DNA of 55,802 bases from an uncultured Verrucomicrobia subdivision 3 bacterium (GTDB taxonomy: Bacteria; Verrucomicrobiota; Verrucomicrobiia; Limisphaerales; UBA8199): the NCBI GenBank assembly GCA_903913865.1, contig CAIWMU010000244.1, forward strand, positions 1-55,802, read 5' to 3'. Under the pieces are notes generated by a model. That model worked only from the letters and a program-made list of their open reading frames with translations. It was not told the origin of the DNA and searched no databases. The position numbers and the translations under genes are program-made. This document shows, piece after piece, positions 1 through 55,802 of this stretch. How positions within the stretch are numbered: position 1 is the first letter of the stretch; the number at the start of each line of letters is the position of its first letter.

Positions 1-62
1 TCCGGGGTTCGGCTGCGCTTGGCTCGCTGCGCTCGCCTTCGCTCCGCCTCACCCCGGAGGGG
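1..62. repeat. GC-rich dispersed repeat (type B, CCGGGGTT...ACCCCGG)
   Basis: The stretch begins CCGGGGTT and ends ACCCCGG, with alternating GCTCG/CTTCG steps between. It resembles two other places in this window, at about 1759-1796 and 19922-19955, which share the outer CCGGGGTT and ACCCCGG arms around a short GAGCG core. All three sit in broken genes. Such arms can form a hairpin. I infer a dispersed REP-like family. The function is unknown. Confidence 0.55.
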
Positions 63-421
63 TAAGGACGGAGGGAAGAAAGACAAATTACAGAAAGCAT
101 CTTACACCGGCTGAACCAAAAGCCGACAGAGAAAGGTCCTGCTCCTGCAGGAAGAACTGCTGATGTTGTGGCCACACTCATGTCTGCAAGTGCGGAGAAG
201 CTAACGCTGGAGCCGTTTGCTGAAAAACGATCTGCCGCAAAAAATGGATTGCCTATAACACTTGTGGGGATTCCCATCCCGCTCAGGTCATTCGCATTCC
301 CGTTAAACGGAAAATAGGCCACCAGCCCGTTTGTTAGGAACGGTTGTGCTTGAACCAGACCGCAGGTGAGAATCCCGATGAATGCCGCCGCCAAGAGTGC
401 CAGATATTTTTTGAACTGCAT
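1..421 (-). CDS. Secreted LamG-like protein, 5' part only, runs off the window
   Basis: An open frame begins with ATG at 421 on the minus strand and stays open to base 1. Residues 1-26 form a clear signal peptide: a Lys pair, then a hydrophobic core ending LVQAQ. Residues 32-47 read GLVAYFPFNGNANDLS, the usual opening of a LamG / concanavalin A-like lectin domain, and a strand ending FSVGFWF lies at 97-103. Beyond about residue 104 the resemblance stops and the frame enters a GC-rich repeat at the window start, so the gene was probably cut by that repeat. Family knowledge: such proteins are exported carbohydrate-binding or adhesive proteins. Whether the gene resumes outside the window cannot be seen. 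The start is well fixed by the signal peptide. Confidence 0.6.
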   Translation of the reverse strand, partial: MQFKKYLALLAAAFIGILTCGLVQAQPFLTNGLVAYFPFNGNANDLSGMGIPTSVIGNPFFAADRFSANGSSVSFSALADMSVATTSAVLPAGAGPFSVGFWFSRCKMLSVICLSSLRPYPSGVRRSEGERSEPSAAEPR

Positions 422-1124
422 AGAATTCCATCTCTTCAGCCTCGATCCGACTACGTAATTCAAAAGAGTGAGCACGTCACACACCCTCGTTGGAGTTGCA
501 GGAAGAAGCTTATGCCACGAACACGCCAAGCCAAACAATAGATATGTGCGCCTGACGGATCTTTGCACCGTAGTAACTTCCCCGGTTTCCAACGAAACCC
601 TAGCCGCTGCCAAGCTGAACTATTTGTTGTTTCTCGTTTACTTTATTGTTCCTTGTCGACCGTCATAGAAAAACGTAGTGCCTGCGTAGGAAGAGACAAG
701 AACAAAATAGACTTGCCTTTACCGCTCAATGCAGTATGGCATAACGAGGCAGATGTGCTGAGAATGGCGAGCACTGTAGAGACCTCGCTTGATTGATCCC
801 TTAGGCTTCGACAATGCGACAGTCTGTAAGCCTTTTTCTTGAAACAACTTGGCAGTCTTATCAATGGCGCACAGGTTCGAAAGTTGGTGTTGAACCAAAA
901 CCAAGTTTAACCTGAGGACGGGAAAAGGGAATATCATTGGGAGCCAATGAGATGCATAGCTCTACGACTTACATCAAGAGTGTCCCATATTGGGGCGGAT
1001 TCGATCGTTGGGTATAAATGATTGTCCAAAGGTGGCTTATTCACCGTATTTTTCAGCAAATAAGATATATAGCGGATAAGCTTGTTATTTCGAGGGTGGT
1101 GAGTCAGGATTCCAGAGAACTGAG
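422..1124. other. Intergenic stretch without a supported gene
   Basis: About 700 bases lie between the LamG-like gene start and the IS left end. Short frames exist on both strands, but none has a family resemblance, a good ribosome site or consistent codon use. The base composition is more AT-rich than its surroundings. The part next to 421 must hold the promoter of the LamG-like gene, but I could not pick out a convincing -35/-10 pair. Confidence 0.5.
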
Positions 1125-1178
1125 CCGGAACGATTCAGATTGAAAGAGTAAGGCACCGTACGATGGACTTGTGGTGTA

Positions 1179-2195
1179 ATGAAAAAACCAAGTTCCGGGC
1201 CTCAACAGGAGGCGAACCAAACGGTGCCGCTTCAAATTGACACCAAAGATGGCACTTCGTCCATCCGGATTTCCTTCACCGACCAGAGGCTGACGGCACA
1301 TGGCGGGATGGTGATTTGGTCGCACCATCTCCGGCAGAAGGGGATCCGGGAGCAACTGCGGGATGTTCTTCCCCATGCCCCCACCAGCCCCAACTCCTAC
1401 GGCCCGACAGACGTGGCACTGGGCTGCATCGGGGGCAACATCTGCGGAGCGGACAAACTGTCCCGGGTGGCGTGGTTGCAGAGCGACCCTGCCATAGCGG
1501 AGGTGTTGGGGGTTGAGGCGGTTGCAAGCCAGTCCACCTTCAGCCGCTTCTTCGCCCGGTTCAAGCAGAACGACTGCAACCTCCTCAATCAGCGGCACCG
1601 CAAGGCAATCCACGCACTGCGATCCCACCGGGAAGGGGATTGTGTTTGTGACGTGGACCGGTGGTGTCGTCGCGTTGCTCCTCAACCACCGGCTTATCGC
1701 TGGGAACCCTCCGGGTTCAGGGAAGGGGGCTTCCCGGCACCCCGGAGGGTGTGCAAGACATTAGCCCGGGGTTGAGCGTGAGCGGCACCCCGGGTTGAGG
1801 ACGGAAAGGGACAAGGACCCGGCGGGGGTCCCAGAGTTGGGTTGCGGCCGATGGGGGGCACGCGCGTGTGGCTCTCTGCCATCCCACCGGGAGGGCTACA
1901 CTCTGGACATGGACTCATGGTCCCTGCTGCAGGAGGGCGGGCATCAGGAGGGGGGGCGGGTGGGCTACACCCGGCAAGGAAACAAACCGTGTCATCGTGC
2001 CCTTGTCGCAGGGTTGGCCGAGGTCAACGTGATTGCCGGGTATGCGCCGCGCCGTGGGGACAGCCATTGCGTGAACGGGGCGGCTGAGTTTCTGCGCCAG
2101 ACGGTGAGCAGCCTGCCCAGACACATCCGGGTGGGATTGGTGCGGGGTGACAGCGGTTTTGGCGACCATTCGGTCATGGAGGTGGCCGGATGGTG
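1179..2195 (+). pseudogene. IS1380-like transposase, split by repeat insertion and truncated
   Basis: The first part (ATG 1179 to about 1636) encodes the N-terminal region, including AHGGMVIWSHHLRQ and the helical AVASQSTFSRFFARF stretch. The second part resumes near 1882 with YTLDMDSWSLL, containing the first acidic motif, and GHQEGGRVGYTRQGNKPCHR, and reaches RGDSGF, the second Asp motif typical of IS1380 transposases. The third catalytic residue and the C-terminus are absent. Removing 259 bases between the two duplicated target segments restores a single frame, so the split is a secondary insertion rather than decay. Copy 2 at 32790-33684 keeps the uninterrupted target site. Confidence 0.75.
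1617..1895. repeat. Composite dispersed repeat inserted in the transposase, with flanking duplication
   Basis: Two 20-base segments, 1617-1636 and 1876-1895, are 18/20 identical and lie exactly 259 bases apart. The matching site in copy 2 is present once and is a palindrome, CCGTCCC-ACC-GGGACGG. Between the segments lie unit A (about 1651-1720: GACGTGGACCGGTGGTGTCG to CCCTCCGGGTTC), also found at about 20077-20146, and a type B hairpin at about 1759-1796. Unit A is open in the minus-strand frame and gives a recurrent peptide containing RSNATTPPVHV, which is likely to be mis-annotated as small proteins. Confidence 0.7.
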
Positions 2196-2260
2196 GTGGC
2201 GGGTTGCGGGAGTGTTTTGCCCCGCTTGTCTCGTGCCGCACCTTGGGCTAGTTTGGGGCT

Positions 2261-3352
2261 GTGATTTACGATCCTAGTCTGGATGATTTGATGCAGAAGG
2301 TATGGACCGGGGGAAGGGTGACCCCGGCGGAGGCGTTGCGTTTGCACCGTCTGCCCTTGTCTGAACTGGGGGGGCTTGCGAACCGCCGCCGGGAACTGGC
2401 TCGGGCAGCGGCGTATGGCGGGCGGGGGAATGAGATCGTCACCTATATTGTGGATCGCAACATCAACTACACCAACGTCTGCAACGTCTATTGCAAGTTT
2501 TGCGCCTTTTACCGGACGGAGAAGGATGCCGATTCCTACGTGATCTCCCTTCCGGAGCTGGATCAGAAGATTGAGGAGACAATCGCTCTGGGGGGGACCC
2601 AGATTCTGCTGCAGGGGGGGCATCACCCCAAACTGACAAAACAGTGGTATCTCGACCTGCTTTCCCACATGCGGTCGAAATTTCCGAGCGTGAACATTCA
2701 TGGCTTCAGCCCGAGTGAGTTTGTTCATTTTCGGGAGGTTTTCGGCGAGCCGCTGGAGAAGATCATCGGGGATTTCAAGGCGGCTGGGTTGGGCTCAATC
2801 CCCGGTGGGGGTGGAGAGATTCTGGTGGACCGGGTGCGGGAGCGCATTTCGCCACTCAAGGCCAGGAGCAGCGACTGGCTGGAGGTGATGGATATTGCCC
2901 ACCGGCTTGGCTTGAGTTCCTCGGCGACGATGATGTTCGGCCATGTGGAGACGATTGAGGATCGGATTGAGCATCTGGACCGCATCCGCGTTCAGCAGGA
3001 CAGTTCCAAGGGGTTTACCGCCTTCATCGGCTGGACCTTTCAGGCTGAGAACACCCGTCTCAAGGCCCCGGCAGCCGGGGCTGACGACTATCTTCGAACG
3101 CAGGCTCTGGCCCGCATCTATCTGGACAATTTTCCGAGCGTGCAAAGTTCCTGGGTGACCCAGGGGTTGGAGATTGGCCAGGTGGCTCTCAAGTTTGGTG
3201 CCAACGATCTGGGGAGCATCATGATTGAGGAGAATGTTGTTTCCCAGGCGGGCACCACGTTCAAAATGACGGTCCCGGACATGCATCGGCTGATTGCCGA
3301 TCTCGGCTATGAACCGCACCAGCGGGACAACTGGTATCACCTCCTGAATTGA
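2261..3352 (+). CDS. mqnC: Cyclic dehypoxanthinyl futalosine synthase MqnC
   Basis: This 363-residue radical SAM enzyme performs the cyclisation step of the futalosine menaquinone pathway, turning dehypoxanthinyl futalosine into its cyclic form. The 4Fe-4S motif CNVYCKFC (C74, C78, C81) follows the MqnC-typical RNINYTNVC. Further family blocks are TQILLQGGHHP, IHGFSPSE, IPGGGGEIL, TATMMFGHVET-like (here SATMMFGHVET), FTAFIGWTFQ and SWVTQGLEIGQ. The length is normal. A GTG at 2261 is the likely start, directly after the IS remnant, so the promoter may lie in mobile DNA. The Cys spacing and the blocks separate it from MqnE. No other mqn gene is nearby. Confidence 0.93.
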   Translation: MIYDPSLDDLMQKVWTGGRVTPAEALRLHRLPLSELGGLANRRRELARAAAYGGRGNEIVTYIVDRNINYTNVCNVYCKFCAFYRTEKDADSYVISLPELDQKIEETIALGGTQILLQGGHHPKLTKQWYLDLLSHMRSKFPSVNIHGFSPSEFVHFREVFGEPLEKIIGDFKAAGLGSIPGGGGEILVDRVRERISPLKARSSDWLEVMDIAHRLGLSSSATMMFGHVETIEDRIEHLDRIRVQQDSSKGFTAFIGWTFQAENTRLKAPAAGADDYLRTQALARIYLDNFPSVQSSWVTQGLEIGQVALKFGANDLGSIMIEENVVSQAGTTFKMTVPDMHRLIADLGYEPHQRDNWYHLLN

Positions 3353-3426
3353 TCCACACGCGACCCGGTGGAAGAATGTTCCGCATACCACTTGCGCACA
3401 ACGTCGGGAGGGGGCAAATAGATAGC

Positions 3427-4572
3427 ATGACCAAACCGATCCGCCTCGGGACCGCACGCATCGCCCTCTCAATGCTCCTGCTGGCTGGAGCGACGCTGAC
3501 CGTGGCGGCTGGATCCATCTCCCACATTCCATTCGGGGCAACCAAAGATGGCAGGGATGTGGAACTTTACACCCTGCGAAACAGCCACGGCATGACGGCC
3601 AAGGTGATGACCTATGGGGCGGTGATTTATTCCCTCGAAGTGCCGGACCGCCACGGCAAGCTGGCGAACATCACCGCCAACCGGGTCACCCTGGCCGACT
3701 ACGAAGCGCGCAGTGGCGTGTTTGGTTCATTGATCGGCCGCTACGCCAACCGCATCGCCGGAGCCACCTTCCAGCTCGATGGCAAGACTTTCACCCTGCC
3801 TAAAAACGCCCCCCCGAATCATATTCACGGCGGTCAGGGTTTCGACAAGCGGGTCTGGACCGCTGGGATCGTAGCCGGGCGGGACAGTGCGGGATTGCGC
3901 CTGACCTACACCAGCATGGACGGGGAGGAGGGTTACCCCGGAACACTCAAGTGCGAGGTTCTCTACGAATTGAACGACCGCAACGAGTGGAAAATGGAAT
4001 ACACCGCGACAACGGACAAGCCCACGGTGGTCAACCTCTGCAACCATGCCTATTGGAATCTGGCGGGAGCCTGTTCCGGGGATGTTCTGGGCCAGTCCAT
4101 CCAACTTTGGGCCGACCGCTTTCTGGAAGTGGACGAGACCCTGATCCCGACCGGCAAGCTGCTGCCGGTGGTTGGCACTCCGCTGGATTTCTTAAAACCC
4201 CACACCATCGGCGAACGCATCGGGGAGATAACAGAAAAGCGGTTCGGCGGGGGGTATGACCACTGCTTCGTCATCAATAGGAAGGAACCCGGCAGCCTCA
4301 CCCACTGCGCGACGCTTTCAGATCCCGCATCGGGACGCACCATGGAGGTTTGGACCACTGAACCGGGAGTGCAGATCTACAGTGCCAATATGCCCTCGGG
4401 CACGCTGACCGGCCCAAACAACTATCCATATCCCCGCCATCTCGGAGTCTGCCTCGAAACGCAGCACTACCCTGACTCCCCGAACCACCCGGACTTTCCT
4501 ACAACAACCCTGCGCCCGGGGGAAACCTACCGGTCCACCACGATCCACAAATTCGGCATCCGGTCAAAGTAG
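3427..4572 (+). CDS. Exported aldose 1-epimerase (galactose mutarotase family)
   Basis: The enzyme interconverts alpha and beta anomers of aldoses. From ATG 3427 it has 381 residues. Residues 1-29 look like a signal peptide: basic start, hydrophobic AIALSMLLLAGATL, small residues at the end. This suggests periplasmic or surface action, as in mutarotases attached to polysaccharide use. Family motifs are the histidine block NHIHGGQGFDKRVW, the second histidine in NLCNHAYWNLAG, and the catalytic Glu in LETQHYPDSPNHP. A purine-rich GGGAGGGGG lies about 10 bases upstream of this start. An in-frame start at 3349 would put extra residues before the signal peptide, so I reject it. It is co-directional with mqnC but unrelated to it. 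Confidence 0.88.
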   Translation: MTKPIRLGTARIALSMLLLAGATLTVAAGSISHIPFGATKDGRDVELYTLRNSHGMTAKVMTYGAVIYSLEVPDRHGKLANITANRVTLADYEARSGVFGSLIGRYANRIAGATFQLDGKTFTLPKNAPPNHIHGGQGFDKRVWTAGIVAGRDSAGLRLTYTSMDGEEGYPGTLKCEVLYELNDRNEWKMEYTATTDKPTVVNLCNHAYWNLAGACSGDVLGQSIQLWADRFLEVDETLIPTGKLLPVVGTPLDFLKPHTIGERIGEITEKRFGGGYDHCFVINRKEPGSLTHCATLSDPASGRTMEVWTTEPGVQIYSANMPSGTLTGPNNYPYPRHLGVCLETQHYPDSPNHPDFPTTTLRPGETYRSTTIHKFGIRSK

Positions 4573-4600
4573 GGGCGAAACGGTCGCGGCAGGGAGCCTC

Positions 4601-5311
4601 TCAGGAACTTCTGTCATCCATCGAGTGGAAGACCCCTTCCAGAATGACTTCCTTCGTCTTCCAGATCAGGGCCATTGTCATTGCCAGGGGAAGTAGCACC
4701 AGCAGGACAAGGAACCAGAAGCTGGCCCGCTCCAGTATTTCGAGGATCACTCCGACCATCTTTGGCAGGTGCGGTGTCTGTTGGAGCGCCAGCGCCACGA
4801 TTCCGAACAGCAGGGTGATGAACAGGAGATTCAGATTGAACTGTGTGAACTGGCGCGTCTCCACCCGCAGTGACTCATCGGGAAGCATCGCCGCCAGGCG
4901 CCGCAGCATCAGGTTCAGGCTCACCAGAAATGTGATGGATACCAGCCCGAAGAGCAGCACCGCCGTCAGGAAGAATTCGTTTGTCGGGATCCTGTTCAGC
5001 CAGTAGAGAAAGGGGCTCAACCCGCAAAGCATGAGGCCGAGCAGTCTGGCCCGATCCAGAGCGTTGCGCCAGACCCGTTCCTGCCTCTGGAAATCACCGA
5101 TGATCCACAGCCCGTAAACCAGCAAACCGGTGCACACCAGTGGCGGAATCACCCCATAGGTGTGGATTGTATCCAGCCGCACGGTGTGAAAGCAGACAAT
5201 CAGGGTGACGGGCAGTCCCCAGAAAAGGCAGGAAAGCCCCCGGACCAGATGCCCGAGGGACCGCATCAACTGAGGCTGGGGAGGAGCTTCTGACATGAGC
5301 CCGGAAGGCAT
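4601..5311 (-). CDS. Multi-pass membrane protein of unknown function, coupled to speA
   Basis: The protein has about 236 residues with five or six hydrophobic segments, for example GLSCLFWGLPVTLIVCF, IPPLVCTGLLVYGLWII, FFLTAVLLFGLVSITFLV, LNLLFITLLFGIVALAL and FWFLVLLVLLPLAMTMALI. A basic, glutamine- and arginine-containing loop separates segments 2 and 3. I do not recognise a family. Its ATG at 5311 shares one base with the TGA of speA (TGATG), so translation is probably coupled to arginine decarboxylase. ATG 5296 is an alternative start. It converges on the aldose epimerase gene with 28 bases between them. Confidence 0.75.
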   Translation of the reverse strand: MPSGLMSEAPPQPQLMRSLGHLVRGLSCLFWGLPVTLIVCFHTVRLDTIHTYGVIPPLVCTGLLVYGLWIIGDFQRQERVWRNALDRARLLGLMLCGLSPFLYWLNRIPTNEFFLTAVLLFGLVSITFLVSLNLMLRRLAAMLPDESLRVETRQFTQFNLNLLFITLLFGIVALALQQTPHLPKMVGVILEILERASFWFLVLLVLLPLAMTMALIWKTKEVILEGVFHSMDDRSS

Positions 5312-7254
5312 CAAAAGCTGAGGTAGGTGTATTCGCGCAAGCCTCGCTCGTAATCATCCAGCAGGCGCATCGCTTCGGAGGGCTTCATCCGGTCCGACTT
5401 GATCGCATCATCCACCTGAGCCTTCATCTGCCGCTTCAGTTCTTTTTCATCATATTGCACGGAATCCAGTGCCTGCACGATGGTGGTGCCCTCGATGATC
5501 TCCTCTACGTAGTAGCCGGAGGGTTCATCCGGATCCAGAAACACGTGAACCTCATTCACCCGGCCGAACAGGTTGTGAAGATCCCCCATGATGTCCTGAT
5601 AGGCGCCCATGAGGAAAAAGCCGATGCGGTAGGGGTCCTGGGCCCCGTTGGCGTTTTGCTGCAGGGGATGCAGCGGCAGGGTGTCCCGGACATCCCGCAG
5701 GTCGATGAACTTGTTGATCTGGCCGTCGGAATCGCAGGTGATGTCCACGAGGGTGGCCTCCCGGGTGGGGCGTTCATTGAGGCGGCTGATGGGCATGATC
5801 GGGAACAACTGGCCCAGCGCCCAATGGTCGAGCAGGCTTTGGAAGACGGAAAAGTTGCACAGATACTGGTCTGCAAGGCTGTCCTCCAGCTTCAGAATCT
5901 CCTCCGGGATATACGCCTGGCCACGGAAGCTATCCACAACCTCCTGGCTGATTTCCCAGTAAAGGTTCTCGATCTTGGCCTTGTCCGGCAGTTCGAGCAT
6001 GCCCAGGGTGAACATGTGCTGGGCATCCTCACGCCGTTCCAGGGCATCGTGGTAGGCCTCCAGCTTGTTCAGCTTCGGCAGGTTCTTCCGGATATCGAGC
6101 AACTCCTTGACCAGGACCTGGTCCTTCTCACTCCCATCGACCAGTGCCGAGTTGGGCCGGTTCTTGGCAATGGCGCCAAAAACCTCCACGATCAAAACAC
6201 TGTGGTGGGCCACCACTGCACGGCCACTCTCACTGATGATGCAGGGGTGGGGGACATGCTCCATGTTGCAGACGTCGGCGATGTAGTAAACGATGTCGTT
6301 CGCATACTCCTGCAGCGTGTAGTTTGTGGAACTGTCGAAAGCGGACCTGCTCCCATCGTAATCCACGCCGAGACCGCCACCGACATCGAGGTATTCGATC
6401 TGGAAGCCCATCTTGTAGAGCTTCGCGTAGAAGCGTGCAGCCTCCTGCACCGCCCGTTTCACGATCAGGATGTCCGGCACCTGAGAGCCGATGTGGAAAT
6501 GGAGCAACTTGAAGCAGTGGCCCAACCCCTCGGCTACCAACATTTGGGTGGCTTCCAGCAACTCCGCCGTGCTGAGGCCGAACTTGGCGTTTTCCCCGGC
6601 GCTCTCAGCCCACTTGCCGCCCCCCTTGCTCAAAAGCCGTGCCCGCACACCGATCAAGGGCTCAACACCGAGCTGGCGCGAGATGCTGATCACCTGACGC
6701 AACTCCTCCAGCTTCTCAACAATCAAAATCACTTTCTTGCCCAGTTTTGTCCCCAGCAGCGCCACCCGGATGAATTGTGCGTCCTTGTAGCCGTTGCATA
6801 CGATCAGGCTGCCCATCTGGCTCTGCAGGGCCAGACCTGCATACAGTTCCGGCTTGCTGCCCACCTCCAGGCCGTAATCGAAAGGCCGGCCCGCATCCAG
6901 GATTTCCTCCACCACCTCACGCAGCTGGTTCACCTTGACGGGGAAAACACCACGATAGTTGCCCTGGTAGCCAAATTCACTGATTGCGCTCCGGAATGCC
7001 ATGTTGATCGACTCAACCCGGTGCCGCAGGATGTCCTGGAACCGGATCAGCAGCGGAAACTTCAGGCCGCGCCCTTTTGCCTCCTCAATCACATCCGTCA
7101 GGTCCACGCTCGCGCCCGCCTCCATCAGAGGTTTGGCGACCACATGGCCCGCTTCGTTGATATCAAAATAATCCGCCCCCCAGCGGTGAATGTTATACAG
7201 GTTTCGAGCCTGGTGTATACTCCACGCCGAGGAAGCTTCGCTGATGTTGCTCAT
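5311..7254 (-). CDS. speA: Biosynthetic arginine decarboxylase SpeA
   Basis: This 647-residue PLP enzyme converts arginine to agmatine, the entry to polyamine synthesis by the agmatine route. The N-terminus WSIHQARNLYNIHRWGADYF is typical of SpeA. The PLP-binding lysine is K107 in GVFPVKVNQLREVV, and the barrel signatures FHIGSQVPD and YLDVGGGLGVDYDG follow. The length and the C-terminal helical extension match the bacterial biosynthetic form rather than the DapDC or ornithine types. The ATG at 7254 is well placed. The downstream membrane protein overlaps its stop. The long frame on the opposite strand here is a codon-bias shadow. Confidence 0.95.
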   Translation of the reverse strand: MSNISEASSAWSIHQARNLYNIHRWGADYFDINEAGHVVAKPLMEAGASVDLTDVIEEAKGRGLKFPLLIRFQDILRHRVESINMAFRSAISEFGYQGNYRGVFPVKVNQLREVVEEILDAGRPFDYGLEVGSKPELYAGLALQSQMGSLIVCNGYKDAQFIRVALLGTKLGKKVILIVEKLEELRQVISISRQLGVEPLIGVRARLLSKGGGKWAESAGENAKFGLSTAELLEATQMLVAEGLGHCFKLLHFHIGSQVPDILIVKRAVQEAARFYAKLYKMGFQIEYLDVGGGLGVDYDGSRSAFDSSTNYTLQEYANDIVYYIADVCNMEHVPHPCIISESGRAVVAHHSVLIVEVFGAIAKNRPNSALVDGSEKDQVLVKELLDIRKNLPKLNKLEAYHDALERREDAQHMFTLGMLELPDKAKIENLYWEISQEVVDSFRGQAYIPEEILKLEDSLADQYLCNFSVFQSLLDHWALGQLFPIMPISRLNERPTREATLVDITCDSDGQINKFIDLRDVRDTLPLHPLQQNANGAQDPYRIGFFLMGAYQDIMGDLHNLFGRVNEVHVFLDPDEPSGYYVEEIIEGTTIVQALDSVQYDEKELKRQMKAQVDDAIKSDRMKPSEAMRLLDDYERGLREYTYLSF

Positions 7255-7426
7255 TTCTATTTTCCCAACCGAGCGGCACTATAGAATTCCTGCACCGGAA
7301 TTCAATACACAGCTTGAAAAAACTTTTCATCCCGGGCCAGGCCTCCCGTGCCGCTGCCGGATTTGCAGGGGTGGAATCGGTCGTTTCGGTCTTTCCCACC
7401 CTCCCGGTTTCTGGTTGACTGCGCCC

Positions 7427-8203
7427 ATGGCAAAGACACTGCTGCAGGACCTCGTCTCCCACTGCGACCGGTTGTTGCGCACGCGGGAAATTCCGGACTA
7501 CGACAAGGCTGCGAACGGCCTTCAGGCCGCCAACGACGGAACCGTGACGCGGATCGCCGCCGCAGTGGATGCATCCCTCGCCACGGTTCGGCTCGCGGTC
7601 GAGGCCGGGGCTGATCTGCTCATTGTGCACCACGGCCTTTTCTGGGGGCAGACACAGCCTTGGACCGGGCCGCGCCTTGAACTGATCCGTCTCCTGGTGC
7701 AGAACAACCTGGCGGTTTACAGCTCGCACCTGCCACTGGATGCCCATCCAAAGCTCGGCAACAACTCACTTCTCTGCGCCGCGCTCGGCTTCAAGTCCCC
7801 GAAGCCATACCATACGTACAAGGGTTTCCCGATCGGGCTCCAGGCCGCCCAATCGATACAACGGGATGAACTGGTCCGGCGTCTGGACCTTGCTTTGGAG
7901 GCTCCGGAGGGGCGATCGGTCGTGCGCCTGATCCCGGGCGGGCCCGGGCGATGCAAAAAGATTGGCATCGTGACCGGTGGTGCCGGCAGTGAACTCCACC
8001 AGGCAGCCGAGGTCGGGCTGGACACGCTTATCACGGGGGAGGGACCCCATTGGACCTACAGCATGGCTGAGGAATTGGGGCTGAATGTTCTTTACGGGGG
8101 CCATTACGCGACCGAAACCTTTGGCGTGAAGGCTTTGGCGGGACACCTCTCGAAGAAATACCACGTCCCCTGGACCTTTCTGGATCATCCAACCGGTCTC
8201 TGA
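7427..8203 (+). CDS. NIF3 / YqfO-family dinuclear metal protein
   Basis: The 258-residue protein belongs to the NIF3 family (often labelled GTP cyclohydrolase I type 2 homologue), which binds two metal ions. Metal-ligand blocks are visible: IVHHGLFWG near residues 66-74, SSHLPLDAHP in the middle, and GGHYATET near the C-terminus. The exact reaction of this family is not settled, so I give no symbol. ATG 7427 gives a compact start, MAKTLLQDLVSHCDRLL. A longer in-frame start at 7190 would overlap speA and add unrelated residues. It is divergent from speA, and the 172 bases between them probably hold both promoters. Confidence 0.88.
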   Translation: MAKTLLQDLVSHCDRLLRTREIPDYDKAANGLQAANDGTVTRIAAAVDASLATVRLAVEAGADLLIVHHGLFWGQTQPWTGPRLELIRLLVQNNLAVYSSHLPLDAHPKLGNNSLLCAALGFKSPKPYHTYKGFPIGLQAAQSIQRDELVRRLDLALEAPEGRSVVRLIPGGPGRCKKIGIVTGGAGSELHQAAEVGLDTLITGEGPHWTYSMAEELGLNVLYGGHYATETFGVKALAGHLSKKYHVPWTFLDHPTGL

Positions 8204-8335
8204 CCCGGTCCCCCCCCTCCGCCCCCGGGAAATATCAAATTGACGACCTGCGCAGTGGGCAACTAGCCTTTTGCCGTGAACCTTGACCTAACAATTTATT
8301 CGGCGAAGCAGGCATCGGCCTGATCTGGAACCTCT

Positions 8336-9373
8336 ATGTCGAATTCCCCCAAGGTCAGCCTGCTGATCCCCACCTACAACAACGGACATACCGTTGGCGA
8401 GTCCATTGAGTCCTGCCTCAAGCAGACCTACAAGGATCTGGAGATCCTCATTTACGACGAGGCCAGCAAGGACGACACCCGCGAGGTGATCAACGCCTAT
8501 GCCGCGAAGGATCCGCGCGTGCGCGTCATGACCAGCGACACCAATTCCGGCCCGCTCATGGCCTGGCGCAAGCTGCTGCATGAGGCCCGGGGCAAATACT
8601 GCACCTTCGTCTGGTCGGATGACCTGATACTTCCCAAGTTTGTTGAGCGCCTTGCCGGGGTGCTGGATGCCAATCCCAAGGATCTTCTGGCGGGTTGCAA
8701 CGCCTACCGCTACTACATCCCTTCGGATCCGAAGGCGCATATCGCCCCCGCCGATCTGGACAATCCGGACCCCACCTGGAAGTGGCTCAACGAGCCGTAT
8801 GAAACAGCCCGCATCCGGGGGGATGTCTATGCGTTGGGCATTTTTGCGAAGATTTATCCCGTCACCCAGATGTGCAACCTGTTCGTGACACAGGCCGCGC
8901 GGGATGTGTTTGACCATTATATCAGCTTTGAGAACCCCTACGGGTTTGACTATTCAAGGCTGGCCTATGGCAACGATGTCGCCTTTCTCAGTGAGATGGG
9001 GATGCGCTCAGGGGAACTGGTGCAGGTGGGGGAACCCCTCGTTGTGGCCCGTTCCACCCCGAACAGCCTCACGGAGAGGCTCATCCACACCAACCGCTGG
9101 CAATACTGGCTCCAATATACCTACGCCTTTTATGAGGGCTGGTCCAAGTGCCGCACACTTTCGCCCCGGGTCCCGGCACTGGTGAGTGCTGCCGAGGATC
9201 GTGTGCATTTCTGCAACCTGTTCTACTCCGTGACCAACCGGAAATGGCCCCATTTTGCGAATCCGTTCAAGGCCCTTCGCGCCGTCTGGTTCATCCTGCG
9301 GGAGGATCGGCACATCCGGAAGGACGCCTCGGCTGGAACGTTGGAGCAGTGGCTGAAGCGCCGGGTCGCTTGA
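8336..9373 (+). CDS. Family 2 glycosyltransferase
   Basis: The 345-residue protein has a GT2 (GT-A fold) N-terminal domain. VSLLIPTYNNGHTVGESIES opens the nucleotide-sugar site, IYDEASKDDT is the first acidic motif, and FVWSDDLILP holds the metal-binding acidic pair (a DxD-like WSDD). The C-terminal 150 residues are rich in aromatic residues and have no transmembrane segment, so the enzyme is likely cytosolic or peripheral. The acceptor and donor cannot be read from sequence. The gene converges on gmd, which makes a GDP-sugar precursor, so a role in a surface glycan is reasonable but inferred. Confidence 0.85.
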   Translation: MSNSPKVSLLIPTYNNGHTVGESIESCLKQTYKDLEILIYDEASKDDTREVINAYAAKDPRVRVMTSDTNSGPLMAWRKLLHEARGKYCTFVWSDDLILPKFVERLAGVLDANPKDLLAGCNAYRYYIPSDPKAHIAPADLDNPDPTWKWLNEPYETARIRGDVYALGIFAKIYPVTQMCNLFVTQAARDVFDHYISFENPYGFDYSRLAYGNDVAFLSEMGMRSGELVQVGEPLVVARSTPNSLTERLIHTNRWQYWLQYTYAFYEGWSKCRTLSPRVPALVSAAEDRVHFCNLFYSVTNRKWPHFANPFKALRAVWFILREDRHIRKDASAGTLEQWLKRRVA

Positions 9374-9442
9374 GTGTGCAGGAAGCACGGGCGATGGGCA
9401 GGGAGATAAAGCCCCCTCGCCCTCTAAAGTGAACCTCGAAAG

Positions 9443-9470
9443 CCAGACTCCTTCCCGGATTGGAGTCTGG
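9443..9470. terminator. Hairpin between convergent GT2 and gmd genes
   Basis: CCAGACTCC (9443-9451) and GGAGTCTGG (9462-9470) form a perfect 9-bp stem with a 10-base loop. It lies between two converging genes, 70 bases after the glycosyltransferase stop and 15 bases before the gmd stop. There is only a weak T-rich tail, so it may act as a bidirectional or Rho-assisted stop. Confidence 0.6.
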
Positions 9471-9484
9471 TTCAGGGATTTCGA

Positions 9485-10498
9485 TCAGGTGTTTACCTTG
9501 ATGCGGCCCTCCTGATGGTCTTTCAGGAGCTTGATGTCCGCATCCACCATGATTCGCACGAGATCGGAGAACTTCGTCTTCGGTTCCCAGCCCAGCTGGC
9601 GCTTTGCCTTTGAGGCGTCTCCAAGCAGGAGGTCCACCTCGGTGGGGCGCAGGTAACGGGGATCCAGTTCCACGTGCTTTTCCCAATCCAGATTCACGTA
9701 ACTGAAGGCCTCCTGGAGGAACTCCCGCACTGAGTGGGTCTCGCCGGTTGCCACAACATAGTCATCCCCCTTTGGCTGCTGGAGCATAAGCCACATGGCT
9801 TCCACATATTCCTTGGCATAACCCCAGTCCCGCTTTGCATCCAGGTTGCCCAGGTAGAGCTTGTCCTGCAGACCGGCCAGGATCTGCGCCACAGCGCAGG
9901 TGATCTTGCGCGTCACGAAATTCTCACCGCGCCGGGGTGATTCATGGTTGAACAGGATCCCGTTGGTCGCGTGCAGATTGTAGCTCTCGCGATAGTTCAC
10001 CGTGATCCAGAACCCATAGACCTTGGATGCCGCATAGGGGCTTCTCGGGTAGAAGGGAGTCTCCTCGTTTTGGGGGACGGCCTGCACCTTTCCATACATC
10101 TCACTGGAGGAGGCCTGGTAAAAGCGGGGCTTGATTCCCGATTCGCGGATCGCTTCCAGCAACCGGGTCGTTCCCGTGGCGTTTGTGTCCGTCGTGTATT
10201 CCGGGTTGTCGAAACTCACCCGCACATGGCTCTGGGCTCCCAAATTGTAGATCTCCTCAGGTCCCAGTTTGTCCAGAAGGCGCACCAGGGAACTGCCCTC
10301 AGTCAGATCACCGTAGTGCAGAAACAGCCGGGTTCCCTCAATCTGCGGGTCCGAATAGATGGCGTCCAGACGACCGCGGTTGAAGGTGCTCGTCCTGCGA
10401 ACGATTCCGTGCACCTCATACCCCTTGGACAGGAGCAGTTCGGCCAGATATGACCCGTCCTGTCCTGTAATCCCAGTGATCAATGCTTTCTTAGGCAT
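9485..10498 (-). CDS. gmd: GDP-mannose 4,6-dehydratase
   Basis: The enzyme converts GDP-mannose to GDP-4-keto-6-deoxymannose, the precursor of GDP-fucose, GDP-rhamnose and related sugars for surface glycans. This is an extended short-chain dehydrogenase of 337 residues. The NADP-binding motif is [16 protein letters not shown] at 8-23. YRG-type Gmd blocks [12 protein letters not shown] and [11 protein letters not shown] follow, and the catalytic YAASK lies after [27 protein letters not shown] is a further Gmd signature. No fucose synthase gene is adjacent, so the end sugar is open. Confidence 0.95.
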
Positions 10499-10917
10499 AA
10501 TGTCACTTCATTATCTTCCGGACACCCCGTCCTGACAAGAGCAAACCGGTTTTGAACGACTGTGGCACCCCCGGGGGATGCTCCGAAGCCATCCTATGAA
10601 CCGGGCAGGAGGGGGGCATTCGGTAGTTCGGCGGGTTTATGGGGGCGCAGTCAAATTTCTTCATGGCCCGGCACTTTTCCCGCTCAAGGTTTTCCAGAAA
10701 TGGCCGTAGAAGAGAGTGGAAATTAAAGAGCTATAGGGAAATCCATACCATGGTCGCAAGATCCGTTCATCAGTGCCGGACGGAGGCGGTTTGGAGGATC
10801 CTGTCTATGGTGTCACGATGCCCGGATTGCGGGGGATGCCCATCCTTGGTCACCCCGGAACTGCCTGCTCGGCCAGAACCGACATCGACACATTATTGAG
10901 CAATTGAAATCAAAACT
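10499..10917. other. Intergenic stretch between divergent gmd and chemotaxis receptor
   Basis: About 420 bases lie between the two divergent starts. One short plus-strand frame (10639-10899) shows an uneven, Arg-, Ser- and Pro-rich composition and no family features. I found no convincing promoter or hairpin. It probably carries the control regions of both genes. Confidence 0.45.
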
Positions 10918-12921
10918 ATGACTATCGGCAAAAAAATAGCCCTCGGCTTCGCTTCATTGATATTGATCAGCACCCTGCTTGGGGGGCTGGCGGTTTACAA
11001 CATGAGGGCGGTGCAAAGCCAGTCCCAGAAGCTTGCCACGGAATACATACCGGAGGCGCGGATCGCCGGGGATCTGGGGAATGCCCTGTCCGGGGTCCAA
11101 CTTGGTGTGCGCAGTTATGGTCTTACCGCCGATCCGGTGCACCTGGATGCAACCCGGAAGAATTTTGCCGAAATGCACAAGCAGCAGCAGGCGGCCCAGA
11201 AACTCGCCGATGAGCACCCCGACCTGGTCAAATTGCGCCAGCATCTGGCCGATCTCGATCCCGCCTTGAAAAGCTACGAGGCCCTGATCGACCAGACAGA
11301 GACCAAAAGCAAGGAGGTTCTGGCCGATCGTGAAAAGCTGAACAGTTCAGCGGTAAACTTCGTCACGAGCATCGACAAGCTGATCGACTCCCAGGTGGGC
11401 AAGATGGAGAAGGAGATCAAGGAGAGCCTGGAGGCTGGAAAACTGCAGCAGCGCCTCCACAAGGTTGTGCTGTTGAACGAAATCCGCGGAGAGGGGAACG
11501 GCGTGAGAGTCATCGTTTTCAAGTCCCTGACCTCCCGGGATCCGAAGATGATCGAGGAGGGTTTGACCAACTTTGAAGTGATTGACAAAAAGTTCACCGA
11601 AATGAAGGGGATGCTGGCGTCTGCGGAGGACATAGCCGAGTTGGAGTTGGTCAAGACCGCCGCGAACAGCTACCGCGACACCATGAAGGAGTTGATGCGC
11701 GACAGCAACAACATGCTGGAGCTTGGCAAAAAGCGGGTGGAGGCGGCGACACAGGTGGAAAACATTGCCAACGAGACGGTTCTCGCGGGCATGACACGCA
11801 CAGTCGAAGCCGCCAACAGCTCCAACCAGAAGCTGGTGACATCCTCCTGGACCATGATCTCAGGACTCATCGGGGCACTGGTGTTGGGAATGTTCATGGC
11901 GGTTGTGATCATCAGGGGCATCACATCGGTCCTGAACCGCATTTCAGAGAGCCTGAGCGCCGGGGCTGAACAGACGGCCGGGGCGGCATCCCAGGTCTCA
12001 TCCGCGAGCCAATCCCTGGCTGAAGGTGCCAGCGAGCAGGCAGCGTCGCTTGAGGAGACCAGTTCGTCGCTGGAAGAGATGTCCAGCATGACCCAGCGCA
12101 ACGCCGAAACGGCGGCCAAGGTCAAGGAACTGGGCGGCGAGGCCCGCAGGGCGGGGGACATCGGGGTGCAGGACATGTCGGCCCTGGTGAATGCCATGGA
12201 TGCCATCAAGACATCGAGCGCTGACATTGCCAAGATCATCAAGACCATCGATGAGATCGCATTCCAGACCAATATTCTGGCGCTGAACGCCGCAGTGGAG
12301 GCTGCCCGTGCCGGAGAGGCCGGTGCAGGGTTTGCCGTGGTTGCAGACGAGGTGCGGAACCTTGCGCAGCGGTGCGCGCAGGCCGCCAAGGAGACGGCGG
12401 GCAAGATTGAGGACGCCGTGCAGAAGAGTTCCAGGGGTGCCGAAATCAGTGCAAAGGTGGCCAGCAGTCTCGAGGAGATTGTCGGCAAGGCGCGGCAGGT
12501 GGATGAGATGGCCACCCAGATGGCCGCCGCCTCGCAGGAGCAAAGCCAGGGAATCTCCCAGGTGAACACCGCCGTCACGGAGATGGACAAGGTGACGCAG
12601 AGCAACGCCGCCAACGCCGAGGAAAGCGCGGCTGCAGCGGAGGAACTGACTGCACAGGCGGAATCGTTGAGGGAATCGGTCTTCGAATTGAAGCGCCTCG
12701 TGGAGGGCGATGGGGGGCAGACACGGGGAATGGGGAGAACGACCGCCGCCTCTACTACGATAAGGAACAGCCCGGTCGCCAAGCCGAAGAAGCACCTTAC
12801 CCTCCACAATGGCCATGACGACGCACTCAGCCGGGTGATGCCCAGCCGCCCCGCTCCGGCAGGCCGGGATTCTGGTCGCGGTGTCAATGTCCCTGCTGAA
12901 AGTTCCTTCCGGGATATGTGA
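10918..12921 (+). CDS. Methyl-accepting chemotaxis protein
   Basis: A 667-residue receptor. One transmembrane helix at about 8-28 ([20 protein letters not shown]) and a second at about 309-334 frame a helical periplasmic sensor of some 280 residues. The sensor has long amphipathic helices, consistent with a four-helix-bundle or HBM-type sensor. The cytoplasmic part is the standard signalling coiled coil with the highly conserved hairpin tip [21 protein letters not shown] see no obvious separate HAMP module between TM2 and the coiled coil. The last 60 residues are a basic linker with no CheR-docking pentapeptide that I recognise. The ligand is unknown. No other chemotaxis gene is in the window. 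Confidence 0.93.
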
Positions 12922-13272
12922 TTTTCAACCAGGGGATGCTCGAGCGTTTGAATGGGGCGGGGCATCCCAACCGGCCAGGCCAATTTCCAGCAGTTCGGCC
13001 TGGGAGCAGCCCGGTCTGATTCGCACATCGATTCCCGATGGGCGGCGGACCGGGTGTTCATTTCCGGCAGGGACCGGGGATGGATCCATGCGGACTCTTC
13101 CGGGGAGTGGCCACGGCAAGGATGCTCGAATCTTCCCGATGGTCTCATTGATAAGGTTTGACCGCTGCAAGGGGTGGGGAATAAACTTCAGGGAGTGAAA
13201 TTACAACCAGCCGGGCCTTCCTCAGACCTGTTGTTTCGAGGTGGACCGCGGCGGGTTGGCAACCTTGGAAAA
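12922..13272. other. Intergenic stretch, no supported gene
   Basis: About 350 bases follow the chemotaxis receptor. Frames on both strands are open because of the GC-rich composition but carry no family features or ribosome sites. The right part must contain the promoter of the cysteine-rich lipoprotein gene. Confidence 0.4.
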
Positions 13273-13710
13273 ATGAATATGACAAGAACAATTGCCTATG
13301 TCGTGGCACTTCTTTGTGCCGTCCTTGCAGTTTCCTGCGCCACCCGGCAATCGGCTGGGAAGAGCGGCGGTGGTGATGTGCTCTACGTCTGCGGTTGCGG
13401 GGATGCCTGCAAGTGCCAGACCATTTTACTGCACGGGGGCAAGTGCGGTTGCGGCCACGACCTGGTGCCGGGCCACTTGAAAAAGGTCGAGGGGGATGTT
13501 GCTTTCCTTTGCATGTGCGCCACCGGGTGCAAGTGCGGGGTCAATGCAACCGATCCGACCCGCTGTGGCTGCGGAAATCCGATCCGCAAGGTCTCATTGA
13601 AAGGGACGGGCGTTTACTTCTGCAACTGCCAGGGATCTTGTGTGTGCAAAAGGGTGTCGGACAAGCCCGGCCAATGCCACTGCGGCATGCCGCTGAAAAA
13701 GGTGGATTAA
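13273..13710 (+). CDS. Cysteine-rich lipoprotein with three metal-binding-like repeats
   Basis: The 145-residue product from ATG 13273 starts with a lipoprotein signal (hydrophobic AYVVALLCAVLAVSC; lipobox AVSC, Cys 21 or close to it). The mature part holds three tandem repeats of about 32 residues of the form C-x-C-x3-C-x-C, about 10-14 residues, C-x-C-G-x-x(I/L), followed by a KV/KK end. That gives 18 cysteines in an even pattern (YVCGCGDACKCQ, FLCMCATGCKCG, YFCNCQGSCVCK). The spacing suggests thiolate metal binding or a disulfide-rich fold, but neither can be decided here. The GTG upstream at 13174 would bury the signal peptide and is rejected. It is anchored on the periplasmic face or outer membrane. 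Confidence 0.75.
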   Translation: MNMTRTIAYVVALLCAVLAVSCATRQSAGKSGGGDVLYVCGCGDACKCQTILLHGGKCGCGHDLVPGHLKKVEGDVAFLCMCATGCKCGVNATDPTRCGCGNPIRKVSLKGTGVYFCNCQGSCVCKRVSDKPGQCHCGMPLKKVD

Positions 13711-13790
13711 GCGGTCGGTGCGGGCGGTTGCCCCGACTCCCCCACAGCAGCCGAATACCACCTCCAACAGGGGGGTGAACGGACAAAAAA

Positions 13791-14507
13791 TCAATATCCC
13801 CAGGTCTCGTGGCGGACGGGTAGGCGGTTGAGAATGGAACGGTGGAACTGCCATTTGGGCAGGAATTGATCCATCAACGTGAGGAACCGGGCGTTGTGCG
13901 ATGGTTCGAGCAGGTGAACCAGTTCGTGAATCACAATGTATTCGAGGCACTCGCGGGGCTTCCGGGCGAGGTCCGTGTTCAAGCGGATGGTTCGGGCCGT
14001 GGGATTGCAGCTTCCCCATTTGGTTTTCATGCGCTGCACAAAAACCTTTTCCACCTTCACTCCCATGAGCGGCTCCCATTTGGCAATCAGGGGTGGCAGG
14101 GCCGCTCTCAACTGCTCCCGGTACCAGGAGTCCAGCAGTTCCTGCCGCTTCGCCTGATTCCAACCGGGACGGACTCGGAGGACCATGCGGCGGTGTGCCA
14201 GATCAACCGAGGCAGGGGCTTCGGTTTCGACGATCTGCAACAGATACCGCACGCCCCACACGTAGTGGCTCTCGCGGTTCAGGTACTCACGGGGCATTTC
14301 GCGCTCCTGCTCCAACAGTTTGCTTTGCTGTTGCCGGATCCAGCCCAGTTTGGAGATGGCAAAGGCGCGAATGCTGTCGAGGCTCAGGTGGGCTGGAGCT
14401 GAAATGGTCACCCGCCCAGTGGGCGGATGCACGCTCAGGTGGACGTTTCTGATCTGCTTGCGGACAACATCCACGACGAGGTCCCCGAGTTGAACCTGCG
14501 AGTGCAT
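13791..14507 (-). CDS. YgjP/SprT-like zinc metallopeptidase, last gene of the restriction operon
   Basis: The 238-residue protein belongs to the YgjP-like (DUF45, M48-type) metallopeptidases. The zinc motif is HELVH at 194-198, with a third ligand candidate H204 in EPSHNARF. The family-typical KTKWGSCN is at 161-168, and RIRLNTDL-like (here TIRLNTDL) lies between them. Its ATG shares one base with the hsdR stop (TGATG), so it is coupled to the restriction subunit. Family knowledge: these small peptidases are often found at the end of type I restriction operons. A role in processing or turnover of the restriction complex is inference. Confidence 0.85.
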   Translation of the reverse strand: MHSQVQLGDLVVDVVRKQIRNVHLSVHPPTGRVTISAPAHLSLDSIRAFAISKLGWIRQQQSKLLEQEREMPREYLNRESHYVWGVRYLLQIVETEAPASVDLAHRRMVLRVRPGWNQAKRQELLDSWYREQLRAALPPLIAKWEPLMGVKVEKVFVQRMKTKWGSCNPTARTIRLNTDLARKPRECLEYIVIHELVHLLEPSHNARFLTLMDQFLPKWQFHRSILNRLPVRHETWGY

Positions 14508-17500
14508 CAGTATTCGGACTGCGCCTTGATGATGAGAAAAATACGCTCCACTTCGGCTGGATTGTTGTCCAGCAGCGGCAGGAGGGCTTGCTTGATAATG
14601 TTCTCCTTGGCCTGATTGCCCCGGAAGGCGTTATGACGCACCCGGAGCACCGTCTCGTCGATTTGTAACGCCAGCTTCAGCGCCCTCGCAGCGGCCTCGC
14701 TCCCATACATGCCGGGAGATTCCTGCGCCTCTTCATCGCCGGGGGGTGTGCGGGTGGTCATCAGGTTGTTATAGAGGGCTCGTTTGCCCGGTGTGTTGAG
14801 GGCGGCCGGGGTGCCATCCGCCGTGCCGGCGTGGACGGTTTTGGCAAGATCGGCGATGCGTTTCAGAAAATCCTCGTAGCTGATCCGCGATGCCTTCAGA
14901 TCGGCGAGAATCTCGGTCAGAAGCGAGGACATTCTGCCGTAGAGGGCGGGATCGTTCAGGCGCTCCTTGATGATGCGGCTTCGGACATTGTTCGCGATCG
15001 TCTCCGCGACCGCCCGCTGGTCCGTTTTGACTCCCTCCGGGAGGCTGTTGATGGCGGCGGTGATGCCGCTTTTCACCAGCAGATCGAGCAGCCCCATTTC
15101 GCCAAAATCGGAAATCCTCCTCGGCTCGGCGGCCTCGATGTAGGTGTCGATGAGGTGGCGCATGTCCGCCTCGTATGCCTTTAGATCAATGGTTTCGCCC
15201 GCCGCCTGGCGGATCGAGTCCCGCACTTTGAGGTAGTCGTTGACATTGAGCTTGATTTTCTCCACCTGATCCCCGGTGTATCCAGCCTGGGGCAGGTCAT
15301 CGGCGATGTTGGCAAAGGCGCGCACCAGCGCAGCGGTGGATGTGTAGAGGGCCACGCGCTGCGGTTCGTGTTCCTTGAGATCTTCAGGCAGCTCGGAGTT
15401 GCCGCAAAAATAGTGGATGTGTGCCAGCATGTCCCTTGGAGGTTGCACAGGGTCGCACAGCAGGGCGAGGGCTTCCAGGGCCTGATCCAGCCTCTCCCTG
15501 CCTTTCTTCAGGCGATCCTGCATCAGCACCTCCGCACTGCCGCCGCCGTCGCTTTCGTCGAGTTCGGACGTATAGACGGCGATGGCGCCCTGCACTTTCT
15601 TGAAAAGGTCCTTGTAGTCCACGATGTAGCCGAACGGCTTGTCGTCTCCGTCGAGCCGGTTCGTGCGGCAGATGGCCTGGAACAGGCCGTGGTCCTGCAT
15701 GGACTTGTCGATGTAGAGATAGGTGCAGTGCGGGGAGTCGAACCCGGTGAGCAGCTTGTCCACCACGATCAGCAGCCGCATGTTCGCAGGCTCGTTCTTG
15801 AACAGCTCCTTGACGTGATCCTCGTAGGTCTCCGTCTTTGTCTTGCCGGGCTTCGCGTCCACATCCTTGAGCAGGGCGGTGTAGGTGTTGTAGAGAAACT
15901 GCTTTTCCGTCTCCGTATTCGCCCCCGTTTCCTCCATTGTTACATCCTGGGCCTGCGGATTGTAGGAGGTCACCACCGCACATTTGCCCCTGAAGGCGGT
16001 CGCCGCCTGCTGGAACAGGCCGAAGTATTTGCACGCCTCGTAAATGCTGGAGGCCACCAGCAGGGCGTTGCCGCGCTCGCTGCTCAGCCGGGGCTTCACG
16101 CTGAAATCGAAAACGATGTCGTTCACAACGCGATCCATGCGGGAGCGGGAGCTGAGGACCTTCTGCATCGTCCCCCACTGGTCGCGCAGCGCCGCCTTCT
16201 GCCAGTCGTTCAAGGCCCGGGTCTTGGCCTCAAACCAGGCATCGATCCGGTCCTGCGAGCCGAGACTCTGCTCGATGTCCCGCGCTTCATAGACGAGGTC
16301 CAGAACCACACCATCCTCCACCCCCTCGTTGAACTTGTAGGTGTGGATGTAGCCGCCGAAGACTTCGTGGCTGGTCTGTTTGTCCTGCTTGAGCAGGGGG
16401 GTGCCGGTGAAGCCGATGAACACAGCCCCCGGCAGCATCGCCTTCATTGTCCTGTGCAGCCTGCCGCTTTGCGTGCGGTGGCATTCATCCACAAAGACGA
16501 ACAACTCCCCCACGGCCGGGGCGGGCAGCTTCTTCAATTCAGCGATGAAGGCGTCGAAATCATCCACATCCTTCCTGCCGAACTTGTGGACCAGCGAGCA
16601 GATCAGGCGGGGTCTGGCCTGGCCGAGTTGCGCCATCAAATCGCGGCCGCTGCTGGTGCGGTGGATGGCCTCGCCACTGTCGGCGAACACGCGCTCAATC
16701 TGCTTGTCCAGTTCATCGCGGTCGGTGAGGACCAGCACCCGGGCCCGGGCCACGTTCTCCAGAATCCACTTCGCCAGCAGCACCATCACGATGCTCTTGC
16801 CGCTCCCCTGTGTGTGCCAGATGATGCCCCCCAGAAAGGCGAGGATGCGCCGCTGCGCCGCCTTCACGCCGAAATACTGGTGCACCCGGGGCAGCTTCTT
16901 GATGCCTCCATCGAACACCACGAAATCGTGGATCAGCTCCATGAGCCGGTCCTTGCGGCACATCTTCAGGAGATACTTGTCGAGCTTGAAGCGGGTGTTG
17001 TCCGCCTCATCCTCCTTCCACTTGAGAAAATACTTCTCCCCGGTCTTGATCGAGCCGTAGCGCAGGCCCTCGGAATCGTTCCCGGCAAACAGGATCTGCA
17101 CCGTCGTAAAAAACCATTCGTTAAACTCCTTTTGCTGGTTGGAGAGCAACTGGCGGATGCCATCCCCGATGGAGACATGGCTGTTCTTCAACTCCAGCAC
17201 CGCCACCGCGATGCCGTTGAGGTAAAGGACGAGGTCGGGGCGGCGCTCCAAGCCCCCGCGCAGCGTCACTTCCTCGGCAATCGCGAAATCGTTTTTCTCC
17301 GGATCGGCCCAGTCGATCACCTTCACCGTTTCCGTGACCTGGCCCGCCCCGGTTTTCACGGGCACGCCGTAGCGCAACAGGGAATAAACCGCCTTGTTGT
17401 TTTCGTAGAGGCTGCGGTTGGGGTTCTTGGACTCCGTGCCAAGCAGGTGGATGGCGCGGCTGATCTGTCCCAGCCCGTAGCCCGCGTTCAGCAGGAAACC

Positions 17501-17635
17501 GGTGAGCAGCGATTCGATGATGTTGCTGTTCTCCTGGTCGCTCCGGTCCCCAAGGGTGCGGTAGCCCAGCTCATCCCGGAACAGGGCGATGACCCGGCTC
17601 TGCGTGGCGCGCTCTGGTTGGCCGATGGTGCTCAT
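14507..17635 (-). CDS. hsdR: Type I restriction enzyme subunit R
   Basis: The 1042-residue motor and nuclease subunit translocates DNA and cuts unmodified DNA together with HsdM and HsdS. The N-terminal nuclease carries RRPDLVLYLNG (D134) and VLELKN (E148, K150), the D...ExK catalytic set. The SF2 helicase core has Walker A HTQGSGKS near 274-281, LTDRDELDKQI, DECHRTQSGRL at 383-393 and GFTGTPLL. A later helicase motif is VVDKLLTGFDSP. The helical C-terminal region binds the methylase core. All motifs are intact, so the enzyme appears functional. It starts about 100 bases downstream of the DUF3800 gene stop. The long frame on the opposite strand is a shadow. Confidence 0.96.
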   Translation of the reverse strand: MSTIGQPERATQSRVIALFRDELGYRTLGDRSDQENSNIIESLLTGFLLNAGYGLGQISRAIHLLGTESKNPNRSLYENNKAVYSLLRYGVPVKTGAGQVTETVKVIDWADPEKNDFAIAEEVTLRGGLERRPDLVLYLNGIAVAVLELKNSHVSIGDGIRQLLSNQQKEFNEWFFTTVQILFAGNDSEGLRYGSIKTGEKYFLKWKEDEADNTRFKLDKYLLKMCRKDRLMELIHDFVVFDGGIKKLPRVHQYFGVKAAQRRILAFLGGIIWHTQGSGKSIVMVLLAKWILENVARARVLVLTDRDELDKQIERVFADSGEAIHRTSSGRDLMAQLGQARPRLICSLVHKFGRKDVDDFDAFIAELKKLPAPAVGELFVFVDECHRTQSGRLHRTMKAMLPGAVFIGFTGTPLLKQDKQTSHEVFGGYIHTYKFNEGVEDGVVLDLVYEARDIEQSLGSQDRIDAWFEAKTRALNDWQKAALRDQWGTMQKVLSSRSRMDRVVNDIVFDFSVKPRLSSERGNALLVASSIYEACKYFGLFQQAATAFRGKCAVVTSYNPQAQDVTMEETGANTETEKQFLYNTYTALLKDVDAKPGKTKTETYEDHVKELFKNEPANMRLLIVVDKLLTGFDSPHCTYLYIDKSMQDHGLFQAICRTNRLDGDDKPFGYIVDYKDLFKKVQGAIAVYTSELDESDGGGSAEVLMQDRLKKGRERLDQALEALALLCDPVQPPRDMLAHIHYFCGNSELPEDLKEHEPQRVALYTSTAALVRAFANIADDLPQAGYTGDQVEKIKLNVNDYLKVRDSIRQAAGETIDLKAYEADMRHLIDTYIEAAEPRRISDFGEMGLLDLLVKSGITAAINSLPEGVKTDQRAVAETIANNVRSRIIKERLNDPALYGRMSSLLTEILADLKASRISYEDFLKRIADLAKTVHAGTADGTPAALNTPGKRALYNNLMTTRTPPGDEEAQESPGMYGSEAAARALKLALQIDETVLRVRHNAFRGNQAKENIIKQALLPLLDNNPAEVERIFLIIKAQSEY

Positions 17636-17734
17636 GTGATGGTTGACTTTTGCCGCGGGTCTGTCAGAGTTTTCTCATCGGTGGACAAAACTCGGCTTCA
17701 TGCCGTGTGTTTCGGGTCTCTTGGCCAGTGAAAC

Positions 17735-18574
17735 CTATATCCATCGGTTTTTTATTTTCTCTGGATCGGGTGGCTGGCCTTTTCTCGTCAAAAACGTTCC
17801 ATACTCCGCGCCGCTGCGGTCGTCCACATCGTGAATCAACGAAACCTTCGACCAAAGGGCGTTCAGGAATCGTGCTTCATGCTTTTCGTAACAGCGTTGC
17901 AACGCCCACAGACAATAATCCGCCACCTGGATGCATGGCTGCTCCCACGGATACGCGGGCACGATTTCCAGCGTGGAAGCTGAGGTCAAATCGTGCTCCT
18001 TCAAAAATGTCTGGCGGGTTTCCAGCAGTTGTTTCGCCAGCGCCTCCGTGCGGTCGGATTTGCCACGCCGGGCGAAAACCACCCGGTAATGATCCTCCTT
18101 GTGCAACCGCTGCTTGAACAGCATCCGCACCGTCAGGTCGTAAAGCTCATTTGGGTGGTAGCGGTAGGTGGAATCCATCCGGTTGCGACGTTTCACATAA
18201 TCCCGCACCGCGCGCATGTCCTTGATGACTGCGTAGAACCTGAAGTCCAGGTTTGTCAGCAACTCAAACACCTTGCTGCGGATTTCCGCGTGGTCGTCCT
18301 TCGCGTGAAACGCGCGGGCGGTCTTTTGAGCTTCGGGCTTCAGCGAAAAAATTGTCGCGTAAAGCGGATGCTTTTGCAGCCACTCCCGCAGTCCCGCCAG
18401 TTGCCGCGCCACCTCCGCTTCCGCCGCGCAACGCACCATGCCCAGCATGAAAAACTGCTGGGCGCCTGCATCCTGCAAGCGATCACGGCCCATCGGCCCG
18501 AACAGCACGCCGTCCCCGGCTTCATCCACATGGTAGGTGACAGCGGCAGGCGGGGATTGGCGGAAGTCGTTCAT
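17735..18574 (-). CDS. DUF3800-domain protein in the type I restriction operon
   Basis: The 279-residue protein shows the DUF3800 pattern: an early acidic DEAGD at 17-21 after a beta strand, and a late conserved QVADYCLWALQR helix. Other acidic positions (MGRDRLQD, HAKDDHAEIR) lie between. Family knowledge: DUF3800 proteins have unknown function and a suspected RNase H-like fold. They often sit near defence genes. Its ATG overlaps the hsdS stop by four bases (ATGA), and hsdR follows after about 100 bases. I infer an accessory role in this restriction system, not a separate housekeeping gene. Confidence 0.8.
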   Translation of the reverse strand: MNDFRQSPPAAVTYHVDEAGDGVLFGPMGRDRLQDAGAQQFFMLGMVRCAAEAEVARQLAGLREWLQKHPLYATIFSLKPEAQKTARAFHAKDDHAEIRSKVFELLTNLDFRFYAVIKDMRAVRDYVKRRNRMDSTYRYHPNELYDLTVRMLFKQRLHKEDHYRVVFARRGKSDRTEALAKQLLETRQTFLKEHDLTSASTLEIVPAYPWEQPCIQVADYCLWALQRCYEKHEARFLNALWSKVSLIHDVDDRSGAEYGTFLTRKGQPPDPEKIKNRWI

Positions 18575-19860
18575 GGGATGATCGTCAACCGGGTCCTGCC
18601 GGTGAGGAGTTCCTGCATCATGGCCTGCTTGAGGGCGCGGGTCTTCTCCCGACGCTGTTCCAACCCAGCCAGTTCAGTGTCCATGTCCGTCAGGACCTCG
18701 GCGATGGCGGTTTGTTCGGGGACGCTGGGAAATGAGAGCGTGACCTTGGGAATGTTGCTCTTGCTGATGCCGGAGACTTTCGTGCCCACGGAGTAGAAAA
18801 GGAACTGCTGTCGGATGGCGGGCGTCTGAAAACAAAAGCGCCGATAGTCGTGGGCCAACTCTTCGGTCCTGCCCTTTGCGACGATGGTGTGAAGGCCGGA
18901 GATGAATGGCTTCTTGTTCTTGTTCACAACGACGACGTGCTTGCTCGTGCCCGCGTCATCTTCTGAGGCGTCAACGAAAACGACATCACCGTCATCAAGC
19001 AGAGAGGCGGAGGATACGCGCTTCAAGGGGATGTCGAGCTTCGGTATCTCTTGAAAGTCGGCATCGGCATCGATGCACGTCTTTGTTGAGCCGTGGATGT
19101 CACCGTAGTGCAAGTAACAATGGCCTTCCGTCGAGAGTTGGTCGCGGGAGGCGGAATAGCCGCCGCTGAAATTGAACAACTCCCCCAGCCTCTTCACCTC
19201 CCACTCGCCGCGGAAGCCGGGGAGGCGGGTTTGGCCGGTGAGGAGTTGCTGCATGGCGGCCTGTTTGATGTCGCGCTTCTTGGCGATGAGCCGGTCCAGC
19301 CCGCCCAGCAGCGCATCCACATCACCCAACGCCTCCGCGATCGCGCGTTGCTCGGGGAGGGGGGGAAGCGGAACAGGCATCGTCCGAAGCGTTCCAGCAT
19401 TTATATTTTTCTGTGCTCCGCCGATCTGGCCTTGCTCAAAGAATTTCTGACCTTCTTCGGAGTTAATGTAGTGGCAAAGGAATGAACTATCGACCACTGT
19501 CGTGTTGGGCCGAGTGATGAGAGTTGTAAAACTTTGCGCCGATTCGTAGAGCAACGGGACGACGCAGGTTGTCCCCGGGTAGCCCGTTCTAGCGGTCAGT
19601 AAGTCGTCGCTGCGAAGCCTCTTGTTACTGAAAGTCTTTTCGAATTCAGGATCTAGAAACAGCAGGTCCACATCGGCGAGATAGCCAGACTTGATGTTCT
19701 GATTTCTGAACATGGGTACACCTTTTGCCCTGTAGGCGTGCGTCGCAGCACTTGCGATACCGACCATGATTCTCTCGGTAAGCGAGGCCAGTGCCTTGAC
19801 CTCCCAATCCTCCGGGATCACGCCCACCTCGGTCTGCTTATATCCGGGTTTGATTTTCAT
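18571..19860 (-). CDS. hsdS: Type I restriction enzyme specificity subunit
   Basis: The 429-residue DNA recognition subunit has two target-recognition domains, each followed by a conserved coiled-coil spacer. The first half opens TEVGVIPEDWEVKAL and ends LPPLPEQRAIAEALGDVDAL with LLTGQTRLPGF. The second half opens GFRGEWEVKRLGEL and ends VPEQTAIAEVLTDMDTELAG with LLTGRTRL. The halves are clear internal repeats, so a two-part recognition sequence is expected; the bases cannot be read from sequence. The ATG at 19860 overlaps the stop of the frame running out of the rhuM remnant, and its own stop overlaps the DUF3800 start. Confidence 0.95.
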   Translation of the reverse strand: MKIKPGYKQTEVGVIPEDWEVKALASLTERIMVGIASAATHAYRAKGVPMFRNQNIKSGYLADVDLLFLDPEFEKTFSNKRLRSDDLLTARTGYPGTTCVVPLLYESAQSFTTLITRPNTTVVDSSFLCHYINSEEGQKFFEQGQIGGAQKNINAGTLRTMPVPLPPLPEQRAIAEALGDVDALLGGLDRLIAKKRDIKQAAMQQLLTGQTRLPGFRGEWEVKRLGELFNFSGGYSASRDQLSTEGHCYLHYGDIHGSTKTCIDADADFQEIPKLDIPLKRVSSASLLDDGDVVFVDASEDDAGTSKHVVVVNKNKKPFISGLHTIVAKGRTEELAHDYRRFCFQTPAIRQQFLFYSVGTKVSGISKSNIPKVTLSFPSVPEQTAIAEVLTDMDTELAGLEQRREKTRALKQAMMQELLTGRTRLTIIP

Positions 19861-20306
19861 CGTGCGTCGCCCCTTTCACGTGCGGGTCGGTTCCGCATTT
19901 TCATCCCGGAGAGATGAGAGCCATTAGCCGGGGGTTGAGCGGAGCGACACCCCCGGAACGCGGGAAGGGAATGTGCTCGATCCCAGCGGGATCGCAGGGT
20001 GTTTGGACTGGATGATAAAATGGATTGTGGATGCGTGTGGGGCTGGCATCCCGCTGGGATGCGGGTTGTGATTGCGACGTGGACCGGTGGTGTCGTCGCG
20101 TTGCTCCTCAACCACCGGCTAATGGCTGGGAACCCTCCGGGTTCTGGGGGGGCGGTGTTTGCGTGTGTGCGTGGGTCTTCGGCGGATGCACGTGCGTGGG
20201 GGGCGGGGATGGCGCGGACCTCGATGCCCTTTTCTCCGTCCTGCGAGGTGCAGGCAAGGAACCCGGCGGGGCTGTTGCGAATCTGGATTTTCTTCTCTTT
20301 GCTCAT
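19857..20306 (-). pseudogene. RhuM-family gene remnant, interrupted by a dispersed repeat
   Basis: The first 31 residues, from ATG 20306 (KKIQIRNSPAGFLACTSQ, then GEKGIEVR), match the start of virulence RhuM-family proteins, which are frequent passengers between hsdM and hsdS. Past about base 20213 the family sequence stops, and the frame runs through the composite repeat as Pro/Arg/Ser-rich residues. It closes at 19857 on ATGA, overlapping hsdS. The start also overlaps the hsdM stop by four bases. The gene has therefore lost nearly all of RhuM but keeps an unbroken frame from hsdM to hsdS. Confidence 0.7.
19922..20150. repeat. Composite dispersed repeat inside the rhuM remnant
   Basis: The parts, left to right, are: a type B hairpin at about 19922-19955 (GGGGGTTGAGCG...CACCCCCGG); a palindrome with GATCCCAGCGGGATC near 19979-19993; a matching CATCCCGCTGGGATG near 20048-20062; and unit A at about 20077-20146, nearly identical to 1651-1720 (GGTGGTGTCGTCGCG core). 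The same units occur in another order in the IS at 1617-1895. The shared palindromic TCCC-N3-GGGA arm at both loci suggests that the arm is either the target or the element end. Confidence 0.65.
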
Positions 20307-22759
20307 GGCTGGCATCCCATTCTCTTGAGATGGCCCGCGACTTTGGCAGCGAGCGCTTCCACCTGGTTGGTAATTTCGGGGAGCGGGGTGGCGTAGCGAT
20401 CGGCGAGCTGGCGGATGCGGCCGGTGAGGGTTTGCGAGACGCGGTCCAATTCCCCCTGGACGGCGGTGGCGAGGGTGGTCAGCCATTTGTCCTCCACGAC
20501 GAGGGTATGGATCTCGGCCTCGGTGAGCTGGCCATAGCGGGCGGCTACTTTTGCCATGAGATCATCCTGCGCGGTCTTGAGCTTTGTGCCGGTTTCGGCT
20601 TCCTGCTCGGTGAGGGCGAGGTAGTCCTGGAGCGCCTGGCGTTCTTCGGCGGTGTCGGGATCGGTCCTGCCGATGTCTTTCAACCTGGCGGCGGCGGAGG
20701 CTTTGGTGAGCTTGTCTTTGTCGTTCCGGGCATCTTCGAGCAGACCGCCTTCGCCAGTGTGTTCCTCGGCCATTTCCTCCAGTTGCTGGGCGATGGTGGC
20801 GAGCCGGGCCTCCAGCGCATCGATGGCGGCCTGTTCCCTGACGTAGTAGCGGGCGATGAGGAGGGCGGGGGGGATCAGCTCGGTGGTGTATTTCTTTTTG
20901 CCGACGATGAGGTCGGGCCTGGCTTTGGCCTTTTTGGACTTGTCCTCGACGATAAGCCGGGGCTGGGCGGCCTCGTGCCAGCCATCGGCGGCGATGAGGT
21001 AGCAATCGTCCTGCATGGATTCGGCCCAATAGTCCATGAGGTGCTGATAGAGGTCGTAGGCGTCGAGCAACGGAGCTTGTTCAAAGGTGGCGAGGAGGGA
21101 CTCGGAGATGGTTTCGATGAGGGCCTTGGGATGGCCGCCCCGGGTGAAGCCTTTCAGCTGCGGGGTGCAGGCCTTTTTCCATACGGCGAAGGTCTGGGTG
21201 GCGGTGGCATTGAAGGCGGTGAACTCCGGGTGCTCGAAGATGGCGGGCTTGATCCCGGCGGCGGGGAGGCGGAGCTGGCTGTAGCCGGGGCGGGCCTTCT
21301 TGAACAGGGCTGCGCGGACGGCGGGGATGACCCGCCAGTAGGGGTTGAGGGCGTCGATGTCGCGGTCGGGGATGCCGCCGTGCAGGTGGGCGCCGATGTC
21401 CTGCAAATCCTCGGCATCGGTGCTGTCGATGTAGCGGGGGAGGTTGAGGTTGTAGTCGTTTTTGGCGCTGCTGATCTCGGTAACGGAGACGAGGCGGGCG
21501 TAGCCGGGGATTTCGACCTGGCGGGTGAAGGTGTCCACGATGCGGTGGATGTCCTGCTCGCGGAGGCGGTTTTTTGCGCCGTCTTTGCGGAAGCCCGTGC
21601 TGGCATCAACCATGAAGATGCCCTTGCGGGTCTGGGCCTGATCCTTGTCCAGAAGGATGATGCAGGCGGGGATGCCTGTGCCATAGAAGAGGTTCGCGGG
21701 GAGGCCGATGATGCCCTTGATGAGGCCGCGCTGGATGAGGTTTTTCCGGATCGCCCCCTCGGCGTTGCCACGGAAGAGGACACCATGCGGGAGGATGCAT
21801 GCCCCTTTGCCGGTGCTTTTGAGGGAGCGGATGATGTGCAGGAGGTATGCGTAATCCCCCTGCTTGGCCGGGGGCACTCCGTAGCCGGAGAAACGGCCAA
21901 AAGGATCGGCATCGGGTGTGAGGCCGGTGCTCCAGCGTTTGTCGCTGAAGGGGGGATTGGCGACGACGTAGTCGAAGGTCTTGAGAGTGCCGCCATCCAG
22001 GAAGAGGGGGCTGGCGAGCGTGTTTCCCTGCTTGATCTCCGCCGTGGCGTAGTCGTGCAGGATCATGTTCATGCGGGCGAGGCTGGCGGTGGAGGAATCC
22101 TTTTCCTGACCGTAGAGGGTGACGCGCACGTTTTTGCCGTGTGCGGCGGTATCGCCGATTTTCAGGAGGAGGGAGCCTGAGCCGCAGGTGGGGTCATAGA
22201 CGGTGGTATCGTTGCTGGTTCTGGCATGGCGGATGCCCAGGATTTGGGCGATGACGCGGCTGACTTCCGAAGGGGTGTAGAACTGGCCCTTGCTTTTGCC
22301 GCTCTCCGTGGCGAAGTGCCGCATGAGGTATTCGTAGGCATCGCCCAAGAGATCGTCGCCATCGGCGCGGTTTTGGGAGAAATCGAGGGCGGGGTTTTCG
22401 AAAATGGCGATGAGGTTGGTGAGGCGCTCCACCATTTCCTTGCCGCTGCCGAGCTTGTTCGGGTCGTTGAAGTCCGGCATGTCGGACAATTGGTTGGCCT
22501 GTGCGAGCGGGCCAAGGATGCGTTTATTGATCTGGTCGCCGATGTCCGATTTGCCCTTGAGGGCGACCATGTTGGCGAAGGCGGCCCCCGGCGGGATGGT
22601 GATCGGCGCGTAGGGTTGGCCCGCGTATTTGTCGCTGACGTATTTGACGAACAGGAGGACGAGGACGTAATCCTTGTATTGGCTGGCATCCATGCCGCCG
22701 CGAAGTTCATCGCAGCCGGACCAGAGGGAGGAGTAGAGTTCTGATTTTTTAAGGGCCAT
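20303..22759 (-). CDS. hsdM: Type I restriction-modification methyltransferase subunit
   Basis: The 818-residue N6-adenine methyltransferase subunit begins at ATG 22759 (MALKKSELYSSLWSGCDELR, the usual HsdM_N start). QFYTP is at 159-163, the SAM motif DPTCGSGSL at 189-197, and the catalytic motif NPPF at 268-271. After the methylase core (to about residue 480) comes an unusually long C-terminal part ending in helices rich in Lys, Glu and Ala, likely coiled coil. This is longer than the common form of about 500 residues but is known for some HsdM proteins. Upstream in-frame starts add unrelated residues. It is first in the operon. Its promoter should lie between 22760 and the IS left end at 22962. 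Confidence 0.95.
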   Translation of the reverse strand: MALKKSELYSSLWSGCDELRGGMDASQYKDYVLVLLFVKYVSDKYAGQPYAPITIPPGAAFANMVALKGKSDIGDQINKRILGPLAQANQLSDMPDFNDPNKLGSGKEMVERLTNLIAIFENPALDFSQNRADGDDLLGDAYEYLMRHFATESGKSKGQFYTPSEVSRVIAQILGIRHARTSNDTTVYDPTCGSGSLLLKIGDTAAHGKNVRVTLYGQEKDSSTASLARMNMILHDYATAEIKQGNTLASPLFLDGGTLKTFDYVVANPPFSDKRWSTGLTPDADPFGRFSGYGVPPAKQGDYAYLLHIIRSLKSTGKGACILPHGVLFRGNAEGAIRKNLIQRGLIKGIIGLPANLFYGTGIPACIILLDKDQAQTRKGIFMVDASTGFRKDGAKNRLREQDIHRIVDTFTRQVEIPGYARLVSVTEISSAKNDYNLNLPRYIDSTDAEDLQDIGAHLHGGIPDRDIDALNPYWRVIPAVRAALFKKARPGYSQLRLPAAGIKPAIFEHPEFTAFNATATQTFAVWKKACTPQLKGFTRGGHPKALIETISESLLATFEQAPLLDAYDLYQHLMDYWAESMQDDCYLIAADGWHEAAQPRLIVEDKSKKAKARPDLIVGKKKYTTELIPPALLIARYYVREQAAIDALEARLATIAQQLEEMAEEHTGEGGLLEDARNDKDKLTKASAAARLKDIGRTDPDTAEERQALQDYLALTEQEAETGTKLKTAQDDLMAKVAARYGQLTEAEIHTLVVEDKWLTTLATAVQGELDRVSQTLTGRIRQLADRYATPLPEITNQVEALAAKVAGHLKRMGCQP

Positions 22760-22961
22760 GAGGCTTAAGGATTCGGTGGATGGGCGGAGCAAAAGGAGAG
22801 TCTCCGGCAAACGGCAACTTCCGCCCCCGCCAGAACTCCGGCAAAATTGAGGTCATCGTTTTTCATGGAGCATGTCCGGTTTCGACTGGCCACCACAGGT
22901 GTATGATGCTCAGTGTGGCTGAAGACTGCACGAACAAATTTTGGGGGTGAAGGGGGGGCCG

Positions 22962-24847
22962 CAGGGTCTTTTTGGGTGAAGTCGTAAGTTGTTGAAGGGC
23001 AGTGAGGAGAGAAAGTAATAGACAAGAGCCGGGATTTTTGGTGTTCTTAATTGGGATGAAAGAGCACAAAAATCGTATGGCTAAAAAGAAAAGCGGGCTG
23101 ATCAGCGTCCGTATCCCTCTGGAGGAGGAGATTGGATGGTTTGACCAGTTATTGGATGACAAGCATTACCTGGGTGCCGGCAGACCGGTCGGGGACTACC
23201 TGAGGCAGGTGGTGGAGGTGGACGCAAAGCCTGTGGCCCTGCTGGTCTGGGGTCCTGCCTGTTATGCCCTCAAGGATCGTGACAAGTGGATTTCGTGGAG
23301 CACGGTTCAGAGGCTCGAGCGGCTCAAGCTGATTGTCCAGAACCGGCGTTTTCTGGTTCTGGCTGAGAAGGGCCAGAGCCCCAATCTGGCCTCACAGGCG
23401 ATGGGGGCGGCCCTGCGGGCCCTGCCGGGGCAATGGCTCGAGAGTTTCGGCTACCTTCCTTTGCTGGCCGAGAGTTTCACCGACCCGGAGGCCTATGCGG
23501 GCACCTGTTACAAGGCCAGCAACTGGGAAGCGGTCGGCATGAGTGCAGGCCACAGCCGGCACCGGGCCGATTTTTACCGGCCCAATGACCGGCCCAAGAA
23601 GCTCTGGCTGAGGCCGCTTTGCCCGCAGGGGCGGGAGCTTTTAAGTGCGGCGCAGCTGCCCCAAGGGTGTCTTGGGGGTGTGATTGCCGCGCCATCGGGC
23701 ACGCTGCCCCTTAAGGCCGCCGAACTCGGTTCGTTGCTCGATGTGTTCCGCCAATCCCCGGACCCGCGAGCCTCCAACACCACCTTCCGCACCTATTCGG
23801 TCATGACGTTGATTGCCATGGCACTGCTGGCCGGCCGGAGGGACATTGCCGAGATCGCAAGGTTTGCAACCACCCTGAGCCAGGCGCAGCGCCGGCGCAT
23901 GGGGTTCCCGCGCAAGCGGGACACCAAAGCCTTCTGGCGGGTGCCCAGCTACAGTGTGTTCTATCAGGTGCTCCGGCGGATGGACCCGGAAGCCTTTGCC
24001 AAGTTGCTGAGCCAGTGGTTGCAGAGCCGGGCCGGGAGCCTGCCCGGGGCGCTGGCCATGGATGGAAAGATGATTCGCGACCACATCGGCCTGCTCACCC
24101 TGGCTCAGCACGAGGACGGGGCTCCTGTGGCCGTGGCCGTCTATGACCAGAAGGAGGGGACCGAGCGGTGCGAACTGAGCGCCGCCTGCGATCTTCTGGA
24201 GCAAATACCGGCATTGGACGGCATGATGATCACCGCCGATGCCCTGCACTGCCAACGCACCCATGCTGCAGCCATCGTGGAAAAGGGGGGTGACTACCTG
24301 TTGCAGGTCAAAGCCAACCAGAAGAAGCTCTTCAAAAAAGCCCGTGCACTCGACAAGCTCAAGGACACCCCCTTTTTGTCCATACACAATCCGGGCACGG
24401 GCGCGTAGAAACCCAAGCCATCCACGCCTTCCCCATCGAGCCTCTGGAGGCAAATTTTCCACACGCCCGAACTCTCGTTGTTGTGCGCAGCCAGCGCACG
24501 GTTAAGAAGACCGGCCTCACCAGTACCGAAACCCGGTTTTACCTATCAAGCGCCGAACCTGACCATTACGAACCCGGCCAATGGCTCGGCCTGATTCGCG
24601 GACATTGGGCCGGTGTGGAAATCCGCAACCACTGGCGCCGGGACGCAATCATGGGAGAGGACGGATCCCGTTCCCGCAATCCGCAAATCCTGGCCAATCT
24701 GGCCATCATCCGCAGTGCGTTGCTCTGCGCCCTGGCCGAGCAGCCCGGGGGCAGATCCCAACCAGAAATCCACGACTCCCTGCATTTGAACCCAGGCCAA
24801 TGCTGGAAAATCCTCAAGAGCTTATGACGTCAAAACAAAAGCCCCTG
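22962..24847 (+). mobile_element. ISAs1-type insertion sequence with DruA-domain transposase
   Basis: The element is 1886 bases long. Imperfect terminal inverted repeats can be read: the left end starts CAGGGTCTTTTTGG at 22962, and the complement of the right end starts CAGGGGCTTTTGTT at 24847. Over 36 positions I count about 26 matches, continuing with TGA-GTC-TAAG blocks. I see no clear target duplication. It holds a single transposase gene. It landed about 200 bases upstream of the hsdM start and next to a small ATPase-like fragment. Confidence 0.7.
23056..24827 (+). pseudogene. DruA (DUF4338)-ISAs1 transposase fusion, one frameshift
   Basis: Residues from about 10 to 195 form a DruA-like DUF4338 domain: HYLGAGRPVGDYLRQV, the NRRFLVL/NLASQAMG block and GTCYKASNW. 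An ISAs1 transposase follows, opening LLDVFRQSPDPRA. The DDE set is MDGKMIRD, ITADALHCQ and, after a frame change, IMGEDGSRSRNP. The first frame stops at 24406. The correct continuation GHGRVETQAIHAF is in the -1 frame. A missing T in the C5T5 run at 24368-24377 would explain this. The catalytic Glu lies beyond the break, so the single-frame product is inactive unless slippage occurs. ATG 23077 is an alternative start. Confidence 0.75.
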
Positions 24848-24878
24848 TTCCTCGCCCGGCGGGCATGCATGAAGGGTT

Positions 24879-25031
24879 TTAGGATAGTCCGGGGCGGCGG
24901 CTGGTAAGAAAGGCCATGGCCTTGCCCTTATTACCGGAAAAATGCACACCCGGTCGGGTGTGTGCCGGAACAGGTGCCGTGCGGGCATCGGCGATCTTCT
25001 GCCCGATGATCTGGTTCATCTCTCCTTCCAT
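24879..25031 (-). pseudogene. Possible N-terminal fragment of an AAA-type (DUF4143-like) ATPase
   Basis: A 50-codon frame starts with ATG at 25031 and reads MEGEMNQIIGQKIADAR, then a Pro-rich segment with HTRPGVHF, then NKGKAMAFLTSRRPGLS before a stop. The order (short helix, PVPAxTR, KGKAMA, RRxGx near the expected P-loop) recalls the start of AAA_14/DUF4143 ATPases, whose sequence continues into a RRxGKT Walker A. The match is short and the P-loop is broken. The fragment ends 32 bases from the IS right end, so truncation by the IS is possible. Treat this as tentative. The rest of 24848-25215 shows nothing else. Confidence 0.3.
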
Positions 25032-25215
25032 AAGGGATGTGTTGGTTACTTCTTGCCTTTATTATAAGGAGACCTTGGAGCCTGAAACAGACTGTCCGGA
25101 GGCAGCCTGCCGCCTTCCTTCGGGATATGTTTGAGGAGTAGGCCATGGTGTGGTTGACGCCGGACCGTTGGACGAAATCAGGTTCAGCCGGGGCCTTTGG
25201 CTGGCTGGGGGCTAA

Positions 25216-25650
25216 CTATCGATCCTGGGCGCGCAACGGCTTGAATGGATAGTATTCCACCGCGCATTGCTCGGCCTCGAGGATGGCCCGATCGGCCGTA
25301 ATGAGTGTAAGGCCCATCACCGCAGCAGTGGCCACGATAGTGCGGTCAAAAGGATCGCCATGAAACCGGTCCGAAAGTTCATTGGTCTTGATCGCTATGG
25401 CCGGAGTGAGCTCGATAAGGTGTAAATTCTCCGCCAGCGCGGCTTCAAAGAACTGGGCGAGAGTGCTCCGCAGCTCCAGCCGCTTCAGCCGATACAGGAT
25501 GGCGGCTTCAAGCAGACTGATGGCGCAGAGTCCTTTTGGCTCGCCGGACGCGAGTAGTGTGAGTATTCGGTTCGGGATTGAGGTTGGAAGCAGGACCGCA
25601 TTTATCCAAGGTGCGGTATCCAGCAGATACTTCAACGCAATCCTTTCCAT
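25216..25650 (-). CDS. PIN-domain toxin, VapC-like
   Basis: A 144-residue PIN-domain ribonuclease. The first acidic residue is D11 in KYLLDTAPWI, an acidic Glu lies in ISLLEAAIL, and the later catalytic Asp pair lies in HGDPFDRTIVATA. ITADRAILE closes the fold. Family knowledge: VapC toxins cleave tRNA or rRNA when freed from the antitoxin. Its start overlaps the end of the antitoxin gene by 19 bases, the usual order of antitoxin first. The target RNA cannot be told. Confidence 0.88.
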   Translation of the reverse strand: MERIALKYLLDTAPWINAVLLPTSIPNRILTLLASGEPKGLCAISLLEAAILYRLKRLELRSTLAQFFEAALAENLHLIELTPAIAIKTNELSDRFHGDPFDRTIVATAAVMGLTLITADRAILEAEQCAVEYYPFKPLRAQDR

Positions 25651-25853
25651 TCGGCCTCAGGAATAGAAGCGGGTGAGACCGCCTCCTTGGCCCCCAAATG
25701 CGCTCCGGCCCCAACAAATGACGCGGGCTTGTCCGCAGCAACGATCCTGACATAAGGGCGACCAAACCGGGTGACCAACAAGTCCTCACCGGCGGCGGCC
25801 CCATCGAGCAAACCTGCGTTCCGGCGCAAGGATCTTAGCGTGACTGTCTTCAT
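25632..25853 (-). CDS. Phd/YefM-type antitoxin of the VapC pair
   Basis: A 73-residue protein from ATG 25853. It begins MKTVTLRSLRRNAGLLDGAA and continues with GEDLLVTRFGRPYVRIV, the typical Phd/YefM DNA-binding N-terminal fold, followed by a toxin-binding tail. It is upstream of, and overlaps, the PIN toxin gene. Just upstream on the coding strand, TTGTCTG occurs twice (in TTGTCTGCTATTTTGTCTG), a possible autoregulatory site. An in-frame start 21 bases further up is less likely. Confidence 0.85.
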   Translation of the reverse strand: MKTVTLRSLRRNAGLLDGAAAGEDLLVTRFGRPYVRIVAADKPASFVGAGAHLGAKEAVSPASIPEAEWKGLR

Positions 25854-26476
25854 GTCAGACAAAATAGCAGACAACTAGCTGCGCGTCAACGACCCGCAAA
25901 ACTTGAAGGACGCCAGATGCTCTCACAAAAAGGTTCTTTGGACATTTGCCGGGGGGAAACACCGGCTCAAAACCAGGCAACCCGCGCCGCACCCCCGAAA
26001 GCAGAGTATTCCGGGGAAAATCGGACTCTATTCCGATCATTGTTCGGACAGGGTTCCCAGCGAATCGGCATACACAACTGGCGGGTCGCTGCGGGATCCT
26101 CGAAAATATAGTGCAGAAAAACGGCTGGAAAAGTATGCACACCGTTGCAAACCAACGAGCCGACTTTTCAAACTGCGGAAGATCGGCTGAGAGCGGGGGC
26201 GGTTGGGGGAACTTTCCGGGAGGCGGGAGGAAGGTGCGTGACCAGCGTGGGCAGGGGAAATGGGCTGGTCGTTTGCATTTTCGACTGTGGGGGATGTTCA
26301 ATCCTGTGGTGTGCGTGCCTTCCAGACAGAATCGAAAACAGCAGGCCACGAGCAAGGCACTGTGGAATAGTGAGTTGTAAATGTTCCAATCCTGCTGTTT
26401 GAGCGCAGGTGAATCGCTCAGGCACTGTTGGCGGGTCTCCAGCCACTGTTGCTGCTTCTGGTTACCATCAGGGTGG
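25854..26476. other. Accessory intergenic stretch, no supported gene
   Basis: About 620 bases lie between the antitoxin start and the nucleotidyltransferase gene end. Open frames on both strands have erratic composition (Pro, Cys, Trp-rich) and no family features. The left end should hold the antitoxin promoter. The rest may be gene debris typical of defence islands. Confidence 0.4.
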
Positions 26477-27409
26477 TCATTGGATGGACAGCTTTTCGAG
26501 GGGTTCAATGGCGTCCTGAAGGAGGCGCAGGCCAGTGGCTCTGAGCAGGGCGAGAGTGGGCGGTTGGGACACAAGCAAGCCGTTGGCGCAAGTGTGTCCG
26601 GCTTCTTCCAGGTCGGGCATGTGCTTTCGACTGAGCAGTTGGCGCAGACCACCACCGACCTGGGAAGCCAGTTTGCGCCAGGTGGTTGGGAATCGGCTTT
26701 GAAGGGCGGCGGTCCAAACCGCAGGCCACTTTTGCACGCTATCTTCCTTCCGGACTTCGGCAAGGTAGGCAAGGGCCAGGACACGGCCGAGGTCCTTGTT
26801 GCTCCTCTTGATACTGCGTCCGCCGATGAGGCTGCTCATGGTCTGTTTGCCGATGGTGGGATGGTGCAGGAGATTGGCGAGTGCCATGGTCTCGGGCAGG
26901 GCGATCGCGATCCCAAAGGGTGTCGCAACGGGTTCGAATTCCGCGAGGGAGAGAAAGCCAAAGCTGCAGAGGTTGAAGTGACCTTGGGAGGTGACAAGGC
27001 GGATGTCTTCGCGTCCGAGATCGGATTCGGATTCCGGGCCGGTGAGAAGTTCGATAAACCATTCGGTGGAGCCAGGCGGATGGAGGCGGACAACCGGGAG
27101 TTCATTCGGCGGAGTGCTGTCGTCTCCAGGCTTGCCCCATTGGCCTTCGGAGCGGAGCTGCCATTTGCGAGCGAAGAGGCCGTCAGTGACGGCTTTTCCG
27201 GCGTGGATCGCCTGAATGCGGGGCGAGATGAGGCAGTCCACATCCTTGGTGCGGACCTGCAACTCAGGTTTATCGCCGAAGAAATAGTAGCCTGCGGCGA
27301 GGCTGCCGACAATAATGATGTTCTTGTGGAAGTCCCCGGGAACGGCGTCGGCGACCTGTTTGAGGACGGCGCCGGGTGAAACGATTTTGTCGCTGGTTGG
27401 AGTATTCAT
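26477..27409 (-). CDS. AbiEii-like nucleotidyltransferase (possible toxin)
   Basis: A 310-residue protein. Near the N-terminus, IIIVGSLAAGYYFFGD followed about 10 residues later by RTKDVDCLISP is the nucleotidyltransferase GS...DxD pattern seen in AbiEii-like proteins. The rest is helical and unassigned. It lies six bases after the stop of a winged-helix regulator, the gene order of type IV toxin-antitoxin pairs. A TTG at 27418 could give an overlapping start, but ATG 27409 has a purine-rich GGAAAAG upstream. Whether it is a toxin, and what it modifies, is inference from motif and context. Confidence 0.65.
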   Translation of the reverse strand: MNTPTSDKIVSPGAVLKQVADAVPGDFHKNIIIVGSLAAGYYFFGDKPELQVRTKDVDCLISPRIQAIHAGKAVTDGLFARKWQLRSEGQWGKPGDDSTPPNELPVVRLHPPGSTEWFIELLTGPESESDLGREDIRLVTSQGHFNLCSFGFLSLAEFEPVATPFGIAIALPETMALANLLHHPTIGKQTMSSLIGGRSIKRSNKDLGRVLALAYLAEVRKEDSVQKWPAVWTAALQSRFPTTWRKLASQVGGGLRQLLSRKHMPDLEEAGHTCANGLLVSQPPTLALLRATGLRLLQDAIEPLEKLSIQ

Positions 27410-27414
27410 GGCGG

Positions 27415-28473
27415 TCAATCTTTTCCTGCGGTAAAATAGTTCAAGAGTTCAAGCGCCTGGGATTCGAGTCGCGCCTCGTGCAAGTCGAGCAGGCATTCCA
27501 CAGGATCGGCCCAGGGGATGCCGTCGTCGCCCGGCTGGAAGAGCGATTTGGCCCGGCGAATGGTGTGAACTACCAGAACAGGCGAAATGTCGCGCTGGGT
27601 GGTTTGTTCCAAAGCAGGGTCAAGGAGGCGTACAAATGACAGGTCTGGCGCTTTGAGACCGGTGTGAATGGAGAGATCGAGGCGTGGGAGCCCGACCAGA
27701 TCCAGCGATGGAAGGTAATGTTTGGCACCGGGCACCCCTCCCACCGCAATGTCTTCGCGCTGCAGCTGGTGCAACCGGCGCAGCAGGGATCCTGGGGAGC
27801 GTGGCTGGCCGGAGAAGTCGGCAAAGCGAATCGTGGACCGGACATCATTCGCCGCAGCCAAAAGTCTGGCCCACTCATCAAGGGGGAAAGAACCAACTTC
27901 AACGCTACGATCCGAGTGCCGGATCAGGGAGTGGCTGAAACGTGCAAGGGATCGGGAAACCGTGGGATGACTTCTGCCGGAAATCTTCATCAGGCTGCTG
28001 ATGGAAAGAGGGCCATGACCCAGCAACCATTCATGCAGCAGGATGCAAAGAACTTCGTGGTGCGCTTCGGAACCTCTGACAGTCCCGGCGGGGCGGCTTG
28101 AAAGTGCATGCTCGAGCATTTGATCGAGCACTTGAATGTCATCCGGAGCGGGAGGCAGAGGAATTCCAGACCATTTGCCGGACTGGTGAACCGCGATGGA
28201 CATCCGGGCAACCAGCTCCTGACGCAGGACACCTGCTGCTCCCTTCCATTCCTCCTGCAGGCGCGTGCCTGTGATGTCGGGTTGTTCCAGCACGAGGATC
28301 ACGCGCCGGATGCTGTCGGCACTAACAACTCTGGCCATCTCCAGGAGGGCAGCCCGCAACCGGCGAGCGTCCCTTGGTTTGACCAGCACCTCGACAACCA
28401 GGTCTCCCGCAACGGCGTCAGCCCGAAAGCCGGGGAATTTTTCGACGGCCTGTTCAAATAGGATCGATTTCAT
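27415..28473 (-). CDS. AbiEi-like winged-helix regulator, partner of the nucleotidyltransferase
   Basis: A 352-residue protein from ATG 28473. Its first 110 residues form a mixed domain (RADAVAGDLVVEVLVKPRD). The middle holds a helix-turn-helix, SISSLMKISGRSHPTVSRSL. The C-terminal part ends WADPVECLLDLHEARLESQ, much like the tail of AbiEi-type antitoxins (ADPVQxYLDL). The early-domain length is greater than in classic AbiEi. Two direct repeats of TAAATGAAAGTCG lie 21-52 bases upstream and could be its own operators. An upstream in-frame start at 28509 would overlap those repeats. Confidence 0.65.
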   Translation of the reverse strand: MKSILFEQAVEKFPGFRADAVAGDLVVEVLVKPRDARRLRAALLEMARVVSADSIRRVILVLEQPDITGTRLQEEWKGAAGVLRQELVARMSIAVHQSGKWSGIPLPPAPDDIQVLDQMLEHALSSRPAGTVRGSEAHHEVLCILLHEWLLGHGPLSISSLMKISGRSHPTVSRSLARFSHSLIRHSDRSVEVGSFPLDEWARLLAAANDVRSTIRFADFSGQPRSPGSLLRRLHQLQREDIAVGGVPGAKHYLPSLDLVGLPRLDLSIHTGLKAPDLSFVRLLDPALEQTTQRDISPVLVVHTIRRAKSLFQPGDDGIPWADPVECLLDLHEARLESQALELLNYFTAGKD

Positions 28474-28493
28474 TGTTCTTAAGGTGCGACCTT

Positions 28494-28525
28494 TAAATGA
28501 AAGTCGCAAGTGTAAATGAAAGTCG
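28494..28525. promoter_or_regulatory. Two 13-bp direct repeats upstream of the AbiEi-like gene
   Basis: TAAATGAAAGTCG occurs at 28494-28506 and again at 28513-28525, 19 bases apart, just under two helical turns. A partial third match (GTGCGACCTT) is next to it. The position directly before the start of a predicted DNA-binding regulator fits autoregulation. The sites are seen directly; binding is inferred. Confidence 0.5.
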
Positions 28526-28587
28526 AGAGTTTACTGCCTGATAGGGGGACGGGATTCCTGTTGGAGTTAGCGATGCCTCGTGGGCAA

Positions 28588-28716
28588 AAGCCATCTTTGG
28601 TGTCAATGTGAAGCGGCACCGTTTGGTTCGCCACCTGTTGGGGCCCGGAACTTTTTTTTCAAAAGACTACAAGACCACTGCACGGTGCCTTACTCTTTCA
28701 ATCTGGATCGTTCCGG
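28588..28716 (-). mobile_element. IS1380-like element remnant, copy 3 (5' end only)
   Basis: About 129 bases match the left end of copies 1 and 2 on the minus strand. They comprise the terminus CCGGAACGATCCAGATTG reading down from 28716, the AAGAGTAAGGCACCGT block, and the first transposase codons through the segment for QIDTKDG-like residues. There is one small indel near the start codon. The rest of the element is gone. The base quartet TAAG flanks the terminus. Confidence 0.75.
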
Positions 28717-29130
28717 CTTAGGTCCGTGGGGGCTGCGCTTTGCCCAAATCGGTCCAACTTCCTGAAACCAGCATCCCAACCCCACCTTCTCCCGCATCCT
28801 GCACCCGCAATCGTCCTCCAAGGCTTTGCAATGACCATCCAAAATGAAAACAGCTGTCCTTTTGGAGATGGGATTTGACCGCGGCTAGCAGGTGACTATA
28901 TTGCGAAAAAGTCCAAGCGAACAACGGCGTGATCCGCGGAGGAGCAACCCACGGAGGGAACGCAGGAACGTAGAGCGACGAGTTAAGGAATAATGGACGA
29001 CGTTAGACCTGTAAACAGCACAGAACGGGCCATATGAAGCAGGATCTACCCCTGGCGGAGGAGATTCGCTTTCAGAGCATCATCCAGCGGGATCTCGGCC
29101 TTGAGCCGGTGGCCTGAGAAATGAATTGAT
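28717..29130. other. Stretch upstream of the GmrSD-like gene, only a tiny ORF
   Basis: About 410 bases. One 27-codon frame at 29035-29118 (MKQDLPLAEEIRFQS...) ends 12 bases before the next gene. It could be a short leader peptide or the debris of a lost gene, and I do not recognise it. I see no other gene. The promoter of the following gene should be here. Confidence 0.35.
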
Positions 29131-32019
29131 ATGCCGATAAAAGACAACAAAGCAGACAAGACCTTGGAGGCAATCCTCAGAGACCATGCACTCGTAATCC
29201 CGGACTACCAAAGGGGTTACTCATGGGGAGAAGAACAATGGAAAGATTTTCTGGATGACCTGAGCCGAATACCGGCTGGAGAGCCCCAGTACATGGGAGT
29301 GTTAACGATGCAGCGGGGTGCCGATACCAACGAGTTCACAGTGGTTGACGGCCAGCAACGTCTCACGACGATTCTGATTCTCTGCGCGGCACTACGCCAG
29401 AGATTGACGCAAGAACAAGGGTGGCAGAATGGCAACGGCGACCTGCTGGACCCACTGGATAACCTGCTTTGGTCTAACGCGCCTGATCGAACGCCGCGAT
29501 TGCGTTACGCCGCGCTGCAGGAGGAATACAAGACCCTAGTTCTAATTTTCCGATGGGAAGAAATCGAATATTCAGGAAATCAAAGTGTTTACTCGGCTAA
29601 CCTGCGTGCGGCGGCGAAACATTTTCTCAGCCACCTTCAAGGCAAGGGAATCCAAGAAGTGGTGACCCTCGGGAGGCAACTTCTGGGATTCCTGTGTTTC
29701 GAGCCCATTTTCATCGACGAATGGCAGGCCTTTATCGTCTTCGAGTGCCTGAATAATCGGGGCAAGAAGCTCTCGATGATGGAGTTGCTCAAAAACCGGT
29801 TGCTGTACTTGTCCACACTGCTACCCGCCCCGAACGGCCAAGTGGACCCGCTGGCCACACGGCGACAAATTCGTGATAAGGTGAACGAAGTGTGGGGGCA
29901 TGTCTACAAACAGCTTGGAATGATTCAAATAGGGGAGGAGGAGCCGGATACTTCCTTCCTTCGTGACCACTGGATCATGCGATGGGCACGCAAGCGTTCG
30001 AAGGGCGATGCCTTCAAAGAGCATTTGCTGGGAGAGGTGTTCCATGCGCGACGGGTAACCGCCAAGCGGACAGACTGGCGCTATCGTCAGGCCGACATAC
30101 GGGACCCGCGGAGGTTGATTAGTGACCTTCGGAGTCCGAAAGGCGAGGATGACAGGAAAAACAACTTGAGAGCAATTTGGGACACTTGTAGGAAAAGCCA
30201 AGAGTTGGTGGGAGAAGGCCTGAGTAATACAGATGAAGAAGCTTTGCGAGATGCCATTCTGGCGGACCTGAATTCTTGGCTCGCGACAGGTGGCGCCGTC
30301 CAGAAGGAGCGTCGTGAGGAGATGGACAAATTGTTAGAGCAGTACTTGACAAAGGCGGAGAGTGGGCCTCTTGATGCCGATGAAGTGGGGCGTTACTGCG
30401 ACAATTTGAAGGAATCGGTGGATTGCTGGGTGTGCCAGTTTCGACCGGACTTGCTACCAAGTCTGCTTCCTGAGGTTCTGGATCTGAATGAAACAAAGAC
30501 GTGGATTCGACGACTGAGCGATCTTGAGTGCGGGTATGCTCGTCCGCTGTTGATGGCGGTCCTGCTCCGACTGCGGCAACAGTCGAATGAAGCCACCGTG
30601 CTCCTAACGAACCGAATCTTGGCGCGATTAGAGAGGTTGGCATTCTTGGATGAACTAATCGGCAGGCCGAACACAAGAGACAAAGTGCAGGCGCTCGCAC
30701 GGGAGTTCTGGAAAAAGACCCATGGCAACGGCGCCACCGAGACGCCGTGGGTCGAGACGGCGGAGGAACTTGACAAAATAGCAAACCATTCCAAGGACAT
30801 TTACGATGATCTGGTGAAGCGGGTTAAAGAGCGGTATCAGGCAGCCAAGCGCGATGGATTCTACGGATTGGGAACTGCATTGAGCTATCTGCTGAGGGAA
30901 TATGAGTACGAGTTGCGGCTGGCGGCAATGAACGACAATCAAGGGCTTTTCAATGCTTACTTGGAGCCGGGAAGACCTGGCCAGTTGTCGGTGGAGCACG
31001 TGTTCCCACAGAACACAGATGACGGTGATTGGCAGGAATTCCCTGCTGCGGGTGGAGCAGATGACGGTGGTAAACGGCAGATTCTGCTCCATTCGCTCGG
31101 AAACCTCGTGTATGTGACCAGCCGTTTCAACAGGCAGGTTTCCAATCACGCTTATGCGTATAAGAGAGCAGCATATAGGATGCCTGCTCCTCCCAACGCC
31201 GGCGGCCCGATAGACCAGGCTGCCGCAGATGGGCTTCCGCAGCCCTCCGGGACGATGGGAACTGCCAAAATTGCAGAGAACGACAATTGGACCCCGGTTC
31301 AGATCAGAGACCGTGGGTTAGAGCTCTTGACTTTTATCGAGAAGCGTTGGAGTGTATGTTTGGGTAATGTCGCCGAAAAAGTCGCGCTATTACGACTTAG
31401 CTTTGTTGATCCGCAAACTCAGCCTACCCCAGTTGCCTTACCGCTACAGATGCAAGATCGGCCATTGGCTACCATTACGACTCTGCGAGGACGGAATAAC
31501 ATGCTGCGCAATCTGGAGCAGTTCGCACCGCCGGCGACATTGGCGCAGTTGGTTGCGACATGGCAGGTGGCCCCATTCGCCTTTTATGATGACAGAGGAA
31601 TTGACACGATACTGCAGTATGAGGATCTTGTTGTTGCCGTGAGAAATGGCGATGAGGAAAAGCTCAATAAGATGTTGCCGAATACTTGGGCCGGGGTATT
31701 AAACGGCTTTTTTTCAGGGTTGGCGATTCAAGACATTGAGATCCTGAGGTTGTTTTTTTTAGAGAATCGTGCAGGGCCATATGTTGCAAGACAAGTGTTC
31801 CCCAATGCTGGGGACCTTGATATAGCGAAAAACCGAGTGAATAACGCAAGGGTCGCCGCTAGACAGAATGTGGGGAGCGCAAACAAGCTATTTGAGCAGA
31901 CGGCGCGCGAGGCGGTTGCGCAACTTTGGGCAAATCCACCCGATTTGGGTGGGCATTTTAACGCCATCAATGAGAATTGGCGCGAATTGGTGCGGGGCAT
32001 CCTCCTTGCCGACCTTTAG
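29131..32019 (+). CDS. GmrSD-like DUF262/DUF1524 restriction-type protein
   Basis: A 962-residue protein with two recognised ends. The N-terminal DUF262 domain has IPDYQRGYSWGEEQW at 23-37 and the nucleotide-binding motif DGQQRLTT at 73-80. The DUF1524 HNH-type nuclease lies around 620-680: VEHVFPQ, with H623 and P626, then LGNLVYVTSRFNRQ and the YKRAAY tail. About 260 residues follow with no domain I recognise. Family knowledge: GmrSD-type enzymes are NTP-dependent type IV restriction systems that attack modified phage DNA. Base use is more AT-rich than the neighbours, suggesting transfer. Both catalytic ends look intact. Confidence 0.85.
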   Translation: MPIKDNKADKTLEAILRDHALVIPDYQRGYSWGEEQWKDFLDDLSRIPAGEPQYMGVLTMQRGADTNEFTVVDGQQRLTTILILCAALRQRLTQEQGWQNGNGDLLDPLDNLLWSNAPDRTPRLRYAALQEEYKTLVLIFRWEEIEYSGNQSVYSANLRAAAKHFLSHLQGKGIQEVVTLGRQLLGFLCFEPIFIDEWQAFIVFECLNNRGKKLSMMELLKNRLLYLSTLLPAPNGQVDPLATRRQIRDKVNEVWGHVYKQLGMIQIGEEEPDTSFLRDHWIMRWARKRSKGDAFKEHLLGEVFHARRVTAKRTDWRYRQADIRDPRRLISDLRSPKGEDDRKNNLRAIWDTCRKSQELVGEGLSNTDEEALRDAILADLNSWLATGGAVQKERREEMDKLLEQYLTKAESGPLDADEVGRYCDNLKESVDCWVCQFRPDLLPSLLPEVLDLNETKTWIRRLSDLECGYARPLLMAVLLRLRQQSNEATVLLTNRILARLERLAFLDELIGRPNTRDKVQALAREFWKKTHGNGATETPWVETAEELDKIANHSKDIYDDLVKRVKERYQAAKRDGFYGLGTALSYLLREYEYELRLAAMNDNQGLFNAYLEPGRPGQLSVEHVFPQNTDDGDWQEFPAAGGADDGGKRQILLHSLGNLVYVTSRFNRQVSNHAYAYKRAAYRMPAPPNAGGPIDQAAADGLPQPSGTMGTAKIAENDNWTPVQIRDRGLELLTFIEKRWSVCLGNVAEKVALLRLSFVDPQTQPTPVALPLQMQDRPLATITTLRGRNNMLRNLEQFAPPATLAQLVATWQVAPFAFYDDRGIDTILQYEDLVVAVRNGDEEKLNKMLPNTWAGVLNGFFSGLAIQDIEILRLFFLENRAGPYVARQVFPNAGDLDIAKNRVNNARVAARQNVGSANKLFEQTAREAVAQLWANPPDLGGHFNAINENWRELVRGILLADL

Positions 32020-32180
32020 GCACCGGGATTTTAGTTGGTGAGCTCTACCAATTACATGCGTTCGCTTACGAAGGCCTATAAACAAAATCAGGCGGGTGGG
32101 CGGTAGAGACCGATACTCGCGGCTGCTGTGCTCAAGCAACTATTGCAGGATACGTTCGAGAGATGCGAAGCAGCAATCTT

Positions 32181-32597
32181 ATGAAAATCGAGTCAATTGA
32201 TTATTGGTTCTCCGACGAGGAAGAGGAAAACGGCGAAGCAACCTGTCCCGTCTGTGGTGAACCATGGGTTCTGGTGAAGAACGGGGACGGCGCGGTCGTG
32301 TCGCGGACCGCCTGCCCCCACTTGCGGTTCGCCATTGAACCGGAATCTGACAGCATAGAGTGCTTTAACGGTTTTGATCTCGAGGACTTCATCCCGGCGA
32401 TAGAAGCACTTGCCCGGGAGTGCGGGGAAGAAATTACTGGGGAAACTGTAGAGCGGTTTATCATCGAAAATCGATCGTCCGAGGAGTTTTGGACGAGCCT
32501 CGAGCATCCCCAAGTGGACACACTCCTGGAACTGACCCAAGGGATGCCCTGTGGCCCATCCTATGCCTTGCACTTCGGCGCCAAGTTGGAATCCTGA
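32181..32597 (+). CDS. Small protein with a zinc-ribbon-like cysteine pair, unknown function
   Basis: A 138-residue acidic protein from ATG 32181. It has CPVCGEPW near residue 24, followed about 20 residues on by CPHL, a possible half zinc ribbon. The rest is acidic and helical (DFIPAIEALARECGEE). I recognise no family. It follows the GmrSD-like gene in the same direction after 160 bases and may travel with it. ATG 32163 is six codons upstream in frame. Codon use looks coding, but the evidence for a real product is moderate. Confidence 0.5.
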   Translation: MKIESIDYWFSDEEEENGEATCPVCGEPWVLVKNGDGAVVSRTACPHLRFAIEPESDSIECFNGFDLEDFIPAIEALARECGEEITGETVERFIIENRSSEEFWTSLEHPQVDTLLELTQGMPCGPSYALHFGAKLES

Positions 32598-32742
32598 CCA
32601 CGGGTCCAAAGGCTGTAGGGCAAATTGCTCTGGCTCTTTATGTTCTGCTTAAGGTGATTTGGGCTTTCGCAGCAGGTTCCAGACCTCCGCTGCATCGTTA
32701 TGGGTGATTCTGTACCCGGACTTCATGCGCAACCGTGCTAAG

Positions 32743-33738
32743 CCGGGACGATTCAGGTGGGGGCTAGGTTTTCATGGTTTTCGCAGTGTTCATGCCAGAA
32801 GTGATCCAACAGCATTGCAGATGGGAAAAGCCCCGAGTTTTCTATGGATTTCGCGAAACCAGTTCCGGTATTCCTCCCCCTTGACCGCCAATTTCAAGGG
32901 CGCTTTGCCCTGTGCCCGGCTCCACCCCCCCGCCCACGAGAACAATCTCCAGCGCAGGGTGTTCAACTGGCACATCTGCACCAACCCCACCCGGATGTGT
33001 CTAGGCAGGCTGCTCACCGTCTGGCCCAGAAACCCAGTCGCCCTTTTCACGCAATGGCTGTCCCCACGGCGCAGCGCATACCCGGCAATCGTGGTGACCC
33101 CGGCCAACCCTGCGACAATGGCACGATGACACGGTTTGTTTCCTTGCCGGGTGTGGCCCACCCGCACCCCCTCCTGATGCCCGTCCTCGTGCAGCAGGGA
33201 CCATGAGTCCATGTCCAGGGTGTAGCCGTCCCGGTGGGACGGCAGTTCGTGGATTGCCTTGCGGTGCAGCTGATTGAGGAGGTTGCAGTCGTTCTGCTTG
33301 AACCGGGCGAAGAAGCGGCTGAAGGTGGCCTGGCTTGCAACCGCCTCTACCCCCAGCACCTCCGCTATGGCAGGGCCGCTCTGCAACCACGCCACCCGGG
33401 ACAGTTTGTCCGCTCCGCAGATGATGCCCCCCGATGCAGCCCAGCGCCAAATCTGTCGGGTCGTGGGAGTTGGGGCTGGTGGGGGCATGGGGAAGAACAT
33501 CCCGCAGTTGCTCCCGGATCCCCTTCTGCCGGAGATGGTGCGACCAGATCACCATCCCGCCATGGGCCGTAAGTCTCTGGTCGGTGAAGGAAATCCGGAT
33601 GGACGAAGTGCCATCTTTGGTGTCAATTTGAAGCGGCACCGTTTGGTTTGCCTCCTGTTGAGGCCCGGAACTTGGTTTTTTCATAACACTACAAGTCCAT
33701 CAGACGGTGCCTTACTCTTCCAATCTGAATCGTTCCGG
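32743..33738 (-). mobile_element. IS1380-like element, copy 2, both ends but internally deleted
   Basis: The outer ends are inverted: CCGGGACGATTCAGG at 32743 on the plus strand and CCGGAACGATTCAG at 33738 on the minus strand. TAAG precedes the first end and occurs one base beyond the second, which may be a 4-base target duplication with slack. The element is 996 bases, too short for a full IS1380 transposase. It is therefore a deletion derivative that still carries both termini and might be moved in trans. Confidence 0.75.
32790..33684 (-). pseudogene. IS1380-like transposase, frameshifted and internally deleted
   Basis: The frame starts at 33684 (same N-terminus as copy 1) and breaks in a run of six C (33427-33432; G on the coding strand), where copy 1 has five. 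It then continues in the other frame to 32790. After HIRVGLV, where copy 1 continues RGDSGF, this copy jumps to QLNTLRWRLFSWAGG and the C-terminal tail. The second catalytic Asp region is thus deleted. It keeps the uninterrupted LPSHRDGYTLDMDSW site that copy 1 has lost to the repeat. No active product is expected. Confidence 0.8.
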
Positions 33739-33924
33739 ATAAGCGAAAAGAAAGTGTAGATAGGTTTTATCCGAAGGGAGGTAAGGGTGATCCTACTTTT
33801 ATACAACGTCGCGACTTTGTGAAGGACAGTGCACCAGAAGCACTCAGAAGTCTGCTGGTTAATGTCATTACGTTATAAAATGCCTATCGCAATTTAGTTC
33901 AGGGATAGGGGCTGTTGCTGTTCG

Positions 33925-35634
33925 TTACCCTTTGGCGGGGATGGTTGAAACGACCCCCAGAAGTTGGCGTGCCCGGCTTGAGCCCATGAAGTATCCAATC
34001 TGGTCAAACTCGTTTAGGTCGGCCTTTGGGCCATAATCCACGAGCAACACAGCGAGGGCGTCCAGACCCTTTGCGCGGTGCACGGAGAGCATGCCGATTT
34101 CGCCGGTGCGGCGTTCAAGCTGATTGACTAGCGGACATCCGGCCAACTCGTTGCAGCCTCGAAGGGTGGAGTCTGTTTTTTTGCTGCGCGCAGAGAGAAC
34201 CAGGACCTGATCCGGTTTGCACCAGCCCTGATCTATCCAGCTGCGAATAATCCGGTTTGCCAGGGCGGCTGCCTCACCATCTCCCGCAGTTTGCTCCACC
34301 ACGAGCGGCCCATCGGGGAGTGGGCCTTGCTGGACCAGACCTTCTTGAACGTCCTTGAGCGCGGGCATGACCAGCGATTTGAGATGCTTGAAGATCGGCA
34401 GGCTGTAGCGAACGGTGCGTTTCAAGCCCACCTGGACCGGATGGAAATTCTCTGTGTTCAGGAGCGCATCCAGGCTGAACCCCCCGCCGCCTCGGAATTG
34501 TGGCCGCTGGGCCGGATCCAGGAAGACCGCCACCGGGGAACGGCTGCCCTCCTTCAGCAGGGACCAGTAGACCCCCCACCAGCCTGGCCCGGACCAGTCC
34601 GACGGGAATCCGGGAATCGCCGTATCGTGGTCCTGACCTTCGTCGACGATCATGCAGTCGAACTCGGGTGGGCAACTTTTGTCGCGCACGATTTGAACCA
34701 GGTAGTGCGGGAGTGTCTGCTCGTAGAAATGGGTTCGGTCTGCACTCCCGGCGGGGACGTCATACTCCAAGCCGACACGGGTGATCAGTTCGGAGGCAAG
34801 CTCCTCCCATGCCCTCACCACAACGTCTCCAGCCCGCAAGCGTTTCCTGGCCCTGGCTCGGGCAACCAGTTCCCGGATGAAGGCCGTTAGCGCCAGATTG
34901 TAGCAGAGAAAAAGAACCCTGGCACCGTCATTGGCCCAACGGGTCGCCTGTTCCAAAGCCATGAATGTCTTGCCGCTGCCTGCACCCCCGCGCACCAAAA
35001 ACTGGTGGTTATCCTCCAGATTGTCGAGGAGATCGAATCCGACCTCGGTTTGGCGGATCAGAGCCCGGTCAGTTTCGTCCACAAAATGTCGCACCGCTTT
35101 CGGGGTGGCATCCCTGCCAAAGGAATCGAAAAAGATTTCGCGCGAGCGGCCGTCGGCCTTGGGCATTCGCTTGTCCCAGATTTGCGTGAAGTCCTGAAGA
35201 TCGCGCCGGTCATAAATGAGTTCGCGGTCAATGCCATGGTGGTCTGCAGCTCCTGGGGCAACCGAGGTGCCGGGGAGTGCCAAAGCTCTGGCCACGAAGA
35301 GCCGTGGGCGGCCTCCCTGTGTCTGATTCACCTCTTGCATGACCCCGCACCACTCTGCGTCCAACTGCATCTGCGGGTGGTCCCCATCGGCGGTGCTCCA
35401 TTTCCCAGTGTAGGGATTGTGGCATAGGTTGCCGACCTTCGCCTCCAGCACCAGCAGGTTTCCTTTTGGTCCTAGAACGAGAAAGTCCCCCTCCCTCAAT
35501 GTGCCATGGTTGTCGTGGTAATGGAATCCCCAGCGGATGATCCAATCGTCGCTCAGGTCGCCCAGAAACTCGGCTGTCTGTAACTCGCCAAGACTGCACT
35601 TCTCGGGAGGACGATTCAAGATCCACAAGGCCAT
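33925..35634 (-). CDS. NERD-domain SF1 helicase (UvrD-like)
   Basis: A 569-residue protein. The N-terminal NERD (nuclease-related) domain has E48-D50 in REGDFLVLGP and E64/K66 in LVLEAKVG, a D...ExK nuclease pattern. The SF1 helicase core follows: Walker A GGAGSGKT at 216-223, DEGQD at 331-335, a QvADv-like arginine block in VGLKRTVRYSLP, and VHRAKGLDALAVLLVD near the end. Nuclease plus helicase in one chain is common among solitary defence proteins. Its position at the edge of the defence region supports that, but a DNA-repair role is equally possible from sequence. Confidence 0.85.
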   Translation of the reverse strand: MALWILNRPPEKCSLGELQTAEFLGDLSDDWIIRWGFHYHDNHGTLREGDFLVLGPKGNLLVLEAKVGNLCHNPYTGKWSTADGDHPQMQLDAEWCGVMQEVNQTQGGRPRLFVARALALPGTSVAPGAADHHGIDRELIYDRRDLQDFTQIWDKRMPKADGRSREIFFDSFGRDATPKAVRHFVDETDRALIRQTEVGFDLLDNLEDNHQFLVRGGAGSGKTFMALEQATRWANDGARVLFLCYNLALTAFIRELVARARARKRLRAGDVVVRAWEELASELITRVGLEYDVPAGSADRTHFYEQTLPHYLVQIVRDKSCPPEFDCMIVDEGQDHDTAIPGFPSDWSGPGWWGVYWSLLKEGSRSPVAVFLDPAQRPQFRGGGGFSLDALLNTENFHPVQVGLKRTVRYSLPIFKHLKSLVMPALKDVQEGLVQQGPLPDGPLVVEQTAGDGEAAALANRIIRSWIDQGWCKPDQVLVLSARSKKTDSTLRGCNELAGCPLVNQLERRTGEIGMLSVHRAKGLDALAVLLVDYGPKADLNEFDQIGYFMGSSRARQLLGVVSTIPAKG

Positions 35635-36045
35635 AGAGGAACTTTATCGTGCAAACACTTGCGGCGCAATGCGCGACTTTTCCGGATCTTCCTTTGCTTT
35701 GCAACGTTGGGCTTGATCTCGAACGTCATAATACGTGCAAAGGGCCAAATTGCGGATTCCGATGAAATCGGACAGCTGTTCCGGGATATTCGGACAGTTT
35801 CGGGGGTTCTGGAGGTGGATTTTTGCGGTGTAACCCGTGAACCAGATCGGGTTCGGAGATGGTATTTTGCCCATGATACCCTCCAAGAACGGGAAGATTT
35901 TTGTCTACGAACCCCGGCTCCGGTCATGAAATTGACATGCAGACCCCTGTTTTGGGAAAAGGCCAAACTTGACATTGGAGAGGGCGTGTGAGCTAAGTTG
36001 TTGATAATCAACGACTTACAGAAGAAAAAAGAGGTGTACAGGAAG
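35635..36045. other. Stretch between the NERD-helicase gene and tRNA-Gly, no supported gene
   Basis: About 410 bases. A 110-codon plus-strand frame (35659-35991) and a minus-strand frame across the same bases both lack family features and have odd composition. I list neither. The promoter of the NERD-helicase gene should lie at the left end. Confidence 0.45.
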
Positions 36046-36122
36046 TGGAGCGAGCGAAGGGATTCGAACCCTCGACACTCACGTTGGCAACGTGATGCTC
36101 TACCAGGCTGAGCTACGCTCGC
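36046..36122 (-). tRNA. tRNA-Gly (anticodon GCC)
   Basis: On the minus strand a complete cloverleaf can be folded. Acceptor GCGAGCG (36122-36116) pairs with CGCTCGC (36056-36050). The D arm begins TAGCTCAG, the anticodon stem TCACG/CGTGA encloses TTGCCAA with GCC in the centre, and the T arm contains GGTTCGAATCC. The discriminator is T at 36049, usual for glycine, and CCA is encoded at 36048-36046. It marks the right edge of the accessory region. Confidence 0.95.
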
Positions 36123-36348
36123 ATCCAGAACTGACGGGTGTAAAACTAGCGGATTGTGGGGGGTAAACGCAAGTATGATTTTTTTGGAATTTACAGTTTC
36201 CTATCGCAGGAGCCTGTTCCCGGGATGCCGGATCAGTCTGACATGCGCGCAAAGCGGGGTGGGCGGGCCGGATTGAATGGATAACTGCCATGGGAAAAAC
36301 GGGCTGTTCAACACGGGAGGCGAAAGTTATGATGCCGGGCACAAAGCT

Positions 36349-37611
36349 ATGGGAAAATTGTTGAAGCTGGAAAAGTATTCCATTGGTGTTGGTGACCGGT
36401 TTGCACATCAGGCGCGGGCGCAGCTGCGGGCCTGCATTCAGGCGGCGGCGCAGGGTGCGGATGTGGTTCCTGTGTGGAACAAGTCCAACCGGGAACATCT
36501 GATCATCGGGTCAGAGCCTGCGAGCACCCGGGCCGCGGCGGATGAAGCGGTAACGGACCTGGGCTGGCACCGTCCCTATCACGTGGATGCGGATCATATC
36601 CGGCAGGAGACGGTGGGGCGGTTCCTGGAGCATGCGGATTTTTACACGATTGATGTCGCGGATTGGATTGGCAGGCCTGCTGACACAGCTGATGCGAGTG
36701 CTTTTGTTGAGCGGCACAAAGAGCTGCTGGGGAATGTGGCTATCGCGGGAATCGACCGGATCTTTCATACCAGCCGGGCGGAGATTGAGGCGATTGCCAG
36801 AAAGTATCTGGTTGCCACAGCGGAGGCGGGTAAGATCTACAGGCATATTGCGACCCACAAGGCTTTGGGAAGTTTCATTACGGAGGTCTCGATGGACGAG
36901 ACGGATTCACCCCAGACACCGCTGGAACTGCTCGTGATTCTGGCCGCGCTTGCGGATGAGCACATTCCGCTGCAGACGGTGGCGCCAAAGTTCAGCGGCC
37001 GGTTCAACAAGGGGGTCGATTATGTGGGGGATGTGGGCCAGTTCGAGAAGGAGTTTTGCGAGGACCTTGCCGTGATCGCCCATGTGGTTCACCGGTATGG
37101 ACTGCCGGAGGCTTTGAAGCTGAGTGTCCATTCAGGGAGTGACAAGTTTTCGATCTACGCGCCGATGCGGCGGGGTCTGGCGAGGTTCAATGCCGGGTTG
37201 CATGTGAAAACGGCGGGGACGACCTGGCTGGAGGAATTGATCGGTCTGGCTGAGAGTGGCGGCGAGGGATTGGCGCTTGCTCAGGAGATTTATGCGAGTG
37301 CGCTGGATCACATCGAGGAACTGTGCGGGCCTTACGCCACTGTCATCGATATCGACCGCAGCAGGCTGCCTTCCGCCTCTGTTGTGAATGGATGGGGTCC
37401 CGAGCAGTATGTATCAGCCCTGAGGCATGATCAGCGGAACCCGGCCTACAACCCGAATGTGCGGCAGTTGCTGCATGTGGGTTACAAGATGGCGGCCAAG
37501 CAGGGGCAGCGTTACCTGGATGCCCTCAAGTCCTGTGAGGCTTGCGTGAGCCGAAACGTCACAACCAACCTGTTCGAACGTCATCTCCGGCCGATCTTTC
37601 TTTCAACCTGA
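36349..37611 (+). CDS. uxaE: Tagaturonate epimerase family protein UxaE
   Basis: About 420 residues from ATG 36349 (MGKLLKLEKYSIGVGDRF). The conserved blocks FITEVSMDETDSPQTPLELL, VAPKFSGRFNKGVDYVGDV, LKLSVHSGSDKFSIY and HVKTAGTTWLEEL are those of UxaE, which interconverts D-tagaturonate and D-fructuronate and so joins the galacturonate and glucuronate branches. These blocks carry the Glu, Asp and His residues expected to bind the metal. The next gene is uxaC, which supports this assignment. A start 24 codons upstream (36277) adds residues not typical of the family. Confidence 0.85.
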   Translation: MGKLLKLEKYSIGVGDRFAHQARAQLRACIQAAAQGADVVPVWNKSNREHLIIGSEPASTRAAADEAVTDLGWHRPYHVDADHIRQETVGRFLEHADFYTIDVADWIGRPADTADASAFVERHKELLGNVAIAGIDRIFHTSRAEIEAIARKYLVATAEAGKIYRHIATHKALGSFITEVSMDETDSPQTPLELLVILAALADEHIPLQTVAPKFSGRFNKGVDYVGDVGQFEKEFCEDLAVIAHVVHRYGLPEALKLSVHSGSDKFSIYAPMRRGLARFNAGLHVKTAGTTWLEELIGLAESGGEGLALAQEIYASALDHIEELCGPYATVIDIDRSRLPSASVVNGWGPEQYVSALRHDQRNPAYNPNVRQLLHVGYKMAAKQGQRYLDALKSCEACVSRNVTTNLFERHLRPIFLST

Positions 37612-37654
37612 TCGAGTAATGAATCTGTCCATGTGACGATTGCCCCGAACGACC

Positions 37655-39103
37655 ATGAAATTCATAACCGACGATTTTCTTCTGCAGAGCAAGGCCGGGC
37701 GGCGGCTTTACCACGAATATGCGGAAGAGCAGCCGATCCTTGATTACCACTGCCATCTAAGCCCTGCGGATATCGCCGGGAATCGGCAGTTCAAAAACCT
37801 TTTTGAGATCTGGCTGGAGGGGGACCACTACAAGTGGAGGGCCATGCGGTCGAACGGTGTCGCGGAGCGATTCTGCACCGGGGACGCGACCCCCTACGAG
37901 AAATTCATGGCGTGGGCTGCCACGGTCCCGCACACGCTGCGCAATCCGCTGTATCATTGGACCCACCTGGAGTTGGTGCGGCACTTCGGGATCACGGAAC
38001 TGCTCGATGAAAAGAGTGCGCCGCGGATCTGGAAGAAGGCGAACGCGAAGCTTGCCGGGGCGGAGTTGAGCACCCAGGGGATTTTGAAGCAGTTCAAGGT
38101 GGTTGCTGTGGGAACCACCGATGATCCGGTGGATGATCTGAAGCACCACCAGACGATTGTGGATGGCGGAATGGCCTCCAGGGTCGTGCCCACCTTCCGG
38201 CCTGACAAGGCATTGGCGCTGCAGAATGGTGCCGCGTTCAACACCTGGGTGGATCGTCTGGGCGCAGCTGCCAACGTGGAGATCCGCAGTCTCGCCACAT
38301 TTCTGGAAGCGTTGCGGAAGCGGCACGATTTCTTCCATGCGCAGGGGGCCCGCCTTTCGGATCACGGCCTTTCCCATTGCTGGTCTGATTTTTGTCCCGA
38401 AAAGGAGGCTGGAACGATCTTCGACATGGCCCGGTCCGGTAGGAAGGTCACCGGGGCGGACGAATCGCGGTTTGCGAGTTTCATGATGCTGTTTTTCGGC
38501 AGATTGGATGCCGAGAAAGGATGGGTGAAGCAGTTGCATCTTGGCGCGATGAGGGGCAACAACACCCGCCTGCAAAAGACGATTGGACCGGACACCGGCT
38601 TCGATTCGATCGGTGATTATCCCCAGGCTGCGGCGCTGGCGGCCTATCTGGATCGGCTGGATCAGGAGAACGCGTTGCCGAAGACAATCATCTACAATCT
38701 GAACCCTGCGGATAATTACGTTTTTGGAACCATGCTGGGGAATTTTCAGGACGGCTCGATTCCCGGCAAACTGCAGCTGGGTTCCGGCTGGTGGTTTCTG
38801 GATCAGAAGGAGGGGATGGAATGGCAGTTGAATGCCCTATCCAATCTGGGCCTGCTCTCCCGTTTCGTCGGGATGATCACCGATTCCCGCTCCTTCATGT
38901 CCTATCCCCGGCACGAGTATTTCAGGCGGACCCTGTGCAACCTGCTGGGCCGGGACATGGAGAACGGTGAATTGCCCCGGGACTATGAGATGGTGGGCGG
39001 TTTGGTTCGTAAGATCTGCTATGAAAACGCACGTGATTACTTTGGGATCCCGGGCCTGAAAGCCCCGGTCGGCAAGGCAGTCCGTGTAAGAAAGCGGGGT
39101 TGA
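37655..39103 (+). CDS. uxaC: Uronate isomerase (glucuronate isomerase)
   Basis: A 482-residue amidohydrolase-fold enzyme. It isomerises D-glucuronate to D-fructuronate and D-galacturonate to D-tagaturonate. The start MKFITDDFLLQSKAGRRLYH and the metal motif DYHCHLSP at about 30-37 are typical. Other blocks are VVGTTDDPVDDLKHH-like (here VAVGTTDDPVDDLKHH), GWWFLDQKEGMEWQ and the late FVGMITDSRSFMSYPRHEYF. The ATG at 37655 matches the family start; a start five codons earlier is less likely. With uxaE upstream, it feeds both uronates into one intermediate pool. No reductase (uxaB/uxuB) or dehydratase gene is in the window. Confidence 0.95.
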   Translation: MKFITDDFLLQSKAGRRLYHEYAEEQPILDYHCHLSPADIAGNRQFKNLFEIWLEGDHYKWRAMRSNGVAERFCTGDATPYEKFMAWAATVPHTLRNPLYHWTHLELVRHFGITELLDEKSAPRIWKKANAKLAGAELSTQGILKQFKVVAVGTTDDPVDDLKHHQTIVDGGMASRVVPTFRPDKALALQNGAAFNTWVDRLGAAANVEIRSLATFLEALRKRHDFFHAQGARLSDHGLSHCWSDFCPEKEAGTIFDMARSGRKVTGADESRFASFMMLFFGRLDAEKGWVKQLHLGAMRGNNTRLQKTIGPDTGFDSIGDYPQAAALAAYLDRLDQENALPKTIIYNLNPADNYVFGTMLGNFQDGSIPGKLQLGSGWWFLDQKEGMEWQLNALSNLGLLSRFVGMITDSRSFMSYPRHEYFRRTLCNLLGRDMENGELPRDYEMVGGLVRKICYENARDYFGIPGLKAPVGKAVRVRKRG

Positions 39104-39178
39104 AGCAGGGCATTCGGAGCCGTCTTGCCGTCGAGGATCCCGCGTGCCAGAGTTTGTGGTGGAGGGAGATGTTTGCTG

Positions 39179-42004
39179 ATGATTTCGGCGCAACAACAGG
39201 CAGCGCTGGTGGCCACGGGTTGCGAGGTTGCCTTCGATCAACTCACACTGCGGCTGTATGCAACGGACGCCTCGAACCACGAGGTGGAACCGCTCGCTGT
39301 GGCATTTCCCAAAGGAGTGCGGCAGGCGAGCCTCCTTGTTGAGGCAGTGGCACAGACAGGGATTCCAGTGATCCCACGCGGGGCGGGTACCGGACTCGCG
39401 GGCGGGGCGATTGGGGAGGGGTTGATTGTCGATTTTTCTCGCCACAACCGGGCCGTCACGGAACTGGATCCCGAGCGGCGTACTGTGCGGGTTGCGCCCG
39501 GGGTGGTGCTGGACCAATTGAACGCCGCACTGAGGCCGGCCGGGTTCTGTTTCGGACCCGATGTGGCCACCAGTTCGAGGGCCACACTGGGAGGGATGAT
39601 CGGGAACAACTCAAGCGGATCCCACACACCGTTCTATGGCACCACAGCGGACCATGTCGTGTCACTGGATATCGTCATGGCAGATGGCAGGGTGGTGACC
39701 ATCGGGCCCGCTCATGACACCCTGCGCTCGCAGAGGGATCTAGTCAGGGATCTGGTCTATTTCAATTCGCTCGTGATCGAGGAGCGGTTCCCCCCGGGGC
39801 TCGTCAAACGCCGTCCGGGCTACGCCCTTGATCGATGCCTTCGAGAGCCCGAAAACCTCAACCACATCCTGTGCGGAAGCGAGGGAACGCTGGCGGGCAT
39901 TCTTTCCGCGGAACTCAAAATTGTCCCCCTGCCGGAGCAGAAGGGGCTGGTGGTGGTCTTTTTTGCCTCCGTTGCCGAGGCGATGCAGGCCACCGTGGAA
40001 TTGCTGGATCTGCGCCCCGCAGCCATTGAACACATAGACCGGGTGTTGCTGGATGAGACCCGGGGGCAGTGGGCGTTTCAGGCGGCCCGCGACCTGCTTG
40101 AGCTGGATTCGAAACCTTGCGAAGCACTGCTGGCGGTCGAGTTTTTTGATGAGAACGCGCAGGATCGGGCCCGGGAAGTGACAGCCCGCAGGCTGGGCCT
40201 GCGCACAACGGTTTTGGAAACTCCGGCCAAGGCGGCGCTGTTCTGGGCGCTGCGCAAGGCGGGATTGTCACTGTTGACGGGATGCAAGGGAAGTGCCAAG
40301 CCGACCACAGGAATTGAGGATGCCGCCGTGGAGCCGAAGGCACTTCCTGAGTATGTGGGGGCACTGGGCCGTCTGATGCGGGATGCGGGGCTCAAGGCCT
40401 CCTATTATGGTCATGCCGCCTCCGGCTTGCTTCACGTGCGGCCCGTGCTGGACCTGCATCTCCCCGAAGACGTCCGGAAGTTCCGGCGGCTTGCGGGGGA
40501 TGTTTCGGCGCTGGTGCGGCAGTTCAAGGGGTCACTTGCAGCGGAGCATGGGGTGGGGATCACCCGCACGGAATTCATGCTGGAGCAGGTGGGGGAGGAG
40601 ATGCTGGGGATGATGCGGCAGGTGAAGGGGGCATTTGATCCCTACGGCATCTTCAATCCGGGTAAGATCATTCCGGATGGGCGTTACCAGTTTGATCGGG
40701 ATTTGCGATCCGGCCCGGGTCGTGAATTGACGCTGCCTTTCGCCCCGGTGCTGGGCTTTGTTGGGAAGGATGAATCGTTCCTGCTGAATCTGGAGCAGTG
40801 CAATGGTTGTGGTGGATGTCGCAAGGAGACGCCATTGATGTGCCCGACATTCCCCGCCACGAGGAACGAACTTTTCACGACCCGGGGCCGCGCGAACATC
40901 ATCCGGTCGGTGCTTCAGCCGGGGCAGGAGGGGGATCCGCTCCTCGATCCGGATCTGGGGGCTGCCCTGGGAAGTTGCCTGGGATGCAGGGCCTGCGCAA
41001 CCGAGTGCCCATCCAACGTGAATCTGCCTTTGCTCAAGGCTGAACTGCTGAATGCCAGGATGAGGAAGCACGGCAGGTCCGCACGGGTAAAGCTCATCAG
41101 CCGGGTGGATTTGCTGGGTCGCGTGGGATGCGTGTTTCCAAAGCTGGCGAACCATGTTTCCGAGTCGATTTTCTTCCGGAGTTTTCTCTCCAAAACGCTT
41201 GGGCTTGCGTGGCAGCGCCTTCTCCCGGCCTACGCCTCCCAGCGCTTTGACCACTGGTTCGAGCGCCACCCGGATGAGGGCCCGGCACCACGCGGGCGGA
41301 TCCTGCTGTGGGACGACACCTTTGCACGGTATCACGAGCCCCATGTCGCGATTGCAGCCGTCCGGGTGCTGCGGGCTGCGGGGTTCCGGGTGGAACTGGT
41401 TCGTGGCCGCAAATGCTGCGGCCGCCCCGCCTTCAGCCTGGGGGATCTGGATACCGCGCACCAGTTGGGCGCGCACAATCTGGCCCTGCTGCAGGACCAG
41501 TCCGATCCCGTGCCGGTTGTGTTTCTTGAGCCGTCGTGCCATTCGATGTTCACTCAGGATTACATGGAGCTAGGGTTGGAAGGTGCTGCCGGAGTGGCCC
41601 CCCGCTGTGTGCTTTTCGAGCGGTTCATCGAAACCCTGCTGGAGGGTGAGCCGGATGCGCTCAAATGGAACATGAAACCGGCCAGAATTGTGATCCATGC
41701 CCATTGCCATGTGAAGTCGGCCATGAACCCGGCATTCCTTGCAGGGTTGGCCCGGCGGCTGCCCAACAGGGAGGTCACGCTTCTCGACACAGGTTGCTGT
41801 GGAATGGCCGGAGCTTTCGGGGCGATTCAGGAAAACTATGAACTTTCCCTGACGGTCGCCGAGCCATTGGCGCGCAAGATCCGGGAACTGCCCTTCGGCA
41901 CCACCGTCGTGGCGGCGGGCACCAGTTGCCGGCAGCAGATCGCCCATCTGGCTCCGGTCCGGCCGCGTCACATGGCAGAGGTTCTGGCGGAAGCTCTTGC
42001 CTGA
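39179..42004 (+). CDS. Large FAD-linked oxidoreductase with Fe-S and cysteine-rich domains (GlcD-GlcF-like fusion)
   Basis: A 941-residue protein from ATG 39179. The N-terminal FAD-binding PCMH domain has PRGAGTGLAGGAI and GGMIGNNSSGSH. A GlcD-type FAD C-terminal domain ends near AEHGVGITRTEF and GIFNPGKI. Two 4Fe-4S motifs follow, CNGCGGCRKE and CLGCRACATECPS. Two CCG-type cysteine-rich modules close it, GRKCCGRPAFSLG and LDTGCCGMAGAFG. This is the FAD plus Fe-S fusion of the D-2-hydroxyacid (D-lactate/glycolate) dehydrogenase type. The substrate cannot be read; the neighbouring uronate genes hint at a sugar-acid role. GGAGGGAG lies about 10 bases upstream of the start. Confidence 0.88.
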   Translation: MISAQQQAALVATGCEVAFDQLTLRLYATDASNHEVEPLAVAFPKGVRQASLLVEAVAQTGIPVIPRGAGTGLAGGAIGEGLIVDFSRHNRAVTELDPERRTVRVAPGVVLDQLNAALRPAGFCFGPDVATSSRATLGGMIGNNSSGSHTPFYGTTADHVVSLDIVMADGRVVTIGPAHDTLRSQRDLVRDLVYFNSLVIEERFPPGLVKRRPGYALDRCLREPENLNHILCGSEGTLAGILSAELKIVPLPEQKGLVVVFFASVAEAMQATVELLDLRPAAIEHIDRVLLDETRGQWAFQAARDLLELDSKPCEALLAVEFFDENAQDRAREVTARRLGLRTTVLETPAKAALFWALRKAGLSLLTGCKGSAKPTTGIEDAAVEPKALPEYVGALGRLMRDAGLKASYYGHAASGLLHVRPVLDLHLPEDVRKFRRLAGDVSALVRQFKGSLAAEHGVGITRTEFMLEQVGEEMLGMMRQVKGAFDPYGIFNPGKIIPDGRYQFDRDLRSGPGRELTLPFAPVLGFVGKDESFLLNLEQCNGCGGCRKETPLMCPTFPATRNELFTTRGRANIIRSVLQPGQEGDPLLDPDLGAALGSCLGCRACATECPSNVNLPLLKAELLNARMRKHGRSARVKLISRVDLLGRVGCVFPKLANHVSESIFFRSFLSKTLGLAWQRLLPAYASQRFDHWFERHPDEGPAPRGRILLWDDTFARYHEPHVAIAAVRVLRAAGFRVELVRGRKCCGRPAFSLGDLDTAHQLGAHNLALLQDQSDPVPVVFLEPSCHSMFTQDYMELGLEGAAGVAPRCVLFERFIETLLEGEPDALKWNMKPARIVIHAHCHVKSAMNPAFLAGLARRLPNREVTLLDTGCCGMAGAFGAIQENYELSLTVAEPLARKIRELPFGTTVVAAGTSCRQQIAHLAPVRPRHMAEVLAEALA

Positions 42005-42043
42005 GGAGATTTGGGTCTCGTGGAAGCCGACCTTCCGGGTGGC

Positions 42044-42844
42044 TCAGAGCCTGAAAAACTCGTGGGCCGTCGCATTGGTGGCCGTGGCGAGTTCGGTCAG
42101 GGTGCAACCCTTCACTTGCGCTGCGGTTTCGGCAATTTCTTTGACGTAGGCAGGTTCGCAGCGCTTCCCCCGGTAGGGCACAGGGGCGAGGTAGGGCGAA
42201 TCGGTCTCCAGCATGAATTTGCCCATGGGCGTTGCCGAGAGCGTGTCACGGACCGTCTGTGCGTTTTTGAAGGTCAGGATTCCTGTGAAACTCACAAGGG
42301 AACCCAGCGCGAGGATGCGGCGCATCGCATTGGCATCATCCACAAAACAGTGGAACACCCCCCGGACACGGTCCGCAAAGGGGCGGAGCTGTTCGATTGT
42401 GTCCTCCAGAGATTCCCGGGTGTGGATGACGCAGTTGAGCCGCAACTCTGCGGCGATCTCCAGGTGCTGGCGGAAGAGACTCGCCTGGCGCGCCTTGATT
42501 CGGGCGTCCTCCTCAGGGCTGCCCCCCTGCTTGCCGGGGAGCCGGAAGTAGTCCAGGCCCGTTTCCCCCAGCGCGGCGACTTTGGGATGGCTGGCCAATT
42601 CACGCAGGGCCTCCCTTATGTCATCGGGGGCCTCCTCGACATCTGATGGATGGCAGCCGACCACGGCATGGATGCCATCATGCTCCTCCGCGATCTCGAT
42701 GCATCTGCGGCTGCTGGCCAGATCGGTGCCTATGCAGAGGATTCGCCGGATTCCAGCCTGCTGCGCCCGGGCAATAATTCCGGGCAGTCGCTCAGTGTCA
42801 GCCTCAGACGCGAGGTGTGCGTGTGTGTCGTAAAAAGTGGCCAT
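42044..42844 (-). CDS. TatD-family metal-dependent hydrolase
   Basis: A 266-residue TIM-barrel amidohydrolase. The metal-binding YDTHAHL is at residues 5-11, and GETGLDYF, VIHTRES, FHCFVDD and LETDSPYLAP follow in family order. TatD proteins are 3'-5' DNA exonucleases or deoxyribonucleases that act in DNA repair or turnover. The length and motif set are normal. It converges on the oxidoreductase gene, with 39 bases between the stops. Confidence 0.93.
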   Translation of the reverse strand: MATFYDTHAHLASEADTERLPGIIARAQQAGIRRILCIGTDLASSRRCIEIAEEHDGIHAVVGCHPSDVEEAPDDIREALRELASHPKVAALGETGLDYFRLPGKQGGSPEEDARIKARQASLFRQHLEIAAELRLNCVIHTRESLEDTIEQLRPFADRVRGVFHCFVDDANAMRRILALGSLVSFTGILTFKNAQTVRDTLSATPMGKFMLETDSPYLAPVPYRGKRCEPAYVKEIAETAAQVKGCTLTELATATNATAHEFFRL

Positions 42845-43008
42845 GATTCAAAGGTTGCGGGGGCAGGGTGCCAGAATTCCCCATCCATCGCAATCCGGAC
42901 GGAGTTTGACGGGCCTTGATCCGCCGAAAGATTGGAGTCTGAAAAACGGGCTGCGAAACCGGGAAAATTGGTGTTGCAATCCGGTGCCAATCCCGTTAAA
43001 GCTCTGCA

Positions 43009-43022
43009 CGGTTTGTAAACCG
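43009..43022. promoter_or_regulatory. Palindrome upstream of the TIM-barrel epimerase gene
   Basis: CGGTTT-GT-AAACCG is a perfect inverted repeat with a two-base centre, 29 bases upstream of the gene start at 43052. The position and symmetry suit a repressor operator. No regulator gene lies next to it. Chance is possible for a 6-bp arm. Confidence 0.35.
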
Positions 43023-43051
43023 AAAACACTCAAATAAATTCCACAAAGATT

Positions 43052-44086
43052 ATGGCTGAAATCTGTTTCCACCCCAGCATTGAGGGCGCCCAGCACGGCG
43101 CGAAAAACCTTGCCCAGTTTTGCGACTACGCCAAGAAATCCGGCGCGGCTGGAGCGCAACCTTCCAACTTCATGCTCCAGAACGACACGGGCGGGTTCAA
43201 GAGCGCGGAGGAGATCAAAGCAACTTTCTCGAAAGCGGAGCTTTCCCTGGATGGCGTGTCCGCCCATTGCGCCTTCTGGGTGCATACGACTGCCTGGACC
43301 GGCAGTCCCACGATCCGTCCCTTCACACCGGCTGATGTGTTGAAGAAATCACCCGCTGAGATCGAACAGTGGGCCGAGGATTACATTCTGCGCCTGTTTG
43401 ACCTGTGCGCCGAACTGGGCCTCAAGGTTGTGCCCATGTTCTGGGGCGTTGCCTTCGGATGGGAAGTCGCAGGCGGCTATCCCTGGGGCTTCTGGAAGGG
43501 CGGGGACTATGACCTGATCAAGGAAGGTCAGGAGCGGTTCGTCACTAAGACGGCCAAGATCCGTGCAGCAGCGAACAAGCTGGGGATCTACCTCGCCCAT
43601 GAGATTCATCCCGGCACCGGTGCGATGTGCGCCGATGATTTCAACATGCTGGTCAAGATCTGCGACGGGGACAAGTGCCTCGCCGTGAATGCCGATCCTT
43701 CCCATTGCTGGGAGGGTGAGAGCTGGGAAACCCGGTTCCTGAAGACGGCATCCCGCATTTATTCCTGCCATGTCAAAAACTTCGTTATCCGCCCGGGCAT
43801 CCCGTTGCGGTTGATGGAAGCGGATTGGCAGAAGCGCGCCATGCAGTTTGTGGACATCCCGACAGGGGACCTGAACATGACCCGCTACATCGAGTTGCTG
43901 ATCCATTCCGGCTATCCGAAGCGCTATTGCGAGGTGATGGGACGGAAGACGGCCCCCTTGATTGTAGAAGCTGAGAGCGCCTACCGCGATCTGGAGGCCA
44001 CCAGCACCAACGGCATCCAATACGTCCGCGACAACCTCTGCTTCCCGGTGGCGGCAGGGTCGTTCGAAGACGAAATGGGCGCCTGA
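43052..44086 (+). CDS. Sugar phosphate isomerase/epimerase-like TIM-barrel protein
   Basis: A 344-residue protein of the xylose-isomerase-like TIM-barrel superfamily. Metal-ligand candidates lie at strand ends: YLAHEIHPGTG (Glu, His), VNADPSHCWEG (Asp, His), YSCHVKNF (His) and RYCEVMG (Glu). WGVAFGWEVAGGYPWGFWKG is rich in aromatic residues, as expected for a sugar site. No signal peptide. The substrate is unknown. Family members serve inositol, hexose and keto-sugar paths. Two hairpins follow the stop. Confidence 0.8.
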   Translation: MAEICFHPSIEGAQHGAKNLAQFCDYAKKSGAAGAQPSNFMLQNDTGGFKSAEEIKATFSKAELSLDGVSAHCAFWVHTTAWTGSPTIRPFTPADVLKKSPAEIEQWAEDYILRLFDLCAELGLKVVPMFWGVAFGWEVAGGYPWGFWKGGDYDLIKEGQERFVTKTAKIRAAANKLGIYLAHEIHPGTGAMCADDFNMLVKICDGDKCLAVNADPSHCWEGESWETRFLKTASRIYSCHVKNFVIRPGIPLRLMEADWQKRAMQFVDIPTGDLNMTRYIELLIHSGYPKRYCEVMGRKTAPLIVEAESAYRDLEATSTNGIQYVRDNLCFPVAAGSFEDEMGA

Positions 44087-44096
44087 TGCCTTCCCA

Positions 44097-44172
44097 ATCC
44101 CGCCCATTGCGGCGGGATGATTGATTAAAGGTGAAGCCGGGAATGCAGCTCATTGAGCTGGTTCCCGGCTTC
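44097..44172. terminator. Two tandem hairpins between convergent genes
   Basis: Hairpin one is ATCCCGCC (44097-44104) with GGCGGGAT (44111-44118). Hairpin two is GAAGCCGGGAA (44133-44143) with TTCCCGGCTTC (44162-44172), enclosing an inner CAGCTC-ATT-GAGCTG stem. Both are perfect. They lie between the epimerase stop (44086) and the minus-strand receiver gene stop (44191), so a bidirectional terminator is likely. Confidence 0.75.
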
Positions 44173-44190
44173 ATGCTCTGTGTCCCCCAC

Positions 44191-44790
44191 CTAAAAGTGC
44201 ATCCCAAACCGGGTTGCATGGGCTGTGGTGCCCCTCCACAAGCGCGCCAGACCGGCCCAGATCCCCACAAAGTGCAACCCGGCTGGATGGCGGAACCCCC
44301 GAACCGCCGGTTCCAACCGGGCATTCTCACCCGACGCTGTGCGGGTAAATTCATTTCTTGTTTCGACACACGCAACTTCGCGTTCGCACACCCTCGATTC
44401 ATGAATCGTGCGTGCAATCTGCTCCACCCCGGCCGACTTCAAGAGGTAGGCAGAGGCCCCCTCTGAAAGAGCTCGTGTCTCGTCATCCGGGTTCATGAAT
44501 GTCGTGAACATGATGACCCGGGTATCGGGTGCCCATTCGCGCAGGGGGCGGACATAATCCAACCCGTTTTCGCCGCGTAAATGCACATCCAGAAGGATGA
44601 CATCCGCCGCAGTCCCTTCCTGTGCGGCGGCCAGAGCCTGAATCGGTTTTGCGAAGGTGCGTGTCACCTGCAGGCTCAATTGCTCATCCAGCAACTGGGG
44701 CAGCAAATCCCGGATCGCATCATTGTCATCTACCAGCCAGACTGTCTTGGTCGGGAGGTTCGAAGCAAATCCATGATCAATCAGTCTCAT
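44191..44790 (-). CDS. Response-regulator receiver protein with atypical C-terminus
   Basis: A 199-residue protein. Residues 16-135 form a CheY-type receiver: acidic pocket VWLVDDNDAIRD, phospho-acceptor Asp in VILLDVHLRGENG, Thr in MFTTFMN, and Lys in AYLLKSAG. No LuxR-type helix-turn-helix follows. Instead, the last 50 residues are compositionally odd, and the DNA there (44209-44282) holds a 10-bp inverted repeat. The output domain may have been lost to a repeat or frameshift, or the protein may act as a stand-alone receiver. No histidine kinase gene is adjacent. Confidence 0.7.
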   Translation of the reverse strand: MRLIDHGFASNLPTKTVWLVDDNDAIRDLLPQLLDEQLSLQVTRTFAKPIQALAAAQEGTAADVILLDVHLRGENGLDYVRPLREWAPDTRVIMFTTFMNPDDETRALSEGASAYLLKSAGVEQIARTIHESRVCEREVACVETRNEFTRTASGENARLEPAVRGFRHPAGLHFVGIWAGLARLWRGTTAHATRFGMHF

Positions 44791-45109
44791 CTACGGGATG
44801 CATTATGCATGAGGCGTGCCAACTCCGTTCAAATGGATGAGTTCGTTGCAATCAACTGCGGTGTAAGGGTTTGAAGACTTTGGCATGCCAGGGTGTGTGG
44901 ATATTTCCTGTAGCGTTTTATCCATCCTGCGAACAAATTGATCTGTGCAGCAAAATGTGCATCCATGAAGTTCCATGCTTTGCGACTTGTGCCATTCATG
45001 CGTTCGGATAGACCCGGTTCAAACAATCTCCGGCATTTTGAGGGGTGTCCTTGAACTTTTTGAGCTTGGTCCAACGTTTTTGCTTGTGGTGATAAGTGCT
45101 TTTGCTATT
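44791..45109. other. Stretch between divergent genes, no gene
   Basis: About 320 bases of AT-richer DNA lie between the receiver gene start and the zinc-type locus. TGCATTATGCA, an 11-base palindrome, sits near 44802-44812, just upstream of the receiver gene, and could be a control site. I see no coding frame with support. Confidence 0.4.
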
Positions 45110-45126
45110 TTGCAAACGGTTTGCAA
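45110..45126. promoter_or_regulatory. 17-bp perfect palindrome at the head of the anchor-M/ZIP block (candidate Zur site)
   Basis: TTGCAAA-CGG-TTTGCAA reads the same on both strands apart from the 3-base centre. It overlaps the only possible upstream start codon (TTG 45121) of the first gene of the block. A metal transporter and anchor-M proteins follow. I infer a metalloregulator operator, most likely for zinc. A LacI-type regulator is the main alternative because the arms resemble that operator class. Confidence 0.5.
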
Positions 45127-45438
45127 TTATCAACCACAGACCTGTCAAGATGGGGTAAACTGTCCTTCGGCAGTTTACTCATCGGGTTGGTGTTGTTTTT
45201 GAGTGCTTTGACCGCCTCACCGAGCCTACATCATGCGTTCCATACTGATGCCGATCAGTCCGAACATGAATGTGCGGTCACACTGCTTGCCCATGGTCAT
45301 GTGGAGCCGGTTTTCCCGATAGTCGCTATTGACATGCCCCAGATATGGGTGGAATTAGTCATTCCGTCCGCCCAATTTTTTCTTTCGTACGGAGTAATCT
45401 TCCTGCCACCGGAGCGCGGACCGCCCGTTCCCGTCTGA
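45121..45438 (+). CDS. Small membrane-anchored His-containing protein
   Basis: Up to 105 residues. One hydrophobic segment (GSLLIGLVLFLSALTASPSL) is followed by an exported, His-rich patch with HHAFHTDADQSEHECAV and LLAHGHVEP, and a LPPERGPPVPV tail. The His, Asp and Cys clustering suggests weak metal binding. I recall similar small proteins in Verrucomicrobiota but no named family. The only upstream start is TTG at 45121, inside the palindrome. A downstream GTG or TTG before the hydrophobic segment may be the true start. It leads a co-directional block with an anchor-M protein and a ZIP transporter. Confidence 0.6.
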   Translation: MQLSTTDLSRWGKLSFGSLLIGLVLFLSALTASPSLHHAFHTDADQSEHECAVTLLAHGHVEPVFPIVAIDMPQIWVELVIPSAQFFLSYGVIFLPPERGPPVPV

Positions 45439-45575
45439 TTTCTCTTCAGCCTTGTGTACAGTTGATTGCAGGTCCTTTACAACCTGTAATTACTGAACTC
45501 AAGGAATTCTTCACAGAAAAATAGGCTGAATGTGTGCCGTCGTGCTCAGGCATGGCAAAACATTCATAAAGACAG

Positions 45576-46268
45576 ATGAATTGTGGCTTGTTCTTGCGTC
45601 CGACGCGCTGTTCTCAACGTGCGTTTACATTGATTGAACTCTTAGTGGTCCTTGCCATCATCGCCATTTTGGCGGCGATGCTTTTGCCTGGTTTGGCGCG
45701 GGCCAAAAGCCGTGGCAAGTCTGCCGCATGTATGAGCAATCTGCGACAGATCGGAATCGCCTTGCGAATGTATGCGGATGACTCCGGCGGTTGGCTGCCC
45801 ACCACGACCCATGGTGGCAGCACCAATGCCTCTTGGATTTACCAACTGGCGGGGCAGTTGGGCAACGTGGAAGGTGTCCGGATATGCCCGGAAGATCCCA
45901 AGCGTGCCGAACGGTTGGCGGCCCACGCCGCCAGCTACACCCAAAATGAGTTCGTCTTTGTGGATCTTACAGATCCCTTCGGGCGCATTCTGGAGTCGTA
46001 TCGCAAGTTGGAGGCACTCCACCATCCTGCCATCACCTTCACCACGTTTGAAATCTCCGATGCCGTCGGGGTGAACATGATGAACGACCATACGCATTCC
46101 CGGCAGTGGTTGCTCGGATGGAGTTCCGTCATGGCCGACATCCAGCCCGACCGTCACAGATCCTCCGCCAACCATCTGCTTGCCGACGGCCATGTGGAAA
46201 GCCTCGCTGCGATGAAACTCAAGGCACGTATTACCGCCGGTGACAATTTTGCAAAACCCCCAGATTAG
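45576..46268 (+). CDS. Pseudopilin-like protein (N-terminal methylation type)
   Basis: A 230-residue protein. A type IV pilin-like leader is followed by FTLIELLVVLAIIAILAAML, with Ala rather than Gly at the usual cleavage position. It then shows the SAACMSNLRQIGIALRMYADD stretch and the late RSSANHLLADGHVES of Verrucomicrobiota/Planctomycetota prepilin-like proteins (H-X9-DG type). These are exported and may form a pseudopilus or sit on the envelope. It stands 137 bases after the small His protein gene and 46 bases before the anchor-M gene, in the same direction. Confidence 0.85.
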   Translation: MNCGLFLRPTRCSQRAFTLIELLVVLAIIAILAAMLLPGLARAKSRGKSAACMSNLRQIGIALRMYADDSGGWLPTTTHGGSTNASWIYQLAGQLGNVEGVRICPEDPKRAERLAAHAASYTQNEFVFVDLTDPFGRILESYRKLEALHHPAITFTTFEISDAVGVNMMNDHTHSRQWLLGWSSVMADIQPDRHRSSANHLLADGHVESLAAMKLKARITAGDNFAKPPD

Positions 46269-46314
46269 TAACATCTTCGCACAATTTAAAAGCATAATTG
46301 AAAGAATAAATCCT

Positions 46315-47043
46315 ATGAAATTATTGAAACTAAAATCCCTGCTAGCCGGCAGTCTTGCTGGATTTGCCGCTCAAAATCTCAACGGCCAAACGTTGTTGAC
46401 CGAAGGTCACACGGATGTGGGCATTGTCTATGAGAGCGGCGGCTGGAACCTGCACATCGGTCAGCACCTGGCGATTCCGCCTATGGAATATTCCCCGCAC
46501 GAAGCCATTTTGGGTGTGGATATTGTCAAAGCCCTGACTACTGTGCCGGCAGGTTCGCAGTGGAGTTTTATGGGGCCCGCCGGTAGCTCAGTTTGGATTC
46601 TACCGGCCGTGCAAAACCCGGATATTCTGTTCCTCGGCTTTGGCACGGAGGAACTGGCCTCTGGGCTCTTCCTGAACGATGAGGTGACATTGAGTTTGAA
46701 AGCCGTGCGGTCACCCGGCCAGTTCGCTGTTTATGATGTCGGCATGTTCGGGAATCCAAACATTTACATGAATTCTGGAGATGGCATCACTGCGGGCGAT
46801 TCCATTTTGCTCACCGCTTCTGGACACCAACATGTGAACTGGGCCTTCAGCGGGCCTGGAACCTATGAAGTCGACTTCGAGGCGGTTGGCATGCTGGTAG
46901 ATGGTGGTGATTTTTCCTCCAGCGGACCGATTACCTATACCTTTTCGGTGCAAGCCGTGCCGGAACCGGGGACCGTATCACTCGTGATATTGGGAGGGGC
47001 GGGAATGTTGGCATTTATGCGCCGGAGAAACTCGTGTAACTAA
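46315..47043 (+). CDS. Choice-of-anchor-M surface protein with PEP-CTERM sorting signal
   Basis: A 242-residue protein from ATG 46315 with a signal peptide ending near NLNGQ. The mature part has the choice-of-anchor-M order: EGHTDVGIVYESGGWNLHI, then SSVWILPAVQNPDILFLGFG, then PGQFAVYDVGMFGNP, then GHQHVNWAFSGPGTYEV. The C-terminus VPEPGTVSLVILGG, a hydrophobic helix and MRRR is a PEP-CTERM sorting signal, so it is processed and retained at the envelope by an exosortase system. The in-frame start at 46240 adds residues before the signal peptide and is rejected. Anchor-M proteins are often next to zinc uptake genes. Confidence 0.85.
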   Translation: MKLLKLKSLLAGSLAGFAAQNLNGQTLLTEGHTDVGIVYESGGWNLHIGQHLAIPPMEYSPHEAILGVDIVKALTTVPAGSQWSFMGPAGSSVWILPAVQNPDILFLGFGTEELASGLFLNDEVTLSLKAVRSPGQFAVYDVGMFGNPNIYMNSGDGITAGDSILLTASGHQHVNWAFSGPGTYEVDFEAVGMLVDGGDFSSSGPITYTFSVQAVPEPGTVSLVILGGAGMLAFMRRRNSCN

Positions 47044-47063
47044 TCAGTTAAGGGTTTTTTACG
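47038..47063 (+). terminator. Weak hairpin with T run after the PEP-CTERM gene
   Basis: TAACT-AATC-AGTTA (47038-47051) overlaps the gene stop and is followed by AGGG and a run of T. The stem is only five pairs. It could be a partial attenuator that lowers expression of the ZIP and second anchor-M genes relative to the first. Tentative. Confidence 0.3.
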
Positions 47064-47111
47064 GCGACCCGGGATTTCTCCACCTGGGTGTTACTGTTAC
47101 CCAAAGCCATT

Positions 47112-47999
47112 ATGACCAATTCCACATCGATGCTTGTCATCTATGCGATAGCTTCCATTCTTGCTTCGCTGGCAGGCGGGTTCTTCCCCTTCATTTTCCA
47201 GGTCACCCACACTCGTCTCCAGACAGCCATCAGCTTTATCGCCGGGCTTATGCTGGGCATGGCCTTACTGCATATGATCCCTCATGCGGCAGAGGAAACT
47301 CAGTCCCTGGACCGCGCCGTTGCGTGGGCCCTGGGTGGTTTTCTGGTGATGTTTTTTTTGCAACGAATGTTCCACTATCACCACCATGGCGAGCAGGAGG
47401 GGTCAGCAGCCGAAACAGCTTGTTGCGGTGCACACCATGCGGCTCCGGTTTCAAGAAAACTGTCTTGGCTGGCTGTCTCCCTGGGCCTCGGGTTTCACTC
47501 ACTGCTGGACGGACTTGCACTTGCCGCGGCAGTCACCATTGGAATCCAAAACGGGGTTGGCTGGGTTGGTTTGGGGACGGCATTGGCGGTGATTTTGCAC
47601 AAGCCATTCGACTCTATGGCGGTCGTGACATTGATGCAGGCAGACGGCCGTTCGGCTTCCCTGCGGAGGAAAGTAAATTTTGTCATCGCCCTAATCGCCC
47701 CTCTGGGCATGGGGCTGGCCGTGTTGGGATTGGGTGAAGTGGCGGAATCCAACCACCTTGTTCTGGGTTGTGCGCTGGGCTTCTGCGGGGGTGGGTTTCT
47801 CTGTATCGCGTGCAGTGACCTGCTGCCTGAACTTCATTTTCACGCCCATGACCAGACGCGGCTCTCTCTGGCGCTGGTTGCCGGTTTGGCCGTCTCGATT
47901 TTGGTCGGTCAAATGGAACCAGCGGGTCACGGACACGATCACAACGACAAGTGCGAAAACAACCAACCAACTCAATCTGAGCATCCTATCACCCCATGA
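47112..47999 (+). CDS. ZIP-family metal transporter
   Basis: A 295-residue membrane protein with about eight hydrophobic segments. ZIP metal-site motifs are present: LHMIPHAAEE in the first half, LGLGFHSLLDGLALAAAV in helix 4 and LHKPFDSMAVVTLM in helix 5. The His-rich loop FHYHHHGEQEGS and a HGHDHNDKCENN tail should bind metal. This is the zinc/iron uptake family. ATG 47112 precedes the first helix, and 47088 is a weaker alternative. Its stop overlaps the next gene by four bases (ATGA), which couples it to the second anchor-M protein. Confidence 0.92.
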   Translation: MTNSTSMLVIYAIASILASLAGGFFPFIFQVTHTRLQTAISFIAGLMLGMALLHMIPHAAEETQSLDRAVAWALGGFLVMFFLQRMFHYHHHGEQEGSAAETACCGAHHAAPVSRKLSWLAVSLGLGFHSLLDGLALAAAVTIGIQNGVGWVGLGTALAVILHKPFDSMAVVTLMQADGRSASLRRKVNFVIALIAPLGMGLAVLGLGEVAESNHLVLGCALGFCGGGFLCIACSDLLPELHFHAHDQTRLSLALVAGLAVSILVGQMEPAGHGHDHNDKCENNQPTQSEHPITP

Positions 48000-49030
48000 A
48001 GAAACACATTCAACTGTTCAGCTTTCTGCTGCTTCTCACTACCGTCCAACGTGCTTCCGCCCAATGCTTTCAGTTCACGGCCGAGCATGTGGATTTGCTC
48101 AGCGTGACTTGGAGCAGTGAGAGCACCCAAATCAGTCTAATGGCTTCTGACGATACGCACGGCAACCTCTATGCTAGCAATCAATGTGTGGTGATCTGCC
48201 CTGAGAGTATGAAGTTCAGCCTGCCCAGTGGTACTCCGCTGGGTAACGAAGGCGATCCCCTTTGGATTTTGCCGCAGAATCCTTACAGCAACGTGCCCTA
48301 TGTTGGGGTGTCCGCAGAAAGAGTTCTGTCGGAAGTCTTTGGCAGTGCGGTTACCATTCAATTGACACGACTCGAAGGCCCGGGCCAGTTGATCGTCTGG
48401 CAGGCGAGTTCGTTTGGAAATATCGATGTCAAAATGGACTCGCGGGATGGCATAGGAGCCGGCGATGCCATCACGATCCCGGTGGGTGGTCATGCCCATT
48501 ACAACTGGGGGTTTACCACCAACGGAATATACCGCGCCTATTTTCGGGCATCCGGTTTTCGCGTGGGTCAAACCACCGGGACGATTTCTCCCGAAACACC
48601 ATTCACGTTTCATATTCTGCCATTGCGTCCGTTCGAAAGCTGGACCGCCACTCATTGGCCTTGTGAATGTGACACACATATCATCGGCCCGAGCGCCGAT
48701 CCGGATGGCGACCGAATGATCAACGTGATTGAATACGCTTTTGGCAATGATCCCAAAGTTGCTCTATACACAAATGTGCCAGATGTCTCGTTCGTTACCG
48801 ACGGCACCACAAACTACTGGGCTTTCCGCTACGTCCGCGCAACCAAAGCGACTGACATCACTTTCTCGGTGGAGGGGGCAAGCTCGATTGGTGGTTCCAG
48901 CGAGAGTCTCACCAACCGGATAGTCGTGGCACCGGGTGGAAAGAGTGAAATCATTACTGTTCGTGATCTGTCCTCCAAGCCGACGACAAGTCGTTTTTTT
49001 AAGCTGAAACTGGAATTGCTTTACCCTTGA
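47996..49030 (+). CDS. Second choice-of-anchor-M protein with a calcium-type repeat tail
   Basis: A 344-residue protein with a signal peptide ending SAQ. The anchor-M order is visible though diverged: TAEHVDLLSVTWSS, DPLWILPQNPYSNVPYVGVS, GPGQLIVWQASSFGNIDVK, then GGHAHYNWGFTTNGIYRAYF. After about residue 210 it changes to a Verrucomicrobiota-type module, SADPDGDRMINVIEYAFGND, an Asp-rich calcium-binding-like turn followed by a beta-rich domain. It has no PEP-CTERM signal, unlike its paralogue at 46315. It is translationally coupled to the ZIP transporter gene, which strongly suggests a shared role in metal capture at the surface. Confidence 0.8.
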   Translation: MKKHIQLFSFLLLLTTVQRASAQCFQFTAEHVDLLSVTWSSESTQISLMASDDTHGNLYASNQCVVICPESMKFSLPSGTPLGNEGDPLWILPQNPYSNVPYVGVSAERVLSEVFGSAVTIQLTRLEGPGQLIVWQASSFGNIDVKMDSRDGIGAGDAITIPVGGHAHYNWGFTTNGIYRAYFRASGFRVGQTTGTISPETPFTFHILPLRPFESWTATHWPCECDTHIIGPSADPDGDRMINVIEYAFGNDPKVALYTNVPDVSFVTDGTTNYWAFRYVRATKATDITFSVEGASSIGGSSESLTNRIVVAPGGKSEIITVRDLSSKPTTSRFFKLKLELLYP

Positions 49031-49463
49031 TGGCTCAGAGCTCCTGCCTACGCATGTAGATTCGTGGGTAATCAACAGGATGATCCGATTCCGTCTGAAC
49101 GGTGGTTCCGTTCCCGTTTCAGAACCAGAACGCGCTTTGCGAGATCATGAATTCTTGTCTGGCTCTGGCCCAAGCATCATTCAGGTTCAGGCTGCTCGGT
49201 GACATTGCGTTGCCATGTTTGGGTCCCTCTCCTCCAGATGGTCCAGCTATGGTTTTGGAACATGACGATTGGCAGCTCGGTTGTGGTGGAGCCACCGCCC
49301 CATGTGCAGGATCGTTCGCGGGTTCCCGACGGGTTCCCGATTATGAGAAACATGGAAAACGCTAGTTCCCGGACCTTTCACATTTTGTTACGGGTGACCG
49401 GGTGTTCGCTTCTTAGCGGTAATGGGTCAACCCGATGTTCCGTTTTGTGAATCTCTTTGGCGG
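49031..49463. other. Stretch after the anchor-M block, no supported gene
   Basis: About 430 bases between convergent genes. The plus-strand frames at 49102-49365 and 49199-49450 are without family features. No strong hairpin was found. It may include decayed sequence. Confidence 0.45.
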
Positions 49464-50984
49464 TTATGAGCCGGGCGGCTTCGAAACAGGCTTCATCGTC
49501 AGTGGGTCACGCATGGGAAGATCGACTGCCGGGCCTTTGACGAGATCCGTCAGCTTGACGGGGTGGGTTGGATGTCCCAGCAGGATCTCGCTCTTCTGGC
49601 CAACCACGAGGATGACGAGTTTTGAGTCATCCAGATACTTTTGGGCCACGCGTTGAACGTCGGCCGTGGTAATTGTTTCGATGCGGCTGCGGTAATTCTT
49701 CCAATAGTCGGGCATGCGGGCATAGCGCCCCGTGAATTCATCCATCGCAAAGGTGGTCGCAACCTGGCTCTTGGTGGAGAAGGTGCGCGGGAAACGATCA
49801 ACCCATCCCCGTTTGGAAGTGGACAATTCGATATCCGAGACCGGGGTGGACTTGATGCGATTCAGTTCCTCAAGAACGATGGAGGAAGCATAGGCAACAG
49901 TGCGGGACTTGGTCTGGAACTCTGCGCTGAAGGTCAGGGGATAGTAAACACCGCCGGGGAAGCTGGAGCGGGCGGAATAGGCAAGGCCTTCATCGGAACG
50001 AACCCGGTTCATGATGCGGGAGGTGAATCCGCCTCCCCCGAGGATGTCGTTCATGATGAGCACGGCAACCATGTCCGGGTTGTTCCGTTCGATGCCCGGG
50101 AGCAGGATGGAAACGCGGCCCTGGTTGACATCCTTGTCTGCCACGTAAACTCCGGGACTGGCGAACCGTGTGTTGGTGGGGATCGGCCCCGGCAATTCCC
50201 CCTTGTAAGGCCAGTTGGAAAAGAGTGTTTCGAGTCGGGCGGTCATCCGGGAGGCGTCGAAATCCCCGCTGACTGCCACCACAAAGTTGGCGGGATGAAA
50301 CCAGGATTGATGAAATCTCTGGAGGTCATCGCGGGTGATGGAATTTACAGAGTCGGCTGTGTCGAACTGGTTGTCCCAGAAATCGGGGCCGAAAGATAGA
50401 AGCGCGGACTCGCGACCCTCGATGCTGCGGGAGTCGTCGTTGCGGCTCTGCATATCCTGCAGCACCTGCTGCCGGCGGAGCGTGATCTTGTTCTCCTGAA
50501 AGCGGGGGGTGGAAAGAACATCGCGGAGAATCTTGAGTCCCTCATCGAGGTCCTTGGAAAGCAGGTTGATGCTCACACTCCCCTGGGTGTCCCCCACCTC
50601 GGAGTTGATCTGCGCCGCCAGAAAGGCGAGCTGTTCCTCCAGGTCCTCGGCTGACTTGGATCCAGCCCCTCCCCGGGTCAACAGGTAGCCGGTCATGGCG
50701 CTGAGACCCTCCTTGCCTTTGGGTTCAAGCCATGAACCTGCGTGGACATAGACGACGATGTTCACCAGTGGCAGCTCATGATCCGGCACGATGTAGGCCA
50801 CCGGTCCGCTCTTCAGCTGGGTCCTGAACTGCGCCGGATCCGGCGGCTCATATTTTAGGGGCGGAAATTGAAGCTTCTCAGGCCGTTCCGGGATTGGCTG
50901 GGCCTGAACGGTGGCGGGCCATGCCAGGGCCATGCCGAGGATCGCCGCGCCAATGGCGGCGTTGAGGTGAAGTCGGGTGATCAT
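49464..50984 (-). CDS. M16-family peptidase homologue, non-catalytic partner
   Basis: A 506-residue exported protein; the signal peptide ends VQAQ. It has the two-domain M16 fold, with [18 protein letters not shown] at the place of the active-site helix, but the HxxEH zinc motif is missing ([12 protein letters not shown] stands there). The C-terminal half has [18 protein letters not shown], typical of non-catalytic M16 subunits. Its start overlaps the stop of the catalytic gene by four bases (ATGA), so the two should form a heterodimer in the periplasm, as in bacterial PqqL-like pairs. Confidence 0.88.
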
Positions 50985-52531
50985 GGGTTGATTTTTGAAT
51001 CGGAAGCTGCCGTCTGGTTGCCCTTGCGGGTGTAAACTGCAACGGTTCGGTTCTCGCGGGTGAGATATTTTTGAGCCACGCGACGGAGGTCGGCGGCGGT
51101 CACGGCCTGGTATTTTGCCCCGGCGGTGTTGATCTCACGCCAGTCTCCGCTTCCATCTTTGCGGATGAGCTGCATGAGGATCGCGGAGTTCGATGTGAGG
51201 CGGCGGTATTCCGCAGCGGCAAAGTTGTTTTTCACCTTTTGCAACTCAGCCGCGGGAACATCCTCGTTCCTGAGGGTTTCAACGATCCCATGGATGCCCG
51301 CTTCGAGTTCGGCAGGTTTGTGGCCCTCCTTGACCTCGCTGCTCAGGTAGAACAGGCCGGCATACTTCTGATTCTGCTGCATCGCAAAGACATCGGTGGC
51401 AACCCCACTGCCCAGAACCAGCCCCTTGTAGAGGCGTCCGGTGTGGGTGGAAAGGATCTGACCCAGAATTTCCAGGGCGTAGGAGTCCGGGTGCTGGAAA
51501 CCGACGGTGTGCCAGACGATGTCGATCTGGGGGTTGGTCTCAGCTTCGGCAGACATGCGCTGTTCGGCCAGTTGCTTCGTTTCCTCAGTCACCATCTCAG
51601 GGGGCTCCTTCAGGCCCCGTGGAATGCGTTCAAAGTATTGGCGAACCGCGGCCTCTGTGCGTTCAGGGTTCAGGTCCCCTATGAGAATGAGTGTGATGTT
51701 CTGCGGGGAATAATAGGTGGCGTAGAAGTCGTCCGCCTGCGCCTTGCTGATGGCGGGGATGTCGGAGGGCCAGCCAACGATTGGCCAGGAGTAGGGGGAG
51801 GATTTCCAGACCATCGAATTGAACTGCTCGGAAAACTTTCCAAGCGGGGTGGATTCGGTCCGCATCCGGCGCTCCTCAAAGACAACGTCCCGCTCGCTAT
51901 AGAACTCCCGGAACACCGGGTGCAGCAATCGCTCCGACTCCATCCACATCCACAGTTCGAGCTTGTTGGCCGGGACATTGATGTGATAGGCCGTCATGTC
52001 CTGGGAGGTGAAGGCATTCATGCCGCTTGCCCCGGAGGAGGTGTAAATGCGGTCAAATTCGTTCTTCACCAGAATTTTTCGCTGCTCAGCGACCAGTTTT
52101 TGAAACTCCTGCTCAAGCTCCTTGTAGCGTGGGCTTTTGTTCTCGGGTTTGAGCAGGTCGTCGATTTTCCCCTGCCGCAACTCGGCCCGCATCCGCCTCT
52201 CCTCCTGGCGCAGTTCCTCGCGGACCATTTCCTGGGCGGTTATGATTTCCAGATCCTTCTGGTAGTCCCGGGTGCCAATGGTGGGAGTGCCCTTGAACAT
52301 CATGTGCTCAAACAGGTGGGCGATTCCGGTCATCCCTGGCCGCTCGTTGACACTTCCGACATGGGTGACCCATCCGCCCGCCACTGTGGGTTCATCGTGC
52401 CGTTCCACCATGAGCAACCGCATGCCGTTGGTGAGGAACTTCTCGATGACCGGCACCCCCTGAGCCTGTAGAAAACCGGCGCAACCGGTCAGAACCGTAA
52501 AAAATGCCAACAAGCTTTTGTGACGCTTCAT
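50981..52531 (-). CDS. M16-family zinc peptidase, catalytic subunit
   Basis: A 516-residue protein with a signal that includes a possible lipobox (LTGC, Cys 17), so it may be membrane-anchored. The zinc motif HLFEH is at 72-76 in [14 protein letters not shown], and the distal Glu is in [14 protein letters not shown]. An insert of about 60 charged residues ([17 protein letters not shown] onward) after the active site is longer than in most family members. The C-terminal half is standard. It is first in a two-gene operon and divergent from the NahK-like kinase, with about 260 bases between. Confidence 0.9.
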
Positions 52532-52792
52532 AAAATTTAACGATACCGATTGCTGCCTTTAGGGGTAAAGCCTTGAGATTTCCGGCTCCAGAGCCCTGAA
52601 TAATTCGCCAGGGCGGTTCCGGTTGGGGAAACGGCTTCATCCAACTGTTCGACTGCTGCACGTTGAACTACCAGAATGGGATTCATTTTGAAACCAAAAA
52701 TTCGTGCCAGTCCGAAAGCGGATCGGACTACTTAAAGATTTGAATTGCCAGGATACATCCAGACGGTTCAGACTGGAGCATCCTATAATTCT

Positions 52793-53899
52793 ATGGCGTA
52801 TCAGGAAAAGCAACTACAGGAGATTTCTGGAAAGTTTCAGATCTATGGCCAGATTCAGCACGCCGAAATGCTGAAGATCGGGCACATCAACGAAACCTAC
52901 ACCGCCACCTACGATCAGGGAGGAACCCGGGTCAGGTATATCCACCAGAAGATCAATCAGAACGTATTCAAGAACCCGACCGGGGTGATGGAGAACGTGA
53001 TGCGGGTGACCACCCACATCCGGCGAAAGTATGAGGCGGCAAGCGTCTCGAACGTGACGCGGCGGTCGTTGATTGTCATTCCGACCCGCGACGGGAAATC
53101 ATTTTATCAGAATGGAGATCGGGAGGTCTGGCGCACATTCGTTTATGTTGAGGGAGTGGAAACCTATGAGTCTGTCCAATCCCCCCAGCAAGCCTATCAG
53201 GCGGGCAAGGCCTTTGGGGAATTTCAACACCAGCTGGTCGATCTGCCAGGGGATCGGTTGATCGAAACCATTCCAGACTTTCACAACACCCGAAAGCGTT
53301 TCACTGCGCTGCAGCAGGCCATCCAAAAGGATGAGCATGGCCGGGTGGACTCTGCCAGAAAGGAGATTGATTTCGCGCTAAGCAAGGAATCGATCGTCGA
53401 TGTGATTCTGAATGAGATGGCTAGTGGCACAATCCCGGAACGGGTCACCCATAACGACACCAAGTTCAACAACGTGATGCTCGACGTGCTCACGGGTGAT
53501 GCCATGTGCATTGTGGATCTCGACACCGTCATGCCCGGTTGCGCCCTCTACGATTTTGGGGACATGGTTCGCACCACCACCAGTCCAACGCTTGAGGACG
53601 AGCTTGATCTCAGCAAGGTCAAGATGCAGATGCCCATGTTCAAGAAACTGGCACAGGGCTACATGACCACTGCCGGCAATTTCCTGACCCAGGCCGAAAA
53701 GGCTCATATTGCCTTCTCAGGCAAGTTGATCACGTTCGAGATCGGTATCCGTTTTCTCACGGATTACCTGAGCGGAGACACCTACTTCCGCATCCACAGG
53801 GCGGGGCATAACCTCGACAGGTGCCGGACGCAGTTGAAACTGGTCGAGTCCATTGAGCGGCAGGAAACCGCCATGCAGAAGTTCGTTGATGGACTTTGA
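52793..53899 (+). CDS. Phosphotransferase of the NahK / aminoglycoside-kinase fold
   Basis: A 368-residue kinase from ATG 52793. The N-lobe has HINETYTATYDQGG. The catalytic loop is RVTHNDTKFNNVMLD, with Asp in HND, and the metal-binding loop is CIVDLDTVMPG followed by YDFGDMVR. This combination (HNDTKxNNV, DLDTVMPG) is typical of N-acetylhexosamine 1-kinase-like proteins of host-glycan or polysaccharide users. The C-terminal helices are complete. The actual sugar cannot be fixed. An in-frame start 16 codons up is not supported. Confidence 0.82.
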   Translation: MAYQEKQLQEISGKFQIYGQIQHAEMLKIGHINETYTATYDQGGTRVRYIHQKINQNVFKNPTGVMENVMRVTTHIRRKYEAASVSNVTRRSLIVIPTRDGKSFYQNGDREVWRTFVYVEGVETYESVQSPQQAYQAGKAFGEFQHQLVDLPGDRLIETIPDFHNTRKRFTALQQAIQKDEHGRVDSARKEIDFALSKESIVDVILNEMASGTIPERVTHNDTKFNNVMLDVLTGDAMCIVDLDTVMPGCALYDFGDMVRTTTSPTLEDELDLSKVKMQMPMFKKLAQGYMTTAGNFLTQAEKAHIAFSGKLITFEIGIRFLTDYLSGDTYFRIHRAGHNLDRCRTQLKLVESIERQETAMQKFVDGL

Positions 53900-53942
53900 G
53901 ATTGAACGGGACCTGAACGGAAGCGACCCGGTGGGAGTGAGT

Positions 53943-54428
53943 TCATCGATCCTGGAAGCCTCTGAAGAGGTTGGTTTCCAGAAAATCGAGGAAGGTTCTT
54001 TTGCCTCGCACCGTCACGGTGTGACCTTCGCTGCGTAGTCTTTCCACAACCGATTCCATCCCACCCGGGTATTTGGGGTTGATCTCCCCACCGGTTTTCA
54101 AAGTGCGCCAGTAGGGGGTGAACCGTTTTGCGCCTGCGGCTGCGGCCTCCTCTGCGGCATGGGCGGCGATCCAGGCGAAAATGCCGGTGGTGATGGGACA
54201 GGCAAAATCGGCCCCGTGCCGCTCCGCGAGGGCGGCTCTGAGTTCGTTGATGGTCGTGACCTGACCCCTGGGAACCTGACGCATTAGGGCATCCACTTGC
54301 AAGGGGGCAGGGATCAGCATTCTCCCCGCGCCCGAATGGAATCGGTTGTCCTGAGGCACATCGACCACCCGGGGCAGACCCTTATCCGAGGTCAGTTTTT
54401 CCTGCCAGGTCTTCTTCCGGGCGGCCAT
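53943..54428 (-). CDS. MGMT-family (alkyltransferase-like) protein
   Basis: A 161-residue protein with the DNA-binding half of O6-methylguanine-DNA methyltransferases: MRQVPRGQVTTINELRAALA, then DFACPITTGIFAWIAAHAAEE in place of the methyl-acceptor loop. The standard PCHR acceptor is absent (the CPITTG Cys may or may not serve), so an alkyltransferase-like flagging role is as likely as repair. It is the last gene of the pfkB-ridA-MGMT group, 14 bases after ridA. Confidence 0.8.
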   Translation of the reverse strand: MAARKKTWQEKLTSDKGLPRVVDVPQDNRFHSGAGRMLIPAPLQVDALMRQVPRGQVTTINELRAALAERHGADFACPITTGIFAWIAAHAAEEAAAAGAKRFTPYWRTLKTGGEINPKYPGGMESVVERLRSEGHTVTVRGKRTFLDFLETNLFRGFQDR

Positions 54429-54442
54429 TCTGAACGAGCCTT

Positions 54443-54826
54443 TTAGAAGTGGGCCAGAACCTCGATCTCCACGCTGGCCCCCTTGGGGAGGGCCGCCACC
54501 TGGATGGTGGAGCGGGCGGGAAAATCGTTGGTGAAATAGCGGGCGTAAACCTCGTTCATTCCAGCAAAATCACCGAGATTCACCATGAAGACGGTGCTTT
54601 TCACGACGTTCGAGAAGGTCAGCCCCTGGGAATCGAGGATGGCCTTGACGTTTTCGAGCACGCGTTCGGTCTGGATCTTGATGTCGCCCGTGACAAGGTT
54701 GCCGGTGGCCGGTTCAATGGGGATCTGACCGGCGCAGAACAGCAGGTCGCCCACGCGCACGGCGTGGTTGTAGGGGCCGACGGCGGCCGGTGACTGGGGT
54801 GGTTTGATGGTTTGTTTTTGAGCCAT
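54443..54826 (-). CDS. ridA: RidA-family 2-iminobutanoate/2-iminopropanoate deaminase
   Basis: A 127-residue protein of the YjgF/YER057c/UK114 family. It hydrolyses reactive imines and enamines released by PLP enzymes. The family blocks are all present: SPAAVGPYNHAVRVGDLLF, AGQIPIEPATG and NVVKSTVFMVNLGDF, with the catalytic Arg in ARSTIQVAALP and the Glu in SVEIEVLA. The length is normal. It sits 23 bases after pfkB and 14 bases before the MGMT-like gene. Confidence 0.95.
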   Translation of the reverse strand: MAQKQTIKPPQSPAAVGPYNHAVRVGDLLFCAGQIPIEPATGNLVTGDIKIQTERVLENVKAILDSQGLTFSNVVKSTVFMVNLGDFAGMNEVYARYFTNDFPARSTIQVAALPKGASVEIEVLAHF

Positions 54827-54849
54827 AAAATTTGCGGGTTGGGGGGTGT

Positions 54850-55749
54850 TTAGAATTTCGTCAGGGCGGTCAGTTCTTTGACCCGTTCATCCACCTGTGC
54901 GCGGGTCACCTTGTCGGTGCGCTGCAGGCCGAAGCCCTCGCAGCAGAAGGAGGCGACAACGCTGCCATAAACCATGGCGCGGCGGATGTTTTTATCCACG
55001 CCACCCTTCGAGCTGGCCAGATAGCCCATCATGCCACCGACGAAGGAATCGCCGGCGCCCGTGGGATCGACAACCTTTTTCAGGGGGTAGGCGGGGCAGA
55101 TGAACAGGCCCTGGGGGCTGGAAAGGATGGATCCGTGGGAACCCTGTTTGATGATGACATATTTCGGCCCGAGTTTGTGGAGCTTTTTGAGAGCCGGGAA
55201 CAAGTCATCCTCGCTGGTGAGCTGTTTTGCCTCGCTGTCATTCAGCACAAACCCATCCAGCCGCTTGAGCAGCTTGAGGAGGTCGGCCATGGCAATGTTC
55301 AGCCAGAGGTCCATGGTGTCGGCCACCACAAACTGGGGCTTTCGCATCTGGGTCAGAACATGCTCCTGGAGGGAGGGGGCGATATTGGCCAGAAGCACGA
55401 AGGGACTGCTTGTGTAGCTGGCGGGGAGCTGGGGGTTGAAGGTTTCGAACACCCCCAGCTCCGTGAGCAGGGTGCGGCGGTTGTTCATGTTCAGCTCATA
55501 TTCCCCGGACCAGTGAAAGGTCTTGCCCTGCAGGCGTTGCAGGCCTTCAAGGTCGATGCTGTGCCGCTCATAGAGCTGCACATAGCGCTTTGGAAAATCC
55601 TCGCCGACAACACCCACCATTTTCACAGGGCCGAAAAAGCTCGCGGCCACTGCGGCGTGGCTTGCGGAGCCGCCGAGCAGGCGCGGGTTTTCAGCCTTGG
55701 GAGTCTTGATGGAATCCAGGGCCGTTGAACCAACAATCAATACACTCAT
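54850..55749 (-). CDS. PfkB-family sugar kinase
   Basis: A 299-residue ribokinase/PfkB-family kinase. The N-terminal signature is in LLGGSASHAAVAASFFG. The C-terminal signature VDPTGAGDSFVGGMMGYLA contains the catalytic Asp of GAGD. FVLNDSEAKQL is the ATP-side helix seen in adenosine/ribokinase members. The substrate is unknown; family members act on ribose, fructose, adenosine and others. ATG 55749 is the clear start. It is first of three co-directional genes with short gaps, and its promoter should lie in 55750-55802, of which only 53 bases are visible. Confidence 0.88.
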   Translation of the reverse strand: MSVLIVGSTALDSIKTPKAENPRLLGGSASHAAVAASFFGPVKMVGVVGEDFPKRYVQLYERHSIDLEGLQRLQGKTFHWSGEYELNMNNRRTLLTELGVFETFNPQLPASYTSSPFVLLANIAPSLQEHVLTQMRKPQFVVADTMDLWLNIAMADLLKLLKRLDGFVLNDSEAKQLTSEDDLFPALKKLHKLGPKYVIIKQGSHGSILSSPQGLFICPAYPLKKVVDPTGAGDSFVGGMMGYLASSKGGVDKNIRRAMVYGSVVASFCCEGFGLQRTDKVTRAQVDERVKELTALTKF

Positions 55750-55802
55750 AGTTCTTCAATGATTTACGGTGGGCAAAATAGGCCAGCTTTCCGGTCGGGG
55801 CA

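Follow-up and report, generated by a model that had tools for sequence, protein, structure and literature searches.

In IS1, IS3 and the IS427 group of IS5, the whole DDE site of the transposase is present only on a frame-fusion product (PMC3281130). For an IS630 element of Roseiflexus, it was found that RNA polymerase loses one C at a T5C5 motif under the influence of a hairpin in the nascent transcript, the published argument being that an rU:dG pair is tolerated and an rC:dA pair is not (PMC5009743). Where a single transposase family shows frame changes in opposite directions, this has been interpreted as pointing to transcriptional realignment (PMC3711429).

DUF4338, or DruA, has so far been listed as a defence protein. 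In fusions with DndF, it was already recognised as a GNAT domain (NAR 2024, PMC10853773). Mom, another protein that will be of importance below, modifies adenine in phage DNA (PMC7824862). A literature search found no published link between DUF4338 and Mom and no report of DNA-modification activity for any DUF4338 protein; it also found no paper joining DruA with ISAs1 and none on ISAs1 with a programmed frameshift, most subscription papers lying outside the search.

Here, we describe an insertion sequence (IS) in which these themes meet. The locus is an ISAs1-type IS that carries an N-terminal DruA/DUF4338 domain, predicted to be a Mom-like GNAT, on its transposase and has its DDE domain split, probably deliberately, at a C5T5 slippage site; the abundant product of the first frame would be modifier-like, and slippage would keep the transposase scarce.

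Architecture of the element

The window, i.e. the whole stretch of DNA that was analysed, comprises 55,802 nucleotides from an uncultured Verrucomicrobia subdivision 3 bacterium (assembly GCA_903913865.1, contig CAIWMU010000244.1). The DruA-ISAs1 element spans 1886 bp (22962..24847, + strand), as defined by inverted repeats at both ends and by CAGGG-ended relatives with target duplications of 9-10 bp. Its 27-bp terminal inverted repeats (left, 22962..22988, +; right, 24821..24847, −, from the comparison of the ends) start with CAGGG and agree in 20 of the 27 outer base pairs (CAGGGTCTTTTTGGGTGAAGTCGTAAG / CAGGGGCTTTTGTTTTGACGTCATAAG), which confirms the readable repeats reported by the first-pass annotation.

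The first frame, orfA (23002..24408, +), encodes 468 aa from a GTG, with in-frame ATGs at 23056 and 23077; profile matches identify the DruA domain and the N-terminal part of the ISAs1 transposase. The DruA/DUF4338 domain occupies residues 46-185 (23137..23556, +; Pfam PF14236, 54.1 bits against a cut-off of 27, E=1.8e-14). A DUF4338-like N-terminus had been proposed before any profile search, with residues 10-195 chosen beforehand as the segment for a refuting test; the match at residues 46-185 lies within it and the proposal stands. Further downstream are a DDE_Tnp_1_assoc domain (residues 247-340, 23740..24021, +; PF13808, 1.6e-13) and two catalytic Asp residues, assigned from the sequence and the ISAs1 profile: D354 ('MDGKMIRD', 24061..24063, +) and D413 ('ITADAL', 24238..24240, +).

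The ISAs1 transposase profile NF033564 matches in two pieces. Residues 267-449 of orfA correspond to profile positions 1-180 (E=7e-27), and the remainder (238-311, E=1.5e-13) matches orfB (24294..24827, +; 'VHTQSGHGRVET...'), a frame in the −1 register that encodes the C-terminal part of the DDE domain and is under purifying selection. It contains the Glu of 'GVEIRN' (24618..24620, +), located by sequence, which we take to be the third catalytic residue of this DDE family. The DDE site is divided in this way, with D354 and D413 in orfA and the Glu in orfB. Of the initial description, a DruA-like domain and an ISAs1 DDE domain joined in one frame, both domains hold but the single frame does not: orfA ends with a stop at 24408, and the rest of the catalytic domain is read in the −1 frame up to 24827. 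The slippage motif CCCCCTTTTT (24368..24377, +), read in orfA as the codons ACC CCC TTT TTG, matches that of the −1 relatives in position and sequence. In possessing an ISAs1-type DDE transposase and CAGGG inverted repeats, the element belongs to the ISAs1 family; it departs, by the split at 24368-24377, from the single uninterrupted transposase gene that is typical of the family without defining it. The split transposase is treated here as an ISAs1 variant common to dozens of relatives.

The element is inserted next to a restriction-modification (R-M) operon, an association that may be due to chance. The operon is of type I, as the first-pass annotation had recognised, with HsdM outside the element (20303..22810, −; PADLOC MTase_I), HsdS (18571-19860) and HsdR (14507-17635); a DUF3800 protein (17735-18574) is embedded in it between hsdS and hsdR. 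A PIN protein and a GmrSD-type enzyme are also found near the element. Around it, no Druantia genes (druB-E partners) were detected among the type I R-M, DUF3800, PIN and GmrSD neighbours. As a separate observation, the stretch beyond the IS looks like a defence region, with the GmrSD-type restriction enzyme at 29131-32019 and a NERD/SLFN-like helicase protein at 33925-35634. Two further DruA-ISAs1 copies (L049 and L052) also lie beside restriction-type genes, namely an HsdS-like ORF and an annotated DNA methyltransferase.

A split conserved in place and in motif

Relatives were compared from Verrucomicrobiota genomes, one viral contig and Thiodictyon plasmids. After removal of duplicates, 33 distinct elements have their transposase interrupted at one and the same position: 13, including an N-terminally truncated copy (L013), need a −1 frame change, and 20 need +1. 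The −1 group, to which the window element belongs, has a run of C followed by T (C4-6T4-6), with L022 as a deviating member (C8T); the +1 group has a run of T followed by C (T2-7C3-6T), and in two of its members (L014 and L028) a stop codon comes next after the motif. The direction of the frame change mostly tracks the clades of the tree, L022 again being the exception. In five relatives (L001, L004, L005, L008 and L034), the slippage motif is identical at a synonymous-site divergence (pS) of up to 0.73.

The DruA-less ISAs1 transposases in the fetched set that span this region are encoded in a single frame (386, 455 and 357 aa). Among the DruA-ISAs1 fusions, single-frame exceptions are the elements of one complete genome, G082, and a few others (L029, L071). 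G082 harbours at least 11 near-identical, active single-frame copies of 2165 bp (L053-L063), which lack a slippage site and carry target duplications of 9-10 bp. Splitting is therefore not obligatory; in G082, it was lost or never arose.

Proposed mechanisms of the frame change

In the +1 group, a hairpin adjoins the motif on its 5' side in 16 of 20 elements, compared to a background of 21% in windows from the same genes (at least 5 pairs, MFE of −6 or lower, ending at most 4 nt from the motif). The mean MFE at the motif position is −9.0, versus −2.1 to −5.6 at 16 other offsets. The boundary between the C and T runs occupies codon phases 0, 1 and 2 in both groups, and slippage of the polymerase thus suits the data better than slippage of the ribosome. 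By analogy to the Roseiflexus element, the frame change of the +1 relatives would be RNA-polymerase slippage at a hairpin-T5C5 site, deleting one C, an assignment that is strongly supported. Ribosomal slippage on CCC_U was also considered for this set and dropped, since the placement of the hairpin and the variable codon phase favour a transcriptional event.

The window element does not have this hairpin-driven T5C5 layout; it has C5T5, the direction −1 and no hairpin. The −1 group as a whole gives no hairpin signal (4 of 13 versus the 21% background; z of +1.09 for the window hairpin), which leaves it outside the demonstrated hairpin mechanism. A downstream RNA stimulator was found in neither the +1 nor the −1 set (mean z −0.14 and −0.17, respectively). 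Extending the published argument on rU:dG and rC:dA pairs to the mirror motif, we would expect C5T5 to favour insertion over deletion, which would give −1. For the −1 type of the window, we infer that either the mirror motif C5T5 causes the insertion of one nucleotide or ribosomal slippage takes place on the C run.

A purely ribosomal event, in which tRNA-Pro slips −1 on the C run (C_CC.C) of the window copy and RNA polymerase plays no role, is a serious contender that we slightly disfavour. It would resemble what happens in other −1 frameshift insertion sequences. In E. coli, shift-prone sequences include C_CC.C, C_CC.U and C_CC.U_UU.[A/G/U] (PMC4066793); all −1 elements have at the site a Pro codon with a C before it, and the missing upstream hairpin fits as well. 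The occurrence of the C/T boundary in all three codon phases and the lack of a downstream stimulatory structure in the −1 set argue against it, as do the sister elements that need +1 at the mirror motif, which suit transcriptional realignment.

The DruA domain resembles Mom of phage Mu

Structure prediction gives the DruA domain a GNAT fold, for which Mom of phage Mu is the nearest match. Models were generated with AlphaFold for the window domain (pLDDT 71, pTM 0.72) and for an IS66-linked DruA (pLDDT 73, pTM 0.62). The best VIA match of both is Mom (8bv8), with Z of 11.2 versus 9.6 for the next GNATs in the case of the window model and 14.1 versus 11.9 for the IS66-linked one; Foldseek ranks Mom first for the latter and near the top for the former. 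Profile-profile comparison of DruA and Mom by hhalign gives E=1.5e-7, and the hits of the DruA profile include a Mom protein from a phage (L099; E=4e-36 against Pfam Mom). Direct sequence comparison of DruA to the PDB yielded only chance matches to defensins. Against the Pfam Mom model (PF25680, cut-off 27.1 bits), the window DruA scores 12.4 bits and the best DruA (L039) 26.1 bits; because these scores are below the cut-off, the domain is labelled 'Mom-like' rather than Mom.

Ser131 of the 'NLAS' motif (23392..23394, +) aligns with the catalytic Ser of Mom, the position mutated in 8bv8 (S124A), and is invariant in the 20 DruA sequences aligned. Alignment with Mom extends to the HY, R, D and GxxYxASN motifs, and the His, Arg, Ser, Tyr and Gly motifs that align with its active site show little or no variation among DruA proteins. 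We infer from the modelled fold and these residues that DruA may modify DNA. The first-pass annotation had instead suggested that the domain handles DNA ends or target choice; as stated, this finds no support, the fold and the conserved active-site residues pointing to a Mom-like acyltransferase, i.e. a base modifier. That DruA is a catalytically idle or DNA-binding module which steers the ends or the choice of target appears doubtful to us: a role in transposition would be natural for a domain that four IS families carry either on the transposase itself or in a gene next to it, and a fold by itself is no proof of activity, but an idle module is hard to reconcile with the near-invariance of the Mom-aligned motifs, and the separate ORF in IS66 indicates that tethering to the transposase is not required.

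DruA in other mobile elements and its relation to Druantia

The joining of DUF4338 to a transposase, which the first-pass annotation had singled out for a survey, is a recurrent association with mobile elements and not a one-off. Among the sequences fetched, DruA occurs with four IS families: it is fused to the transposase in ISAs1, IS4/Tn5 and IS701, and it forms a separate ORF in IS66, located either before tnpC or between it and tnpB. In the DruA tree, sequences sort by transposase family, the IS4, IS701 and IS66 forms being set apart from the ISAs1 forms (100/98), and the associations are therefore old and stable. All these sequences were collected for their similarity to the window protein from one bacterial phylum, one plasmid collection and one viral collection, and the set hence is no measure of the frequency of DruA elsewhere. 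Among plasmids, only Thiodictyon yielded DruA, the phage records gave no match, and a scan of the viral collection with the IS66 DruA protein also gave no match. Two forms stand apart from transposases: a stand-alone DruA protein of 258 aa on a viral contig, away from any transposase, which matches up to the end of the profile (L098, 4737-5510), and a 1207-codon ORF that combines a DruA-like region with a STAND-like ATPase and recalls the published DUF4338-DndF fusions (L106, 6075-9698).

In 387 Verrucomicrobiota genomes, the PADLOC DruA model detected only a 93-codon open frame and one DruA-ATPase fusion; it matches transposon DruA weakly or not at all, and the window protein is unmatched. 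The DruA of Druantia could descend from the transposon-borne form, a recruitment that the first-pass annotation had suggested, as the domain is old and diverse in insertion sequences and nearly all DruA ORFs of the fetched sample reside there. We regard this descent as rather unlikely: the tree contains no authentic Druantia DruA, the PADLOC model barely recognises transposon DruA, and phage and ATPase-fused forms also exist.

Split elements are mobile

No target duplication is visible at the window copy (flanks GGGGGCCG and TTCCTCGC), and it is the only full copy in its own genome assembly; this copy may thus be immobile. A contig of this genome has a second DruA fragment, 43% identical, at its end (L002, 12-170; G000, contig C37), and further copies may therefore hide in gaps of the assembly.

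Two Thiodictyon plasmids carry identical split copies of 2057 bp, annotated as a transposase and a 'hypothetical protein', which are flanked by different 10-bp target duplications (cctcgcaggc and gataccctgg). Four identical split copies of 1904 bp are present in genome G193, where a search around them found no target duplications. Both halves of the split transposase are under purifying selection, pN/pS of orfB ranging from 0.29 to 0.81 and being mostly below 0.6. Identical split copies with 10-bp target duplications imply that split elements move and that the split is programmed rather than a product of decay; a programmed frame change is strongly supported. That a simple inactivating mutation caused the split and left the window element a dead fossil is highly improbable and already contradicted for the family as a whole by the recurrence of the split, at one motif, in 33 distinct elements, by selection on both halves and by the identical mobile split copies, even if this element is a single full copy without target duplication and several relatives are clearly degenerate (L010, L030, L032, L071).

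Model and implications

A programmed split in combination with a Mom-like domain could operate in the following manner: The default product of the window gene would consist of DruA and the transposase half bearing the two Asp residues, i.e. two of the three catalytic residues. Only a −1 slip, by transcripts or by ribosomes, would yield the complete DruA-DDE transposase as a minority product. Slippage may thus keep the active transposase scarce and jumping rare while the modifier-like domain is plentiful, and the abundant orfA product may modify DNA as Mom does, perhaps to protect or mark the DNA of the element itself. The recurrence of this layout in dozens of related elements suggests a built-in DNA-modification activity together with a deliberate brake on jumping.

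A more far-reaching picture, which we put forward as speculation, would make DruA a Mom-type enzyme of transposons that places a modified base in target DNA or in that of the element itself, retained as an accessory activity by four or more DDE IS families. The ISAs1 elements would then produce the modifier in bulk, and RNA-polymerase slippage on mirror C/T motifs would ration the transposase; the defence versions (Druantia, DndF fusions) would be offshoots.

If the domain is a Mom-like modifier on common insertion sequences, its function becomes directly testable. If this is true, DUF4338 matches alone cannot be taken as Druantia, and transposons gain a strategy of self-modification so far known from phage Mu. 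With the motifs of opposite polarity, hairpin-driven RNA-polymerase slippage would no longer be limited to the one published IS located in the literature but would reach a family of at least 20 natural variants, and these motifs would constitute a natural test of what sets the direction of slippage.

Comparison with known systems

The element shares with the ISAs1 family the NF033564 DDE transposase, the DDE_Tnp_1_assoc domain, CAGGG-type inverted repeats and, in relatives, target duplications of 9-10 bp; it differs in its extra N-terminal DruA domain and its two-frame transposase, whereas the fetched DruA-less ISAs1 transposases that cover this part are single-frame. To Mom of phage Mu (PDB 8bv8), the DruA domain is linked by the predicted GNAT fold, by profile similarity and by the HY, R, catalytic Ser, D and GxxYxASN motifs; unlike Mom, DruA stays below the Pfam Mom cut-off and is fused to or carried by insertion sequences. 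Druantia DruA belongs to the same Pfam family (PF14236), but the window has no druB-E partners and the PADLOC DruA model misses its protein. The DUF4338-DndF fusion (PMC10853773) has the DUF4338 GNAT domain in common with the element; it is part of a defence ATPase system and not of a transposon, and the accessible part of its description mentions neither Mom nor Druantia.

With respect to the frame change, the IS427 group of IS5, IS1 and IS3 likewise obtain the complete DDE site only via frame fusion; their sites are mostly A-rich and act by ribosomal −1 shifts, whereas the DruA-ISAs1 elements use C/T runs in both directions. The Roseiflexus IS630 element, a member of another IS family, has a hairpin directly 5' of T5C5 and needs +1, as do 16 of the 20 +1 DruA-ISAs1 elements; the window element, in contrast, has the mirror motif C5T5, needs −1 and lacks the hairpin.
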